This document shows positions 1 to 57,094 of a DNA stretch of 57,094 nt, piece after piece. The stretch spans positions 1 through 57,094 of the forward strand of contig JAIORS010000101.1 of the NCBI GenBank assembly GCA_021108005.1. The letters run 5' to 3'. Position numbers and translations under genes: made by a program. Within the stretch, counting starts at the first letter, position 1, and each line of letters begins with the position of its first letter. Origin of the DNA: Candidatus Aegiribacteria sp. Lineage in GTDB: Bacteria > Fermentibacterota > Fermentibacteria > Fermentibacterales > JCC-6. The notes beneath the pieces are model-generated. The model ran no database searches, was not told the origin of the DNA, and worked only from the letters and a program-made list of their open reading frames with translations.

Positions 1-146
1 ACAGTTTAACCCACGCGAAAGGTGGGGCACTTCACCATGAATCGCTCAACTTAGGATTATATTAATTGTGTGCATGATTCAGAATTTTTCTCGTGTATCT
101 GATTAATATTATAGTGATAAGTTTGTTTTCAATTAGGGAATACATA

Positions 147-776
147 ATGAAGGATACTAATCAATTTCACAAAAAAAACGATTTGCTATGCAGTATATTT
201 CCCTGGAGTCCAATATTCGCTAAACGATCAAATTTTGAAGCTGGCTATTTTGCTTCAGAAGAAATCCTTGTGAAAAAATTCTTAAAAACAAAAAGCAATA
301 TTCTTATTATTGGTTCCGGTAATGGCCGTGAAGCCAGGCCAATATGTCAGGATCAACATGATATTTACTGCATGGATATTGCTTCGATTTATCTAGAAAT
401 TGGACAAAGACTATTTAGAAAGATTGGTATTACTAATGTTTCATTTATCCAGGATGATGTTTGTAAGGGATTTTCATTCAAGGATAACTCTTTTGATTTT
501 ATTTTTTGTAGTCTTTATTCAAATATGGGATCATTCAGATTTCAACTTTTAAGGGATTTGCACCGCATTATTAGACAACATGGATCCATACTTCTTTCTT
601 GCTGTACTCCTATTTATCCATCTTTATATCAGAAAGATGATTTGAGTAAATGGAAATGGATAAAAAGTGAGGAAGAACTAAGTGCTGAAGTATCAAATTG
701 TTCATTCAACCTTGTTGATAGTATAGTGGATCCAATTCGTAGTGAATATAGATTATCTATACTAAATATAAAATAG
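147..776 (+). CDS. Class I SAM-dependent methyltransferase
   Basis: A 209-aa soluble protein. The glycine-rich SAM loop (ILIIGSGNGREA) lies at about residues 52-63, an acidic strand-2 end (YCMDIAS) follows near 75, and DDV and FDFIFCSLYS correspond to later motifs of the class I methyltransferase fold. Substrate cannot be inferred. An in-frame ATG exists at 93, but ATG 147 has an AGGGA 7 nt upstream and gives a normal N-terminus. Base composition is strikingly AT-rich compared with every neighbour (runs of A/T, many AAA/ATT/TTT codons), which suggests recent acquisition. It stands alone, convergent with the rlpA-like gene. Confidence 0.75.
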   Translation: MKDTNQFHKKNDLLCSIFPWSPIFAKRSNFEAGYFASEEILVKKFLKTKSNILIIGSGNGREARPICQDQHDIYCMDIASIYLEIGQRLFRKIGITNVSFIQDDVCKGFSFKDNSFDFIFCSLYSNMGSFRFQLLRDLHRIIRQHGSILLSCCTPIYPSLYQKDDLSKWKWIKSEEELSAEVSNCSFNLVDSIVDPIRSEYRLSILNIK

Positions 777-807
777 TTTACTGATATAGTTATATTCAAA
801 TATTTAA

Positions 808-827
808 TTATAAACTTCAGTTTATAA
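808..827. terminator. AT-rich hairpin between convergent genes
   Basis: The sequence TTATAAAC-TTCA-GTTTATAA forms a perfect 8-bp stem with a 4-nt loop. It lies between the methyltransferase stop (776) and the rlpA stop and overlaps the last codons of rlpA. It reads the same from both strands, so it could end transcription in either direction. The stem is AT-rich and lacks a clean T-tract, so terminator function is only inferred. Confidence 0.3.
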
Positions 828-1224
828 CCATCAGCAAAACGTTCGCGGTCCCGGCTTCCAGCATGCCCAGATCCTCTGCGGCTCCTCTGGAAAGATCTAT
901 AATCCTGCCGCCGATGTATGGCCCCCTGTCGTTCACCCTGACTGTTACTTCCCTGTCATTATCCAGGTTATGCACACGGAGGATAGTATCAAATGGCAGG
1001 GTAAGATGGGCACAGGTAAGGGCGTGCATATTGAAAGTTTCTCCGTTTGCTGTCAGGTTTCCATGGAATCCATCACCGTAATAGGAGGCCACGCCCCGCT
1101 GCCGGAATCCCGCCGCGGTTCCCCCGGCTGAGATCCCTCCGGAACGATATGCCGGGTTGGATTCGAGGTAACATCCTGACAGAATAAGAATGAATATCAC
1201 AGATAAGCGGAGAAGCAGTCTCAT
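817..1224 (-). CDS. rlpA: RlpA-like double-psi beta-barrel lipoprotein
   Basis: A 135-aa lipoprotein: a signal peptide ending in a lipobox (LILSGC), then an RlpA double-psi beta-barrel with [39 protein letters not shown] and [14 protein letters not shown]. Family members bind or cleave denuded septal peptidoglycan in the periplasm as lytic transglycosylases. This one has the barrel and no SPOR domain. The ATG overlaps the pyrD stop as ATGA, so it is probably translated from the pyrimidine operon message. The barrel Asp of the NDRGPY motif, expected in active enzymes, is present. Function rests on family resemblance. Confidence 0.85.
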
Positions 1225-2093
1225 AGAGAATCACGCTCAAGGAGTCTGACAACACCCTCTCTCATTTCTCCCGCGGCATCCGGCCTTCTCATAAGCCATG
1301 TTCCCACCTGAACCATGGCTGCCCCGGCAGCAAGCAGTTCAAGAATATCTTCAGGACAGCTTACGCCCCCGGAGGCCAGAATGGGAATATCAACTGCTTC
1401 GGCTGTTTTAAAGACCCTTGCCACAGTCAGTGGAAGAAGGGCCGGTGAGGAATAGCCGCCCACCTTGCGCTTAAGGGGAGCTCTGCCGGTCTTCCAGTTC
1501 ATCTTCATCCCGAGGAAAGTATTGCAGACAGTTACACTGTCGGCTCCACCGGTTTCGGCGGCCTGTGCCGATTCTGCCATGCTGCCCTCATTGGGAGTAA
1601 GCTTAACACTGAAGGGCCTGGATGTAACCGATTTCACAAGCCTTGATATCTCTTCGACTGTGGATGGTGATGCCCCGAAGGTTATCCCACCTGCGGCAAC
1701 GTTGGGGCAGGATACGTTTACTTCGTACCCGAAGGGAACGGGGGAACGCTCAAGTTTTTCAATAACCGCGGGAAATTCCTCTACTGTTTCGCCTGCTACG
1801 TTTACTATCAGAGGAACGGGAAGCTTATCGGCTTCCGGGAGTATTGTTTTTACGATTTCATCAACACCAGGGTTGGCGAGTCCGATAGAATTCAGAAGGC
1901 CGAACCTCGTCTCAACTATTCTTGGAGGAGGGTTCCCGGGAGTGGGCTTCAGTGTGGTTGCCTTTGATATGACGGCCGCAGCTCCGTGCAGATTATTCTG
2001 CTTCATCAGCTCAAGCCCGAAACCGGCTGTCCCGGAGGCCAGGATTATCGGGGAATCGAATTTGCGACCCCAGAGTTCCCAGTAATATCTCAT
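1221..2093 (-). CDS. pyrD: Dihydroorotate dehydrogenase, class 1B catalytic subunit
   Basis: A 290-aa FMN-binding TIM barrel that oxidises dihydroorotate to orotate. Visible features are ASGTAGFG near the N-terminus, [10 protein letters not shown] carrying the class 1 catalytic cysteine, VKLTPN, CNTFLGM and the phosphate-binding [11 protein letters not shown] near the end. A GTG at 2111 is in frame, but ATG 2093 is preferred: it overlaps the pyrK stop as TGATG, has AGGGA 7 nt upstream, and begins the family-typical N-terminus. The adjacent pyrK shows this is the NAD-linked heterotetrameric 1B type. Confidence 0.93.
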
Positions 2094-2833
2094 CAGAGAA
2101 TCCCTTCCCACATATCCCAGTCCACGGCTTCAGCGGGCAGTACGGGGCCATCGGTGCAGCATTTCAGATAACCTCCATCGGCCCCGGGGATAGAGCAGCC
2201 TTCACACGCTCCCCATCCGCATCCCATCCTGGCTTCAGCGGATACCTGAGTAATTTTCCGCGATTCCACAGGCATTGATTCAATTACAGCTCTCATCATA
2301 GCTATGGGACCGCAAAGGGCTATATTGCTGAATGAATCCCACTGTACCGTCTTAAGAGGATCGGTTACAAGACCCTTTCTACCGGAAGAGCCATCCTCGG
2401 TAATCGCTATGGTCTCGATTCCGGGAAAGGTCAGCAGTTTGTCCTTTGTTGCCGCTCCAAGAACCATCAACCGGCAGTCGATACTGGCGGCAAGCCCGGG
2501 AAATCCGGCAGCTCCCAGCCCGCCTCCTATAAGCAGCCATTTACCTGAATTGAGTGTGTAACCATGCCCGAGTGGGCCAAGCATCCTGAGCGATTGCCCT
2601 TCGTCCACCTCGGCAAGTATTTCCGTCCCTCTACCGACAACTTCGAAAATGATTACAAGAGAGTTATAGGAACATTTGCTGATAGTGAATGGTCTGCGGG
2701 TAACGGGAAACGGCTCGGAAGAAACTTCTATCTGCACGAACCTGCCGGGTTCGGCTTCCCTGAGAAACTCTTCGGATGCTTTGAATTCAAACCTGAATAT
2801 GCCGGGTAGTATTTCTTCCTTTTCAATAATCAC
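2093..2833 (-). CDS. pyrK: Dihydroorotate dehydrogenase electron-transfer subunit
   Basis: A 246-aa flavoprotein of the ferredoxin-reductase fold that passes electrons from PyrD to NAD. It has the FAD-binding RRPFTIS segment near residue 48, a GGGLGAAGFPGLA nucleotide loop, and a C-terminal 2Fe-2S cluster with cysteines in GCGWGACEGC and a later CC pair, the classic PyrK layout. The start is GTG. It lies 14 nt after the TPR lipoprotein gene and overlaps pyrD by 1 nt, so subunit synthesis is probably coupled. Confidence 0.93.
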   Translation of the reverse strand: MIIEKEEILPGIFRFEFKASEEFLREAEPGRFVQIEVSSEPFPVTRRPFTISKCSYNSLVIIFEVVGRGTEILAEVDEGQSLRMLGPLGHGYTLNSGKWLLIGGGLGAAGFPGLAASIDCRLMVLGAATKDKLLTFPGIETIAITEDGSSGRKGLVTDPLKTVQWDSFSNIALCGPIAMMRAVIESMPVESRKITQVSAEARMGCGWGACEGCSIPGADGGYLKCCTDGPVLPAEAVDWDMWEGIL

Positions 2834-2847
2834 TGATTCCGAGTCGA

Positions 2848-4518
2848 TTATTCTTCTCCTCCCTCTTCCTCGCCACCCATTCTGTTCAGGGCAGCCCTGC
2901 CGAAATCGGTCTCCGGATAATCTTCGATCAGTTCTGTAAGGTAGCTTTCAAGAATCCTGTCATCAATCCTGGCAGCTTCTCCCGCAATATACGATGCCCA
3001 GAGTATATCAGGTCTTATCATCCTTCCCCATGCCGATGACTGAAGAGAATCAAGTATTTCCCACGCGTCGGTGAATTCCATTGCTTCTATCAATTCCCAT
3101 GCTCTTTCCAGCATCACCGAAGGACGGGAATGATATCCACGCCCTCTCGGCAGGTTCAGTCTGTCTTCAATTTCAGTCGCAATGTCTCCTTCATCGCAAA
3201 GGGAATAGGCTTCCAGCGTCAGCGACAAGGAAGAATCCTCATTGATGGGCAGGATTTCAGAGAGCGTTATCAGTGCAATTGCCCTTTCCATCTCAGATCC
3301 GTTTTCCGAGATATCAAGAAGTTCTGATAATGCCATAGAGTCTTCTTCTCCGTAGAGGTCTATTCTCTTCTCGGCTATCATCAGCCTGTACAGCCAGCTT
3401 CTATCCTCATTACTGCTGATCAGTTCATCCGAATATTCCTCAAGCAGCTCAAGGTCATTTCTTCTGTTCGCAGCCAGCCTTTTCCAAAGATAATTCCCGC
3501 TTCTTTCGGTAAGTTCCTTAAGATCGTCCAGAGCGTCATCAATTCTGTCTTCTTCTTCCAGGAGCAATGCTCTCAGGTAGAGGGCTTCAGCGCCGAACTC
3601 TCTGTACCGGTCAAGGTCCGCAGCTGACCGGTAGGAAAGTATAGCTCCAGAGTAATCTCTGGATAATTCTCTGGCCTTTCCGTTCAACAGAGCAATTGCT
3701 GCCGTTTCCATATCCGACCTGTATCCTGCAAGAAGCCTGTTCAGAACTTCTACAGCCATTGTCGGCTTTTCCTCCTGGATGTAAGCCTCCGCCGCAACGG
3801 TAAGAGCCCGGTAGTATCCCTCTCCTCTGCCGAACATTTCCCCGGCAGAGAGGGCAAGAACAGCTCCGCTGTCCGGCTGCCCGATTTCCATGAAAGCACG
3901 ACCGGTTAAAAGGGTGAGTTCAGCGGCAAGACTGTCATTATCGGGTATTCCAAGATCGTCCGCTACTTCCAGAGCAATTTCAGCCTGTTTATCGAGCAGG
4001 TAGGTTTCAATAAGATATAATCTTGAGCGAATGAACAGCCCGTTGTCTTCGGATGAGACACTTTCAAAAGATGCTTTGGCATCGTTGAACCTTCCGAGTT
4101 CAATGGCAGCAAGTCCTATGCCGGTGTTTGCTCTATCCCGGAATTCCTGATTGTCCGTCATTACGACAACGGAGGAATACGCCATCATCGCCTCTGTGAA
4201 ATCTGACGTGCCGCTGCCTGTGAGTGTCCGCCTGCCGGACTGTAGAAGAGCATCTCCCAGCAGAAGCTGAGCATCGTCTGCCCAGCGACTTTCAGGATAA
4301 ACCGCGAGAACCTTGGCCGCACCGGAAATAGCTTCATCAAGGAGGTTCTCCTCCGATGAAACGGGATTATCAGGATTCGTTCTGGCCAGTTCCAGGGCTG
4401 ATTCGTAGCTTTTTCTGGCGTTGTAATACGTGTTGTAATAAGCGCACGAAAGACCCATGAAAGCAATCAGTACAAAAGACAACAGAATTCCTGTGTTAAG
4501 TTTTGACAAATTCACCAT
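2848..4518 (-). CDS. TPR-repeat lipoprotein (BamD/YfiO-like architecture)
   Basis: From ATG 4518 this is a 556-aa lipoprotein: Lys in the n-region, a hydrophobic stretch and lipobox MGLSC with the Cys at residue 25, followed by AYYNTYYNARKSYESALE. Helical TPR-like pairs run through most of the protein (AKVLAVYPESRWADDAQLLLGDALL; ELGRFNDAKASFESV). The C-terminus is extremely acidic (GGEEEGGEE). A TTG start at 4554 with AAGGG 5 nt upstream is a real alternative. It overlaps the end of pyrC. Such lipoproteins serve as outer-membrane assembly or scaffold factors; the exact role is not evident, and its place between pyrC and pyrK is odd. Confidence 0.75.
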   Translation of the reverse strand: MVNLSKLNTGILLSFVLIAFMGLSCAYYNTYYNARKSYESALELARTNPDNPVSSEENLLDEAISGAAKVLAVYPESRWADDAQLLLGDALLQSGRRTLTGSGTSDFTEAMMAYSSVVVMTDNQEFRDRANTGIGLAAIELGRFNDAKASFESVSSEDNGLFIRSRLYLIETYLLDKQAEIALEVADDLGIPDNDSLAAELTLLTGRAFMEIGQPDSGAVLALSAGEMFGRGEGYYRALTVAAEAYIQEEKPTMAVEVLNRLLAGYRSDMETAAIALLNGKARELSRDYSGAILSYRSAADLDRYREFGAEALYLRALLLEEEDRIDDALDDLKELTERSGNYLWKRLAANRRNDLELLEEYSDELISSNEDRSWLYRLMIAEKRIDLYGEEDSMALSELLDISENGSEMERAIALITLSEILPINEDSSLSLTLEAYSLCDEGDIATEIEDRLNLPRGRGYHSRPSVMLERAWELIEAMEFTDAWEILDSLQSSAWGRMIRPDILWASYIAGEAARIDDRILESYLTELIEDYPETDFGRAALNRMGGEEEGGEE

Positions 4519-5785
4519 CCCTGTAAATAAGCCTTCCCATCCATACAGCTTCAACTCTGCCCTTCAGCATTCTGTTATGGAACGGGGTATTGGCTGACCT
4601 GGAAAATGAACCCTTTTCGGAAAGCCGGTATTCTATTTCAGGATCGAAGAGAACACAGTCGGCTTTGAGACCAGGGGTAAGCCCGGGGGCAGTTATACCG
4701 AGTGCCCTCGCCGGACCGCAGGTAAGGAGATGCAGTATTCTGATAACAGGCATCTTAAGACCGGTTAGAACTTCCAGTGTTATCGGAAGAAGAGTTTCAA
4801 GACCGGTTATTCCAAAGGCGGCTTCGGAGATGGATCCGTCCTTCATATACGCGACATGCGGCGCGTGGTCCGACGCGATGGCATCAACCATTCCATCCCT
4901 CACCATTTCCCCAAGTCTTCTCATCTGTTCGAGGCTGCGAAGAGGAGGGTTCATTTTAGCGAGTGTTCCGTGTTCCATCAGCGCGTTCTCGTTAAGAGCA
5001 ATATGGTGGGGAGTAACATCGATGGTTACGTTCGCGGAATTGAAGCACTCCTCTCTCGCCAGTTCAATACTTCTTGGCAGAGAAAGATGTGTCAGGTGAA
5101 GATGCCCCCGGGAATTCGACGCGATTTCCATGCACCTGGCTATATCGGCTGTTTCCGCCACAGATGGAATACCTTCTACATCGAGTTTCAAGGACACCGA
5201 CCCGCTGTTTACAGAACCTCCCGCCAGTTCTTTAACTTCGGGGTGCTCAATAATTACGCCATCAAATTCATTGACTGCATCAAGTGCTTCCAGAAGTAAC
5301 CCGGAGTTATGCACAGGGTCTCCATCATCAGAAAAAGCGGATACCCCTTCTTCGTGAAGCTCGATAAAGTTAACCGGTTCTCTTCCGGATCTTCCTGCTG
5401 TAACACATGCAACAGGAATGACATCTGCAAGCCCGCAGCGCTCCGCTGATTTCTTCAGGTTTGCAATGGATTCCGGTGTATCCATGGGGGGGACAGTGTT
5501 CGGCATAACTCCCACTGTGGTTATGCCTCCGGCAATCGCCGCTTTTAGCCCTGTCTCTACAGTTTCAGAATCTTCGCCTCCAGGCTCCCTCAAATGTACA
5601 TGCATATCAATAAGGCCCGGGAATACCCATTTACCGATGCCGTCTACCTCTATTGCATCCAGATGCTGCTGAAGCCGTGGCGCGGCAGTTTCTATAATAC
5701 CGTCTGATATCAGAATATCTCCGATAAAATCCGTGTCCGATCCTGGATCCAGTATTCTGGCATTCCTTATTACATATTTTTTCAG
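4496..5785 (-). CDS. pyrC: Dihydroorotase (type I), apparent CTG start
   Basis: A zinc amidohydrolase that cyclises carbamoyl-aspartate to dihydroorotate. The metal site begins with PGLIDMHVHLREPG; later motifs include TTVGVMPNT, IIEHPEV, HLTHLSLPRS, DVTPHHI and AIASDHAPH. The first ATG (5605) falls inside the HxH motif and would delete the N-terminal beta domain. The frame is open upstream and encodes a good match to that domain (KKYVIRNARILDPGSDTDF). The only start-like codon before the in-frame TAG at 5800 is CTG 5785, giving 429 aa, the normal family length, with HxH at 62-64. An AGGA lies 10 nt upstream of it. It begins 15 nt after the aldolase stop. Confidence 0.88.
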   Translation of the reverse strand: MKKYVIRNARILDPGSDTDFIGDILISDGIIETAAPRLQQHLDAIEVDGIGKWVFPGLIDMHVHLREPGGEDSETVETGLKAAIAGGITTVGVMPNTVPPMDTPESIANLKKSAERCGLADVIPVACVTAGRSGREPVNFIELHEEGVSAFSDDGDPVHNSGLLLEALDAVNEFDGVIIEHPEVKELAGGSVNSGSVSLKLDVEGIPSVAETADIARCMEIASNSRGHLHLTHLSLPRSIELAREECFNSANVTIDVTPHHIALNENALMEHGTLAKMNPPLRSLEQMRRLGEMVRDGMVDAIASDHAPHVAYMKDGSISEAAFGITGLETLLPITLEVLTGLKMPVIRILHLLTCGPARALGITAPGLTPGLKADCVLFDPEIEYRLSEKGSFSRSANTPFHNRMLKGRVEAVWMGRLIYRDGEFVKT

Positions 5786-5800
5786 AGGTGTATCATCCTA

Positions 5801-7066
5801 TCAATCCGAATAGTCTTCCCCGCTTGAGATTACTTCGCCCCGGTCCGGTGCTGACGCAGCTGTATACTCGGACCTCACAGCCGTGATTTTCCGTTTGGGA
5901 GTGGCATTCCAGTCATCCCTCTGAAGGATTCTATCAATAACTTTCGATCCGGTTCCATTTGAATTGAATGCTTCGAAGAATCTTAAAGCCCATGCTTCCG
6001 TCTCATCGATTATTCTTTTCCGGTACTCCTCCGGAAGACCCATTATAAGATGATGAAACGGAAGATTAGCCTTCTTGTAATCACCGGAGTTACGCGGGTA
6101 GCCCTGAGCGTCCGCCCATGCTACCATCTCCTTCCAGAGTTCCATAGGAATACCCTTGTCCGGTCTCTTGACATAACTTCCGTTCTCAATCACGGCATTT
6201 CCGCTTACAATATCCATTTCCAGTCCGAACACGATATTCTGCCACAGTGTTCCCACGTTGCCTTTATTAATGCCGTATTCTTTGAAATGTCCCACCTTGT
6301 CAAGGGGTGTTCCGCTGATGCCATGCTGGGCAATTACGCAACCATACTTTGAAATGGCGTTGGCGATTTCGCCGGTTCTCGCAAGATCTATTCCCTCTCC
6401 TTCCCCCTTGGAAGAATCGTAAGTGCCATGTTTTGAACCGTTCGAGATAGCAAGGAAATCGGGGAAAATGCCCCAGCTGTTCAGGCCGCCAACAAAATAT
6501 TCGGCTTCCTCAACGGTTGTCAGAACTCCGGCGCCTTTTATTTCACCTACTTCAGCCTCAAGCCCGATATAGGGAGGAATGTGCATTGCAAGATCCCGGG
6601 TGAACATGAGGTTATCGTAATCATGGTTGTGAGAGGCATCCACGGCTACAGATGTCCACCCCCTGAATATTGCGTCCGGAACTGTTACAATCGATTCATC
6701 TCTGTCAGCTGTCGATTTGATGGCGTAATGATCCATGTGAAGAGCGTAAACCACCCTGTCACCCAGAAGGCTCGAGTACTGCATGGCAAACCAGGGAAGA
6801 TTTTTGAAGTTAACGCCGGTATATGTGGCTTCCGACTTGGCGAGCTCAAAGACTACAAATGAATCAACCTGGTGTGCGGCTTTAAGAATTCCAAATGCAC
6901 TGAGCGGGTTTCGGATATTTGCCGCCATCACAATGGCGTTCTCGTCAATCCCGACAGCCGCGATATCCCTCATGCTTACAAGAGCACACCTGCTGCCGGG
7001 AAGAGCTCTTGTAACATTCAATGGTCTTAGATCAAGAAACCGGTCGTACTCACTGGTTTTATTCAT
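5801..7066 (-). CDS. Class II fructose-bisphosphate aldolase family protein
   Basis: A 421-aa class II (metal-dependent) ketose-bisphosphate aldolase. Visible are the metal-binding ALHMDHYA, VAVDASHN, the GLEAEVGEIKG segment, AISNGSKHGTYD and AQHGISGTPLDKV with the late metal-binding histidine. It would interconvert fructose 1,6-bisphosphate with two triose phosphates in the cytoplasm, although substrate class cannot be fixed by eye. ATG 7066 is chosen over ATG 7081 because AAAGGA sits 6 nt upstream. It is first in the minus-strand run leading into pyrC, and its N-terminus diverges from the Ktr genes. Confidence 0.85.
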   Translation of the reverse strand: MNKTSEYDRFLDLRPLNVTRALPGSRCALVSMRDIAAVGIDENAIVMAANIRNPLSAFGILKAAHQVDSFVVFELAKSEATYTGVNFKNLPWFAMQYSSLLGDRVVYALHMDHYAIKSTADRDESIVTVPDAIFRGWTSVAVDASHNHDYDNLMFTRDLAMHIPPYIGLEAEVGEIKGAGVLTTVEEAEYFVGGLNSWGIFPDFLAISNGSKHGTYDSSKGEGEGIDLARTGEIANAISKYGCVIAQHGISGTPLDKVGHFKEYGINKGNVGTLWQNIVFGLEMDIVSGNAVIENGSYVKRPDKGIPMELWKEMVAWADAQGYPRNSGDYKKANLPFHHLIMGLPEEYRKRIIDETEAWALRFFEAFNSNGTGSKVIDRILQRDDWNATPKRKITAVRSEYTAASAPDRGEVISSGEDYSD

Positions 7067-7135
7067 TTTGAATCCTTTCATGTTTGACCAAGCCTTCCAA
7101 GAGTGTTAATATGCTTGAAACCGTAGCTGAGAGGT

Positions 7136-8926
7136 ATGGTAATTTTGGATACACGATTTCCGGGAAACAGAGCTACAAGGCTTTTGCTCGCGATTATCGT
7201 ATTTTCTATTCTGACAATACGTTTCGGCCTTGATCCGGATTCTGCCGATATCAGGCAGGCCGGGGATATTCTGATACTTGCCGCTTCGCTGCTGTATCTT
7301 ATCGGGATACTTCTACCGGTAAGCCTTGCTTCATTAAAGGATCGTCTCAGCGAGGAAAAATGGCTGTTTCTCTTCTCATTCCTCTATATCCTGGCTCTCC
7401 TGGCATTTGCAATTAAACTGTCTGCTTCAGATAATATTCCCTCAGCTGCCGCGTTCAGGACAGTAGTAAGGATATCAATAGGGTACAGTATTCTATGTTC
7501 AGTCAGGGTGATGCTTGCCTCATTCGGATCATGGGCTTTTGAGCATCTGTCTCCTGCCGCGATACTTCCGGTCTCATTCGCTATTGTCATACTCTTTGGC
7601 ACTATGATGCTGATGATGCCTGCCTCAACACCGCAGGGAGGTATCGGATTGATTGACGCGGCATTTACTTCGACTTCAGCAACGTGTGTTACCGGATTGA
7701 TCGTAAGAGATACAGCCATCGATTTTACGCTTTTCGGTCAAATCATAATACTGATACTTATTCAGGTGGGTGGTCTGGGCATCATGACCTTTGTGGCGTT
7801 CTTCGCTCTTTTCCTTGGGCATAATGCCGGCCTGCGTGAATCAACATCTCTTATAAGGGTTATGGACAGTGATTTCGTAAGCGACCTGAAGAAGATAATG
7901 GGGTCGATTATCGGCTGGACACTGACCATTGAAACGGCCGGTGCTTTCATTCTCTACATCATCTGGGACGGCCAACCTGTAGATTGGACGACCAACTTCA
8001 AGATATGGCAATCGGTTTTTCACAGCATATCAGCATTCTGCAACGCTGGATTCAGCCTGAATCCGGTGATTACCGACGCATCCGCAGGCTATTTCAGCAA
8101 TCCAACCAACCTTGAAGGATTCGCACATGTTCCCGGAATCGCAATTACAATTGGCAGCCTGATAGTACTTGGAGGTATCGGTTTCATGGTGCTGACTTCC
8201 CTTGGAATCCACATGATGCACAGGATGCGAACCGGGACAAGTAAACGTATGTCCGTCCAGATCAAGCTGATACTCTGGGTTACCTGCATATTGATTGTTG
8301 CCGGTATGGCTCTTTTTCTTATCCTCGAGTGGAACAATACTCTTGAGGGAATGACTCTCTCGCAGAAGATGGCCAACGCATACCTCGGGTCTGTTACGCC
8401 AAGAACAGCGGGATTCAACACGGTTCCCACATCAGTTATCTCACCAGCCATGTTATGGTTCTTTGTTGCTTTGATGTTCATTGGCGCCTCTCCGGGAGGA
8501 ACAGGAGGAGGAGTCAAAACAATTACGGTAGGAGTACTGTTCATGAGCGTTATTTCCCTGATCAGGAATAAGCCGGCAACCGAGGTATACAAGCGTAGAA
8601 TACCTTCACATGATATTAAGAGAACAGCGGCATTACTTCTTCTGGGTGGAATGGCATTCACCGTCTCGGCTGGACTTCTACTTATATCCGAACAGAATTC
8701 ATCTTCTGAACATAGCACTTTTGATTATATTTTTGAATCGATGAGCGCATTCGGTACAGTTGGGCTTTCCACAGGACCAACTGCTGATTTGACCTGGATG
8801 GGAAAGGTCATAATCATACTGACAATGTTCGTGGGCCGGATTGGACCCGCTGCACTGGCGGCTGCAACCGGAAGAAGGACTGTTATGCGTTACGAATATC
8901 CTGAAACCCGGATAACAATAGGATAG
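7136..8926 (+). CDS. ktrB: TrkH/KtrB-type potassium transporter subunit
   Basis: A 596-aa polytopic membrane protein. Four MPM repeats are recognisable by their pore loops with filter glycines: TSATCVTGL, ISAFCNAGFS, TPRTAGFN and SAFGTVGLSTG. The loop GASPGGTGGGVKT matches the glycine-rich intramembrane segment of Ktr/Trk pores. About 140 N-terminal residues with roughly four extra hydrophobic helices make it longer than a typical KtrB (about 450 aa). The start is uncertain: ATG 7136 has GAGAGGT directly abutting it, and TTG 7145 is better spaced. The partner RCK subunit follows 15 nt downstream. Confidence 0.9.
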   Translation: MVILDTRFPGNRATRLLLAIIVFSILTIRFGLDPDSADIRQAGDILILAASLLYLIGILLPVSLASLKDRLSEEKWLFLFSFLYILALLAFAIKLSASDNIPSAAAFRTVVRISIGYSILCSVRVMLASFGSWAFEHLSPAAILPVSFAIVILFGTMMLMMPASTPQGGIGLIDAAFTSTSATCVTGLIVRDTAIDFTLFGQIIILILIQVGGLGIMTFVAFFALFLGHNAGLRESTSLIRVMDSDFVSDLKKIMGSIIGWTLTIETAGAFILYIIWDGQPVDWTTNFKIWQSVFHSISAFCNAGFSLNPVITDASAGYFSNPTNLEGFAHVPGIAITIGSLIVLGGIGFMVLTSLGIHMMHRMRTGTSKRMSVQIKLILWVTCILIVAGMALFLILEWNNTLEGMTLSQKMANAYLGSVTPRTAGFNTVPTSVISPAMLWFFVALMFIGASPGGTGGGVKTITVGVLFMSVISLIRNKPATEVYKRRIPSHDIKRTAALLLLGGMAFTVSAGLLLISEQNSSSEHSTFDYIFESMSAFGTVGLSTGPTADLTWMGKVIIILTMFVGRIGPAALAAATGRRTVMRYEYPETRITIG

Positions 8927-8941
8927 AACGGAGAAGAGCTT

Positions 8942-9601
8942 TTGAAGTCACAGAAATTTGCAGTAATCGGCCTGGGCTCTTTCGGGTTCAGCCTTGCGAC
9001 GAAACTTGAAGATCTCGGAGCCGAGGTGCTGGCTATCGATAGAAGTGAACGGATTGTACAGGAAATCAGCAATTCCGTGTCCGCAGCGGTGTCATTCGAC
9101 TGCACCGATGAGAATATGCTCGAAGCACATGGTCTTGCCAGTATGGATCTTGTAATAGTAGCGATAGGTGAAGATTTCGGCTCAAACGTTCTGGTCACAA
9201 AAATTCTCAAGGACATGGATCTTAAAGTTCACAGCAGAGCAACAAGCAACCGCGAAGCGCGCATACTGAAAGCTGTCGGAGCTGATTTCATTTACACGCC
9301 GGAGCAGACGCAGGGAGTTACGGAAGCAAGGCGCCTCACACTTCAGGGTGTCGAATCGTACCTTCCCCTTTCAGGAGGAATTGTGTTCGCTCATGTAGAA
9401 GTTAAGGAAGCCATGGTTGGCAGAATGCTCCGGGATCTGGACATTCGAAAGATCTTCGGTCTGAATATTGCTTATATAGGTCGTATGACTGAAGATGGAA
9501 GGAAATACAGAATTCCAAGACCGGACGATGTTTTCAGGGCAGATGACCATATTTTCATTATGGGAACACAGGAAGACATAAAAAGATATCTTCAGAGCTG
9601 A
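8942..9601 (+). CDS. ktrA: KtrA-type RCK potassium-uptake regulatory subunit
   Basis: A 219-aa cytoplasmic protein with a Rossmann RCK_N domain (GLGSFGFSLATKLEDLG, acidic AIDRSE at the end of strand 2, FDCTDENML) and a C-terminal RCK_C domain (VGRMLRDLDIRKIFGLNI to FIMGTQEDIKRYL). Its single-RCK size fits KtrA, which assembles as an octameric ring gating KtrB on ATP/ADP or c-di-AMP binding, rather than double-length TrkA. The start is TTG, preceded by GGAGAAG. It is co-transcribed with the transporter. Confidence 0.92.
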   Translation: MKSQKFAVIGLGSFGFSLATKLEDLGAEVLAIDRSERIVQEISNSVSAAVSFDCTDENMLEAHGLASMDLVIVAIGEDFGSNVLVTKILKDMDLKVHSRATSNREARILKAVGADFIYTPEQTQGVTEARRLTLQGVESYLPLSGGIVFAHVEVKEAMVGRMLRDLDIRKIFGLNIAYIGRMTEDGRKYRIPRPDDVFRADDHIFIMGTQEDIKRYLQS

Positions 9602-9629
9602 TTTGCTGCCGGAACTTAACTGTGTTCTA

Positions 9630-10577
9630 CTATTTCCCCATCAATTCGCTGAGGCCTGCGGAATTCAGAGCATGTTTCTGATCTTTGTTGGAATCTCTGA
9701 ACAGCTTCAAACAGATTTCAGGGTTATTGTGTTCCGCTGAAATTGCCTTTACCAGCAATATCAGCACATCCGGCAATCTCTGTGGATCGTTAAAAGAACT
9801 TTTCTGCTGTAAACCCTCATCAGGAATAAATACCAGTTTCCCAAGTATGGGTTTTTCCTGCCGCAGTGTCCCGAAAACGTTGACTGCCTGCATGAAGCAA
9901 TCGGACCACATCTCCAATAGAAGCACATACCATTGGTTGAATGCATTAATAAGGAGAGATATTTCATCCAGCCCTACTCCTGACAGGGAAATCGTCTTTC
10001 CGGGATAGAAGTAGCCGGTTCCTCCGTTTCTTGCCTCATATTCAAGATATTCCCATACTTCGGGACCATCAAGGGTTCTCTCGGGCATCCAGCCGATTTC
10101 GGCTTCGCCTTCAACTATGGGAATCAATGTGATTATGTTTTCTTTAACTACCCTGAGCAACCCTGATTTTCTTTTGCCTATAAGTTTCTCGTACAATTCC
10201 ATGATCTGTCCCCTGGAACCCTTTAATTTCCTCAGAACAGGTTCCTCCGTCCAGCATCTTAAAAGATATTTCAGCACACTATCTTCAAGAAAATAGTAGG
10301 ACAAATTCAACTCGGTGATATCATTCTCCAGCCAGTTGAGGAAATCATCCAAACCTCTTACATCACGCCCTATGAACCTGTAGGGTGTTCCTTTCTTGAT
10401 AGCATGATAAGCTACAGGGCCACTTTCGTTATCGATTCTCCAGTAACCGTCACGGTGCAGTTCACGGCTGTCAAGAGCTCCCCTGGCAAGTTCGCGAAGA
10501 TTAAGATACCGTACTGAAATATTCTCCAGATACTTACTGGAATATGGCAATACTTCACTGATCAGGATATCGCTCAC
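9630..10577 (-). CDS. Unrecognised 315-aa protein coupled to signal peptidase I
   Basis: I do not recognise the family. The protein is soluble, with no signal peptide or membrane segment, and is rich in Leu, Glu and Trp. It opens with ISEVLPYSSKYLENISVRYLNLRELARGA, has an aromatic-rich centre (YYFLEDSVLKYLLRCW) and a probable beta region (GGTGYFYPGKTISLSG). It starts with a GTG that overlaps the lepB stop as GTGA, so the two are almost certainly co-translated. It converges with ktrA, 28 nt apart. Coding is supported by length, coupling and residue composition only. Confidence 0.7.
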   Translation of the reverse strand: MSDILISEVLPYSSKYLENISVRYLNLRELARGALDSRELHRDGYWRIDNESGPVAYHAIKKGTPYRFIGRDVRGLDDFLNWLENDITELNLSYYFLEDSVLKYLLRCWTEEPVLRKLKGSRGQIMELYEKLIGKRKSGLLRVVKENIITLIPIVEGEAEIGWMPERTLDGPEVWEYLEYEARNGGTGYFYPGKTISLSGVGLDEISLLINAFNQWYVLLLEMWSDCFMQAVNVFGTLRQEKPILGKLVFIPDEGLQQKSSFNDPQRLPDVLILLVKAISAEHNNPEICLKLFRDSNKDQKHALNSAGLSELMGK

Positions 10578-11305
10578 CTTATCAGCCTCGCGATCCTGTC
10601 GAATTTAGGAAGACCGTGACCGGGAACCCATGACCAATATGTAACAAGAGCCTCTCCTTTGATAAGATCAACCGGCAATGCTCCCCAAACCCTGCTGTCG
10701 CTTGAATGATCGCGGTTATCTCCCATCATGAATACATGATCTTCAGGCACAACGTATGCCAGAACACCTTCCGTCATAATACAGTTGTCCCGTATTTCCC
10801 AGTATGCCAGGTCTTGAACTCCTCCATAAAGCCGGTCAAGACAATCGGGCCATGACTGATCCAACTGGCATGGCTCAAATCCATCCTGATAACAGAAGGA
10901 CCAATCCTCAGAGGGTTCACCGTTTACATACAGAGTATCCCCGCTTACTCGAACCGTATCACCTGCAGCGGCCACCATCCGTTTTACGAAGTCCTTACCA
11001 GGCTCTGCCGGATACTTGAAGATCAAAACCTCACCAACTTCAGGATCACTGGTTGCAGGCATCAGTAATCCATATTCATCGCCCCTGAACCAATGAAGCA
11101 GTGGTCTCATTCTGTCTGTCCATGGAATCTGCTGACCCTCCGAAACCTTCAAGACAAGCAGGTGGTCTCCAACGAGCATGGTTCCCTCCATGCTGGGAGT
11201 AGGAATTCTAAAAGCTTCGATAACGTAAGGACGGAGAAATCCGAAAAATATTATCAACGCAAGGGAAAGCTGCAAAATCCAGTCTTTTATTTTCGCAATT
11301 TTCAA
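10574..11305 (-). CDS. lepB: Signal peptidase I
   Basis: A 243-aa membrane-anchored serine protease that cleaves secretory signal peptides on the outer face of the inner membrane. It has one N-terminal membrane segment (about residues 9-24), box B with the nucleophile in IPTPSMEGTM (Ser38), box D with the general base in DFVKRMVAAAGD (Lys108), and box E MGDNRDHSSDSRVWG. Between boxes D and E is an insertion with several cysteines (WSFCYQDGFEPCQLDQ). It is first in a two-gene unit with the unknown protein downstream. Confidence 0.95.
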   Translation of the reverse strand: MKIAKIKDWILQLSLALIIFFGFLRPYVIEAFRIPTPSMEGTMLVGDHLLVLKVSEGQQIPWTDRMRPLLHWFRGDEYGLLMPATSDPEVGEVLIFKYPAEPGKDFVKRMVAAAGDTVRVSGDTLYVNGEPSEDWSFCYQDGFEPCQLDQSWPDCLDRLYGGVQDLAYWEIRDNCIMTEGVLAYVVPEDHVFMMGDNRDHSSDSRVWGALPVDLIKGEALVTYWSWVPGHGLPKFDRIARLIR

Positions 11306-11567
11306 GATGCCTCCATTTTATCTCAAGATAGTAAACCAATGAATTGCACAGACTGACCACCAATGTCAACAGGTATCAGAATTCAGAAAGCCATCTCAAA
11401 CCTGTGAACGATAAACGTACCTCGTTACATTACGCTATCTTTTATTATCTTTATTACAAGCTATCATAATAACATAAGCAAAACTGACCTGGATGTTGAC
11501 ACCGCTGAGTATCTGATTCATGGTGTCGGGGATGCAAACTGCATGAAATCCTACCGGAGGTACCTTA

Positions 11568-12623
11568 ATGATAAGTTTTCTTACTGATGCGTATAATTAT
11601 ACTACGGGAGGCTTTCCTCTTGGTAAAATCGCTACATCTGTGCTGATTGTACTGATAGCGTTTCTGGTACAAAGCATACTTAAAACGGTTCTGGAAAAAA
11701 TCGGGAAGAAGAATACGGGCTTTTTCGGAACCCTCGCCAGGGATTTTATTAAACCCGCAGCATTTCTGATAATCATTTTTGGTGTTTACATTTCCATACG
11801 AATACACGCCCTGCCGCCCTCCACAACCGAATGGGTAAGAAAGGTATTTCTCTTCTTCGTTACCGTTAACGTTCTCTGGCTTCTTATGAAAGCCATCGAT
11901 ACTGTCGCGGAGCAGATGTCTTCCGTTGCCGATAATACCGAATCAAAGATGGATGATCAGCTCGTCCCCATTCTCAGGAAGCTTGCCAAGTTCATACTGG
12001 TTGCGATAGGCATTATCTTCTATATGCAGTCCAACGGATATCCTGTCAGTGGAATTCTTGCCGGAATGGGAATCGGTGGACTTGCCATGGCGCTGGCTGC
12101 TCAGGATTCGATCTCAGGTATATTCGCCTCGGTTGTGATATTCCTCGACAAACCTTTCATGGTGGAAGACTTTATCGAGGTTAACGGAGTCAGCGGAACA
12201 GTTGAGGAAATAGGCATCCGTTCAACCCGCATAAGAACAGTGGAGAAAACACTTGTCACGCTACCAAATAAAGAGATCATGGATTCCAATATCAACAACT
12301 ATTCCAAACGCCCGATGAGAAGAACTTCAACAACCGTTGGAGTTACGTACGACACAACACCGGAGAAGATGAAAGAACTTCTGAAGCGGCTGCGCCAGAT
12401 GATGAAAAACGATGAGGATGTTGATAACCAGAATGTATACGTAAATTTCACGGGTTTCGGAGACTCATCCCTGGATATAGAAATGAAATACTTCATATTG
12501 ACAGTTGAATATCAGAAATGGCTTGACAAAAGGGAGGATATAAATCTCAAGATAATGCAGATCGTATACGAACTGGACCTTGATTTTGCCTTCCCGTCAA
12601 CCACCGTCTACCTGGAAAAATGA
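11568..12623 (+). CDS. mscS: Small-conductance mechanosensitive channel (MscS family)
   Basis: A 351-aa membrane channel that releases solutes on hypo-osmotic shock. Four or so N-terminal hydrophobic helices precede the pore helix AGMGIGGLAMALAAQDSISG, followed by the beta domain (FMVEDFIEVNGVSGTVEEIG, IRTVEKTLVTLPNKEIM) and the alpha/beta C-terminal domain. GGAGGT sits 7 nt before the ATG. It overlaps radC as ATGA. The nearby Ktr system suggests an osmoregulation-flavoured stretch, though the two are separate units. Confidence 0.94.
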   Translation: MISFLTDAYNYTTGGFPLGKIATSVLIVLIAFLVQSILKTVLEKIGKKNTGFFGTLARDFIKPAAFLIIIFGVYISIRIHALPPSTTEWVRKVFLFFVTVNVLWLLMKAIDTVAEQMSSVADNTESKMDDQLVPILRKLAKFILVAIGIIFYMQSNGYPVSGILAGMGIGGLAMALAAQDSISGIFASVVIFLDKPFMVEDFIEVNGVSGTVEEIGIRSTRIRTVEKTLVTLPNKEIMDSNINNYSKRPMRRTSTTVGVTYDTTPEKMKELLKRLRQMMKNDEDVDNQNVYVNFTGFGDSSLDIEMKYFILTVEYQKWLDKREDINLKIMQIVYELDLDFAFPSTTVYLEK

Positions 12624-13294
12624 CACTTCCAAAAGAAGGACATAGAAAAAGGCTGAGAGATAGATACCTAAATGGCGGTATCAGGGGATTCTCCGACAGA
12701 GATGCGCTGGAGCTGCTTCTGACTTACGCTATACCAAGGCAGGATACGAAGGAGAAGGCGCACGAACTGCTACAGAAATTTGGATCCCTTCATGCAGTCC
12801 TTTCGCAACCTCCCGATATGCTCCAGACCGTTGATGGGATAGGACCCGCAGCTGCGGTTCTATTGAATATGGTTACCTCGGTGACAGCCAGGTCACTGAA
12901 ACCCTCCAGGGGAGCGGAAGTCATCGACAGCCCGTCAAAGGTAAAAAACTATCTTGAAACCGCTATGGGTACCCTCAGAAAGGAAAAACTCATCGCCCTT
13001 CTGCTTGACTCCAGCAACAGGCTCATTACGGAGTGCGTTCTGGAGTTCGGTACGGTGGACAAGGCTGCGGTACATCCCAGAAACCTCCTGGAAAAAGTAA
13101 TTGCCACAGGAGCAACCGCCGTGATACTCGTTCACAACCATCCTGGAGGAGCAAAAAGGGCAAGTCAGGAGGATATAAACCTGACAAGAAGACTCAGCGA
13201 ACTGGGCAAGAGCCTCGGCTTCAGGATTCTGGATCATATGATAGTGGCCGACGGTGAAACCCTGAGCCTTCGGGAAGAGGGCCTTTTCGAATAA
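12620..13294 (+). CDS. radC: RadC-family JAB/MPN-domain protein
   Basis: A 224-aa protein: an N-terminal helix-hairpin-helix-like region (DGIGPAAAVLLNMV, about residues 75-88) and a C-terminal JAB1/MPN metalloprotease-like domain with VHNHPGGAKRASQEDI, giving the HxH plus Ser/Asp zinc-ligand pattern, and ILDHMIVADGE. Historically named RadC, but its DNA-repair role is doubtful and its function remains unknown. Its ATG overlaps the mscS stop (ATGA), so it is translationally coupled to the channel. Confidence 0.9.
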   Translation: MTLPKEGHRKRLRDRYLNGGIRGFSDRDALELLLTYAIPRQDTKEKAHELLQKFGSLHAVLSQPPDMLQTVDGIGPAAAVLLNMVTSVTARSLKPSRGAEVIDSPSKVKNYLETAMGTLRKEKLIALLLDSSNRLITECVLEFGTVDKAAVHPRNLLEKVIATGATAVILVHNHPGGAKRASQEDINLTRRLSELGKSLGFRILDHMIVADGETLSLREEGLFE

Positions 13295-13398
13295 TCCAAA
13301 TGTATCGTTTTTTCGAGTTCTTAAAATAAATGCCCCGATAACAAATTTGAAGCATGCGCGAATTGCAGTGACGAAGCATCCGTCAACTCATCCTGTTG

Positions 13399-13427
13399 TT
13401 GACAGGTAATAGTCACCCCTGTATGTT
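13399..13427 (+). promoter_or_regulatory. Sigma70-type promoter for the secreted protein gene
   Basis: A perfect TTGACA (13399-13404), a 17-nt spacer and TATGTT (13422-13427, 4 of 6 to consensus) lie about 80 nt upstream of ATG 13506. They sit in the only clear gap between radC and this gene, which implies separate transcription. Predicted by eye from consensus only. Confidence 0.5.
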
Positions 13428-13505
13428 AAATTTATAGAGTATTGTGATAGGATATACAAATTAATGTTAATAACTTAAGATAATTCATTACTGGAAAGGA
13501 AACAA

Positions 13506-14135
13506 ATGATAAAGGTAATTTTTGTTCTTGCGTTCACAGCTGTTTTTGCTTACGCGATTGATAACTGTAAAATCGAGAATCCTGTCGCAGGCGGAACTGG
13601 AACCCTTGATTGGTTTCAGTACGACGATGGAATCGCTTATTGGATATCCTCAGGAAGCGCCTTTTACGGAACATGGTTCGATATTACCGATTTTGTGCCC
13701 GGAGCAGGGAACTATGAATGTGACTATACAGAATGGTGGTTCTACCATCATTCGAATCATCCCTGGGATACCGATCAGATTGTTGTGGAACTCTGGAACG
13801 GTGATGATGCATCAGGACCTTTGACAAACCTTACGTCCGATGTTATCACCGCGCTGCACTACGCACCTGTGATCGTTAATTACGCAACACCAGTACCTGT
13901 AGAACATGACTTCTGGATGTCCGCTATTACCACTGTATATTCGGTAGAAGGTCTTCCCTCAGTTCTTTACGACCAGTACGATAACTGGACGGGAACGGCT
14001 CATAGTTTCAACGACATGGGGCCAGTGGTAATGGGCGGATATGAGGTCGACGCTTTGTTCAGGGCAGGTTGTACTTGGGTAGGCCTGGAACTGGAAAACG
14101 AAAGCTGGGGAGCGATCAAGGGGCTGTTCAGATAA
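13506..14135 (+). CDS. Small secreted protein of unknown function
   Basis: A 209-aa protein with an N-terminal signal peptide (MIKVIFVLAFTAVFAYA) and a mature domain rich in Trp, Tyr, Asp and Gly, with few Lys (LDWFQYDDGIAYWISSG; YECDYTEWWFYHHSN). The composition and alternating hydrophobic pattern suggest a beta-sandwich exported domain, possibly carbohydrate-binding. No sorting domain is present. A GGAAAGGAAAC precedes the ATG. It converges with the homoserine-kinase-like gene with 3 nt between stop codons. Family not recognised. Confidence 0.7.
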   Translation: MIKVIFVLAFTAVFAYAIDNCKIENPVAGGTGTLDWFQYDDGIAYWISSGSAFYGTWFDITDFVPGAGNYECDYTEWWFYHHSNHPWDTDQIVVELWNGDDASGPLTNLTSDVITALHYAPVIVNYATPVPVEHDFWMSAITTVYSVEGLPSVLYDQYDNWTGTAHSFNDMGPVVMGGYEVDALFRAGCTWVGLELENESWGAIKGLFR

Positions 14136-14138
14136 ACA

Positions 14139-15350
14139 TCATCTGAATCGCAGCAGTGATTTCATGAACGTATCTCCCTCGATGGTGCCGTAACTGCCGC
14201 TTTCGGTATGAATCTCGTCGTAATGAGTGACATCATCGGGTGTTTCTCCCGGATGATAGATCAGGAACGGAACGGGGTCATGAACATGCGTTCTTACGTC
14301 GCAGGGGGTTCCGTGGTCGGGAGTAATGGCGATGGCTACATCTTCAGTCATAACTGAAGTCTGCTCAACGATGTATTTCACGATTCGCTTATCGAGATAT
14401 TCGATAGTTCTTATTTTCAGATCAACGTCACCTTCGTGACCCGCTTCATCGGTTGCCTCCACGTGAAGATAGACGAAGTCGTAATCGCCTTTCAGCGCGT
14501 CTACTGCAGCCTGAGCCTTGCCTTCGTAATTCGTATCGTACAGCCCTGTCGCTCCTTCAACTTCAATAACGTCCAGCCCCGCGTAAATACCGAGGCCTTT
14601 CACAAGATCTACAGCTGAGATTACCGCTCCCTTGATCCCGTACAGCTCGGTCATGGTTTTCATCTTCGGCCTGAAACCGGGGGACCAGAACCAGACCGAA
14701 TTGGCCGGATCCTTCCCCTCAGCGATTCTCTTCCGATTTACCGGATGACTGCTGAGTATCTCATGGGATTTCATTATGATGCTGTTAAGAAGCGCGGCTG
14801 TTTTTTCTCCCTCTGCTCCGGAACTTTCTACCATAACCTTATTGTAATCCGTGCCTGGCACATCGTGAGGAGGTGTGCAGGAAATGGAATCGCTTCCGTT
14901 CTTGAGTACAAAAAGGTGCCTGTAGCTTACGCCCGGATAGAAGCTCATTACATCAGTTCCCAGCTCTTTATCAAGCGCTTCGATAAGCTGAAGTGATTCT
15001 TCCGTACTTATATGTCCCGCGGAGTGGTTTTTTATCTTTCCGTCCTCGATACAGATAAGGTTGCACCTCATAGCCAGATCAGAGTAATCAAGTTCAACCC
15101 CCATACTCGCTGCCTCAAGCACTCCCCTGCCCTGAAATACTTCTGCCGGGTCATAGCCGAGTACACTCAGATTCGCCACCGCGCTTCCGGGCGGCATATC
15201 TGCCTGTACTGTTACGAATTTGCCACACCTGCCACTTGAGCAGAGTGAGTCAATGCTTGGGATGTCAGCAGCCATTAGAGGTGTTTTGCCTCCCAGGGAT
15301 TCAATCGGACGGTCAGACATTCCGTCTCCAAGAATGATGATATACTTCAT
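14139..15350 (-). CDS. Phosphoglycerate-mutase-fold protein, probable alternative homoserine kinase
   Basis: A 403-aa member of the archaeal-type cofactor-independent phosphoglycerate mutase (ApgM) superfamily, alkaline-phosphatase fold. It shows YIIILGDGMSDRP, the catalytic-Ser loop PPGSAVANLSVLGYDP, CNLICIEDGKIKNHSAGHIST, SYRHLFVL, PPHDVPG, LHVEATDEAGHEG and TPDHGTPC. Members next to threonine genes in organisms without ThrB have been proposed to be homoserine kinases; here it follows threonine synthase directly, supporting that role over glycolysis. ATG 15350 is chosen (AAAGG 8 nt upstream) over GTG 15386. The close sequence resemblance to Bacteroides proteins is from memory. Confidence 0.8.
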   Translation of the reverse strand: MKYIIILGDGMSDRPIESLGGKTPLMAADIPSIDSLCSSGRCGKFVTVQADMPPGSAVANLSVLGYDPAEVFQGRGVLEAASMGVELDYSDLAMRCNLICIEDGKIKNHSAGHISTEESLQLIEALDKELGTDVMSFYPGVSYRHLFVLKNGSDSISCTPPHDVPGTDYNKVMVESSGAEGEKTAALLNSIIMKSHEILSSHPVNRKRIAEGKDPANSVWFWSPGFRPKMKTMTELYGIKGAVISAVDLVKGLGIYAGLDVIEVEGATGLYDTNYEGKAQAAVDALKGDYDFVYLHVEATDEAGHEGDVDLKIRTIEYLDKRIVKYIVEQTSVMTEDVAIAITPDHGTPCDVRTHVHDPVPFLIYHPGETPDDVTHYDEIHTESGSYGTIEGDTFMKSLLRFR

Positions 15351-15377
15351 TTTTTGCGCCTTTACCGGGTTATTTAT

Positions 15378-15410
15378 GCGTGACACCCACCAGGCCGATG
15401 GATGTCACGC
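15378..15410 (-). other. Intergenic stem-loop between thrC and the kinase gene
   Basis: GCGTGACA (15378-15385) and TGTCACGC (15403-15410) are perfect 8-bp arms. A further 3-bp CCA/TGG pairing follows after one mismatch, leaving a loop of about 9 nt. It starts 9 nt beyond the thrC stop and precedes the kinase ribosome-binding site. The downstream RNA continues AUAAAUAACC, not a U-tract, so it is more likely an mRNA stability or processing element than an efficient terminator. Confidence 0.45.
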
Positions 15411-15418
15411 TGGGGTTT

Positions 15419-16786
15419 CTAATAGTTTTCTTTCAGGAAGGATTTGAAGGCGGGAAAACCTTCGGGCAGATGCTCGTACGATTCCTCTTTTTCCTCAAGT
15501 CCGTGAAGACTTGGTGGCAGTTCAGGATCGAAAGAGAGGATTTCGCGTATCTTCTCGGGGAATTTTGCCGGATGAGCTGTTTCCAGCGAAATACAGAGCT
15601 GATCTTTGTGCTCTCCTGTTTCCTGAAGATAGCGCATGAGGCCTGCCCAGCTGACGGATCCATGGGGCTCAAGCAGAAGTCCGTGTTCCTCGAAGGCATC
15701 CTTTATCATCGCTTCCGTTTCATGGTCGTTAATGCTCACCGCGTACATGTCTTCCCGGATACGATCGAGGTCAGGCGCGGTATTTATCACGCCCTGTTCG
15801 TTCATGTTTCCTCCGTAAAGAGCAACCAGCCTTGGGATATTACTCGGATGTCCTACGTTCATGGCACTCGATATGCAATTTCTGGAGGGCACGACTTTTT
15901 CGTAGACACCGGATTTGACAAATTCAGGGAACTCGTCATTCTCGTTTGTAGCAACAACGAACTTGCTGACCGGTAATCCCATATTCATTGCGATAAGACC
16001 GCCGCAGAGATCGCCAAAATTTCCCGATGGAACGGAGAAAACTACTTTCTCATCCGGGTCTCCGGACCGGAGCTTCGCGAACGAATAGAAGTAGTACATT
16101 GTCTGAGGTATAAGCCGTCCGATGTTGATCGAATTCGCGGATGAGAGGTTCAGATAATCCAGTTCCCTGTCAGCGAATGCCTGTTTTACCAGCGCCTGAC
16201 AATCATCGAATTTTCCGTCGAGAGAAAGTATGGTTACGTTTTTCCCAAGGGTTGTCATCTGCTTCCGCTGACGCGCAGTTACTTCATTCGAAGGGAACAG
16301 GACAACTACTTTGATGTTATCCAGTCCGTAAAAAGCATTTGCTATGGCGCTTCCCGTATCTCCCGAAGTTGCGGTCAGAATCAGCAGCTCTCCACTCTTC
16401 CGATCGAGGAAGTACTGCATAAGGCGGCCCATCATTCTTGCCGCGAAATCCTTGAAGGAAGCTGTCGGCCCCTGATCCAGTCTCATTACGTACTTCCGTT
16501 CGTACACATGCTCAAGCGGCACTTCGTAATCGTAGGCGTCTATGACAATTTGCCTTAGATCATCTTCTGGAATCTCACCGGCCAGGAATTTTTTTCCAAC
16601 TGCAAATGCTATTTCATGATATTGCGCATCCGAGAATTCCTGTATCTCCTCGAGTGTAAATCGGGGTATTTCCTCCGGCATATAAAGTCCGCCATCCGGG
16701 GCGATTCCCTTAAGAAGGGCCTGCTCGAAGTTGACCGCGGGTGCTCTTAGATTTGTTGATCGGTACTGTATCGGTTTTTTTCTCAT
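15419..16786 (-). CDS. thrC: Threonine synthase
   Basis: A 455-aa PLP enzyme converting O-phosphohomoserine to threonine. It has the extended N-terminal domain of the longer thrC class (YRSTNLRAPAVNFEQALLKG, APDGGLYMPE), the PLP lysine in GPTASFKDFAARM (Lys112), TATSGDTGSAIANAF for phosphate binding, and SVPSGNFGDLCGG. It sits between an aminotransferase upstream and the homoserine-kinase-like gene downstream, so substrate supply and use are encoded together. No homoserine dehydrogenase is visible in the window. Confidence 0.95.
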   Translation of the reverse strand: MRKKPIQYRSTNLRAPAVNFEQALLKGIAPDGGLYMPEEIPRFTLEEIQEFSDAQYHEIAFAVGKKFLAGEIPEDDLRQIVIDAYDYEVPLEHVYERKYVMRLDQGPTASFKDFAARMMGRLMQYFLDRKSGELLILTATSGDTGSAIANAFYGLDNIKVVVLFPSNEVTARQRKQMTTLGKNVTILSLDGKFDDCQALVKQAFADRELDYLNLSSANSINIGRLIPQTMYYFYSFAKLRSGDPDEKVVFSVPSGNFGDLCGGLIAMNMGLPVSKFVVATNENDEFPEFVKSGVYEKVVPSRNCISSAMNVGHPSNIPRLVALYGGNMNEQGVINTAPDLDRIREDMYAVSINDHETEAMIKDAFEEHGLLLEPHGSVSWAGLMRYLQETGEHKDQLCISLETAHPAKFPEKIREILSFDPELPPSLHGLEEKEESYEHLPEGFPAFKSFLKENY

Positions 16787-16819
16787 ATTTCTTTCCTGCC
16801 TGGCTGTTGTCTCTCTCCT

Positions 16820-18046
16820 CTACAAGGACAGTTGGCTGCGAATACATTCAGCAAGTCTTTTAACCGCTGTGACCAGTTGATTCTTTGAGGCAAATGAGAA
16901 GTTGATTCTCATAGTGTTTCTTGCGGGGTTTTCTCCAAAAAACACATCACCCGGAACGAACGCGACTTTGTGTTTAACGGCTTCGTAAAATAGATCGTGT
17001 GTATCGATCTCCTCTGGAACCGTTACCCACAGGAAGAGCCCTCCCTCGGGCTTCGTCCAGGTCACTCCCAGTTCCGGCGGGAAATACTCCTCCATTGTCG
17101 AAAGAAACACCTTGAGCTTCTCTCCGTAATATTTTCTGCACTTAAGGATGTGCTCCTCCATGTTCATCTCGGTCAGGAAAGCCGCGCACATGTCCTGATT
17201 GTACTTGGGTGAATTAAGAACATTTCCCTCTTTGATGTTGGTCATGGCTTCAATCACTTCGACTGGACCTATGTTGAATCCAACCCTGAGACCGGGACAG
17301 AAGAGCTTCGAGAATGTGTACAGGCCTATTACATTTCCGCCGCCATCCTTCTGATCAAGTGAGTAGATGGAAGGGATGGTTTCGCCTTGGTATCGGAAAT
17401 CCCTGTAGGGGCTGTCCTCAAGAATAGGAATACCGAACTCTCTGCTGAGATCTATCAGAGCAAGCCTTTTCTCGAGGCTCATGGTTATACCGGATGGATT
17501 CTGGAAATCAGGCACAACGTATATGAATTTGGGCTTCCTGCCCTCTTTTCCGAAAGCTTCTATCTTCTTTCGATATCCCTCAATATCCGAGCCGTCTTCC
17601 TCTATATCTACACCCGCAAACTCGGGGCGCTGCATCTGAAACGCGACAATCGCTCCGGCGAAAGTGGGACGGTCAAGAAGAACAACATCTCCTGGGTTCA
17701 GAAACAGTCTGCCCGTCAGGTCAAGTCCATGCTGCCCTGATGAGGTCACGACAATGTTATCATCCGTAACCCGGATGTTATCTCTATCCAGAAATTGCAC
17801 TATAGCGTCGAGTAGAGCCTTTTCCCCCTTAATGGGAGTGTACTGCATGACTTTCTCGATATCCTCCTCAAGCACCCTTCCAGATACGAGTCTCATCTCG
17901 TGTTTTAAAAACATATCCGGCGAAGGAAGTCCGCCTGCCAGCGAAATAATCTCAGGATCGGTCAGCAAAGCGAATAGCTTGCCTATGGAGTACCCGCCGT
18001 ACTCCCTGATATTATCCGAGAAACGATTGTTCCAGTCCTGTATCAT
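16820..18046 (-). CDS. PLP-dependent aminotransferase (2-aminoadipate/aromatic type)
   Basis: A 408-aa fold-type I aminotransferase of the LysN/Aro8-like branch. Features: YSIGKLFALLTDPEIISLAGGLPSPD at the start, VTSSGQHGLDLTGRLFLNPGD, PDFQNPSGITMSLEKR with the substrate-contact Asn-Pro, EDSPYRDFRY, the PLP lysine in YTFSKLFCPGLRVGF, and the C-terminal NTMRINFSF arginine. Substrate specificity among aminoadipate, aromatic, branched-chain or alanine transamination cannot be read from sequence. It lies 41 nt after the unknown gene and 33 nt before thrC, consistent with one amino-acid operon. Confidence 0.87.
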   Translation of the reverse strand: MIQDWNNRFSDNIREYGGYSIGKLFALLTDPEIISLAGGLPSPDMFLKHEMRLVSGRVLEEDIEKVMQYTPIKGEKALLDAIVQFLDRDNIRVTDDNIVVTSSGQHGLDLTGRLFLNPGDVVLLDRPTFAGAIVAFQMQRPEFAGVDIEEDGSDIEGYRKKIEAFGKEGRKPKFIYVVPDFQNPSGITMSLEKRLALIDLSREFGIPILEDSPYRDFRYQGETIPSIYSLDQKDGGGNVIGLYTFSKLFCPGLRVGFNIGPVEVIEAMTNIKEGNVLNSPKYNQDMCAAFLTEMNMEEHILKCRKYYGEKLKVFLSTMEEYFPPELGVTWTKPEGGLFLWVTVPEEIDTHDLFYEAVKHKVAFVPGDVFFGENPARNTMRINFSFASKNQLVTAVKRLAECIRSQLSL

Positions 18047-18087
18047 GAAAACCTCTCTGCCCTGTTCTGATTATTACCTTAAAGTAT

Positions 18088-19338
18088 TCAGTGCTGCTGG
18101 CAACTCTTCGCGAAGATCGCCCTGATACCACGTCTCATCATAGCTCTACCGTCTTCAGACGCTCGGACAGCCTTGTTGTAAATAACCTCACCGATATCCT
18201 TCGCGATAGCATCACGTTCATCCTCTGATATGAAGTATGTCGCCATGGTATCGAGTTCATGCGCGGTTCCATCGCTCTCGTACTTGAAGGTCATATTGGT
18301 GCCGCTCTCAAGTACTTTGAACATATGATCTGTCCAGTTGAAATTCGGCATACCAAGATCGGGATTGATATAGATATGAGCAGCGAGGCTGACGCCCTTG
18401 ATCCCGCTTGCGTCGAGCTCCTTCGCACATTGGATGAAATTGGCAGCGGTTGAGCCGTTGCCGATGTTGATTTCATATATGGGAGAGGTTCCATCTTCGC
18501 GAATATACTCGTTCATGATATTGAGCAGCATTCTGAACTGCATGGGATTCTGAGTAGCCAGGAGCATGGAAATCTTTATATGAAGGTTCGGAATATCCCG
18601 TCCATAGTAGCAGACTGCAATGATTGTGCTCCAGCTCGGATTCAGGAAGAAGTTCCCGCCCGTTGCCAGTGCTGTGCGGGTAACGCCGTCAAGATAGATC
18701 AGGTGGTTATTGTTCGCTACTTCGATTCCGCCGAAATTCCCGAAGGGCGTGCCCTGGTTTTTCAACGTAAGCGCACAGTTTCCGCCTTCGCATTCGTATC
18801 TTTCGAACTTCTCACCGGTAATTGCTTCAAGTTCTCTGAAACGATCTTCGGGTTGAGGTATCCCTATAAGATTCGTGCTGCAGAATTTACTGGCCTGCAT
18901 AATGTTCTCGGCCATAGCAAGAGTTGCCATGAGGTCGCCATTGTAAATGTAATTATCTGTCAGAGCTACAACGGAAATCATTTCCTGCGGAGCGTAACAG
19001 GGCTCATCGGTCCCTGCGCTCTCAGCTATCCGTCTGATCGCTTCGCGGGTAACCTTTGCGCCCTGGAATCCTGAAACCTGACTTGTTCCGGTTCCAAAAG
19101 CATCATTGTAAACAATTTCGTTTTCCTTCTCGAAATCCTCAACCTGAGGGAATTCCTTCGCATAGGCTTCAGCTTCCTCAATCATTTTCCCGAATCCCTT
19201 ATCTGCGAGGATGCGTTTCCTGGTCTCGAAATCCCTCATCTTCCTGATTGTGCTGACGATTTTCGTGGCTCCGCCATGATGTTCCTTCAAAGCATCCATG
19301 GCTTTCATATCGGCATCGGACAGTAATGGATATCTCAT
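18088..19338 (-). CDS. Conserved-looking 416-aa cytoplasmic protein of unknown function
   Basis: Not recognised. ATG 19338 is well supported: AGGAGG lies 6 nt upstream and the residues before it look non-coding. The protein is soluble and enzyme-like, with glycine/asparagine-rich loops typical of active sites (NDAFGTGTSQVSGFQG, IEVANNNHLIYLDG, EINIGNGSTAANF), several cysteines (DEPCYAPQE, YECEGGNCAL) and alternating strands and helices suggesting an alpha/beta or TIM-barrel fold. It heads the run aminotransferase-thrC-kinase, so a role in amino-acid metabolism is the best contextual guess, for example an unidentified lyase, mutase or reductase. Confidence 0.8.
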   Translation of the reverse strand: MRYPLLSDADMKAMDALKEHHGGATKIVSTIRKMRDFETRKRILADKGFGKMIEEAEAYAKEFPQVEDFEKENEIVYNDAFGTGTSQVSGFQGAKVTREAIRRIAESAGTDEPCYAPQEMISVVALTDNYIYNGDLMATLAMAENIMQASKFCSTNLIGIPQPEDRFRELEAITGEKFERYECEGGNCALTLKNQGTPFGNFGGIEVANNNHLIYLDGVTRTALATGGNFFLNPSWSTIIAVCYYGRDIPNLHIKISMLLATQNPMQFRMLLNIMNEYIREDGTSPIYEINIGNGSTAANFIQCAKELDASGIKGVSLAAHIYINPDLGMPNFNWTDHMFKVLESGTNMTFKYESDGTAHELDTMATYFISEDERDAIAKDIGEVIYNKAVRASEDGRAMMRRGIRAIFAKSCQQH

Positions 19339-19646
19339 CAATTCCTCCTGTTCACCCAAGGCGTTCAGATTAAAAGCAACCCGGGCAGTTGATAGATACT
19401 TTTGCTGACTGAGAGCAGCACAAAAAACATTTCTACCGTAATCAGTATAACAATACACTTTTCATTCATACTCTGCAACGCATATTGATACAGTTCATTT
19501 TAAGGATGCTGTTTACAATAACGCTTCTTTATTCAGGATTTTGCCGCTAATCGCTTTCTGAAATATCATATATGGGATATTTATAAGTAATAGAATACTA
19601 AATCATGACATAAATGCATGGATTCCAGACCTGACCCCAAAGCATC
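19339..19646. other. Divergent intergenic region
   Basis: About 300 nt without a gene between the 416-aa protein (minus) and the sensor kinase (plus). It becomes AT-rich towards the kinase. A motif CCAGACCTGACCCC (19625-19638) resembles ends of REP/IS200-associated elements that I recall from other genomes, but only one copy is seen here. On the minus strand TATACT (19449-19444) could be a -10 box for the leftward operon, without a convincing -35. Confidence 0.4.
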
Positions 19647-19674
19647 TTGACTTACGCATCAAGTAAGATATTAT
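19647..19674 (+). promoter_or_regulatory. Sigma70-type promoter for the hybrid kinase
   Basis: TTGACT (19647-19652, 5 of 6), a 16-nt spacer and TATTAT (19669-19674, 5 of 6). A transcript starting near 19681 would carry a leader of about 60 nt to the GTG start at 19740, whose GGAGG is at 19728-19732. The TTG inside the -35 box is in frame with the kinase but is not the start. Confidence 0.6.
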
Positions 19675-19739
19675 TGAAAATAGGGGTTTGTGTCCATAGG
19701 TTCACAATTGTCTTCTCTAGTATTCATGGAGGCTCATCA

Positions 19740-22700
19740 GTGACATCCGGATTGACACGCGTTACGGGAAGTAAATCGGTTTTGGTACTGCTTTTCATGC
19801 TCATATTGATTGCAGTGTTGTCCGGTAGAACTGCATTTGCATCATCAGCAATTCATGAAAACGACGCTCCGTGCATTCTTGTCCTTCATTCATATCATCC
19901 GGGATTCATTTGGACGGAAAGTATCTCAAATGGCTTATGCTCCATTCTGGAGGAAAACGATTCTGATTTAAATCTTCATATCGAGTATATGGACACGAAG
20001 ATTTTTTTACCCGATAGCATATTTCCAAAATTGGAGCAGCTATACAGGGCTAAGTACGAGAATGAACACATCGATCTCATTATTACCACCGATGACAACG
20101 CCCTGAACTTCCTGCTGCCTCGGCGCGATCTACTATTTCCAGATGTGCCCATCATTTTCTGCGGGCTGAATAACTACACCGAATCCAGAATCGCGGGTGT
20201 TCGAGAAATCACCGGCGTGGCCGAAGCCATGGATCTGGCAGGAACCATAGAACTGGCGCTTGACCTGCATCCGGACACACGCTACGTCGCGGTAGTAAAT
20301 GACAATACGCCTACCGGCATCTGGAATCTGGAGAACTTCAGAAACGCCGCACCGGAATTCACTGACAGGGTTGAGTTCATTGAACTGCTGAATCTGACTA
20401 CTGAAGAGCTGACGGAATCTCTTAATACTCTTCCTGATGAAACAGTAGTCCTTCTCCTGTCTTTCTATCGGGATCAAGCCGGACGAGCTTACAGTTACCA
20501 GGAATACACTGCGCTTGTAACTGATAACTGCGATGCCCCTGTATACACCGCATGGGACATGTTTGTGGGACACGGCGTTATTGGAGGTATCGTTATAAGC
20601 GGCAAGGCGCAGGGCGAGCATGCCGCTCTACTGGCCCTGAGAGTGCTGAATGGAGAATCAGCGGACGATATTCCGGTGCTGACGGAAAGTCCGAATGTTC
20701 CGATGTTCGATTACAAAGTGATGCGCCGCTTTGGAATTTCCGTTTCGGATCTTCCAGCCGGGAGAGTCGTTATAAACGAACCGATATCGCTATACTATCG
20801 GCACAAAACATTCATCTGGATGGCATCAACTTTCGTTCTGCTTCAGTTCTTCATGATACTCGCCCTGACAACAAATGTACTCAAACGAAGACGGGCGGAA
20901 GGTCGCCTGCGACAAAGCGAAGCACGCTATCGCGGTATAGTCGAGGATCAGACAGAACTCATCTGTCGTAATCTTCCTGATGGTACGCTAACATTCGTTA
21001 ACGATGCTTACTGCCGCTATTTTAATCGGAGCCGTGATGAACTCATAGGGCAAAGTTTCATGCCTTTGATCCCCGATAACTACCATCGGATTGTAAAGGA
21101 TTACTTCATGTCTCTGGGAAGCGAGAATCCTGTTGCCACTCATGAATACAGAATCGTTTTACCGGACGGCGAATCACGATGGAACCAGTGGACCAATAGG
21201 GCCATTCTCGATGACGAAGGACAAGTGGTTGAGTTCCAGGGGGCCGGACGCGATATAACCGAACGCAAGATGGCTGAAAAGGCGTTACGTGAAGCGGAGA
21301 AACGCTACCGAACACTTGTTGAACAAATGCCTGCTGTTACATATATCGCTGCACTTGATGATAAAAGCTCGACGACCTTCATCAGTCCGCAGATTGAATC
21401 ATTCCTCGGTGTTTCACCGCAGGTCTACACGGACAATCCGAATTATTTGGATGAGCATCTGCATCCGGATGACCACGACCGTGTACTGGAAGAGATCGCG
21501 GTTTGTCATCAGACAGAAGAACCATTCTTATCCGAATATCGCATGATTTCGCAAACGGGTGATACAATCTGGTTCAGGGATGAAGCCATCATTATTAAAA
21601 GCGATAAAGGGATACCTCTGTTTATTCAGGGAATCATGACGAACATCACCGATCGCAAACATGCCGAGCAGGAGCAACTGAATCTTGAACGTCAGGTTTT
21701 GCATGCGCAAAAACTGGAAAGCCTTGGAATACTGGCCGGCGGTATTGCGCACGACTTCAACAATATGCTTACAGGTATCCTGGGCAATGCGGACCTTGCT
21801 CTATTCGATCTTCCCCCTGTGTCTCCGGTGCGCCAGAACATCAAGGACATTGAAACTGCGGCTAATCGAGCGGCCGAACTCTGTCAGCAGATGCTTGCCT
21901 ATTCAGGAAAAGGACATTCTGTCATCGAGCAAGTCGATCTATCGGAGCTGGTTCGAGAGATGTTCCATATTCTGGAGGTCTCTATCAAGAAGAAAGTTAC
22001 ACTGAAGTACAAATTCCCTGACAATCCTGTCGTTATAATGGCCGACGCTACACAAATCCGGCAGGTAATCATGAATCTGATAACGAACGCATCGGACGCA
22101 ATAGGTAACAAAAACGGTGTGATATCGATCTCCACGGGATTCATTCAATACAACAGCTCTTTTCTGTACGACAGGTACACGGATGAAAACCTGCAGGAAG
22201 GATTGTACGCTTTTCTTGAAGTGATAGATACCGGATGCGGAATGGATGAATCAATCAGGCAAAAACTGTTCGACCCGTTCTTCACAACGAAAGTTAACGG
22301 ACGCGGATTGGGATTGTCTTCCGTTCAGGGCATCGTACGCGGACACAAGGGAGCACTCAAGGTCTACAGCGAACCCGGAAAAGGAACAACTTTCAGGATT
22401 CTCCTTCCTGCCTCCGACACTATCGAATTAATAAAACCTTTTACATCAGAAGACAGCGAGGAGGAGTGGAAAGGACACGGTACGGTTCTCCTTGCCGATG
22501 ATGAGGAGACAGTGCGCAAGGTTGGCAGATATATGCTTGAACGGCTGGGTTTAAAAGTTATACTGGCTGTAGACGGCCATGATGCCGTAGAGATCTTTCG
22601 CGCAAGGCATAACGAGATCGATTGTGTACTTCTGGACCTGACTATGCCTAATATGGACGGTGAAGAAGCCTTTAAGGAGATGAAGAAAATCAGGAACGAT

Positions 22701-22850
22701 GTCCGTGTAATTCTTTCCAGCGGCTACAGCGGACAGGAACTTTTAAAGCACTTCGCAGGCAAAGGACTTATCGGGTTTATCCAGAAACCATACGTTCTGA
22801 AGGTTCTTCAAAATGCTATTCGCGAAGGGATCGAAGGTAAAACGGAGTGA
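19740..22850 (+). CDS. Hybrid sensor histidine kinase with periplasmic-binding-like sensor
   Basis: 1036 aa from GTG 19740 (GGAGG 7 nt upstream). Order: membrane anchor (about 12-34); a periplasmic ABC-substrate-binding-like sensor (ILVLHSYHPGFIWTESI, LIITTDDNALNFLL, VPIIFCGLNNY, GGIVISGKAQGEHAA) to about 330; second membrane helix near 365; PAS domain; second PAS (PAS_3-like, LHPDDHDRV); HisKA with the phospho-acceptor in GGIAHDFNNMLTGILGNADLAL; HATPase with DTGCGMDES and GRGLGLSSVQGI; receiver with VLLADDEE and phospho-Asp in CVLLDLTMPNMDG. It should sense a small extracellular ligand. No regulator with an output domain is adjacent, so a phosphorelay partner lies elsewhere. Confidence 0.92.
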   Translation: MTSGLTRVTGSKSVLVLLFMLILIAVLSGRTAFASSAIHENDAPCILVLHSYHPGFIWTESISNGLCSILEENDSDLNLHIEYMDTKIFLPDSIFPKLEQLYRAKYENEHIDLIITTDDNALNFLLPRRDLLFPDVPIIFCGLNNYTESRIAGVREITGVAEAMDLAGTIELALDLHPDTRYVAVVNDNTPTGIWNLENFRNAAPEFTDRVEFIELLNLTTEELTESLNTLPDETVVLLLSFYRDQAGRAYSYQEYTALVTDNCDAPVYTAWDMFVGHGVIGGIVISGKAQGEHAALLALRVLNGESADDIPVLTESPNVPMFDYKVMRRFGISVSDLPAGRVVINEPISLYYRHKTFIWMASTFVLLQFFMILALTTNVLKRRRAEGRLRQSEARYRGIVEDQTELICRNLPDGTLTFVNDAYCRYFNRSRDELIGQSFMPLIPDNYHRIVKDYFMSLGSENPVATHEYRIVLPDGESRWNQWTNRAILDDEGQVVEFQGAGRDITERKMAEKALREAEKRYRTLVEQMPAVTYIAALDDKSSTTFISPQIESFLGVSPQVYTDNPNYLDEHLHPDDHDRVLEEIAVCHQTEEPFLSEYRMISQTGDTIWFRDEAIIIKSDKGIPLFIQGIMTNITDRKHAEQEQLNLERQVLHAQKLESLGILAGGIAHDFNNMLTGILGNADLALFDLPPVSPVRQNIKDIETAANRAAELCQQMLAYSGKGHSVIEQVDLSELVREMFHILEVSIKKKVTLKYKFPDNPVVIMADATQIRQVIMNLITNASDAIGNKNGVISISTGFIQYNSSFLYDRYTDENLQEGLYAFLEVIDTGCGMDESIRQKLFDPFFTTKVNGRGLGLSSVQGIVRGHKGALKVYSEPGKGTTFRILLPASDTIELIKPFTSEDSEEEWKGHGTVLLADDEETVRKVGRYMLERLGLKVILAVDGHDAVEIFRARHNEIDCVLLDLTMPNMDGEEAFKEMKKIRNDVRVILSSGYSGQELLKHFAGKGLIGFIQKPYVLKVLQNAIREGIEGKTE

Positions 22851-22904
22851 AGTAATCGAAAACTGTACACATCGAAGGGGCATATCGCCTTATTCCATAA
22901 TAAT

Positions 22905-25900
22905 TCAAGATTGCAGGTGTTTCAACCATCCTTTTGCGTTAATTCTGGTGAAAATCTCTTTCGCTCTGGAGTAACACTCCTTTAATCCGTCTTCGTTACC
23001 TGATTCCCCAAGCATCTGCCCTTTGTAATAAAGCGTGACTGCCAGATTGTAGTTATCATCAGATTCCTTGAAAATGACTTCGGATTCTTCGAAAGATTCA
23101 ATCGATCTGTTCCAGTCGTGCATTCTTGAATGAAGTCTTCCAGCCAGTTGATGAGCAGCCGCCTTCAGATTCCTTCCAACTGATTCCTCTGGAGAATGGA
23201 GAATATCCGTTATACCTTCTTCCAGACCCTCAAGTCTATTCTCCTCGAAATCAAGCGACAGGATGCCGATATCTATTCCCTTTATCTGACTTGCTGCATC
23301 GATCTCAACAGCTATATCACGGGACTGCATATAGAATTTCCTGGCGGATTCAAGGTTGTTCATCATGAACAGTGTGTCACCTTCACTCATCATGCATTCC
23401 ATTACGCCCCTGCGATCGCCTGTGTCATTCCTGATAATGAGCGAATCATTGATCAACTCGAGAGATACTTCATACTCGCCAAGAATCCGGTTTATATCAC
23501 TCATGTTTGCCAGAATCGTGGATTCAGTTCTACGGTCACCGATTTCTCTTGAAATCGCCAATGAGCGGTTTAAATACTCCAGGGATTTGGAGTACTCACT
23601 AAAGTACTCGTATGCCTTACCTATGTTGTTAAGATTGGCTGTTATTGAATTCCGGTTACCGATCTTTTCGGTTATCTCAAGTGATTTTATGAAATATTCG
23701 AGAGCCTTCCTGTATTCGCAAAAGCCCCAATGTATAAGACCGCAGTTGTTGAGGCATGCCGCGTTCGTCTTGATGTCACCTATTCGCTCCGTTATTTCCA
23801 GCGAACGTTTGAAATAATCCATGGCCCTGTTATATTCCCCAAGATTCCAGTAAACAGCACCGATGTTGTTGAGTTTTGAGGGACTGACTGTTTCTTCGCC
23901 AGTTCCGTCAAGCATTACCATCGACCGTTCATAATATTCCACGGCATCATGGTATCTCCCCAGATGCCAGCAACTGAGACCGGAATTATTCAGGGCATCC
24001 GCCACTTTTCCATTGTTCTCTATTTCCTTTGAGATCTTTTCAGCCTCTTCAGCTGTTTCCAGAGCTCTGTTATATTCACCTATGTCAAGATATGGTTTAC
24101 AAATATGCAGGAGACCATCAGCTTCAAGTTCTCTATCCGATATCCTGTCCGATTGCAATATCACTTCCTGAAGGTCGTGAATTGCCTGTTCGTTTTCCCC
24201 AAGAACACCCAGTGCTACCGCTCTGTTCATTGTACATTCAATCTTTTCCCTGCTCCATCGTGTCTCGTTTGTTCCGAAACACTCAATCGCCCTGTTGTAG
24301 TACTTGACAGCTTCTCTGTAAGCATACGAGTCCCTTGCTTTGTCGCCTGCTGAAATGCTGTGTTCTATCGCTGACGCCGTGTCCCCGCCCTTGTAAAAGT
24401 GCGTGGACAGATCCTCTACAACCTGCTCGACTTCTTCCTTGTGGATATCCAATTGCTTCTGGGCAATTGTCAAATGAAATCTCTTGCGCCTGGCTCCGTT
24501 TATTCCGTTGTACACCGTTTCTCTTATAACATCCTCTGGAAAGAAGAACCTTTCTCCGTCGTACTCCTTCAGAAGCCCTACTTTCAGCGCTTCGTCCATC
24601 AGGTCAAAAAGGTGGCCTTCGTTCCAGTCTGCAAGTTCCAGCATGAAACTAAAATCGAATTCCCGACCGATCACTGCAGCATGTTCTATGAGATCCGAAG
24701 CTTCAGCGGATATCATGTCCAGTTTTCTGTCTATCACATCTTTGATGGAATAAGGAATTCTGTCCACTCTGTCCGCGGAAAAAGTCCACTTGTCATTTCC
24801 CCAGTAAAGAGCGCCGCTCTCGTACAGGGTTTTCATCAGCTCTTCGATGAAAAATGGATTCCCTCCGGTTTGTTTGTAGATATATTCCGTAAGTTCGAGA
24901 GGTGGAATCCTGTCTATTATCAATGAGAGCATCCTGGATACATCAGCCTCTTTCAAAGGCTCAAGCGTAATCCTGCTGAACAGGCCTTCTCGGGACATAT
25001 TATTCAGTATCCTCTGGAAACACTCCTTATCGGCCTCTTCAATCCGATAAATGAGAAGGAACAGTATCTTGCTGTCCCTGAATGCTCTGATAACGTAGTT
25101 AAGAAGTTCAAGCGATCCTTCATCCGCCCAGTGAATATTATCAATGGATATGATGATAGGACTGTTGGCAACCTGTTGTTCAAAGAGCCTTCTAACGCCC
25201 TCGAAAAGGCGGAACTTATCGACAATGAGTACTTCTTCGCCACTCTCGCCGATACTGTCCGATAACTCCGGAACGATCTTCGCAAGCTCAATTCTGTAAG
25301 TCCGGGGGATATCCTTGAGACACAATCCGCTATCAGTTCTTACCATCGAACGAACCAGCTCACGGAAGGGAAAATAGGGAATCGAATGGGTGGTAGCAGA
25401 GAGAATGCTTCCGAAAAACCGGTAAGACCCGAATCTCTCAGTATCGACGATTTCGCCGGCAAGCCTGGACTTGCCCACACCAATCTCACCACTTATGCAG
25501 AATGCCCCACCATGATTGTCTGAAGATGGTCCTGCGGAACGTATTACCTCGGAAAGCTCAACGCCTCGCCCGACAATCTCCTTCGTGGGAATTGCAAGAT
25601 TACGTCTACCGCTGACCGGAACACCTACTCTATCACGACCATGTCTCTTAGCGCTGTAAAGACGCTGATCGGCAATGTTGAAAAGATCAGTCCATTCCTC
25701 TCCATCATGAGGAAATGACGCGATTCCTATGCTCAGAGTAAGGCGTACCCTGGAAAATTCCTTTACGCGACAACTTTCGATGAACCTGCTTGAGATCCTT
25801 TCCGCATGCTCGTAAGCGGTCTGGGGAAGGATACAGACGAACTCGTCACCGCCGTATCTGAATACAGAATCGTTACCCCTGACAAGCTCTTCAAGAAATG

Positions 25901-26111
25901 AGGAGAATTCATTAAGAACGGTATCGCCCATTGAATGGCCGTAGGTATCGTTAACGTTTTTAAAGTGGTCGAGATCTATCAGAAGAATCGATGTGGGAGA
26001 AGGTTCCCTGCTGTTTATCTGAAAATACTCCCTGGCCTTCATGTTGAGATAACGGCGGTTGAAAAGGCCGGTAAGATCGTCTATGTACTCTTTTCTGATA
26101 TTATCATCCAT
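22905..26111 (-). CDS. Diguanylate cyclase fused to AAA-type ATPase and TPR array
   Basis: 1068 aa. ATG 26111 (AGGGG 8 nt upstream) begins directly before the GGDEF domain (DDLTGLFNRRYLN). It has an intact active site RYGGDEF (87-91) and an inhibitory I-site RGND (78-81) exactly five residues before it, so it can make c-di-GMP with product inhibition. It continues into a STAND/MalT-like ATPase with Walker A SGEIGVGKSR (about 207-216) and Walker B IIISIDNIHWADE, then a winged-helix-like region and about ten tetratricopeptide repeats (AIHDLQEV, NRALETAEEAEKI, AMDYFKRSLEITERIGD). The TPRs probably bind a peptide or protein signal. Confidence 0.9.
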   Translation of the reverse strand: MDDNIRKEYIDDLTGLFNRRYLNMKAREYFQINSREPSPTSILLIDLDHFKNVNDTYGHSMGDTVLNEFSSFLEELVRGNDSVFRYGGDEFVCILPQTAYEHAERISSRFIESCRVKEFSRVRLTLSIGIASFPHDGEEWTDLFNIADQRLYSAKRHGRDRVGVPVSGRRNLAIPTKEIVGRGVELSEVIRSAGPSSDNHGGAFCISGEIGVGKSRLAGEIVDTERFGSYRFFGSILSATTHSIPYFPFRELVRSMVRTDSGLCLKDIPRTYRIELAKIVPELSDSIGESGEEVLIVDKFRLFEGVRRLFEQQVANSPIIISIDNIHWADEGSLELLNYVIRAFRDSKILFLLIYRIEEADKECFQRILNNMSREGLFSRITLEPLKEADVSRMLSLIIDRIPPLELTEYIYKQTGGNPFFIEELMKTLYESGALYWGNDKWTFSADRVDRIPYSIKDVIDRKLDMISAEASDLIEHAAVIGREFDFSFMLELADWNEGHLFDLMDEALKVGLLKEYDGERFFFPEDVIRETVYNGINGARRKRFHLTIAQKQLDIHKEEVEQVVEDLSTHFYKGGDTASAIEHSISAGDKARDSYAYREAVKYYNRAIECFGTNETRWSREKIECTMNRAVALGVLGENEQAIHDLQEVILQSDRISDRELEADGLLHICKPYLDIGEYNRALETAEEAEKISKEIENNGKVADALNNSGLSCWHLGRYHDAVEYYERSMVMLDGTGEETVSPSKLNNIGAVYWNLGEYNRAMDYFKRSLEITERIGDIKTNAACLNNCGLIHWGFCEYRKALEYFIKSLEITEKIGNRNSITANLNNIGKAYEYFSEYSKSLEYLNRSLAISREIGDRRTESTILANMSDINRILGEYEVSLELINDSLIIRNDTGDRRGVMECMMSEGDTLFMMNNLESARKFYMQSRDIAVEIDAASQIKGIDIGILSLDFEENRLEGLEEGITDILHSPEESVGRNLKAAAHQLAGRLHSRMHDWNRSIESFEESEVIFKESDDNYNLAVTLYYKGQMLGESGNEDGLKECYSRAKEIFTRINAKGWLKHLQS

Positions 26112-26229
26112 GGATAGTACCCCTTTTAGACCTCTCACAACAACAGGACTATACGTGATAATACGAATCCTGCTATTCATTAGCCCGGTGTCTAGACAAT
26201 GGGCTTTTTCAAATAATATTAGACTTGTA

Positions 26230-26258
26230 TCGATACCGTATGTCAAGAGCCATATAAT
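26230..26258 (+). promoter_or_regulatory. Sigma70-type promoter for the 299-aa secreted protein
   Basis: TCGATA (26230-26235, 4 of 6), a 17-nt spacer and a perfect TATAAT (26253-26258), about 50 nt upstream of ATG 26310, which has GGAGGG at 26299-26304. Consensus-based prediction. Confidence 0.55.
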
Positions 26259-26309
26259 ACCGTTGGTATTTCGCGGCGGACAGATAGGCATTAACCATGG
26301 AGGGCGCAA

Positions 26310-27209
26310 ATGAACTTCAGAATTTTATCTGTAATTCTTTGTCTGGCAGGCTACTCGTACGCTTCCTGGCTCTGTCCGGTTTACAGAACGGACATCAGCG
26401 GCCAGGTCGAAGGCGAATCGTCTGATAACCTTGCAGTGCTAAAATCGTGGTATGTAACAATTCAACCGGTATTGATTGAAAATACTACTATGCTCGACTA
26501 TGCCACATGGGATTATACAGTCTGCGAAAACCTTGTTCTAGTTCCACCTGTTTCAGAGTGCAGCATTCTCATATGTCTTGATCTGGGAGTAGTTCCGGAA
26601 TTGACAAGGGAATTGGAATTCTTCTGGGTCAACGGAGTTCTGATGGAACCCCGAAGCATGCTCGGGGGTTACCCCAACGATATGAACATTCTTGATGAAA
26701 TAACTGAATCAAACTACCTATCAGCCGATTCCGAATTGCACATGCACAGGTATGAGAGAGAAAACGGAGCGATAACCAGACACGAATTACGCTCTGTCGA
26801 GGAATACAGGTCACGCTTCGAATCGGAGGAAGACTTCCGGAGTGCTGTACCGGAAACCCGCCGATTCTATGCGGATGTGTGGGAAATTCCATGTAACGGC
26901 GAAGAAGAGATCGTGGTTCAGGTGATATATATTGTTCGCGGGTGGACACATATCACAGGGTTCGAGCCATTGCGGTTCTCGCTGTGCCAGCCGCTTCTAT
27001 GGAACGGTCCGTTAAACGAGGGACGTATAGTTTTTGAGCGTCCCTGGATGGATACTCCCGAAATGTGGTACGTTGAATTCGACGGAAATGAATTACTTGC
27101 AGAAGATACCCACTGCTACGAGGTGGAGATCAGTAATCTTAATATTCCAAAAGAGGAGCCCATTCCCTTCCTTCTGGTCGAACCTGATCCGGTGGTCATG
27201 TCGGAGTGA
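26310..27209 (+). CDS. Secreted protein of unknown function
   Basis: 299 aa with a short signal peptide (MNFRILSVILCLAGYSYAS) after a strong GGAGGG site. The mature part is acidic and aromatic-rich, with paired cysteines (YTVCENLVLVPPVSECSILIC) and a beta-rich pattern (VWEIPCNGEEEIVVQVIYIVRG). No sorting domain, lipobox or catalytic motif was recognised. It converges with the glycoside-hydrolase-like gene, 19 nt apart. Probably periplasmic or surface-located. Confidence 0.72.
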   Translation: MNFRILSVILCLAGYSYASWLCPVYRTDISGQVEGESSDNLAVLKSWYVTIQPVLIENTTMLDYATWDYTVCENLVLVPPVSECSILICLDLGVVPELTRELEFFWVNGVLMEPRSMLGGYPNDMNILDEITESNYLSADSELHMHRYERENGAITRHELRSVEEYRSRFESEEDFRSAVPETRRFYADVWEIPCNGEEEIVVQVIYIVRGWTHITGFEPLRFSLCQPLLWNGPLNEGRIVFERPWMDTPEMWYVEFDGNELLAEDTHCYEVEISNLNIPKEEPIPFLLVEPDPVVMSE

Positions 27210-27228
27210 TATATATGATTACGCGCTG

Positions 27229-28335
27229 CTACCAGCCTCGGGCGCTGGTTTCAGCCAGGAGCTGCACCCAGGCGTACTTGTCAGTGTCGTTGTAATTTCT
27301 CAATCCGAGCGTGGCAAGATATTCGAGGAAGGCCGGGTCCGATGATCCGTAGTATTCCTCGTATTCAGCAAGAACCTCGGGAGAAACATCATGGAGCCAG
27401 TCGATAAGGATGAGACCTATAGAAGCCCTGTTTGAATCCCATGCAGCAAAGAGGTGGTGGTAGAATTCCGCCTGCTTCGTCTGGCTGCTTCCGCAGTACT
27501 CCGATCCGGATTGGTAACCAACCTCATTGAACCAGATTTCTCTGCCGGAGAAAAGAGCCTCAATCTGGTTGAAATGCGATTCCACAATCTCCGGGTCGAG
27601 CACGATGCAGGATGGAGTCTGCGGATAATAATTGAGCATCACCACATCGCTGTACCGGTTGAGTTCCTGCGCTCTGGCATAGTCATCGCCGAAGACACCG
27701 TTCATGACCGTCACCTTCACGCCAACCGCGACATCCGGATAATTGACGTTGATATGCTCGGACGCAGCCTGAAAAAAGGAGATGTACGATAACCAGTCCG
27801 ACTCATCGAGGTACAGATCCACTTCATTACCCACGCTGATGCATATAAGATCCACATTCGGGGGAATATTCAGCATAACCCAGTCGACCAGGTTATTGAA
27901 GGCCTCAATCATCTCCGGGGAATCCCAGTCGTAGCCTTCCAGGTAATCGGGACAGGTTGCCGTAACAGTATTTATTACGGCAAGACCGAGCATCAGGCTT
28001 ATACCGTTGTCGCCATAGAACGAGGTCGCTCCGAATACTCCGCCCCAGGGATCCTGGTAGACGCCTTCCGATACTTCGATACAGTTCCATGGAATGTTGA
28101 GCTCAATAATCTGTACTCCTGCCTCCCGGGCAACAGCGAACGAACTCTCGAATCCATTGATGCTTTCAGATATCGTTATTCCGAAGAGCCTGTCGCCACG
28201 AGGCTGTGGAGATACCGGGATCAGAACTTCGTATTCCGCGCCAGGCGTGGTTGGGGAATCATCACAGCAAACCAATACGAACACAGGCAGTATTGCAGCG
28301 AGCAGGATAGCGCGTCTATTCATTTCAATGAACAT
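27229..28335 (-). CDS. Glycoside-hydrolase-like (beta/alpha)8-barrel lipoprotein
   Basis: 368 aa with a lipoprotein-type signal (VFVLVCCDDSPTTPG), AAAGG 7 nt before the ATG. The barrel pattern resembles clan A hydrolases: a strand with ELNIPWNCIEVSEGVY, a putative acid/base Glu in ICISVGNEVDLYL and a putative nucleophile Glu in IWFNEVGYQSG late in the protein, separated as expected for strands 4 and 7. GH53/GH5-type endo-glycanase activity is the natural guess, but the family and substrate are not certain; a non-catalytic barrel remains possible. The many acidic and few basic residues fit an exported protein. Confidence 0.7.
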   Translation of the reverse strand: MFIEMNRRAILLAAILPVFVLVCCDDSPTTPGAEYEVLIPVSPQPRGDRLFGITISESINGFESSFAVAREAGVQIIELNIPWNCIEVSEGVYQDPWGGVFGATSFYGDNGISLMLGLAVINTVTATCPDYLEGYDWDSPEMIEAFNNLVDWVMLNIPPNVDLICISVGNEVDLYLDESDWLSYISFFQAASEHINVNYPDVAVGVKVTVMNGVFGDDYARAQELNRYSDVVMLNYYPQTPSCIVLDPEIVESHFNQIEALFSGREIWFNEVGYQSGSEYCGSSQTKQAEFYHHLFAAWDSNRASIGLILIDWLHDVSPEVLAEYEEYYGSSDPAFLEYLATLGLRNYNDTDKYAWVQLLAETSARGW

Positions 28336-28515
28336 TGGGCAACCTTTCCTTCCGGTCTAACCTGATCCGGGATCCTCATCTCATTATCATCGGATAAATT
28401 CAACCGAAAGGTAACTGGTTCTTTCAGCATCGGCAATACTGCCTGGAAGAACGCCCCGATGTCGCTGCTTTTTTTCCTACTGCCCTGAACAAAATCCCGC
28501 GAATGGAAATGCATC

Positions 28516-28543
28516 TTGACAATGTTAAGATTCGTTATATTCT
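28516..28543 (+). promoter_or_regulatory. Possible promoter giving a near-leaderless Omp85 transcript
   Basis: TTGACA (28516-28521), a 16-nt spacer and TATTCT (28538-28543, 4 of 6). The predicted transcription start falls only about 6 nt before ATG 28556, which also lacks a Shine-Dalgarno. A TATATT at 28536 is a better -10 box but only 14 nt from the -35. Confidence 0.35.
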
Positions 28544-28555
28544 TACGGTATCAGG

Positions 28556-29629
28556 ATGGAGTTCATTTACAGAACGAGGTATAGTATCAAGTACAAATTT
28601 TCTCTGTTTGCCCTCCTGCTTCTTTTTGCATCAACTGCTCTATGCAACTGGATGTTTCTGCCTGTTGTCGGATACAACTCCTTCGCGAGTTTTGTATACG
28701 GCGTCAGGATTCAACTGAAGGAAGAAATCGGGCTGGACAACGGCACTCTCCAGATGGTTCATTCTACAGAATCCATGGAACGAATGGCTCTTTCCTTTTC
28801 TGCGCGGGCATTTGGCGGCAGCTTCTCAGTTCGCATGGAACAGTCGAAATTGCCTACTGTTCCCTTCTTCGGTTATGGAAACGCTGGTGATTGCGACAGT
28901 ACAGCTGAATTCACCGGGGAGTCTCAAAGACTCCAGCTTTTGTACAATCGTCAAATAGCTGCTCCACTTACACTGGGTATCGGTATCGAAACAAGGCATT
29001 CCACTACATACGACCGCGGGGAAAGTGCACTGTGGTCGACTCTTCCCGGGGAGCATTACAGTTCTATCTGGACAACCGGCCCGGCCGCACGTGCGCGTCT
29101 GGAACCAGCTTTATTCTCTACATTGACAGGGTACGCTGAATTCGAGGCTGGCTGGCAGAACGGAAACGATATCGCCTATTCGACATTTACAGGGCAGTCA
29201 GCGCTTTTCTACCCGGTTCCCGTGATCAATACAACGTTCGCATGCAGGGCAATGCTAAAAAGGCATATCGGCACTGAAACCACTCCTTTCAGGTGGCTTT
29301 CTTTTATAGGCGGGGCCGATGATCTTCGAGGATACAAAAAATCCCGATTTGCCGGTGAGTGGCTCCTGCTGAGTAATATCGAACTCCGCCGGAACATCTT
29401 CAGTTTCGGCTCCGACAGCAGTTCCTTCCTTCAGGGTATCGGGATTGCCGTATTTGGAGACGCAGGCCAGGTCTCTGATTCCTTTGACTCGCTGAGATGG
29501 GATCGCTTTCATCTGTCTGGCGGTGGCGGTATCAGAATACATCTGTCAGGTGACAGAACGATAAGGTTCGATATAGCCAAATCCCCCGAGGGTATGGGTG
29601 GAAGCATGTCCTTCGGAGAGATGTTCTAA
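28556..29629 (+). CDS. Omp85-superfamily outer-membrane barrel without POTRA domains
   Basis: 357 aa with a signal peptide (YKFSLFALLLLFASTALC) and then alternating amphipathic strands to the end. The last 90 residues carry the D15/BamA-type surface-antigen signature: a GADDLRGYKKSRF loop (the LRGY motif), LLLSNIELRRNIF, GIAVFGDAGQV and LSGGGGIRIHLS. The length after the signal suits a 16-strand barrel alone; no POTRA repeats precede it, so it is not BamA or TamA proper. Without an obvious partner the transported substrate is unknown. The gene faces away from the glycoside-hydrolase-like gene. Confidence 0.8.
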   Translation: MEFIYRTRYSIKYKFSLFALLLLFASTALCNWMFLPVVGYNSFASFVYGVRIQLKEEIGLDNGTLQMVHSTESMERMALSFSARAFGGSFSVRMEQSKLPTVPFFGYGNAGDCDSTAEFTGESQRLQLLYNRQIAAPLTLGIGIETRHSTTYDRGESALWSTLPGEHYSSIWTTGPAARARLEPALFSTLTGYAEFEAGWQNGNDIAYSTFTGQSALFYPVPVINTTFACRAMLKRHIGTETTPFRWLSFIGGADDLRGYKKSRFAGEWLLLSNIELRRNIFSFGSDSSSFLQGIGIAVFGDAGQVSDSFDSLRWDRFHLSGGGGIRIHLSGDRTIRFDIAKSPEGMGGSMSFGEMF

Positions 29630-29673
29630 CCCATAAATCGAAGTCCGGTAATGTACTATCTTATGTCCGCTCC

Positions 29674-30303
29674 TCACTGGTGAATCAGCAGGAATATAGC
29701 GGCGAGTGTACTGAGACCGGCCGTTATGTGTGAAACGATCGGTATCGCCAGCCCACGGTACTTAAGAGCGAGCATCCTCCAGAACCAGGCTGTCATAGTC
29801 AGAGCCAGAAAAGAGATAAGCACCCAGGACAACCGAAGGAAGAGCAGGAGAACAAGCACGTGGTATGCGGCAAAAGCGCAGTCAGTCAGAGCCGGCCACC
29901 TGCTGCTTGAAAGCAGATACTTTCGCCAGAATACTTCTTCCAATACCGGATGAGCGGTAACGTACCAGACAGCGAATATCAACAATGATAACCCGGACAG
30001 GCCCAGACGGGAAAGCGATTCAGCAAGAATTCCGGGTTGAAGAGAGATAAGCGGCCACATAAGAATGAAAAGGAGTCCATTTCCTGCAAGAAGAACTGAC
30101 AGTCCGATACCTGCGAAACTGTTCCAGCCCGAGAAAACACCACGCCAGATATCCCTTTTTCCGCTGAGAATGAGCAGAATACCTGAATGGTAAAGCAGTA
30201 TTGCGCACCAGGCAGAATGAAGGAGATAAATGCCTGCTGCAATACTGCAGAAAGGCAGAAGGGTGGCGAGAAACCTGAATCCGGCTAATTTTTCAACTCT
30301 CAT
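29674..30303 (-). CDS. CPBP-family intramembrane metalloprotease
   Basis: 209 aa, about six to eight hydrophobic helices. The CPBP (CAAX protease/abi) signature is visible: HPVLEEVFWRKYL supplies the EExxxR motif, AYHVLVLL the second motif histidine and VSHITAG the third. Family members cleave prenylated or small membrane proteins or act in bacteriocin immunity; no substrate can be named here. There is no Shine-Dalgarno before the ATG, which lies 1 nt after the stop of the small upstream frame, suggesting coupling. Confidence 0.82.
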   Translation of the reverse strand: MRVEKLAGFRFLATLLPFCSIAAGIYLLHSAWCAILLYHSGILLILSGKRDIWRGVFSGWNSFAGIGLSVLLAGNGLLFILMWPLISLQPGILAESLSRLGLSGLSLLIFAVWYVTAHPVLEEVFWRKYLLSSSRWPALTDCAFAAYHVLVLLLFLRLSWVLISFLALTMTAWFWRMLALKYRGLAIPIVSHITAGLSTLAAIFLLIHQ

Positions 30304-30304
30304 A

Positions 30305-30520
30305 TCATTCAGATGTTACTCTGCAATCATTTCCGAAGTTATCCGCCGGATTTCTGAGACGCTGTTCGTACGGGTATCCACATAAACCCGAAAACCGAAT
30401 GTCGGGAAAATCAGTGATAGTATATTTCTTTTCAACGAAGTTTTCATAATCAGTCCTTCTTTCATCAGGTTCCGGAGAATCGTACAGGCTGTTCAGGCCT
30501 GCCCATAGAAGCCTGAACAT
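30305..30520 (-). CDS. Possible small gene upstream of the CPBP protease
   Basis: A 71-aa frame with hydrophilic, protein-like composition (PEPDERRTDYENFVEKKY; CGYPYEQRLRNPADNF) whose TGA is 1 nt before the CPBP start, an arrangement typical of translational coupling. No Shine-Dalgarno precedes its ATG and I do not recognise it. It could be a real short protein or chance reading of an intergenic stretch. Confidence 0.35.
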   Translation of the reverse strand: MFRLLWAGLNSLYDSPEPDERRTDYENFVEKKYTITDFPDIRFSGLCGYPYEQRLRNPADNFGNDCRVTSE

Positions 30521-30623
30521 GAATTGAATCTACATGTCAGCAGGATTTGTTCAAATGCCCTGGAACAAACAAGCTCTTGTTCTATATTGATATTTGTATG
30601 GCTTAATACATTTTGGAGGTATC

Positions 30624-31505
30624 ATGAAACATTATATGAACAGAAAGAGAAGGGACAAATACCTTCCCTCAGCGCTCGGAATCGTTATTGCGGTCGGGTT
30701 CCTGCCTGAATACGATGCTTCCGCACAGGTTGATAATGATAATGAGAACAGCCGAAATAACTCGATAACTCCTGTCAATTCAGGTTCGCAGTCGCTATTA
30801 ACCAGAACTTCAATACTGTGGAGCAATCCGCAATGGCAGGCTTTTAAGACGCTCTGGCGCAAGCTCGACAATGTAACTTCGATCGACACGGATTCTGTTC
30901 CACATCTTATACATTCAGAGGATGTCAGTCAATTCAGAAACGAACTGGACGTTGCTTTCAGGGAGTTGAGAGGGGTTTCCGAAGAAATAGGCATCGATTC
31001 CGTGGAGCTTGCTCTTCTTGAAAACCTGACTCTCAACAGATTCGATTATTCGTACTATGGATCAACTTTGACACTAACCAGGATGGCACTGCCCCCTGTC
31101 TCGGAACAGACCGATGATCTGCTCCCTCAGATCGAAGCGAGAATCGATACCGTCATCAAGTTGCGTGAATCGGGTCTTATTGCCAGTGAAGAAATGTTTA
31201 CAGCGTTCGGGAACATGACATCGTGTATCGATGCCTACTGTGTTCTTGAAGTACTAGGCAGATCGTTGATATACCCGTCCTCTGCCTGGCTTACCCGCTG
31301 GCCGGAGGATGTAGCTGAGATTCAGATGGCTTTCGACAGCATACGGACTGCTTCGCTAATCCGCATAGAACAGGATGGGGAAGCCTACGAAGGGCAGTAT
31401 CAGGAAACATCTGATGCATTCAAATTAATAGAAAACGCTCTTCATCGAACCATTCCAAGGCTACCTGCGCTTAACGATCTCCTTCTCGATCTGGAACTGT
31501 TCTAA
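30624..31505 (+). CDS. Exported protein of unknown function
   Basis: 293 aa from ATG 30624, which has a perfect GGAGGT 3 nt upstream (a better-spaced earlier ATG is absent). A basic N-terminus (MKHYMNRKRRDKY) and a hydrophobic segment with EYDASAQ resemble a signal peptide. The mature part is helical and acidic (FRELRGVSEEIGIDSVELALLE; PQIEARIDTVIKL) with two closely spaced cysteines (SCIDAYC). Its stop codon overlaps that of the converging gene. Family unknown. Confidence 0.65.
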   Translation: MKHYMNRKRRDKYLPSALGIVIAVGFLPEYDASAQVDNDNENSRNNSITPVNSGSQSLLTRTSILWSNPQWQAFKTLWRKLDNVTSIDTDSVPHLIHSEDVSQFRNELDVAFRELRGVSEEIGIDSVELALLENLTLNRFDYSYYGSTLTLTRMALPPVSEQTDDLLPQIEARIDTVIKLRESGLIASEEMFTAFGNMTSCIDAYCVLEVLGRSLIYPSSAWLTRWPEDVAEIQMAFDSIRTASLIRIEQDGEAYEGQYQETSDAFKLIENALHRTIPRLPALNDLLLDLELF

Positions 31506-32560
31506 TCCCTCTTTATCAACGGCCTCGGCGGGTCATTCAGAAGGTCAAGGGCTTCGTGAGCGGAGTATTCCTTTCTCCATAACCTGACGCAGGTCTGCGT
31601 CGAATCGGTCCTGGGAACCGGTTCGTCCTTTACATATGGATCGTAGAATTTTTCCTTTAGAACATCCCGCCACCCTTCGGCGCTGTTCACTTCGTATTTC
31701 TTCCTTTTCTCGGCAGGCACTTTCGGCCAGAAGATTTCGTTCCAGAACAGAAGGTATCTGGGATCGGCAAAAACACCATCCCAGGTGATGCCCATGAATT
31801 CCGGCATGAATTTGTGGCTGTTTCTGAGTTTCGCCACGTTATCATCCGTTGGTCCGAATGCCTCTATTGCCTGAGCGCAGGCTGGCAGAAGACCGATTAC
31901 CTCAATGAAGAGGGCATCCCATTCGTGCTCTACATTGGAAAGCTCCGCCATGAGCGTTCCCTGGAATTCAAGCTCAGCAATTGATTTTACCTCTGCATAA
32001 GTCTTCATTGCGAGTTGCTGCTGGTGGTTTACAGTCGGTGAGTGAATCTCTTCAGCCTGCGCGAGGGTCTCCTTTGCGGTCTCGATAAGCGGCTCCCTGC
32101 TCATCTCTAATAGAACACCGTCCTCAACCATCAGAGTATTGAAGTGAAGAGCATTCTCAGCCTGTTCTTCAAGTTCGAATATCCTGGTGTAATACCTGCC
32201 CTGCTTCTCCCTCGCGGCTGGATCCATGGAATCGTAGGCCATGTGATAACCGGCGGCAGCGATACTTGCGGGAGGAATTTCTCCGTCAGGTGTTGAATCT
32301 CCACCGGTACTTTCTGAAGCCTGCTCTTCCGGGAGCAATGCGGGTTCTGAAGCAAGCTCTCCTATAAGGGCGGCAACCTCGCCAAACTCCGGATCCATGC
32401 TGATGGCCATCATGTCAGAGCCATCTTCAGCTTTTGCGTAAAGGGATTCAACGAGCTCACTCGTCCTCATCAGTTTTGCGTTTTCAGGGCCAAGGCTGGA
32501 TGTGTAGTTGCTCACGGAGAAGCGAAAACCATCCAGTATCTGTTTAACCGTCGAGTCCAT
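31502..32560 (-). CDS. Helical cytoplasmic protein of unknown function
   Basis: 352 aa from ATG 32560 (GGGAGGT 5 nt upstream); it overlaps the preceding gene by 17 nt. The protein is acidic and almost entirely helical with coiled-coil-like stretches (YYTRIFELEEQAENALHF; ETAKETLAQAEEIH) and a Trp-rich C-terminal part (EIFWPKVPAEKRKKYEV). It has no signal peptide or membrane segment. It seems to form a two-gene unit with the 209-aa protein upstream. Not recognised. Confidence 0.65.
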   Translation of the reverse strand: MDSTVKQILDGFRFSVSNYTSSLGPENAKLMRTSELVESLYAKAEDGSDMMAISMDPEFGEVAALIGELASEPALLPEEQASESTGGDSTPDGEIPPASIAAAGYHMAYDSMDPAAREKQGRYYTRIFELEEQAENALHFNTLMVEDGVLLEMSREPLIETAKETLAQAEEIHSPTVNHQQQLAMKTYAEVKSIAELEFQGTLMAELSNVEHEWDALFIEVIGLLPACAQAIEAFGPTDDNVAKLRNSHKFMPEFMGITWDGVFADPRYLLFWNEIFWPKVPAEKRKKYEVNSAEGWRDVLKEKFYDPYVKDEPVPRTDSTQTCVRLWRKEYSAHEALDLLNDPPRPLIKRD

Positions 32561-33173
32561 CGCGCACCTCCCTGAATTTTCTTTCAAGCGATGCCATCTG
32601 TTCATCGGTGAAAATGATGCGGTCCCTGTACGGTTTATACGTCATGATCTTTTCCCATGAGACATCCGGATCAGCTTCGTTCATCAGTTTCCAGTACGTC
32701 TGAAAATTAATCAATGACCGCTCTTCATCATTTGAGCCCGCCCCATCGGTGTTCAGATGGAAAAGAGCGCTGATAATCGAGTTCATCGAATTTATGGCCT
32801 TGTTCTCGTTGAATGACAGTTCGGTATTCTGCTCAAAATCCTCAAGTTTTTGACAGAGTTCGCTGTGGGTCTCCGATGATTCTATTATTTCAAGACGGAG
32901 TCTGTCCTCTTCAGCCTTTCTCTCCTGATCGAGCTCTTCGTATATGAAAGCCCTGTTATCGTACCTGTCGCAGCTTTCGGCTTTCGCAGTTGAAACCATG
33001 TTCCCGGTCTGCTGAATCTTCTTCTTGAATTCGGAAGGTGAACCCGTTTCCTCCAGCATTTTCAGGTAATACTCACAATCTGTGATCCTGGCCCTGTTAA
33101 GCGCAGGTTTTGTCCTGAACCGCGAAAGCTGGGATGTGAAGTACCGTTTCTGGATTTCAAAGGCATTTTCCAT
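32544..33173 (-). CDS. Coiled-coil-like protein of unknown function
   Basis: 209 aa with GGAGG 5 nt before the ATG. It is highly charged and helical throughout (QERKAEEDRLRLEIIESSE; ELCQKLEDFEQNTELSF), ending with EQMASLERKFREVRDG. No signal peptide or membrane helix. It is translated just before, and overlapping, the 352-aa protein, so the two may be partners in one complex. Upstream is a 384-nt region without genes. Family unknown. Confidence 0.65.
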   Translation of the reverse strand: MENAFEIQKRYFTSQLSRFRTKPALNRARITDCEYYLKMLEETGSPSEFKKKIQQTGNMVSTAKAESCDRYDNRAFIYEELDQERKAEEDRLRLEIIESSETHSELCQKLEDFEQNTELSFNENKAINSMNSIISALFHLNTDGAGSNDEERSLINFQTYWKLMNEADPDVSWEKIMTYKPYRDRIIFTDEQMASLERKFREVRDGLDG

Positions 33174-33557
33174 ACAATCCTCCGTTCATTGTTCCATGAT
33201 CAGTGAGAATTCATTGTCAGTGAAACCGGCACAGCTGAGAGAGGCAGGCTTCCTCAGACACTGACCGAATAGACTCCGGTTCTCACAGCTTCTCGACAGT
33301 CCTACAATCTGTATCATCGGACACAGTCACTGCGAAGCTGCTTTCCCAGTAAGATACTAATCAATTAGTAAATCTACAGAATATGACCTGGCAGTGCTAC
33401 GGCCTTGCTGGAACTCAGAATAGCGGAAAAGCACCTGACCATAGGATGAACTGCAGGGCGCTTCACAGTCCGACTGGAGGTGACTGGAAATCCAGTTTTC
33501 TATTATCTTTCATGCTAACGTTTTTTATCTGATACATATACTGAAGGAGATAATATT
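33174..33557. other. Gene-free region with small palindromes
   Basis: 384 nt between divergent genes. It contains a near-perfect palindrome TACTAATCAATTAGTA (33355-33370), a short CAGTC-C-GACTG and an ACTGG-AAAT-CCAGT hairpin followed by TTTTCTATT just before the radical SAM gene. These could be regulator sites or leader structure. AAGGAG precedes GTG 33558. No promoter of good quality and no known riboswitch was recognised. Confidence 0.4.
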
Positions 33558-35108
33558 GTGAGAGTTATGCTAGTATCTCCCTTTCTTCAACCAACCGGAA
33601 TCGGGCTGAGAACCCTTAGTTCTTATGTCAAATCCAGAGGGCATGATACTAAATGCGTGTTTCTCTCGGATTTTGATAGTTATCTTGAGACAGGTGTCGA
33701 TTTTTACAATGACTATCCCGAGAAGGTAGCGGACCAGCTGGCTGAACTATGCGACGATTGTGATCTGGTCGGTTTTACCCTCATGACGAATTATTTTTAC
33801 AAGGTAAAACGACTCACAGCTCTTCTAAAAGAAAGAATATCACTCCCGGTGATATGGGGAGGTATTCATCCGACAATCTGTCCCGATGAATGTCTGGAAG
33901 AGGCGGATTATGTATGTGTAGGCGAGGGAGAGGAAGCTCTGGTTGAGCTCCTTGAAAGCATTGGAGAGGATAACGGATCAGATCGTGATATCCCGAATAT
34001 ATGGTTGAAAAGGGATGGGAAAATCATTCGCAATCGTCTTCGTCCCCCGATAGAGGATCTGGATACGATCCCGCCGCCTGATTATTCTCTTGAGGATAAG
34101 TATGTGCTTATTGGTAAAGATATCGTTCTTTTCAATGAAACAATGCTGAAGGGTTTGTTCGCCATCACCGCAAGTTACGGCGAAAACGATAAGATCGCCT
34201 ACGAAATCATGTCCACCAGGGGCTGCCCTCATCACTGTTCTTTCTGCATAAACGGATACCTCCTTGATCTGTACTCCGAAAACAGATTCTTCAGGAAAAG
34301 AAGTATCAAGCATCTCGTTAATGAACTGAAGGAAATAATGGAACGCTTTCCCTGGATCAATTCAATTATCTTCACGGATGACTGTTTCGCAGCGAGAACT
34401 CTGGATGAACTGGAACATTTCAGCCGCGAATACCGTGATAAAATCAACGTACCGTTTTTCTGCCTGCTTTCCTCCGCATATATGGATAAGAAAAGAGTTA
34501 AACCACTTCTCGATGCGGGATTGGTCAGTGTCGAGATAGGTATACAGTCAGCATCAACCAGGATGAACCAGATATATGAACGAGATTTCTTCAAATGGGA
34601 ACAGCTGCTCGAAAGAGCCCGTGAACTCAATAGATTCTCTGAAGGTAAATTTCTGACTATCTACGATATAATTCTTGATAATCCATACGATGATATTGAT
34701 TCTCTTCTCGAAACACTTCATCTCGCGATGAAGCTTCCCGCCCCCAAAATGCTTAACCTTTTTTCACTGACCCTTTTCCCGGGGACGAAGTTGCTTAAAA
34801 CGGCATTGGAAGATGGGCTTGTGAGTAATGCGCATGTAGACTATCGGAAGCAGGACAACCAGAAAAACAAGAGATATATTAATCTGCTTTTCTCTCTCGT
34901 AAACAGGGGTCTACCCAATCGGATTATAAAGATTCTAGCCTGGAAACCACTTGTGCGGCTGATGGAAACATGGTTATTCAGAACCTTCTTCTTTCTTCTG
35001 TCTCCTTTGTACGATAGACTTCTTGTTCCCCTGTTCAGAAAGAAGTATGTGAAAAGGTACAATTTCGTTCTTGATCAACTCAAGAAGGGGCAATATTCAG
35101 GGGCTTAA
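33558..35108 (+). CDS. B12-binding-domain radical SAM protein
   Basis: 516 aa. The N-terminal cobalamin-binding-like Rossmann domain (RVMLVSPFLQPTGIGLRTLSSY, DLVGFTLMTNYFYK, VIWGGIHPTICPDECLEEADYVCVGEGEE) is followed by the radical SAM core with the 4Fe-4S motif STRGCPHHCSFCING (CxxxCxxC), IIFTDDCFA and GIQSASTRMN. The C-terminus is hydrophobic and basic. Such enzymes methylate or rearrange unactivated carbons in cofactors, lipids or natural products; the substrate is unknown. It starts with GTG after AAGGAG (8-nt spacing). It is not in an operon. Confidence 0.88.
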   Translation: MRVMLVSPFLQPTGIGLRTLSSYVKSRGHDTKCVFLSDFDSYLETGVDFYNDYPEKVADQLAELCDDCDLVGFTLMTNYFYKVKRLTALLKERISLPVIWGGIHPTICPDECLEEADYVCVGEGEEALVELLESIGEDNGSDRDIPNIWLKRDGKIIRNRLRPPIEDLDTIPPPDYSLEDKYVLIGKDIVLFNETMLKGLFAITASYGENDKIAYEIMSTRGCPHHCSFCINGYLLDLYSENRFFRKRSIKHLVNELKEIMERFPWINSIIFTDDCFAARTLDELEHFSREYRDKINVPFFCLLSSAYMDKKRVKPLLDAGLVSVEIGIQSASTRMNQIYERDFFKWEQLLERARELNRFSEGKFLTIYDIILDNPYDDIDSLLETLHLAMKLPAPKMLNLFSLTLFPGTKLLKTALEDGLVSNAHVDYRKQDNQKNKRYINLLFSLVNRGLPNRIIKILAWKPLVRLMETWLFRTFFFLLSPLYDRLLVPLFRKKYVKRYNFVLDQLKKGQYSGA

Positions 35109-35141
35109 CCCGCATCCATCAAACTCTTCTGCAGAATGATT

Positions 35142-35660
35142 CTACATTCTTTCAGCGTACTGAAACAGCCCTCCCGCGAGATAGATATCCCGGGCTACTT
35201 CACTCATGGGGTTGCCCTGATATGTGTTACCTCCCGCGATGAGGATACCGGCTTCAAGGTTCAATTCAGCTATCTCGAAATCGCTGAAAAGGTCATCGGG
35301 CAGGCGCGGCAGTTCGATGATTGGAAAACCGCTGTTAATAGCATTCCTTTTGTAGATGGCGCCGAATGACCTGGCAATCACCGCCTGTACACCCAGGGCT
35401 TTAAAGCAGTCAACCGCATGCTGGCGTGAACTGCCGGAACCGAAATTGTCACCTGCAAGGATTAGATCATCCTGCTGAGCTTCATCCGCAAAATTCTTGT
35501 AACCTTCAAGATTACCGAATGCGAACTGCCCCATCTCATCTATATCGGTTACAGCAAGATGTGCATTGTGATATATCATGTCCGTATCTATATCGCTGAA
35601 GAGTTTCCCGTTTTCACGGAGTACCCAGAGTCTTCCTTTCAAGATGAATTCGCGGGACAT
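35142..35660 (-). CDS. leuD: 3-Isopropylmalate dehydratase-type small subunit
   Basis: 172 aa, the swivelling small domain of two-subunit aconitase-family hydro-lyases. DIDTDMIYHNAHL, the substrate-binding LAGDNFGSGSSRQHA and VIARSFGAIYKRNAIN are diagnostic. ATG 35660 overlaps the large-subunit stop as TGATG with GGAGG 7 nt upstream; GTG 35663 is too close to that site. Together with the large subunit it could be isopropylmalate isomerase (leucine), homoaconitase or a dimethylmalate dehydratase; no leuA or leuB is present to decide. Confidence 0.85.
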   Translation of the reverse strand: MSREFILKGRLWVLRENGKLFSDIDTDMIYHNAHLAVTDIDEMGQFAFGNLEGYKNFADEAQQDDLILAGDNFGSGSSRQHAVDCFKALGVQAVIARSFGAIYKRNAINSGFPIIELPRLPDDLFSDFEIAELNLEAGILIAGGNTYQGNPMSEVARDIYLAGGLFQYAERM

Positions 35661-36910
35661 CACCGCACCTCCTTCAGTTCGTGTACAGAAGCAATTCTGC
35701 CAAGCACAGCGGAAGCCACAGCTGTTCCTATTCCGGCGAGATAGGTATTGCCTTTACCCTGCTTGCCCTTGAAATTCCTGTTCGATGTGCTTATCTGTAC
35801 TTCTCCCTCTCCGGTCATTCCAATCTGACCCGAGGCGCATCCGCCGCAGCCGGCGTTGCTGACGATGGCGCCGGCATCGAACATATCCTTCAGAAGACCT
35901 TCCTCAAGAAGTTTTGCCCAGGTTGCCCTCGTTGCGGGTACGACTTTCAACATGACGCCGGGGGCCACTTTCCTGCCCCGCAGCAGTTCCGCCGCATACT
36001 TCAGGTCCTGGTAGGTACCGTTAGTACAGCTTCCCACGAAGACTCCGTCTACCTTTACATCGGTCTTTTCCAATACGGTATACACATTCGTCGGGCTGGG
36101 CGGGGCAGCAATCAGAGGTTCCAGCCCCTTTATATCAAGTGAATAATCCTCCAGATAAACAGTATCCGAATCCGCATAAACAGCTTCACCGCGGCCCATA
36201 CCGAAGAAATCCAGAACCTTTTTATTCGGTGGTATCAGAGCTATTATAGCTCCCATTTCCGTGGCGAGACTCGAGAGTGTTACGCAGTCCTCCAGTGACG
36301 CGTTCTCAACCCACTGTCCGTATATCTCAACAGATTTGCCAAGCAGTTCATGATTGCTGAACCTTCTGAGCATGGCCAGAGCAACATCCTTGGCCTCTGT
36401 TCCTTCAGCAGGCATTCCCTCAAGTGTAACTTTTATGGATTCGGGAATTTCAAACCAGACTTTCCCGGTTTTAAAAGCATAGGCGATGTCCACATCACCC
36501 ATTCCCTGCCCGAAAGCCCCCACAGAACCCATAATGTTGAGGTGGCTGTCTGTTCCGACCGTAGTCGTTCCTGGTTTCGCGTATTTCTCTTCGATAACAA
36601 CATGGGAACCTATACCGGCATCGACATCGTAAACCTTAAGGTCGTTCTTTCCGGCATAGTTTCTGATCCGCTGCTGATTGTTGGCATAGGGAATGGTATT
36701 CGCCGGAACGTTGCAGTCGAAAGTGAAAAATGTCTTCGATTTGTCAGCTATGGGAGAATCCCCTCCGTACTTTTCAAGGTTCCCCACAACGTTCGCTCCT
36801 GCGAAATCCCTTGCCGTCCTGTTGTCGATATCGATCCAGACCACATCTCCGGGGTGGCAATCTCCTCCGCCATGGGATGACATGATTTTCTCGATTAGAG
36901 TTCTGCCCAT
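35660..36910 (-). CDS. leuC: 3-Isopropylmalate dehydratase-type large subunit
   Basis: 416 aa, aconitase superfamily. It shows FTFDCNVPANT, GIGSHVVIEEKYAKPGTTTVGTDSHLN, GAFGQGMGDVDIA and the three 4Fe-4S ligands in FVGSCTNG and GCGGCASGQ. Length matches the LeuC/HacA class. ATG 36910 has AAGGAGG 5 nt upstream and is preferred to the longer frame from 36943. It overlaps the metallophosphoesterase gene by 16 nt and the small subunit by 1 nt, so it lies in the overlapping alr operon. The leucine assignment is by family only. Confidence 0.86.
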   Translation of the reverse strand: MGRTLIEKIMSSHGGGDCHPGDVVWIDIDNRTARDFAGANVVGNLEKYGGDSPIADKSKTFFTFDCNVPANTIPYANNQQRIRNYAGKNDLKVYDVDAGIGSHVVIEEKYAKPGTTTVGTDSHLNIMGSVGAFGQGMGDVDIAYAFKTGKVWFEIPESIKVTLEGMPAEGTEAKDVALAMLRRFSNHELLGKSVEIYGQWVENASLEDCVTLSSLATEMGAIIALIPPNKKVLDFFGMGRGEAVYADSDTVYLEDYSLDIKGLEPLIAAPPSPTNVYTVLEKTDVKVDGVFVGSCTNGTYQDLKYAAELLRGRKVAPGVMLKVVPATRATWAKLLEEGLLKDMFDAGAIVSNAGCGGCASGQIGMTGEGEVQISTSNRNFKGKQGKGNTYLAGIGTAVASAVLGRIASVHELKEVR

Positions 36911-37674
36911 TTCTGCCTCCTTGTGAAATCTTCGGAATACCATTTACCCCTGGGGTCTCTACCAAGGGTCACGCATTTCAGAAAGGTCTCCGGAAGATTT
37001 TCGTATTCGTATTTCTTCTTATACAAAGCCATGTCAAAGGGAATTCTCTGCCAGCTGACAGAAGCGGTAGTGTTCTCTTCATTAATATCCAGAATGGCCA
37101 TTGTTGATTCTTCCGGAAGAGTTCCTCCCCCAATACTTCCTGGATTTATAATCATACGTGTATTTCTGGGCTGAAGGTACATATCGTGGGTATGACCAAG
37201 CAGCAGAATATCGCACGAATTCCGTTTTAGTATAAAATCGTATACTTCCTTTGAATCTCGTCCCCCGATACTTCCACAGATATTCCCGGGCAAACCGTGA
37301 ACACATAGTATTCGCCGGCTTCCAACCATGTACCGGATATCGGATGGAAGTCTCTTAAGGTATTTCCTTTGCTCGGAGCTGATCTGGTCTTCCGTCCATT
37401 GAAGCAGCTCGGAAGCCAGAAGTTCCCACTGAACATTTACAAATGAATCACCAGTACTGTCTCTCCCTTTTGCCACCGCTCTGTCACAGTTGCCTTGAAC
37501 GGTATCAATCTCATTACGCTGCATGAAATCGATAACTTCCGACGGGTACGGACCGAACTGGACAAGATCCCCCAGGCAGACAATCTGGTCTACACCTTCT
37601 CCAATAAGCGTTTTGTAACATGCTTCCAGTCCTGGAAGATTCCCATGAATGTCCGATATTATTCCTATTTTCAA
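36895..37674 (-). CDS. Calcineurin-like metallophosphoesterase
   Basis: 259 aa. The dinuclear metal site is complete: ISDIHGNLPGLE, CLGDLVQFGPYP, VQGNCDRAVAKG, CVHGLPGN, LLGHTHDMYL and INPGSIGG, as in YfcE/MJ0936-type phosphodiesterases. It starts with TTG overlapping the NamZ stop as TTGA. The substrate is unknown; context next to a muramidase and alanine racemase hints at envelope recycling but does not prove it. Confidence 0.87.
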   Translation of the reverse strand: MKIGIISDIHGNLPGLEACYKTLIGEGVDQIVCLGDLVQFGPYPSEVIDFMQRNEIDTVQGNCDRAVAKGRDSTGDSFVNVQWELLASELLQWTEDQISSEQRKYLKRLPSDIRYMVGSRRILCVHGLPGNICGSIGGRDSKEVYDFILKRNSCDILLLGHTHDMYLQPRNTRMIINPGSIGGGTLPEESTMAILDINEENTTASVSWQRIPFDMALYKKKYEYENLPETFLKCVTLGRDPRGKWYSEDFTRRQKWAEL

Positions 37675-38843
37675 CTGCGGAACTCCCTCTCGTATAGAAG
37701 AGTATCACCGGTAAACTCTGTATGTTGGACAGGATTACCACCGGCCAGTTCTAGAAGAGCTTCCGAATCGCTTCTGTTTATCGCTTCCCTCACCTCTGGT
37801 CCTCCCGAAAGAATGTCTATAGGCATTTTCCTGTATTCGTATTCGTATGGCGGATCATTCCACCTTGTCCGGGAATATCTGAAAACTTCGAGCAGAATGC
37901 CCAGTCCGGTTCGGAGAGGTCTGAATGCGGATTTGTCAAGTACATGAATCTCGGCACCATAACACATTTCTCCGGAATTTTTGTTGAAGGTGGGAATAAA
38001 CGTGTGTGAACGTAGAACCGCTCCTTCCGTCCATACGGTTCCATTAAGCCTTTCGCAAAGCTCCATTCCTTTAATCCAGGGGGCACCGAAAACTGTGAAT
38101 GGCCTTGTGGTTCCTCTCCCCTCTGAAAGGTTGGTGGCTTCCAGCAGACACATTCCTGGATAGACTGATGCTGCTTCGGGGGTAGGCATGTTGGGGGACG
38201 GATAAACCCATGGGTAATCGGCCGGGATGCCTTCTCCGTCCCATTCGCCCATTTTAATAACCGAAGGTTCGGGAAGGCCGTCAAGCCGGGCGAAAAGAAG
38301 GGCCATCTCCCCAATCGTCAGACCATGCCTGACCGGTATGGGATACAGCCCTACAAAGGATTCGTAGCCTTTTTTCAGAGGCTTTCCTTCGATTATTGAA
38401 TTGCCGAGCGGATTCGGCCTGTCAAGCACAACAACGGGCACGCGAGCTTCCCGGCAGACCCTCAAACAGTATGCCATCGTGTAAATGTAAGTGAAATATC
38501 TCGCGCCTACATCCTGGAGATCTACCACCAGGCAATCAAGTCCTTCAAGGATTGACGGATCAGGACTGCGTGTCTCACCGTAAAGGCTGAATACGGGTAT
38601 CCCGTAATGGGGATGCGTATATCCTTCCCACTCTATCATGTTGTCCTGGGTCTCGCCATGAAAGCCATGCTGGGGTCCGAACAGCATTTGAAGTTCAATA
38701 TCCGGAATGGCCGCAATAACATCCAGTGAAGACCTGTATCTGGAATTCACCGCCGCATAATGGGAAAGAAGCCCGATCCTTCCTCCTGGAAGCATTTTGC
38801 GAGTAAGCCTGTCAAGACCTGTCTTAAGATCCGACCCCGTCAG
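37671..38843 (-). CDS. namZ: NamZ-type exo-beta-N-acetylmuramidase (DUF1343)
   Basis: 390 aa from the proposed CTG 38843. Family hallmarks are abundant: RIGLLSHYAAVN, MLFGPQHGFHGE, GIPVFSLYGETRSP, VVDLQDVGARYFTYIYTMAY, VVLDRPNPLGN, ESFVGLYPIPVRHGLTIGE, PSPNMPTPEA and TNLSEGRGTTRPF. Characterised members release MurNAc from peptidoglycan fragments. Homology begins near the CTG, which overlaps the upstream stop as CTGA; an ATG at 38930 would add a very basic tail overlapping the neighbour by 91 nt. No signal peptide is seen, so it may act in the cytoplasm. Confidence 0.85.
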   Translation of the reverse strand: MTGSDLKTGLDRLTRKMLPGGRIGLLSHYAAVNSRYRSSLDVIAAIPDIELQMLFGPQHGFHGETQDNMIEWEGYTHPHYGIPVFSLYGETRSPDPSILEGLDCLVVDLQDVGARYFTYIYTMAYCLRVCREARVPVVVLDRPNPLGNSIIEGKPLKKGYESFVGLYPIPVRHGLTIGEMALLFARLDGLPEPSVIKMGEWDGEGIPADYPWVYPSPNMPTPEAASVYPGMCLLEATNLSEGRGTTRPFTVFGAPWIKGMELCERLNGTVWTEGAVLRSHTFIPTFNKNSGEMCYGAEIHVLDKSAFRPLRTGLGILLEVFRYSRTRWNDPPYEYEYRKMPIDILSGGPEVREAINRSDSEALLELAGGNPVQHTEFTGDTLLYEREFRS

Positions 38844-39604
38844 AATTCCAACCTGTCTCCGCGCCGGAGTATTACGATTCTGTCGCTGAATCTTCGCGCG
38901 ACGTCTTTTTCGATCTCGTGTCTTTCCCATGGTTTCAGATGGAAAGCATAAACAGGGATATCAGGTTTGTTCAGCTTTTCCAGTTCCTTTTCAAGAAGAG
39001 ACGGGGTAAGATGATTGCTTGCTATGGCAACATCCGTCTTCTGATCAGGAAATGATATCTCAGCAATGACCATCTTCAGATCGTTTATCTCTGAAGCTCT
39101 TTTCCAGATGGAATCGGTTGGTCCGGTATCGCCGGTATGCAGAATAGTACCGGTATCGGACCTGAAAAGAAAACCCCTGGCACCCGATCCATGACAGACA
39201 GGCTCAGCCCATGCGGATATTCCTCCTGGCAGCTCGAACCATTTCCTGTCCTCTATGTTCTCGTAAACCAATGCGGGACCGCTTGAGGTTTTTATATGGC
39301 TGAAATCCGGCCAGATAAGATCGTTCATATAATGCTTTTTAACAATATCAAGGCATGCTTTACTGCCCATTACCCTCAAAGGCTCATCCCGGATGGTAAC
39401 CGTGGCATCTATCATAAAGCCCAGTTCAAGTACGTGATCCAGATGAGCATGGGTAAGAAGAACCATCTCTACTTCCTGCTGCTGTAATCCCGAAAGCATG
39501 GATGCCGAACCTGCATCGAGAAGAACCGATTCTCCAAGGAGCATCGAACAGAGATTACACCCTAACTGTTTTGATCCGTCAACACCTATGACATCAATGT
39601 ACAC
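38840..39604 (-). CDS. Metallo-beta-lactamase-fold hydrolase, class II cyclic-nucleotide PDE-like
   Basis: 254 aa. The metal motif THAHLDHVLELG and upstream VLLDAGSASML, followed by CHGSGARGFLFRS, LHTGDTGPTDSIW, ISFPDQ and SNHLTP, match class II 3',5'-cyclic-nucleotide phosphodiesterase-like members of the beta-lactamase superfamily. The true substrate may be a cyclic nucleotide or another phosphoester. It starts with GTG, overlapping the end of alr by 11 nt, and its stop overlaps the proposed NamZ start. Confidence 0.82.
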   Translation of the reverse strand: MYIDVIGVDGSKQLGCNLCSMLLGESVLLDAGSASMLSGLQQQEVEMVLLTHAHLDHVLELGFMIDATVTIRDEPLRVMGSKACLDIVKKHYMNDLIWPDFSHIKTSSGPALVYENIEDRKWFELPGGISAWAEPVCHGSGARGFLFRSDTGTILHTGDTGPTDSIWKRASEINDLKMVIAEISFPDQKTDVAIASNHLTPSLLEKELEKLNKPDIPVYAFHLKPWERHEIEKDVARRFSDRIVILRRGDRLEF

Positions 39605-40751
39605 TTTCCGATCCTCTCTTTACAATAACTCTCGGCATAAAAGGACTTATACGAGTTACTATTTCGTAGTTTATCGTTCCCACCCATTCAGCCATCATTT
39701 CCGCTGTAATGATCTCATTTCCATCTTTCCCAAGCAGAACGGCGGTATCTTCAAGGGATACTTCGGGAATATCCGTAAGGTCAACCATAACAAGATTCAT
39801 GCATACACGCCCAAGAATGGGTGCCCTTTTTCCTCTTACCAGTACATGTGCGGAATTGCCACACTTTCTGTCGTAACCGTCGGCATAACCAACCGGCAGA
39901 ACACCGAGCCTTGTTTTTCTGCTTGTTCTGTATGTGCATCCGTAACCAATATAGCTTCCTTCTGGAAAATCTTTTATCTGGGCTATTCGGGTTTTCCAGG
40001 ATAGAACCGGTCTGAGTTCCGGAACAGGGATGCCGTTTGTCTGTGCTGACAGGAACGTTTCCCTGGAAGGCCAGAATCCGTAAAGACCGATCCCGGTTCT
40101 GAGCATATTGAAATGCGTTTCAGGAAAGAGTATGGTCGCCGCGGTACATGCTGTATGAATAATCGGAGGAAATATTCCCGATTTCCTGACCGTTTCAACC
40201 ACTTCTTTGAAGATACCAAGCTGTTTTTCAGCGAACTCATGGTTCAGAGTATCCTCAATATTGGCGAAGTGAGTCGACAACCCCTCTATTTCGAGACCCG
40301 GAGTTCCGGAGGCCTTTCGGATGAATTCTGGAACGTCTTCCGGAAGAATTCCCTGTCTTCCTGTTCCTGTTTCGATCTTAACATGCAGCCTGCAGGTTGT
40401 ATCGTTTCGCGGTATCTTCCCCAGCTTTTCAAGCGTCTCTATATTGTAAACTGTTAATCTCAGATCAGCGTCGACGGCTTCATGGAGCCTTTCCATAAGA
40501 ACATGGCCAAGCAGCAGAACTGGTCTTTTGATGCCGTAATGTCTTAGTTCAAGACCTTCATCAAGCGAATTGACAGCGAACCAGTCAGCAGAGGGAAGCA
40601 GAGAGGTAATCTCCCGTACACCGTGTCCGTAGGCGTTGGATTTCACAACGGAGCAGAAGAGAATCCTGTCATTGTCTGAACAGGATTTCAGCTGCCTGAG
40701 ATTCCAATCGGGAGCAGACTCGTCGATTTCTATCCATTTAAGATATCCCAT
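39594..40751 (-). CDS. alr: Alanine racemase
   Basis: 385 aa from ATG 40751. A PLP TIM-barrel enzyme making D-alanine for peptidoglycan. The PLP lysine is in CSVVKSNAYGHG; other marks are WFAVNSLDEGLELR, GLSTHFAN, the C-terminal-domain Tyr region SYIGYGCTYRTSRKTRLGVLPVGYADGY, and GRVCMNLVMVDLTD. A longer frame reaches 41009 but reads antisense through the next gene. No Shine-Dalgarno precedes the ATG; see the promoter entry for a possible leaderless transcript. It is first gene of a six-gene overlapping operon. Confidence 0.93.
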   Translation of the reverse strand: MGYLKWIEIDESAPDWNLRQLKSCSDNDRILFCSVVKSNAYGHGVREITSLLPSADWFAVNSLDEGLELRHYGIKRPVLLLGHVLMERLHEAVDADLRLTVYNIETLEKLGKIPRNDTTCRLHVKIETGTGRQGILPEDVPEFIRKASGTPGLEIEGLSTHFANIEDTLNHEFAEKQLGIFKEVVETVRKSGIFPPIIHTACTAATILFPETHFNMLRTGIGLYGFWPSRETFLSAQTNGIPVPELRPVLSWKTRIAQIKDFPEGSYIGYGCTYRTSRKTRLGVLPVGYADGYDRKCGNSAHVLVRGKRAPILGRVCMNLVMVDLTDIPEVSLEDTAVLLGKDGNEIITAEMMAEWVGTINYEIVTRISPFMPRVIVKRGSESVH

Positions 40752-40758
40752 GCCATAA

Positions 40759-40787
40759 TTTATAAACAGCGTATATTTTCTATGCAA
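40759..40787 (-). promoter_or_regulatory. Possible promoter for a leaderless alr mRNA
   Basis: On the minus strand TTGCAT (40787-40782), a 17-nt spacer and TATAAA (40764-40759, 5 of 6). The start of transcription would fall about 7 nt on, essentially at the alr ATG 40751. This fits the absence of a ribosome-binding site. The -35 box matches only 3 of 6. Confidence 0.4.
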
Positions 40788-40827
40788 GGATGAACATTTT
40801 GAATTGTCCCGGGAAAGGAGCAGAATC

Positions 40828-41919
40828 ATGTCGAAAGTTTTCTTTCTTCCGATCGATAAGGCACTAATGGATGGAGAATTCGCGAAGCTGCTGAATAAAG
40901 CCGCAGATATGAAGGGAATTCGACCGACGGATACGGTCGCTGTAAAAATACATCCCGGTGAAGAGGGAAATACTTCGTACGTAAGCCCGGATAATGTGAA
41001 CAGAGTCATCGATGCTCTCGATCCGGGAACGAACAGGATATTTCTTACCGATACAACCGTCCTGTACCCGGGAAGAAGAATGTCCGCTCCCGATTACCTT
41101 CGTTTGACCAATGAACACGGATTCGGATTACCGTATACAGCACCGTTTATAATAGCCGATGGCCTTCGCGGTGAAGATGAGACGGTAGTGAAAACGCCGG
41201 AAGATTTTCATACCGATGAAGCGTATATAGCCTCCATTATCTCAAGTTCAGACGCTCTGGTTGTAATCAGTCATTTCAAGGGACATCTGCTTACAGGCTT
41301 CGGGGGAGCTCTGAAAAACCTCGGCATGGGATGTGCCTCCAGAGCCGGGAAACTCTATCAGCATTCTTCAGTAAATCCGCTGATAAAAACTGATAAATGT
41401 AATGCCTGCGGCATCTGCGCCGCATACTGCCGGGAAAAAGCCATCAGTATCGGCACATATGCGAAAATAAACCCTGATATCTGTACAGGCTGCGGTGAAT
41501 GTCTGGGCCGATGCCCGGAGGGGGCCATAAGGGTAAGCTGGAACCAGAACATGAACGTTTTCGTAAGGAGAATGGTGGAGTACGCCTGGGCTGCAGTAAA
41601 GGTTTCAAGGCCTCTTGTATACGTTAATTTCCTTACATCGATTGTACCCGATTGCGACTGTATGCATGATTCCGATCCGCCATTTGTTGATGATATCGGC
41701 ATACTGGCCTCAACCGATCCCGTCGCGATTGACATGGCATCGCTTGACCTGGTAACCGCTGCCCCGGCCTCGGAGAATTCCCCGGTCAGGGCGGGAGCGG
41801 GAGAGGATAAATTCACTGCCTGCCGCCCGGACATCTGTGGAATCCTGCAGCTCTCTATCGCTGAATCCATCGGATTGGGCTCCATGGAATACAACCTTGT
41901 AAAAATAGTTGATGCTTAA
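40828..41919 (+). CDS. DUF362-domain iron-sulfur protein
   Basis: 363 aa from ATG 40828 (AAAGGAG upstream). The DUF362 domain (VAVKIHPGEEGNTSYVSP, ISHFKGHLLTGFGGALKNLGMG, STDPVAIDMASLDL) is interrupted by a bacterial ferredoxin insert with two 4Fe-4S motifs, CNACGICAAYC and CTGCGECLGRCPEG. It probably handles electrons in the cytoplasm; no electron partner is adjacent. It overlaps the following DMT transporter by 8 nt. Confidence 0.88.
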   Translation: MSKVFFLPIDKALMDGEFAKLLNKAADMKGIRPTDTVAVKIHPGEEGNTSYVSPDNVNRVIDALDPGTNRIFLTDTTVLYPGRRMSAPDYLRLTNEHGFGLPYTAPFIIADGLRGEDETVVKTPEDFHTDEAYIASIISSSDALVVISHFKGHLLTGFGGALKNLGMGCASRAGKLYQHSSVNPLIKTDKCNACGICAAYCREKAISIGTYAKINPDICTGCGECLGRCPEGAIRVSWNQNMNVFVRRMVEYAWAAVKVSRPLVYVNFLTSIVPDCDCMHDSDPPFVDDIGILASTDPVAIDMASLDLVTAAPASENSPVRAGAGEDKFTACRPDICGILQLSIAESIGLGSMEYNLVKIVDA

Positions 41920-42766
41920 TACTCCTCGGCGAAAAGCTGCTTCATACATGTCTCTGGGCGCGCTTTTCCTTTCCACAGTTCCAGTTTTTGTGAAACTTAT
42001 TCCACCGGAAGCAGGAATACCAACAACGCAGAAGCTTTTCATGCGGGGAGCAGTGGCAACCCTTGCTCTGGCGGTCGTACTTCTTAAAAAGGGCATTTCT
42101 TTCAAACCGGGCAGCCCGCTTCTGCTCGGAGCAAGATCCCTCTTCGGAATTGCGGGAATGCTTGCCTATTTCCTTGCGGTGGAAGGTATGCCCCTTGCTG
42201 AAGCCGTAACGATCAACAAGCTCAGTCCTTTTTTCGTTCTTATTCTTTCCTGGATTTTCCTGGGTGAAAAATTGAAGAAAACTCAGATACTGGCCATAAT
42301 TCTGGGATTTACGGGGGTGATAGTAATCCTCAGACCAGCTTCCATTCCATTGACTCTTCCAGCCGGACTCGCCGTAATTTCAGCACTGTTCGCGGGAAGC
42401 GCCTATACGACCCTGAGAGCCCTTAGAAAAACGGACAGACCCCTGCTCGTAGTTTTCTGGTTTTCGGCAGCTGTAACTGTATTCTTTCTCCCTTCAGTCA
42501 TCGTTGGGGGAGTCATGCCCGGTTTAAAACCGCTTGTTTTCCTTTTCTGCATAGGTATATCGGGAACAGCCGGTCAGCTGTTCATGACGAAGGCTTACCG
42601 CTGCGCCCCGGGTGGAGAAGTTGCCATATACGGCTATCTCAGTGTTGTGTTCTCGATGCTGTGGCAGATACTCTTCTTCGATTCTATGCCAGTCGCAGCA
42701 GTATTTATCGGAGCGGGACTGATTCTTCTCGGCGGATGGATGAACTACAGAAACAACGGTAACTGA
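41912..42766 (+). CDS. EamA/DMT-superfamily transporter
   Basis: 284 aa, about ten hydrophobic helices in two EamA repeats. The first begins SLGALFLSTVPVFVKLIP and includes EAVTINKLSPFFVLILSWIFLGEKLKKTQI; the second ends GEVAIYGYLSVVFSMLWQILFFDSMP. Likely exports metabolites; the substrate is unknown. ATG 41912 overlaps the end of the DUF362 gene, so the two are co-transcribed. Confidence 0.88.
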   Translation: MLNTPRRKAASYMSLGALFLSTVPVFVKLIPPEAGIPTTQKLFMRGAVATLALAVVLLKKGISFKPGSPLLLGARSLFGIAGMLAYFLAVEGMPLAEAVTINKLSPFFVLILSWIFLGEKLKKTQILAIILGFTGVIVILRPASIPLTLPAGLAVISALFAGSAYTTLRALRKTDRPLLVVFWFSAAVTVFFLPSVIVGGVMPGLKPLVFLFCIGISGTAGQLFMTKAYRCAPGGEVAIYGYLSVVFSMLWQILFFDSMPVAAVFIGAGLILLGGWMNYRNNGN

Positions 42767-42771
42767 GACAT

Positions 42772-42793
42772 TTTCCAGTATTAAATCTGGAAA
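42772..42793 (+). other. Short hairpin after the DMT transporter
   Basis: TTTCCAG (42772-42778) and CTGGAAA (42787-42793) pair over an 8-nt AT loop, starting 6 nt after the transporter stop. It lacks a following T-tract, so terminator function is weakly supported. Confidence 0.25.
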
Positions 42794-42884
42794 TGATACC
42801 GAATGTATTATAGTATTGTAATGTATTTGTGATCCAGGCAATTTGCCTTATGACATTCAAGGTCGTTAAAGGGAAGGAAACGTA

Positions 42885-44009
42885 ATGAAATATCTTCTGC
42901 TGATTGTCATCTCTATAGCTTTTCTTTCAGGATGCGGTGAAGACGGGCAGGAAACCGCAGCTGTTCAGGATATTCCGACCCTTCCTGTTGATACACTTGG
43001 CCTGATGAATGAGATCGGAGTTGAGACAGGCGATTCCACGAATACTTTCGGTTCCATAGTCAGCGCTCTTATCTATCAGAGTAACAGAATTCTGGTGCTT
43101 GATCAGGTCGCATGCTGCGTAAAGATCTACGACAGTAACGGTAATTACCTTCAGCAGCTGTCCAGGCAGGGCAATGGCCCTGGTGAACTGGTCATGCCGT
43201 GGGATATGTTCATTATGGCCGACGGCAGGCTGATGATTCTTGACATGGGAAAACGGGGATTCGTTGTATTCGATGATTCGCTGCAGTTCGTTGAGGAATA
43301 CGGTCTCTGGACACAGAATCCGCCAATGCAGGGAACCGCGGTTTCTGACAGTCAATTTGTCGCCTACAAAGTTGACACGGATATGGCCGATAACGAGATC
43401 GTAATGAACCGTAGAGTAGCTCTTTATACCTGCGGAGATAAGGAATGGGATCAGATCTTCTGGCAGGATTCCATTGAAGCGAGTATGAATGAGATAATCG
43501 AGAATCCCTCCATGTTCATACTCGATCTTCTTGATCCGTTGAGTATCGGAGGAAACGGTTCACATGGAATCTATTTCTCTCTTAAAGATGGCGAGGATTA
43601 TCAGGTAACCGGATGGAATCCGGAGGGAGAGGAAACCCTGAGCATCTGCCTGAATATCGAACCGGTAAACAAATCAATGGAAGAGATCGCCGCGGAGAGT
43701 ACGTATGTAAACAACTACTTGAACCGGATGAGCGGCGGAGGTGGCGCGGGATTGGTCTTCGAGCCTGATTCATTCAAAGATATGGTGATAGGAGTAGATA
43801 TAGGGCCGGATGGCAATCTATGGGTTCGGCGCGGTACGGTCGATAGTCCCTTCTTCGATATCTTCGATCCAGAGAACGGGGAACTTCTCCATCATACTGT
43901 ATTCCCGGCAGAGGGCTGGAGTTGGAAAACAAGCGTTTCACCGGAAGGTGTCCTTGCATGGGAAGAGGATCCGGAAGAAGGTTATCAGAAACTCTACATT
44001 CTCGAGTAA
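42885..44009 (+). CDS. Six-bladed beta-propeller-like lipoprotein
   Basis: 374 aa with a clear lipoprotein signal (LLLIVISIAFLSGCGED) and AAGGA before the ATG. Repeating blades of the 6-bladed/NHL type are visible: NRILVLDQVACCVKIYDSNG, QLSRQGNGPGELVMPWDMF, DGRLMILDMGKRGFVVFDD and DIGPDGNLWVRRGT. Bacteroidetes-like phyla have many such lipoproteins, usually of unknown ligand. It is preceded by a gap of about 120 nt and faces a nested inverted repeat downstream. Confidence 0.8.
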   Translation: MKYLLLIVISIAFLSGCGEDGQETAAVQDIPTLPVDTLGLMNEIGVETGDSTNTFGSIVSALIYQSNRILVLDQVACCVKIYDSNGNYLQQLSRQGNGPGELVMPWDMFIMADGRLMILDMGKRGFVVFDDSLQFVEEYGLWTQNPPMQGTAVSDSQFVAYKVDTDMADNEIVMNRRVALYTCGDKEWDQIFWQDSIEASMNEIIENPSMFILDLLDPLSIGGNGSHGIYFSLKDGEDYQVTGWNPEGEETLSICLNIEPVNKSMEEIAAESTYVNNYLNRMSGGGGAGLVFEPDSFKDMVIGVDIGPDGNLWVRRGTVDSPFFDIFDPENGELLHHTVFPAEGWSWKTSVSPEGVLAWEEDPEEGYQKLYILE

Positions 44010-44013
44010 TAAT

Positions 44014-44117
44014 TAGGGACGGAGGCAATTTAATCAAAATGGGCAAATAAACAAATCCTTACTAATAGTAACCATACTATTTATTTGCGAATTTAAAATA
44101 AAAAGCCTCCGTCCCTA
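44014..44117. repeat. Nested inverted-repeat element (terminal repeats TAGGGACGGAGGC)
   Basis: A perfect 13-bp terminal inverted repeat, TAGGGACGGAGGC (44014-44026) and GCCTCCGTCCCTA (44105-44117), encloses a second pair GCAAATAAA/TTTATTTGC (44043-44051, 44080-44088) and an inner ATAGTA-ACCA-TACTAT hairpin (44065-44080). The whole 104 nt lies between the stop codons of two converging genes. The GC-rich ends and AT-rich core resemble a REP/MITE-like element. Read as RNA it could also act as a bidirectional terminator. No second copy is in the window. Confidence 0.75.
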
Positions 44118-44121
44118 TTTA

Positions 44122-44796
44122 CTACCAGGCGCTTCCCTGATTGCTGCTCATATAGTAGAGGGGCATGGCAAGAGCCACCAGATCGGTGTATTCCTCAGGC
44201 TTCCTTCTCTTTCCAAAATTAATCATCAGTGCGTTCCCATTCATTTCAACCGTCTTGAAGACTTTCTTATTCTGAAGAAGGTGCTGCCTGAGATCCGGCC
44301 CCATAACCTGTGGTGTTCGAACTTCATCACCCTTGAGAACGAACGCTTTTGAAAATTCCTGATCTTCTTCGAAGTTTATATCCTGGGCGCCAACCTTGCT
44401 GCCAACCCAGTCAAACAACGCTACCTGTCTTCTCATGAAGGTTACCGGCAGATCAAGACCTTCTTTCTCAAGGATACATATGGTCTGCTTGTAGGTTTTT
44501 GATGTATTGCTCTTGCCTGTATAAGTGCGAACAGTGTACTGATAATCGGCGAGATGTATCGTGACACCTTCCGATTCCCACTGAAGATGATTTTTTATCT
44601 TCCTGCTCGATCCCCTGTTGAAAAGCTGGAATGGATAAGATGTATGGGCTGTGGAACCTTTTGGAATGAACTTCCCGCCAAGTCTATGAGATATCTCTTC
44701 CCAGGCACCTCTCCGTTTCTTCTCCCTCATTATGAAAAACCAGATGATTATCCCTGCAATCGCAAGAACGACAATTATCGGAAGTGCTTGTGACAT
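44122..44796 (-). CDS. Membrane-anchored protein of unknown function
   Basis: 224 aa. One N-terminal membrane helix (LPIIVVLAIAGIIIWFFIM) is followed by a basic MREKKRRGAWEEISHRLGGKFI segment, so the large C-terminal domain faces the cytoplasm by the positive-inside rule. That domain is beta-rich with paired strands (EGVTIHLADYQYTVRTYTG; NALMINFGKRRK). AAAGGGG precedes the ATG. No recognised domain. Confidence 0.65.
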   Translation of the reverse strand: MSQALPIIVVLAIAGIIIWFFIMREKKRRGAWEEISHRLGGKFIPKGSTAHTSYPFQLFNRGSSRKIKNHLQWESEGVTIHLADYQYTVRTYTGKSNTSKTYKQTICILEKEGLDLPVTFMRRQVALFDWVGSKVGAQDINFEEDQEFSKAFVLKGDEVRTPQVMGPDLRQHLLQNKKVFKTVEMNGNALMINFGKRRKPEEYTDLVALAMPLYYMSSNQGSAW

Positions 44797-44893
44797 AAAT
44801 ACCCCTTTCCTTTTCTAACCTTATTATATATTGATAAGGATAATGATATCCATTCGCTAACAGGTCAAGCAGGAACAGTAACTGAAAATTGAT

Positions 44894-45325
44894 ATGATAG
44901 AGATAACCAGTCAGATAAGCATCCCCGAAAATGAATTGAGCTTTGAGTTCGTCCGCTCAGGAGGGCCGGGAGGTCAGAAAGTAAACAAGACTTCCTCGGC
45001 TGTTCTGCTTAAATTCGACGTTCGCAATTCTCCCTCCCTTACCGATGATATAAAAGACCGCCTGAAAGCTGTGGCGGGAAACAGTTTGAGTAACGATGGC
45101 ATCCTGGTGGTTCACTCAAGGAAATATCGTTCGCAGATAAGAAACCGTGAGAATGCCATCTGTAAACTGATAAAATTAATAAGGAAAGCATCGAAAAAGC
45201 AAAGAAGCCGCAGGGCTACCGAACCAACTGTTACCTCAGAACGGAAAAGGCTGATTCAGAAGAAAAAGCGTGGGATGCTGAAAAAAAACAGGAATTACAG
45301 CCCTTCAGATAATGATTTCCAATAG
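44894..45325 (+). CDS. arfB: ArfB/YaeJ-like ribosome-rescue factor
   Basis: 143 aa with the class I release-factor GGQ domain (FVRSGGPGGQKVNKTSSAV) and no stop-codon recognition domains, followed by a long basic tail (RRATEPTVTSERKRLIQKKK) that in ArfB enters the empty mRNA channel. It would hydrolyse peptidyl-tRNA on stalled ribosomes. No Shine-Dalgarno precedes the ATG. Stand-alone gene. Confidence 0.9.
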   Translation: MIEITSQISIPENELSFEFVRSGGPGGQKVNKTSSAVLLKFDVRNSPSLTDDIKDRLKAVAGNSLSNDGILVVHSRKYRSQIRNRENAICKLIKLIRKASKKQRSRRATEPTVTSERKRLIQKKKRGMLKKNRNYSPSDNDFQ

Positions 45326-45350
45326 CTATGCACAATTATCGGTGATTGTA

Positions 45351-46619
45351 TTATCGAACAATAATCATATTCGCGCAATCGATGAAGTCACCTGCGTGCA
45401 TACGAATAACGTAAAATCCTGCACGCAGATCATCAATCATAGCTTCATGTACTCCCGGAGTTAGTTCACTGTAAATCAGTTCAGTAACAGCTCTTCCCGA
45501 TATATCGTAAACAGTCAGGGATACGTTTGTAATCTCGGGGATTTCAAATTGCACGAACGCCGTTCCATGCGCTGGATTGGGGAATACATTGTGTAAATTG
45601 TAAAATGATGCTTCAGTCGATTCATCTCCTGCTATCGGAACAGCATATTCCAGGTTGAAAACGCTTACACCGTAGTGTGTCATCCCACTATAGGAATCTC
45701 CCCAGATCATCGTGTGATTGTTATGGTCCCAGGTATCGTGAATCCAAACAACATCAGAAGCCCCATTATCATTGTATCCAAAACCAACCATGGTATGACC
45801 TGACACATGAATCATTACAGGGCGTCCGGCATCTATTTCTGTCTTGAATTGATTATATGTAAATCCTTGTGTATTCCCATTGTAACCATAGATGTATTGA
45901 TTATAATTTCCATGATACTGAATTGAATACCCACGGGATTCAAAGAAAAGCTTCAATCCATGGCATCCATCTCTCTTATCCGGTTCACATGCTGTATAAT
46001 CGTAAACCGGCGCTCCGCTGGAATAGTAGTAAAACCTTGTTGAGCCATTTGCATTCTGCCAGTTATGATACTGATTTGTTCCCATATAATCCGCTGTACA
46101 ATCAGCATATTCATGCTGAGTCCAATTACCGTAATACGGGTCTAATGCTGTATCATTACTATCGTAGTAATCATCTACATGCCCTCTCACAGACAAACCA
46201 TCATATCCCTGATGAGTTGCGCTCAAAGGACATTCTCCATTTCCCCACACGGTGTTCGTTATTGGAGCAACACCACCGTTTGCAGGTCCGGAATACATAT
46301 TTGGATACGATGTTCCATTATCCCTGTCATAATAACCTGCTATCATTGCCCCGGACGTCGCAGAGCATCCGTAGCACCAATCGTACGCCGGAACTTCCGG
46401 CAGAATGTTAACTCCATCGCTTACCAACACTTCCGGCAATTCAACTGACGGTTCTCTGTGATCAATTGGCGGCCTGCCGGGAACAACAATCTCATCAATC
46501 ATATTTCCATCTTCATCGATATATGTTTGAACGATGTACTCACCCGGAATCGTTGCCTGCGCCAGGGTTGGAATAGAAATCAATACCAACAGAATTGACA
46601 AAACAACTGTATTTTTCAT
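45351..46619 (-). CDS. Secreted cysteine-protease-like protein with C-terminal sorting domain
   Basis: 422 aa from ATG 46619 (GGAG 5 nt upstream) with a signal peptide (VLSILLVLISIPTLAQA). The central domain has a papain/C39-like triad candidate: Cys in YDWCYGCSATSGAMIAGYYD, His in MIHVSGHTMVGFGY and Asp in VVWIHDTWD. It is rich in Tyr, Asn and Gly, with few Lys. The last 75 residues are a FlgD-like/T9SS type A sorting domain (NVFPNPAHGTAFVQFEI, LTVYDISGRAVTEL, GVHEAMIDDLRAGFYVIRM). Probably exported to the surface; no T9SS components are seen here. Confidence 0.8.
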   Translation of the reverse strand: MKNTVVLSILLVLISIPTLAQATIPGEYIVQTYIDEDGNMIDEIVVPGRPPIDHREPSVELPEVLVSDGVNILPEVPAYDWCYGCSATSGAMIAGYYDRDNGTSYPNMYSGPANGGVAPITNTVWGNGECPLSATHQGYDGLSVRGHVDDYYDSNDTALDPYYGNWTQHEYADCTADYMGTNQYHNWQNANGSTRFYYYSSGAPVYDYTACEPDKRDGCHGLKLFFESRGYSIQYHGNYNQYIYGYNGNTQGFTYNQFKTEIDAGRPVMIHVSGHTMVGFGYNDNGASDVVWIHDTWDHNNHTMIWGDSYSGMTHYGVSVFNLEYAVPIAGDESTEASFYNLHNVFPNPAHGTAFVQFEIPEITNVSLTVYDISGRAVTELIYSELTPGVHEAMIDDLRAGFYVIRMHAGDFIDCANMIIVR

Positions 46620-46859
46620 TTTTTCTCCATCATATTTTGCGAAATATTTATTCATCATTTTAAGTATAATAGCGAATTCAAAGAAAGCCAACAGTTAAAT
46701 GTCTGAAGCTACACTCATATTTGATTCTTCCAATTTGTACCCGGTCTTTTCCCAGGCTTCCCTCATGACAGGATTAATTCTGATTAATGATAAGTTCGCT
46801 TCGGATTCGTGTCAAAGGAACGAATAATTCCAAATCATAAGAATTGATCTCGAAAAGGA

Positions 46860-46890
46860 TTGACAATCCGGATACGATCAGAACTATATT
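46860..46890 (+). promoter_or_regulatory. Candidate promoter for the zinc-ribbon membrane protein
   Basis: A perfect TTGACA (46860-46865), a 19-nt spacer and TATATT (46885-46890). It lies downstream of an alternative in-frame ATG at 46844 and so supports the start at 46952. The spacer is longer than ideal. Confidence 0.4.
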
Positions 46891-46951
46891 AAGAAGGTAT
46901 ATGTTGGTAGCGGAACTACCATTTGAAGTAATACAATCTGAAAAAGGTGAT

Positions 46952-47704
46952 ATGAACTGCCCGAAGTGCGGACATGAACAGAATGATGAAAACACGGAGT
47001 GTATCCGTTGCGGACTGATCTTCAGCCAGTACAGACCCCGGGATTACCAGGAATTGCTGAAAATATCACATTCTATGGAAACGGACAAAACATCTTTTCT
47101 TAAGCGAATTCTTAACTATATGTTTCACACAAAGGATGAAATTGAAGTGGTGTACTTCATCGGAAGGCTTATCGTTTTCATCTTTCTTTTCATCTGGAGT
47201 TTGAAATTCCTCCAGTGTTCCATAGAAAGCAATTACGTTGGGAAGTCTTTCATGCACCTTGTGAACCTGCCTTTTCATGAAGCGGGTCATATTGCTTTCT
47301 TGCCTTTTGGCAGAGTACTGCATTCCCTTGGCGGAAGCCTGGGACAGGTTATCATGCCATTAGTCTGCACTCTTGTTCTTCTGATCAAAACCCGCGACAC
47401 CTTTGGCGCCTCAATAGGTTTCTGGTGGACTGGAGAGAGTATACTGGATATGGCTCCCTATATAAATGACGCAAGGTCAATGAGTCTGCCGCTGCTCGGC
47501 GGCAACACCGGCGCTTCATCCCCTTATGGATTCCATGACTGGAATTTCATACTTTCCGAGCTGAACCTGCTCAGACATGATCACCTGATCGCGAACATTA
47601 CTGAAATAACCGGAAAGCTATTTATGGTTCTAGCTCTGCTATGGGGCTTAACACTTTTGATAAGACAATTCAAACGTCTGAAGAAATTTTCTCAGTTTTC
47701 GTAG
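46952..47704 (+). CDS. Zinc-ribbon membrane protein with HExxH-like motif
   Basis: 250 aa from ATG 46952 (AAAGGTG upstream), whose N-terminus MNCPKCGHEQ starts a four-cysteine zinc ribbon completed by CIRCGLIFSQY. After a linker come several membrane helices. The motif LPFHEAGHIAFLPFG at about residue 115 is an HExxH-type (HEAGH) zinc site in a hydrophobic context, as in M50-like intramembrane proteases. A third ligand is not certain; HDWNF is one candidate. It probably acts at the inner membrane. Confidence 0.75.
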   Translation: MNCPKCGHEQNDENTECIRCGLIFSQYRPRDYQELLKISHSMETDKTSFLKRILNYMFHTKDEIEVVYFIGRLIVFIFLFIWSLKFLQCSIESNYVGKSFMHLVNLPFHEAGHIAFLPFGRVLHSLGGSLGQVIMPLVCTLVLLIKTRDTFGASIGFWWTGESILDMAPYINDARSMSLPLLGGNTGASSPYGFHDWNFILSELNLLRHDHLIANITEITGKLFMVLALLWGLTLLIRQFKRLKKFSQFS

Positions 47705-47719
47705 CCGGTAGAGTACGTT

Positions 47720-47868
47720 CTACCTCACTACAGATACTCCCTTTGTTGAGATAATGTCACCTTTTGCCAGCTGAACCAGATAAACGCCTGCGGATAGCTC
47801 GGAAAATTTGTCGGTGTTTCAGGTAGAATACAGATCAGCTCTTCGACCGTAGCGGCGAACTGGCCTTT
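47720..47868 (-). pseudogene. Remnant of a FlgD/T9SS-like sorting domain
   Basis: On the minus strand, directly after vapC, the frame reads VRRYGRRADLYST, then an in-frame TGA (47821-47819), then KFSELSAGVYLVQLAKGD and GVSVVR ending with TAG at 47722-47720. This is the typical end of a C-terminal sorting domain (GVYLVQL, final VVR), with no upstream protein attached. It must be the tail of a deleted or displaced secreted-protein gene. Confidence 0.65.
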
Positions 47869-48255
47869 CTACGTCTTGGTGTAAGCCGGTTTCAAGCCTT
47901 CGAACATGGGGAAGTGTTTGATGTTCAACGTAATAAGATCAGCGCATTCAGCTTCTGCAGTGGCAGCAATGATAGCGTCAGCCAGTCCGATCCCGTGACT
48001 TCTGGTAAAGGCTTTTCTGTAAAGACCACCGTTTCGGGCAATTGCGGCGGATACAGGAACTACTCGGAACAGGGAAATGAAACTGTCCAGAGTGCCCAAT
48101 TCTTTATCACCCTTTACACCGGCGTAGAGTTCCGCAGTAACTATGCTGGACAGAATGATCCGGACGGAATGTGCATTTACGAGAGCAACGGCCTTCGGGT
48201 GACCCCTTAAAAAATCTACTATCACATCTGTATCAACCAGAACAGGGCCAGACAC
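47869..48255 (-). CDS. vapC: VapC-type PIN-domain toxin
   Basis: 128 aa, a PIN-domain endoribonuclease. The acidic active-site residues are present: VDTDVIVDFLRG, TAELYAG, GLADAIIAATA and the late LNIKHFPMF segment. Its start lies 3 nt after the antitoxin stop, the usual antitoxin-first order. It would cut RNA (often tRNA) when freed from the antitoxin. The surrounding decayed sequence suggests the module arrived as an accessory element. Confidence 0.92.
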   Translation of the reverse strand: MSGPVLVDTDVIVDFLRGHPKAVALVNAHSVRIILSSIVTAELYAGVKGDKELGTLDSFISLFRVVPVSAAIARNGGLYRKAFTRSHGIGLADAIIAATAEAECADLITLNIKHFPMFEGLKPAYTKT

Positions 48256-48258
48256 AGC

Positions 48259-48492
48259 TTAACTCCTGTCCCATGAAAGCCGTACTGAGCTGAAGTCAGG
48301 TAGATCCTTGCGATCTCGCCACATGCCAGCTGCTTTATTCAGAATTGAATCTCGGCGGCTTCCATTGGCCAAGTCTATATACATATCGACCGCATCACGG
48401 ATAAGCTCTGACTGCCTCTTGCCCGTTGCTTTGACAAGGGCGCTCAGTTTGTCACGCTCTTCTTCTGTAAGATAAATCTGTGTTCTCACCAT
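48259..48492 (-). CDS. vapB: Ribbon-helix-helix antitoxin (VapB-like)
   Basis: 77 aa. An N-terminal ribbon-helix-helix DNA-binding domain (VRTQIYLTEEERDKLSALVKATGKRQSELIRDAVDMYI) and a C-terminal tail for toxin binding (DLPDFSSVRLSWDRS). GGAGGT lies 5 nt upstream of the ATG. It is expected to repress its own promoter through the palindrome directly upstream and to neutralise VapC. Confidence 0.9.
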   Translation of the reverse strand: MVRTQIYLTEEERDKLSALVKATGKRQSELIRDAVDMYIDLANGSRRDSILNKAAGMWRDRKDLPDFSSVRLSWDRS

Positions 48493-48504
48493 TACACACC
48501 TCCA

Positions 48505-48544
48505 ATGTATACACCAGTATTATACATCATATCCATTCTGTCAA
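48505..48544 (-). promoter_or_regulatory. vapBC promoter and operator palindrome
   Basis: ATGTATA (48505-48511) and TATACAT (48521-48527) form a perfect inverted repeat with a 9-nt centre. A consensus TATAAT on the minus strand (48524-48519) lies inside it and TTGACA (48544-48539) is upstream, though only 14 nt separate the boxes. A ribbon-helix-helix dimer bound here would block transcription, the standard autoregulation of such modules. Confidence 0.6.
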
Positions 48545-48980
48545 TGATATATTACGAAGACATGGCGATTGTACAGTATTCTGAAGGATAATTCAGCAGA
48601 ATGAAAGACATCCTGCGAAAGCTCGAAGTGGACTGCACAATTATAGAGGACTGGCAGACATACGATGTTTTTTTAATGGAAGAAGGTCTGTTTCCGCAGT
48701 GATATGAGCATCTCTACCTGCCGGGGGCTTTCCGATGAGCAGAAGGAATAAAGAACTAACACCCATAAGCAATGTATACTGTGTCTGTTTTCCGGCAACA
48801 AATTTCAATGGACAGTGTTGTTACTTTTCGGTTAGTTGCGTATTTTAGCCTTCCATCAGGCAAAAATTAACGATGCCAGGAAGACAGGAGAACTGCACTG
48901 CCATACGAAAGTTATGAAGAATACAAGGCCGCAAAGCAGCTCTGCTGTAACCTCTGGTTACCCTTTCCAGGTCAAGTATA
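48545..48980. other. Gene-poor, apparently decayed stretch
   Basis: About 430 nt with no convincing gene. On the plus strand a short frame 48601-48702 (33 aa, MKDILRKLEVDC) is preceded in the same frame by MAIVQYSEG and a stop. Another piece near 48900-48975 reads PYESYEEYKAAKQLC in one frame. These protein-like scraps with interrupting stops suggest degraded genes but cannot be assigned. Confidence 0.4.
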
Positions 48981-50480
48981 TTGAAAAATGCTGGATCGGG
49001 ATTCAGAAGCACCTACCATTCTGATAAAAAGGATAACTCCACAGATATCAACAAATCCTCAAAGGCTGCAAACAGCGCATTCATGCTGGCTGGCCAGCTT
49101 ATTGGAAAAGGTTCTCTCTTTGTTTCGGTTATGCTGCTCTCAAGGTATCTGTCCAATACGGATTTCGGCTGCTTGCTCTTTGCGGTGGTACTTGGACAGT
49201 TGTACTTTTCCTTTTCCGATATGGGTATTTCGCTGGTTCTTAATATGCGTTCAAGCGTACGTCCCACCGATACTCAGGGATTGCTTTCCACTTCCATTAC
49301 TCTCCGGATAATCCTCTCGCTGCTTGGTTTTCCTCTTCTGATTCTGGCAGGTTTCCTTTTGAATATGTCCTCAGAGAGAATGCTTGTTCTCGGGATTATC
49401 GGCTTTTCGGTTTTCTTCGAATCCTTTGCTGAAATGATCTACTCGGTTTTCAGAGCAAGGGAAAAAATGGTTTACGAATCTATCTGCAGAATAACAATGG
49501 GCGCGATCTGTCTGATAGCCGTACTTACTTTTATTCAATTTAAAATGGATCTCACTGTAATTGCCTTTGCCTATGTCATAAGAACTCTTGCTGCAGTTAT
49601 TGCTGCAGCTGTATTCGCAAGAAAGATAGGATTCTCAATACTGCCCTCTATCGATAAGGGAAGAATAAAGGAACTCTTCATTGCCGCGCTACCACTTGGA
49701 ATTATGGGATTTCTTGGCATCGTCCATCAAAGGGCCGACAATATTCTGATCAGACAGATGCTCGGTGAAAACGCAGTGGCAGCATGGCAGGAGTGTCTTA
49801 AAATTGTAGAATTGATGCTGCTGCTGGTCGTTCCCACATTGTTGCCAGGGGCACTGTTCCCGTCTCTTTGCAGATCATTCAAGAATGGCGGGTATAAACG
49901 GCAGACCGGCAACATGTCCAGAATTTTTGTCGGTCTTACTGTAGCGCTGTCCCTTTCGGTCTTTTCAACCGGAGACAGATTCCTGAGGTTCATATGGGGA
50001 AGCGAATACCTGAGAAATTTCAGCTCTTCGGAAATGCAGTTATGTCTTTATTTATGCCTTGGAGGACTTGCAGCATTGTATCTCTGGAACATACTGATTT
50101 CAGCTCTTCTGGCTTTGAGTAAATTCAAGGTGGTTATACCTGTCACGACCGCGGCACTGATACTCGTCATCTGTGGCAATCTTCTGCTTCTGCCCGTGAT
50201 AGGGCTGCCCTCCGCCGGGATTTTTTATGTTGCTGGAAACTTATTGGTAATCGTAAGCTACTGGGTATATATCAGGAGAATCGGTTATTCTCTACCGATC
50301 TGGAAGGAGGCGGCCATTTCCATACTTGTCTCAATACCGGCATTCGCAGCTGTTATTCTGATACGCGGCTTGCCATTCCTCCCTGCTCTGCTCCTGCCAT
50401 CATTGATCTACATTCCGTTGTGGTGGCTCACCGGCGGAGGAAAAGCAATCCGCGAAGTATTTCCACACAAAACGGAGTGA
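48981..50480 (+). CDS. Wzx-like polysaccharide flippase (MATE/MOP superfamily)
   Basis: 499 aa with about 12-14 hydrophobic helices, the pattern of oligosaccharide flippases (NSAFMLAGQLIGKGSLFVSVMLLSRYLSNTDFG, VVPTLLPGALFPSL). The segment RADNILIRQMLGENAVAAW is typical of the family. It would flip lipid-linked glycans across the inner membrane. The start is uncertain: TTG 48981 (AGG 8-9 nt upstream) or ATG 49083. No glycosyltransferases flank it, so it may belong to a dispersed or lost cluster. Confidence 0.85.
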   Translation: MKNAGSGFRSTYHSDKKDNSTDINKSSKAANSAFMLAGQLIGKGSLFVSVMLLSRYLSNTDFGCLLFAVVLGQLYFSFSDMGISLVLNMRSSVRPTDTQGLLSTSITLRIILSLLGFPLLILAGFLLNMSSERMLVLGIIGFSVFFESFAEMIYSVFRAREKMVYESICRITMGAICLIAVLTFIQFKMDLTVIAFAYVIRTLAAVIAAAVFARKIGFSILPSIDKGRIKELFIAALPLGIMGFLGIVHQRADNILIRQMLGENAVAAWQECLKIVELMLLLVVPTLLPGALFPSLCRSFKNGGYKRQTGNMSRIFVGLTVALSLSVFSTGDRFLRFIWGSEYLRNFSSSEMQLCLYLCLGGLAALYLWNILISALLALSKFKVVIPVTTAALILVICGNLLLLPVIGLPSAGIFYVAGNLLVIVSYWVYIRRIGYSLPIWKEAAISILVSIPAFAAVILIRGLPFLPALLLPSLIYIPLWWLTGGGKAIREVFPHKTE

Positions 50481-50497
50481 ATTTAATCCGAGCTTAT

Positions 50498-50593
50498 CTA
50501 AAGAACGTCTCTCACGCCCTCTTCATCATCAACAGGAAGAATTGTTCCATCGATTCGTGATTCGGGCAGCTCTCCGGTAACGGGTTTTGTCAT
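50498..50593 (-). pseudogene. Truncated receiver-domain remnant after the PocR kinase
   Basis: 3 nt after the kinase stop, an ATG (50593) opens a 31-codon frame reading RIDGTILPVDDEEGVRDVL and then TAG. The end matches the first strand and acidic pocket of a response-regulator receiver (ILVVDDEEGVR). The domain is cut by the stop and nothing recognisable follows before the flippase end at 50480. It is most simply the fossil of a receiver once fused to, or following, this kinase. Confidence 0.6.
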
Positions 50594-50596
50594 TTT

Positions 50597-51946
50597 TTAA
50601 CAAGTGCTTTCATCTGAAGCTGCCGGAAAGAACAATCTGAATTTTGACCCTTCACCTGGCTGACTATCAACCTTTATTGTGCCCTTATGCCCGCTCACAA
50701 TCCCAAGAACGACCGCCATCCCAAGTCCTCTGCCGGTTGATTTGGTTGTGAAGAAAGGATCAAAAATCTTGTTTATCGTCATCTTATTCATTCCGCATCC
50801 GGTGTCAGTGACTTCGAGGAGAACATATTTTTCCGACGACAGATCTCCTTTTATCAGGCTTCCCAGTTCCTTTATCTGACTCCTTCCCGAAACACTGGTT
50901 GAGACAGTAATCAGACCCTGTCCTTCGTGAATCGCGTCAGAAGCATTTGTAACGAGATTCATTACTACCTGCCTCAATTGACTCAAATCACCCTGAATAG
51001 AACACAGATCATTGGCGAGTTCGTAACGTAGTACAGTGCTTTTCGATACGGTCATACTCAGCATTTGCGCTATTTCATGGATCATCTCGTTTATATTGAT
51101 GTTTTCAATCACGAATTGACCCCTGCCGGAGTAGGCAAGCATCTGGTTACAGAGATCACCGCCCTGTCTGGCCACCTTTTTAATTTCCAATAGCTGTCTG
51201 TGTGTTTGCGTTCCTGCTGGATTTGATGTCAGGGCAAGATCCGCATAACCCAGTATGACCATAAGCATGTTGTTGAAATCGTGTGCAATTCCACCTGCAA
51301 GTACGCCCAAACTTTCAAGTTTCTGCGTATTCATCATCTGCGCTTCGATCTTCCTGCGCTCCTCTTCCACACTCTTTCTGGCTTCCATTTCCCTGCTAAG
51401 AGCTTCGTTCCTGAATGCAAGCTCTGAAAGTTGCTTGGTCATCAGATAGAGAGTTTTGCAAACGTTCTCAAACTGTGTTCTTTTCATGGATGTTACTTCA
51501 GCAAGAGCTTCCATGAACGTATCTTCATCTACACCTATCTCGTGGGCATACGACAGAAACTTTGAATCATCCGTTTCAACATCTCTAACCTGGCCGATAA
51601 GCCAGTTCGCAATATGTCTTTCACCAAGATATATGCCCGCTCCTGCATCCCATAAGCCGGCACTTAAACAATTCGTTATCACCGGTCCATCGGCGTCAGG
51701 GCTTGCAATGGCCTTTTCTGTAATAACATCGGAATGTCTGCAGTTGCTGCATCCTCTCTCTGTCTTTTTTACGATGTCTCTGCAGAATCTTGTGAAATTG
51801 CTCGGACGGGTAATAGCTTTTCCGTCAGGGTCTGTGATTATGGAGGCTACACCTGTTGCTGAGGCAAATGCATCCTGGAGTTTCTGTATCCTGTTTATAT
51901 CGAACAGATCCTTGAATATGATAATGCTATTCTTAATCTTTTTCAC
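50597..51946 (-). CDS. PocR-domain sensor histidine kinase
   Basis: 449 aa, no membrane segments. The N-terminal PocR-type ligand domain (DLFDINRIQKLQDAFASATGVASIITD, FCRDIVKKTERGCSNCRHSD, NCLSAGLWDAGAGI) occupies about residues 10-180. A short coiled coil leads to HisKA with the phospho-acceptor in GGIAHDFNNMLMVILGYADLAL and HATPase with DTGCGMNKM and GRGLGMAVVLGI. It senses a cytoplasmic ligand, perhaps via the cysteine cluster. GTG start with CGGAG 10 nt upstream. The closely similar catalytic core of the hybrid kinase at 19.7 kb carries an intact receiver; this one does not. Confidence 0.9.
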   Translation of the reverse strand: MKKIKNSIIIFKDLFDINRIQKLQDAFASATGVASIITDPDGKAITRPSNFTRFCRDIVKKTERGCSNCRHSDVITEKAIASPDADGPVITNCLSAGLWDAGAGIYLGERHIANWLIGQVRDVETDDSKFLSYAHEIGVDEDTFMEALAEVTSMKRTQFENVCKTLYLMTKQLSELAFRNEALSREMEARKSVEEERRKIEAQMMNTQKLESLGVLAGGIAHDFNNMLMVILGYADLALTSNPAGTQTHRQLLEIKKVARQGGDLCNQMLAYSGRGQFVIENININEMIHEIAQMLSMTVSKSTVLRYELANDLCSIQGDLSQLRQVVMNLVTNASDAIHEGQGLITVSTSVSGRSQIKELGSLIKGDLSSEKYVLLEVTDTGCGMNKMTINKIFDPFFTTKSTGRGLGMAVVLGIVSGHKGTIKVDSQPGEGSKFRLFFPAASDESTC

Positions 51947-52128
51947 TGTAGAAATACTCCGGAGTTATTTGATGTCTGCTGTGTTCCTTAAAAACTTCAG
52001 CAATATATAATTGATTGTGGAACGAAGTTATACAGGTTCTTCATAATACACAATACACTTTACGGCTTTCAGGATTCTCTGTCTACGCTTCGTCCATATT
52101 GCTCGATTTTTCCATATTACCGTGAAGG

Positions 52129-52380
52129 TTACTTATTCCGCTGATTCCCGCTCCCAGAACCCTTTTCTCCTCTGCTTGTGAGGAATGCGAAAAGGGCTCC
52201 GATAAGACTGCTGATCCCTATTCCGGAAGGACATCCATTGCTGCCGCAGAACGGGCAAGGGGTTGTTGACGCAAGTAAACCGGTATAACCGAACCACCAG
52301 GCAGCGAAACGGACCACTCGTGATGAAAACGTTCGTTTTCCGCGGTTTTCTTCTGGAATTGAGTTGTTGTTTTGATCCAT
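52129..52380 (-). CDS. Small cysteine-motif membrane protein
   Basis: 83 aa from ATG 52380 (GGGGAG 8 nt upstream). A basic N-terminal half, a hydrophobic segment (AWWFGYTGLLASTTP), the motif CPFCGSNGCPSGIG and a second hydrophobic helix (SSLIGALFAFL) make a two-helix membrane protein with three cysteines between the helices, a plausible metal or redox site. It is last in the permease operon. I do not recognise the family. Confidence 0.6.
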   Translation of the reverse strand: MDQNNNSIPEENRGKRTFSSRVVRFAAWWFGYTGLLASTTPCPFCGSNGCPSGIGISSLIGALFAFLTSRGEKGSGSGNQRNK

Positions 52381-52419
52381 ATTCAAAGCTCCCCTTCTCA
52401 ATATGCAGCTATATATCAC

Positions 52420-53133
52420 TTATGGATACATATATGGACATTCCGGCGATTCTAAAACAGTGATTTCAAGGTCTTTAATAAATGGGAATACTTCTTCATT
52501 AATAATCAGAGTATCTGCTGTTCCTGTAACCCTCAGCCACTGATCATCGGGAATTCCTGTGACTGAACCTCCTTCAAGATAGATTCCGTAAGGAATCGCA
52601 TCATTAACACAGCAGACAATCAGGAAGCGAAACAGTACAGGCATATTTCCGGAAATGCTGTCCGTATTAATCAGCGAACCCTCAAGAGTGACTGTACGCT
52701 CGAAAGCACATCCGTAATCGGACAAAAGTGAGTAAAGGTCTGTATGCATGACCGTATTCTGTAATCCGGATGATCCGGGCTGCAATTCAATTCCGTCCAG
52801 GGATTCGACCATGGATATACTTCTTCTCGAATAAGCGTATGCACCAAGTTGATCCCCGGCACTGAAAACCAGATAAATCAGTGGAAAAAGAAGAATACCG
52901 GTATCAACCAGATCCGCTCTGCTCTCTTCTTCCTTTCTGAGGAGTACCGGAGATAGTACGAGAGAGGCAAGAAACAAGCCGGATAGAATCGCGCCGATAG
53001 CAATAATCGGCCATAGATGAATGGCTATATGCATTTTGTACCTTCCGTTAAGAAGCAACAGAACGAGCATTACCATCCAGGCGGTGTATACCAGCATTTT
53101 AAGAAGCGTTGGAATCGATTGTGGCTTCTTCAT
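52420..53133 (-). CDS. YcgQ-like permease partner (TIGR03943/DUF1980 family)
   Basis: 237 aa from ATG 53133, which overlaps the permease stop (ATGA). Two to three N-terminal membrane helices (LVYTAWMVMLVLLLLNG; HLWPIIAIGAILSGLFLASLVL; LLFPLIYLVFSAG) precede an extracytoplasmic domain ending in the conserved FRFLIVCCVNDAIPYGIYLEG and DDQWLRVTGTAD, the CC-and-W pattern of the family that always accompanies YraQ/YcgR-type permeases. Probably forms a complex with the permease. The transported substrate is unknown. Confidence 0.8.
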   Translation of the reverse strand: MKKPQSIPTLLKMLVYTAWMVMLVLLLLNGRYKMHIAIHLWPIIAIGAILSGLFLASLVLSPVLLRKEEESRADLVDTGILLFPLIYLVFSAGDQLGAYAYSRRSISMVESLDGIELQPGSSGLQNTVMHTDLYSLLSDYGCAFERTVTLEGSLINTDSISGNMPVLFRFLIVCCVNDAIPYGIYLEGGSVTGIPDDQWLRVTGTADTLIINEEVFPFIKDLEITVLESPECPYMYP

Positions 53134-54131
53134 GTGAATACCGGTCCCAGAACATGAAGCAGGTATGAAACGCATAGAACCACTGCAATCACGCTTATCG
53201 CGATTACAGGAATGGCCCTTTTCCGGAAGACGATTCTGTACATCAGCATAAGTTTGATGTCCAGCATTGGTCCAATAAGCATGAATGACATCTGTGAGGA
53301 TAATGGGAAAGCGTTCTTACCGAATGAGGCCGCCACGAAGGCATCTCCGTCAGAACATATACTGAGACATACAGCGAGGCCCATCATCATCAGGATTGAC
53401 ATGACAGGGCTCGCGATGACTCCCGAGATTATACTCCGGCTGACAATAGACTGAAGAAGCCCCGCCAGGAAAGCTCCCATAACAAGATATTTACCTGCAA
53501 TGACGAAATCCCCGGCAGCGGTTCGAATAACTCTGCTCCACCGGCTTCCGGATTCCCCACTGTCCATCAGATTGCATGTCTTTTGAGAAGTGATATCCTT
53601 TCTGATCAGCGAATCTCCCGCATACTTCTGTACTATTAGAGCCACGATAACAGCGATTGTATATCCCCCTATTATCCGCAAAGCCATGATCTTCCATGAG
53701 AACCTGTAAGCCACGAGAGTGGAGAGAGCAACAATTGGATTAATAGTAGGTCCCGCAAGCATATAAGCAATTGCCGCACCTGGAGATACCCCCTTCTTGA
53801 TCAGCCTGTATACAACAGTTACAACGGCACACTCACAAACGGGAACCGCGAAGCCGATCAAGCCACCCAGCAGTACTGATTTCAGACGTCCATCTTTCAA
53901 CGAATTCACCATTTTTTTCGGCATGTATTCCTCAATGATTCCGCCAACCAGTGAACCCAGCAGCATGAACGGGAAAGCTTCCAGAACAATGCCGGAAAAG
54001 CTGAGAAAGGCTGTATGGAAAGAGTCAACATCGCGCGTCAACAGCAGCATGAGCAGAGCAACAATCAGGAATGCAAGATACAACCTGTATTTCCTGTCCA
54101 CTTCAATGCAACCGTAAGCGGTATCATTCAA
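53130..54131 (-). CDS. YraQ/ArsP-like permease (DUF318/UPF0718)
   Basis: 333 aa from TTG 54131 (GGAGGT 8 nt upstream, overlapping the previous stop as TTGA). Eight or so helices in two halves, with the family motifs LGSLVGGIIEEYMPK, GFAVPVCECAVVTVVYRLIKKGVSPGAAIAYMLAGPTINPIV and, in the second half, CSDGDAFVAASFG and FMLIGPMLDIKLM. The CxC in PVCECAVV is conserved in the family. Some relatives (ArsP) export organoarsenicals; others are of unknown specificity. Confidence 0.87.
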   Translation of the reverse strand: MNDTAYGCIEVDRKYRLYLAFLIVALLMLLLTRDVDSFHTAFLSFSGIVLEAFPFMLLGSLVGGIIEEYMPKKMVNSLKDGRLKSVLLGGLIGFAVPVCECAVVTVVYRLIKKGVSPGAAIAYMLAGPTINPIVALSTLVAYRFSWKIMALRIIGGYTIAVIVALIVQKYAGDSLIRKDITSQKTCNLMDSGESGSRWSRVIRTAAGDFVIAGKYLVMGAFLAGLLQSIVSRSIISGVIASPVMSILMMMGLAVCLSICSDGDAFVAASFGKNAFPLSSQMSFMLIGPMLDIKLMLMYRIVFRKRAIPVIAISVIAVVLCVSYLLHVLGPVFT

Positions 54132-54508
54132 GACGATCCACCTCCCTTTTTCGGTCTGGTAATGAATACTACCACGAACGCTAGTCCCAGAAGCAGAAGT
54201 GAATCGCGAACCATCTTCCCCCATATGAAAGTTGCTGCCCAGGGCTGATTGAAGAACCAGGCTGTGGACATGTTCCGCTGCCCGGGAGCATGCATAGGTG
54301 ATCCTCTGTTTGCCGATGCTGATTCCGTCAGCGAATCGCTGATTTCCAATTCGCAGAAAAATCGAGTGTTGCGTAGTGATGGTTCTGCATCAATGCTGTC
54401 CCTGGAAAACAGATAGGAATCTTCAACTACTTCACTTATATCATAATCCTGGCAAGATAATGAAGTAATCATAGCAAATACCAGGATTAGTAATCCTGTT
54501 TTTCGCAA
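54128..54508 (-). CDS. Probable lipoprotein with C-terminal membrane helix, unknown
   Basis: 126 aa. A lipoprotein-like signal (LILVFAMITSLSC) is followed by an acidic region (YDISEVVEDSYLF; CELEISDSLTESA), then FFNQPWAATFIWGKMVRDSLLLLGLAFVVVF, a single membrane helix, and a basic GGG-rich tail. Its stop overlaps the TTG of the permease, indicating tight coupling. No family recognised; it may present a metal or ligand to the permease. Confidence 0.6.
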   Translation of the reverse strand: MRKTGLLILVFAMITSLSCQDYDISEVVEDSYLFSRDSIDAEPSLRNTRFFCELEISDSLTESASANRGSPMHAPGQRNMSTAWFFNQPWAATFIWGKMVRDSLLLLGLAFVVVFITRPKKGGGSS

Positions 54509-54588
54509 ACCGCCTCCTCATTGGTTTATTCGATTATCCGGATATGTGTTAACCGGGTAAGTCACCAACTGTTATGTCAGCTGATCAA

Positions 54589-54996
54589 TCAGGCATTTGT
54601 GAAAGGAGGGCTTCGTGAGCGTATGGTCAGTTCAGCAGGCTGAGGAGAGATATGTATGGTTTCCTGATGCGATGCATCGATGTCGAGTACTGTAAGACAG
54701 GGAACGCATTCATTAATATCCGCACACTGTGAATACATATGTCCACTGCAGAAAGCGCAGTGTTCGTGATTATGTCTCAGTGTGTCAGGGAAACTGAATA
54801 AAGACGTTGTCTGGATCGAACCAGAGCGTGACAGTTTCCGCTCAAGGTTGAAAGCCTCTATCGGGTTTTCGCGGGATGCTGTCTGTTTTAAATGAAGTAA
54901 TTGCATATGAGGGAGACCGGTAGGCCCCACTCCAAGAAATACAGCCAGGGCGAAGGATACACATAAGCGGATTAATGCTTCAGGAAAAGTACGCAT
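54589..54996 (-). CDS. Small exported Cys/His-rich protein (DUF2946-like)
   Basis: 135 aa with a hydrophobic signal segment (LIRLCVSFALAVFLGVG) and GGAG before the ATG. The central HNHEHCAFCSGH, QCADINECVPC cluster is a strong candidate metal-binding site, and the end RSRSPPF recalls the R-x-PP tail of DUF2946 proteins found with metal-handling genes. It is first in the run leading to the permease, 80 nt upstream of the next gene. The family assignment is tentative. Confidence 0.55.
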   Translation of the reverse strand: MRTFPEALIRLCVSFALAVFLGVGPTGLPHMQLLHLKQTASRENPIEAFNLERKLSRSGSIQTTSLFSFPDTLRHNHEHCAFCSGHMYSQCADINECVPCLTVLDIDASHQETIHISPQPAELTIRSRSPPFTNA

Positions 54997-55228
54997 TCGT
55001 TACTCCGTATCCGTTCTATTCACGTGATCGGAAGGTTTTCCCGGTTCCTGTTAAAAAAGCAATTCCTGATTCTTTCGTCTGGACAAACGATACAATAAAC
55101 TGAATACAATTTAATACATATGACTAAAGCGTCAACCGGTTCCAATATAGAGATTCAAATGTAATCAGACCCGCTACAGCAGTTCCGTTTATAGAATGGT
55201 TTAAAATGCATGGGGTGAGAAGAGTATC

Positions 55229-55882
55229 TCAGCTCATGTCCACCACTTCACCGGTGCACAGGTAGACAACGCGTTCGCATATATTGACAACCCTGTCTCC
55301 GACTCGCTCCAGGTTATGGGCAGCAAAAGTCAGCAGCATGGCATCCGCTATGCTGTCCGGATTCTGCATTACATGGGTAACAAGTTTTCTGAAGACCTGT
55401 TCGTAAAGCATGTCTATTTCAACATCCATTGCCGGTAACCTCTCAGCTATCGCTATATCGCGGTTAAGGAATGAATCTATGGACAGTTCGAGCATCTCTT
55501 TTACCTTCCGCTGCATTATGGGAATATCAACAAGAGGCTGTATATGGCTTCCAGGAGGAATCTTGCTGTTAATCACCGCTATGCCCTTTGCATAATCCGC
55601 GATTCTTTCAAGTTCCATCGCTATCTGCATGGTCGCGAATAGAAAACGCAGGTCACCCGCAACCGGCTGCTGTGTGGCGATTATATTAAGACACTGTTCC
55701 TCGATATCATGGCACTGGAGATTGATCTTCTCATCATTCAGAACGAGTTCCTTACCCTCACTGAACAGTCTTTCCTTGAGGATACCGACAGATTCACCAA
55801 GTGCGTTTTCAGCCATCCTTGAGAGTTTTAGCAGCTCTTCCCTGAGGCTGTTCATTTCCGCTTCATATGTCTCTCTTGGCAT
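55229..55882 (-). CDS. phoU: Phosphate-transport regulator
   Basis: 217 aa, all helical, two PhoU three-helix repeats. The motifs EMNSLREELLKLSRMAENAL, FATMQIAMELERIADYAKGI and AHNLERVGDRVVNICERVVY carry the conserved E/DxxxD metal-cluster residues. It restrains Pst transport and signalling to the PhoR kinase. It lies 15 nt after pstB in the usual pstA-pstB-phoU order. phoB/phoR are not in the window. Confidence 0.94.
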   Translation of the reverse strand: MPRETYEAEMNSLREELLKLSRMAENALGESVGILKERLFSEGKELVLNDEKINLQCHDIEEQCLNIIATQQPVAGDLRFLFATMQIAMELERIADYAKGIAVINSKIPPGSHIQPLVDIPIMQRKVKEMLELSIDSFLNRDIAIAERLPAMDVEIDMLYEQVFRKLVTHVMQNPDSIADAMLLTFAAHNLERVGDRVVNICERVVYLCTGEVVDMS

Positions 55883-55897
55883 TATATCTTCTCTCCT

Positions 55898-56668
55898 TTA
55901 TCCAAACCTGCCTGAGATATAGTCTTCAGTTCTGGTGTCAACCGGATTAGTGAATATATCGCTGGTCTTTCCAAACTCAATCAGGTTACCGGATCTGTTG
56001 GAATCCGTCAACAGGAAGGCTGTAAAATCCGATACCCTTGCAGCCTGCTGCATGTTATGTGTTACAATCACAATGGTATACTTGCTTTTAAGCTTCTCCA
56101 TGAGTTCTTCTATTTTCAAAGTAGCGACCGGATCAAGGGCGGATGCAGGTTCATCCATGAGAATAACCTCCGGTTCCACTGCCAATGCCCTCGCTATGCA
56201 GAGCCTCTGCTGCTGTCCCCCTGAAAGGGAAAAAGCCGATTTGCCAAGGTCATCCTTGACCTCATCCCAGAGAGCAGCGTCCCTTATACTGCTTTCAACA
56301 ATTGCCGCAAGCTTCGACTTATCTCTGATACCATGAATACGGGGACCGTACGCAACGTTAGCAAAAATGGATTTCGGAAAAGGATTCGGCCGCTGAAAAA
56401 CCATTCCCACTTTTTTCCGGAGTCTGACTACATCCTGAGAGTAAATATCTTCTCCATCTACGAGAATGCTGCCCTCCGTTCTGGAATTGCTTATCAAATC
56501 GTTCATTCTGTTAAAGCTTCGAATCAAAGAACTCTTTCCACAGCCGGAGGGTCCGATGATAGCGGTTATATTGTTGATCGGAATGTCCATGGTTATACTG
56601 TTCAGAGCTTTGAAACCTCCGTAATACAGCGAATAGTCTATTGTTTCCATTACTCCTTCTTTTTTCAT
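55898..56668 (-). CDS. pstB: Phosphate ABC transporter ATP-binding protein
   Basis: 256 aa. Walker [23 protein letters not shown] (the RSFNRMNDL stretch is PstB-specific), Q-loop [12 protein letters not shown], signature [16 protein letters not shown], Walker [14 protein letters not shown] and H-loop VTHNMQQA are all intact. ATG 56668 overlaps the pstA stop (ATGA). It energises phosphate import at the inner membrane together with PstA and PstC. Confidence 0.95.
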
Positions 56669-57094
56669 GCGGAAAGCCATCTCGATACAGTGTTGATTAC
56701 CAGATTAAGTAGAACGATCAGTATAACCAGTACCGCGGCAGTAGCCAGAGCCTTATCGAAAGCCCTGGTTTCCATGGCCAGATAATAAACGTGAAGAGCC
56801 ATTGTTCTTCCGCTGGACATGAGGGATGTTGGGGTTCTGTAGCTTCCACCCAGGGTTACATAGAATATTGCTGTTTCACTGACAATCCTTCCGGCGCTGA
56901 GTACGATGCCTGTAGATATCCCGGTTATCGCCGATGGAAGAACAACCTTCCATATTGTCTCCCACTTACCTGCGCCCATAGCCAGGGATGCTTCTCTGTA
57001 GGAATTTGGAACTGCCTTCAGCGCTTCCTCGGTGGTTCGGATTATCACGGGAATAACAAGGCAGGTGCCTGCAAGGGCAGCTGACAGAATTGAA
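56665..57094 (-). CDS. pstA: Phosphate ABC transporter permease, partial (runs off the window)
   Basis: The C-terminal 142 residues of PstA; the 5' part lies beyond 57094 and the frame stays open to the edge. The permease coupling loop ([30 protein letters not shown]) and the helix [25 protein letters not shown] are characteristic. It ends WLSA and overlaps pstB. Confidence 0.92.

Follow-up and report, generated by a model that had tools for sequence, protein, structure and literature searches.

A conserved YcgR/YcgQ-type permease operon in Fermentibacterota with a putative metal-sensing arrest-peptide leader

The closest described parallels to the first gene of the locus analysed here (g1) are two leaders of metal operons. 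CruR of B. pertussis (BP2923) is a DUF2946 leader which responds to copper and acts through Rho-dependent termination (PMC9426467), while CutF of R. capsulatus responds to copper when a stem masking the ribosome-binding site of the following gene unfolds (PMC9973294). Like g1, both are small exported proteins with a CXXC or CxxxC motif and a C-terminal proline arrest-like motif, both are encoded by the first gene of their operon, and in both cases the intergenic RNA controls the gene that follows, as is predicted for g1 (PMC9426467; PMC9973294). Both characterised DUF2946 leaders are sensors of copper and not of zinc, and their products are reported as undetected in cells (PMC9426467; PMC9973294). 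Across DUF2946 proteins, the CXXC and RAPP motifs are spaced by 45 ± 1–2 residues (PMC9426467). Stalling of CruR or CutF has as yet not been demonstrated; RSPP and RAPP are both listed as arrest motifs (PMC10987492). A second group of leaders, comprising SecM, ApdA, ApdP and the RQH family, shares with g1 a short exported upstream ORF ending in R-[A/G/S]-P-P. Unlike g1, the described leaders of this group lie upstream of secA, secDF or yidC, monitor protein export and contain no metal motif (PMC10987492).

The third and fourth genes of the locus (g3 and g4) have described counterparts of their own. A PF03773 permease with a DUF1980/TIGR03943 partner, as in g3–g4, is found in YcgR/YcgQ of B. 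subtilis, ScfA/ScfB of S. pyogenes, SMU_746/747 and the BAS1632 operon of B. anthracis (PMC5584981; PMC6336718). In contrast to the present locus, these are described as two-gene units, without a leader or counterparts of g2 and g5.

Here, we analysed a stretch of 57,094 nt (the window), which is contained as one contig in a 3.2-Mb genome. Its phylum is Candidatus Fermentibacterota, as seen from named relatives (Aegiribacteria and Sabulitectum). We regard it as reasonably probable that its five-gene locus is a metal-responsive transport operon in which g1 is an arrest leader and g2–g5 form an inner-membrane assembly, leaning towards acquisition. This reading draws on gene content, conservation, motifs, exact spacing and protein families, all read from sequence, and on an OB fold predicted by modelling. 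We infer stalling, metal sensing, an RNA switch, the substrate and the direction of transport. In the proposed mechanism, g1 would not be a subunit but a leader that senses metal during its own synthesis. Metal on its CXXC would alter ribosome stalling at the R-S-P-P near the C-terminus. A ribosome halted there would melt an RNA stem hiding the ribosome-binding site of g2, and expression of g3 and g4 would follow that of g2 by translational coupling. In the assembly, the ArsP_1-type permease g3 and its usual partner g4, whose OB-fold domain would be extracytoplasmic and carries a Cys-Cys signature, would be joined by g2, as a borrowed lipoprotein/TM subunit, and by g5, a membrane protein with a Cys loop.

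Locus layout and the permease pair

The preliminary description had placed a five-gene membrane operon at 52129–54996, and five minus-strand ORFs are indeed found there, running from 54996 to 52129 in the order g1-g2-g3-g4-g5. The features are as follows:

55108..55135, minus strand: candidate sigma-70-type promoter upstream of g1 (TTGACG-16-TAAATT), weak and not above shuffle expectation
54589..54996, minus strand: g1, ATG start at 54996, 135 aa, proposed CruR/CutF-like arrest-peptide leader
54748..54759, minus strand: CAFC codons of g1, the proposed metal-sensing CXXC, invariant in four orthologues
54604..54615, minus strand: R-S-P-P codons of g1 (CGA AGC CCT CCT), the proposed ribosome-stall site and anti-Shine-Dalgarno strand, from arrest-motif likeness and RNA models
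54509..54588, minus strand: g1–g2 intergenic region, predicted to fold
54513..54519, minus strand: g2 Shine-Dalgarno sequence GAGGAGG, predicted to be paired and to be freed by a ribosome stalled on R-S-P-P
54128..54508, minus strand: g2, TTG start, 126-aa lipoprotein-like protein with a C-terminal TM helix
53130..54131, minus strand: g3, TTG start at 54131, ArsP_1 (PF03773) permease
52420..53133, minus strand: g4, ATG start at 53133, DUF1980_C/YcgQ-type partner
52129..52380, minus strand: g5, ATG start at 52380, 83-aa membrane protein

The operon is flanked by a phoU-like gene (55882–55229) and a histidine-kinase-like gene (51946–50597). Elsewhere in the window (47869–48492), a PIN-domain-like toxin and a ribbon-helix-helix-like antitoxin were judged by eye to be of the VapBC type. 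Start and stop overlap at the g2–g3 junction (TTGA) and the g3–g4 junction (ATGA), so the translational chaining claimed earlier holds for these two junctions and does not extend to g1–g2 and g4–g5, which are separated by 80 nt and 39 nt, respectively.

The window copies of g1, g2 and g5 gave no significant Pfam or NCBIfam match. The permease and its partner, previously called YraQ/ArsP-like and YcgQ-like, both have Pfam matches: g3 passes the cutoff of ArsP_1 (PF03773; 1.3e-55, 189.1 bits, cutoff 32.3) and g4 that of DUF1980_C (PF21537; 2.8e-16, 59.9 bits, cutoff 25.9). Compared with known YcgQ-type partners, g4 falls just under the cutoff of the TIGR03943 permease subunit (88.2 bits, cutoff 88.8). 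The SO_0444 Cu/Zn efflux family (NF033936) and SaoE (NF040736) belong to the same permease superfamily as g3, but g3 stays far under both cutoffs (77.3 bits against 300 and 82 bits against 325, respectively). It carries a CEC motif (C100-E101-C102) together with C260 and D264; C100-x-C102, C260 and D264 are kept across 19 pair-type relatives.

Searching solved structures by sequence returned no match for g3 or g4. The structure model of g3 reaches a pLDDT of 86 and a pTM of 0.85, and a fold search with it gave TRAP/elevator-type transporters as best matches, which are suggestive only (E 0.04, TM 0.41). For g4, the model predicts about three N-terminal helices and a C-terminal OB fold (strands 147–226, pLDDT mostly 59–87), and the signature RFL.VCC..DA.P lies in the OB-fold region. 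Weak DUF1980_C matches to AsnRS, a DNA-polymerase-III-like protein and others were treated as shared OB folds rather than as relatives of the system.

Candidate metals, regulation and direction of transport

Metal handling, already suggested as the theme of the locus, is borne out by the neighbours of the pair, by a domain fusion and by the type of leader, and g3–g4 is probably a metal transporter. In other genomes, the pair adjoins ZnuA/ZnuC-type genes (G269), ABC-3/ATPase genes (G367) or a COG0523 gene (G093), and in G371 DUF1980_C is fused to an ABC-3 permease. The latter is a single ORF (G371:C16, L165:505-1872), in which DUF1980_C forms the C-terminal domain of an ABC-3 (ZnuB-type) permease; genes of the ZnuA and ZnuC types and one for a small exported His/CXXC protein precede it. 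In B. anthracis, Zur binds upstream of the ArsP_1 permease gene BAS1632, and the authors inferred positive regulation (PMC6336718), which would fit efflux. To regard the substrate as wholly unknown is too strong: zinc is indicated by neighbours, fusion and published Zur binding, and either copper or zinc by the type of leader. The metal of the operon is probably one of these two.

An apparent Zur box of the phylum, TTATTGCAAANNNTTTGCAATAA, is located directly before zur-znuACB in G008, G025 and G029 (L202:4004-4026, L203:5088-5110 and L204:4955-4977). The genome of the window has a degenerate copy before znuA, where no Fur-type gene was seen. Upstream of the five-gene operon, where a search for metal-regulator sites had been proposed, the Zur box of the zur-znu operon had no convincing match in the four genomes with the operon, inverted repeats were lacking upstream of g1, and alignment of the four upstream regions revealed no informative shared motif. 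The missing box weakens the case for zinc; at the same time, it is expected if the leader regulates the operon.

With modest confidence, we favour uptake over efflux, with zinc or copper being acquired when scarce. A tenable but tentative alternative is a system for efflux or detoxification of copper, zinc or another soft metal, in which metal would cause stalling, as proposed for CutF, and thereby switch outward transport on. Efflux is the role described for characterised members of the ArsP_1 family (PF03773), which offer a precedent. CutF, moreover, is copper-induced, and its intergenic region is short and structured, as is that of g1–g2 (PMC9973294). However, the same genome contains two other, separate ArsP_1 genes beside ArsR-like regulators, one of which passes the SO_0444 Cu/Zn efflux model (304.3 against 300) that the window permease misses so widely, and efflux may therefore already be covered. 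The uptake genes among the neighbours of the pair elsewhere also argue against an outward direction.

The first gene and the g1–g2 junction

The g1 protein combines an N-terminal export signal, formed by a hydrophobic segment at residues 7–25, with a His-rich stretch containing the CXXC (H.H.HCAFC) and an R-S-P-P near the C-terminus. Its orthologues are 32–37% identical to the window copy, making g1 the most diverged of the five genes apart from its motifs. Despite their differing lengths, CAFC and R[A/S]PP are exactly 44 residues apart in all four orthologues; the C-terminal motif lies 4–6 residues from the end and reads RAPP in three of them and RSPP in the window. In each of the four genomes, g1 is the first gene of the operon. 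The DUF2946 reference loci show a CXXC–RAPP spacing of 42–47, and a scan of 3838 distinct ORFs of at least 60 aa from the loci collected for this analysis recovered the CXXC-spacer-RxPP architecture solely in the four g1 genes and in DUF2946 loci, of which there were 8.

The label ‘DUF2946-like’ given to g1 earlier was apt with regard to CXXC and C-terminal R[A/S]PP, which are the hallmarks of DUF2946 proteins, and to the 44-residue spacing. Against PF11162, the best g1 orthologue remains under the cutoff (18.7 bits, E 0.0032, cutoff 23.7), a second one matches more weakly, and the window copy does not match; profile comparison with DUF2946 gave a probability of 13% and aligned only the Cys/His segment. 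Accordingly, g1 is described here as working like CruR and CutF and is not filed as a DUF2946 member. It further differs from these two in its occurrence in Fermentibacterota, in the RSPP of the window copy and in the cargo of its operon, an ArsP_1/DUF1980_C pair with g2 and g5. As its anatomy is that of a CruR/CutF leader, which points to regulation and not transport, g1 is probably a metal-sensing arrest-peptide leader of this kind rather than a part of the machine.

A related arrangement occurs in G198:C1 (L216:452-3777), where a DUF2946-like leader ending in RAPP is followed by genes for a predicted exported protein, a ZnuA-type protein and an ABC-3 permease. The position of this leader before ZnuA/ABC-3 genes suggests that the leader class extends beyond copper.

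At the g1–g2 junction, the R-S-P-P codons of the window can pair with the GAGGAGG of g2. Stalling was modelled by placing the ribosome according to toeprints of RAPP peptides, with the third residue in the P site (PMC10987492). Upon stalling, the predicted unpaired probability of the g2 ribosome-binding site rises from 0.10 to 0.91 in the window, from 0.17 to 0.53 in G008, from 0.33 to 0.77 in G029 and from 0.09 to 0.81 in G025. The mean rise across these four orthologues, which are not independent as G029 and G025 are related, amounts to 0.58 (null mean 0.06, maximum 0.36 in 400 shuffle sets) and becomes smaller when longer flanks are folded. Among ordinary gene junctions used as control, 2 of 17 showed a rise of at least 0.39. 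The models lend moderate support to an RNA switch that would expose the ribosome-binding site of g2. A more specific version, in which g1 is a nascent-chain sensor of zinc and not copper, replaces Zur for a ZnuABC-independent zinc transporter and uses its Pro-Pro codons as anti-Shine-Dalgarno strand, appears rather doubtful.

Accessory genes and conservation across genomes

The g2 protein carries the motif SPMHAPGQRN..T.WFFNQPWAA..WGK..RDS. A search of 84,980 species genomes identified 35 relatives, all from Fermentibacteria, 32 of which are encoded in an operon with an ABC ATPase, an ABC-2 permease and a further membrane protein; only three belong to the permease operon. Both groups share the block WFF.QPWAA..WGK..RD. 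The ABC-operon relatives are His-rich, whereas g2 of the permease operon has lost these His residues and reads SPMHAPGQRN. Since the usual home of the family is the ABC-2 transporter operon, g2 is most simply read as a member of a phylum-specific lipoprotein family that was borrowed into the permease operon. The ABC operon itself is phylum-wide (L131:3817-6471 in G000:C144; L050–L081), and its His-rich g2-type lipoprotein was found only in Fermentibacterota. One weak match of the g2 search (L075) was considered as a further copy of the permease operon and rejected as being of the ABC type.

In g5, a Cys loop (CPFCG..GCP.G) is located next to or between hydrophobic stretches. The gene also occurs without the permease pair and adjoins znuACB in G298. 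Comparison with solved structures retrieved eukaryotic Elf1 zinc ribbons (E 0.09), a weak match that is not taken as meaningful. In G353:C23 (L147:789-2768), a g5-like membrane segment lies in frame with an apparent hybrid-cluster (hydroxylamine reductase-like) protein in a 659-aa ORF, which may represent either a genuine fusion or two genes read through as one.

The gene order g1-g2-g3-g4-g5 recurs in three more genomes (G008, G029 and G025), with protein identities of 35–62% across the four. Between G029 and G025, dN/dS values of 0.08–0.41 indicate purifying selection on all five genes, and the small ORFs are therefore real genes. Among 42 genomes of the phylum, DUF1980_C is present in four, g1 in the same four, g5 in nine and the g2 family in 39; thus all four intact pairs carry the three small genes, contrary to the possibility, raised earlier as a refutation, that these would be absent beside the pair in relatives. 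When the sample was widened to 385 genomes, g1 stayed confined to those four. DUF1980_C was found in 27 genomes, 21 of them with a score over the cutoff, and g5 was found in 14; outside the phylum, g5 and DUF1980_C occur in different genomes. As the pair occurs there without g1 or g5, the proposed unit of five stands within the phylum and not beyond it: the five-gene form belongs to Fermentibacterota, whereas in general the pair occurs by itself. No relatives of the permease were found on viral contigs.

Two genomes of the same genus, G004 and G017, contain wrecks of the operon, with a transposase-like remnant interrupting the permease gene and a shortened g4, and in G018 a g5 remnant adjoins a gene also found downstream of the operon in G008. 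These remains point to an older common operon. In the decayed copies, the remnant has replaced the 5' end of the permease gene (L034:4799-5878 in G017 and L035:535-1614 in G004), and a DtxR-type regulator and feo-like genes lie downstream. Taken with the shared order, the data support the five genes as a conserved unit built around a YcgR/YcgQ-type pair.

The preliminary description had suggested that the five products make up a complete metal-handling machine; in that case, g1 could be a periplasmic metal chaperone feeding the permease. An exported, Cys/His-rich g1 that is present in exactly those genomes of the phylum which have the pair would agree with this, yet the constant distance of its C-terminal R[A/S]PP from the CXXC and its 5'-most position match leaders, not chaperones, and neither its divergence outside the motifs nor the failure to detect the CruR and CutF products in cells (PMC9426467; PMC9973294) favours a chaperone. 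Given also the ABC-2 home of the g2 family and the occurrence of g5 without the pair, a single five-part complex seems quite unlikely. It is highly improbable that an ordinary YcgR/YcgQ-type pair has acquired the three small genes as neighbours merely by chance: the pair does stand alone elsewhere and g2 and g5 have other homes, but the diverged genomes keep the same order, starts and stops overlap, the genes are under purifying selection, and the remnants indicate an older operon.

With g1 as a leader and g2–g5 as an inner-membrane assembly, the operon is not a new class of system. It would add a phylum and a cargo to those in which CruR/CutF-type regulation has been described, and it offers a compact case in which the codons of an arrest motif themselves would hide the ribosome-binding site of the next gene. 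If the zinc reading were true, g1 would be a zinc-responsive arrest peptide, a kind not found described in the literature searched. Pairs of the YcgR/YcgQ type are widespread, and in their streptococcal form, ScfAB, they are of importance in S. pyogenes infection. The reading of g1 as a leader is the most useful result because it makes the substrate of the pair testable with a reporter: a metal that moves a leader-reporter fusion would be a strong substrate candidate for the pair.
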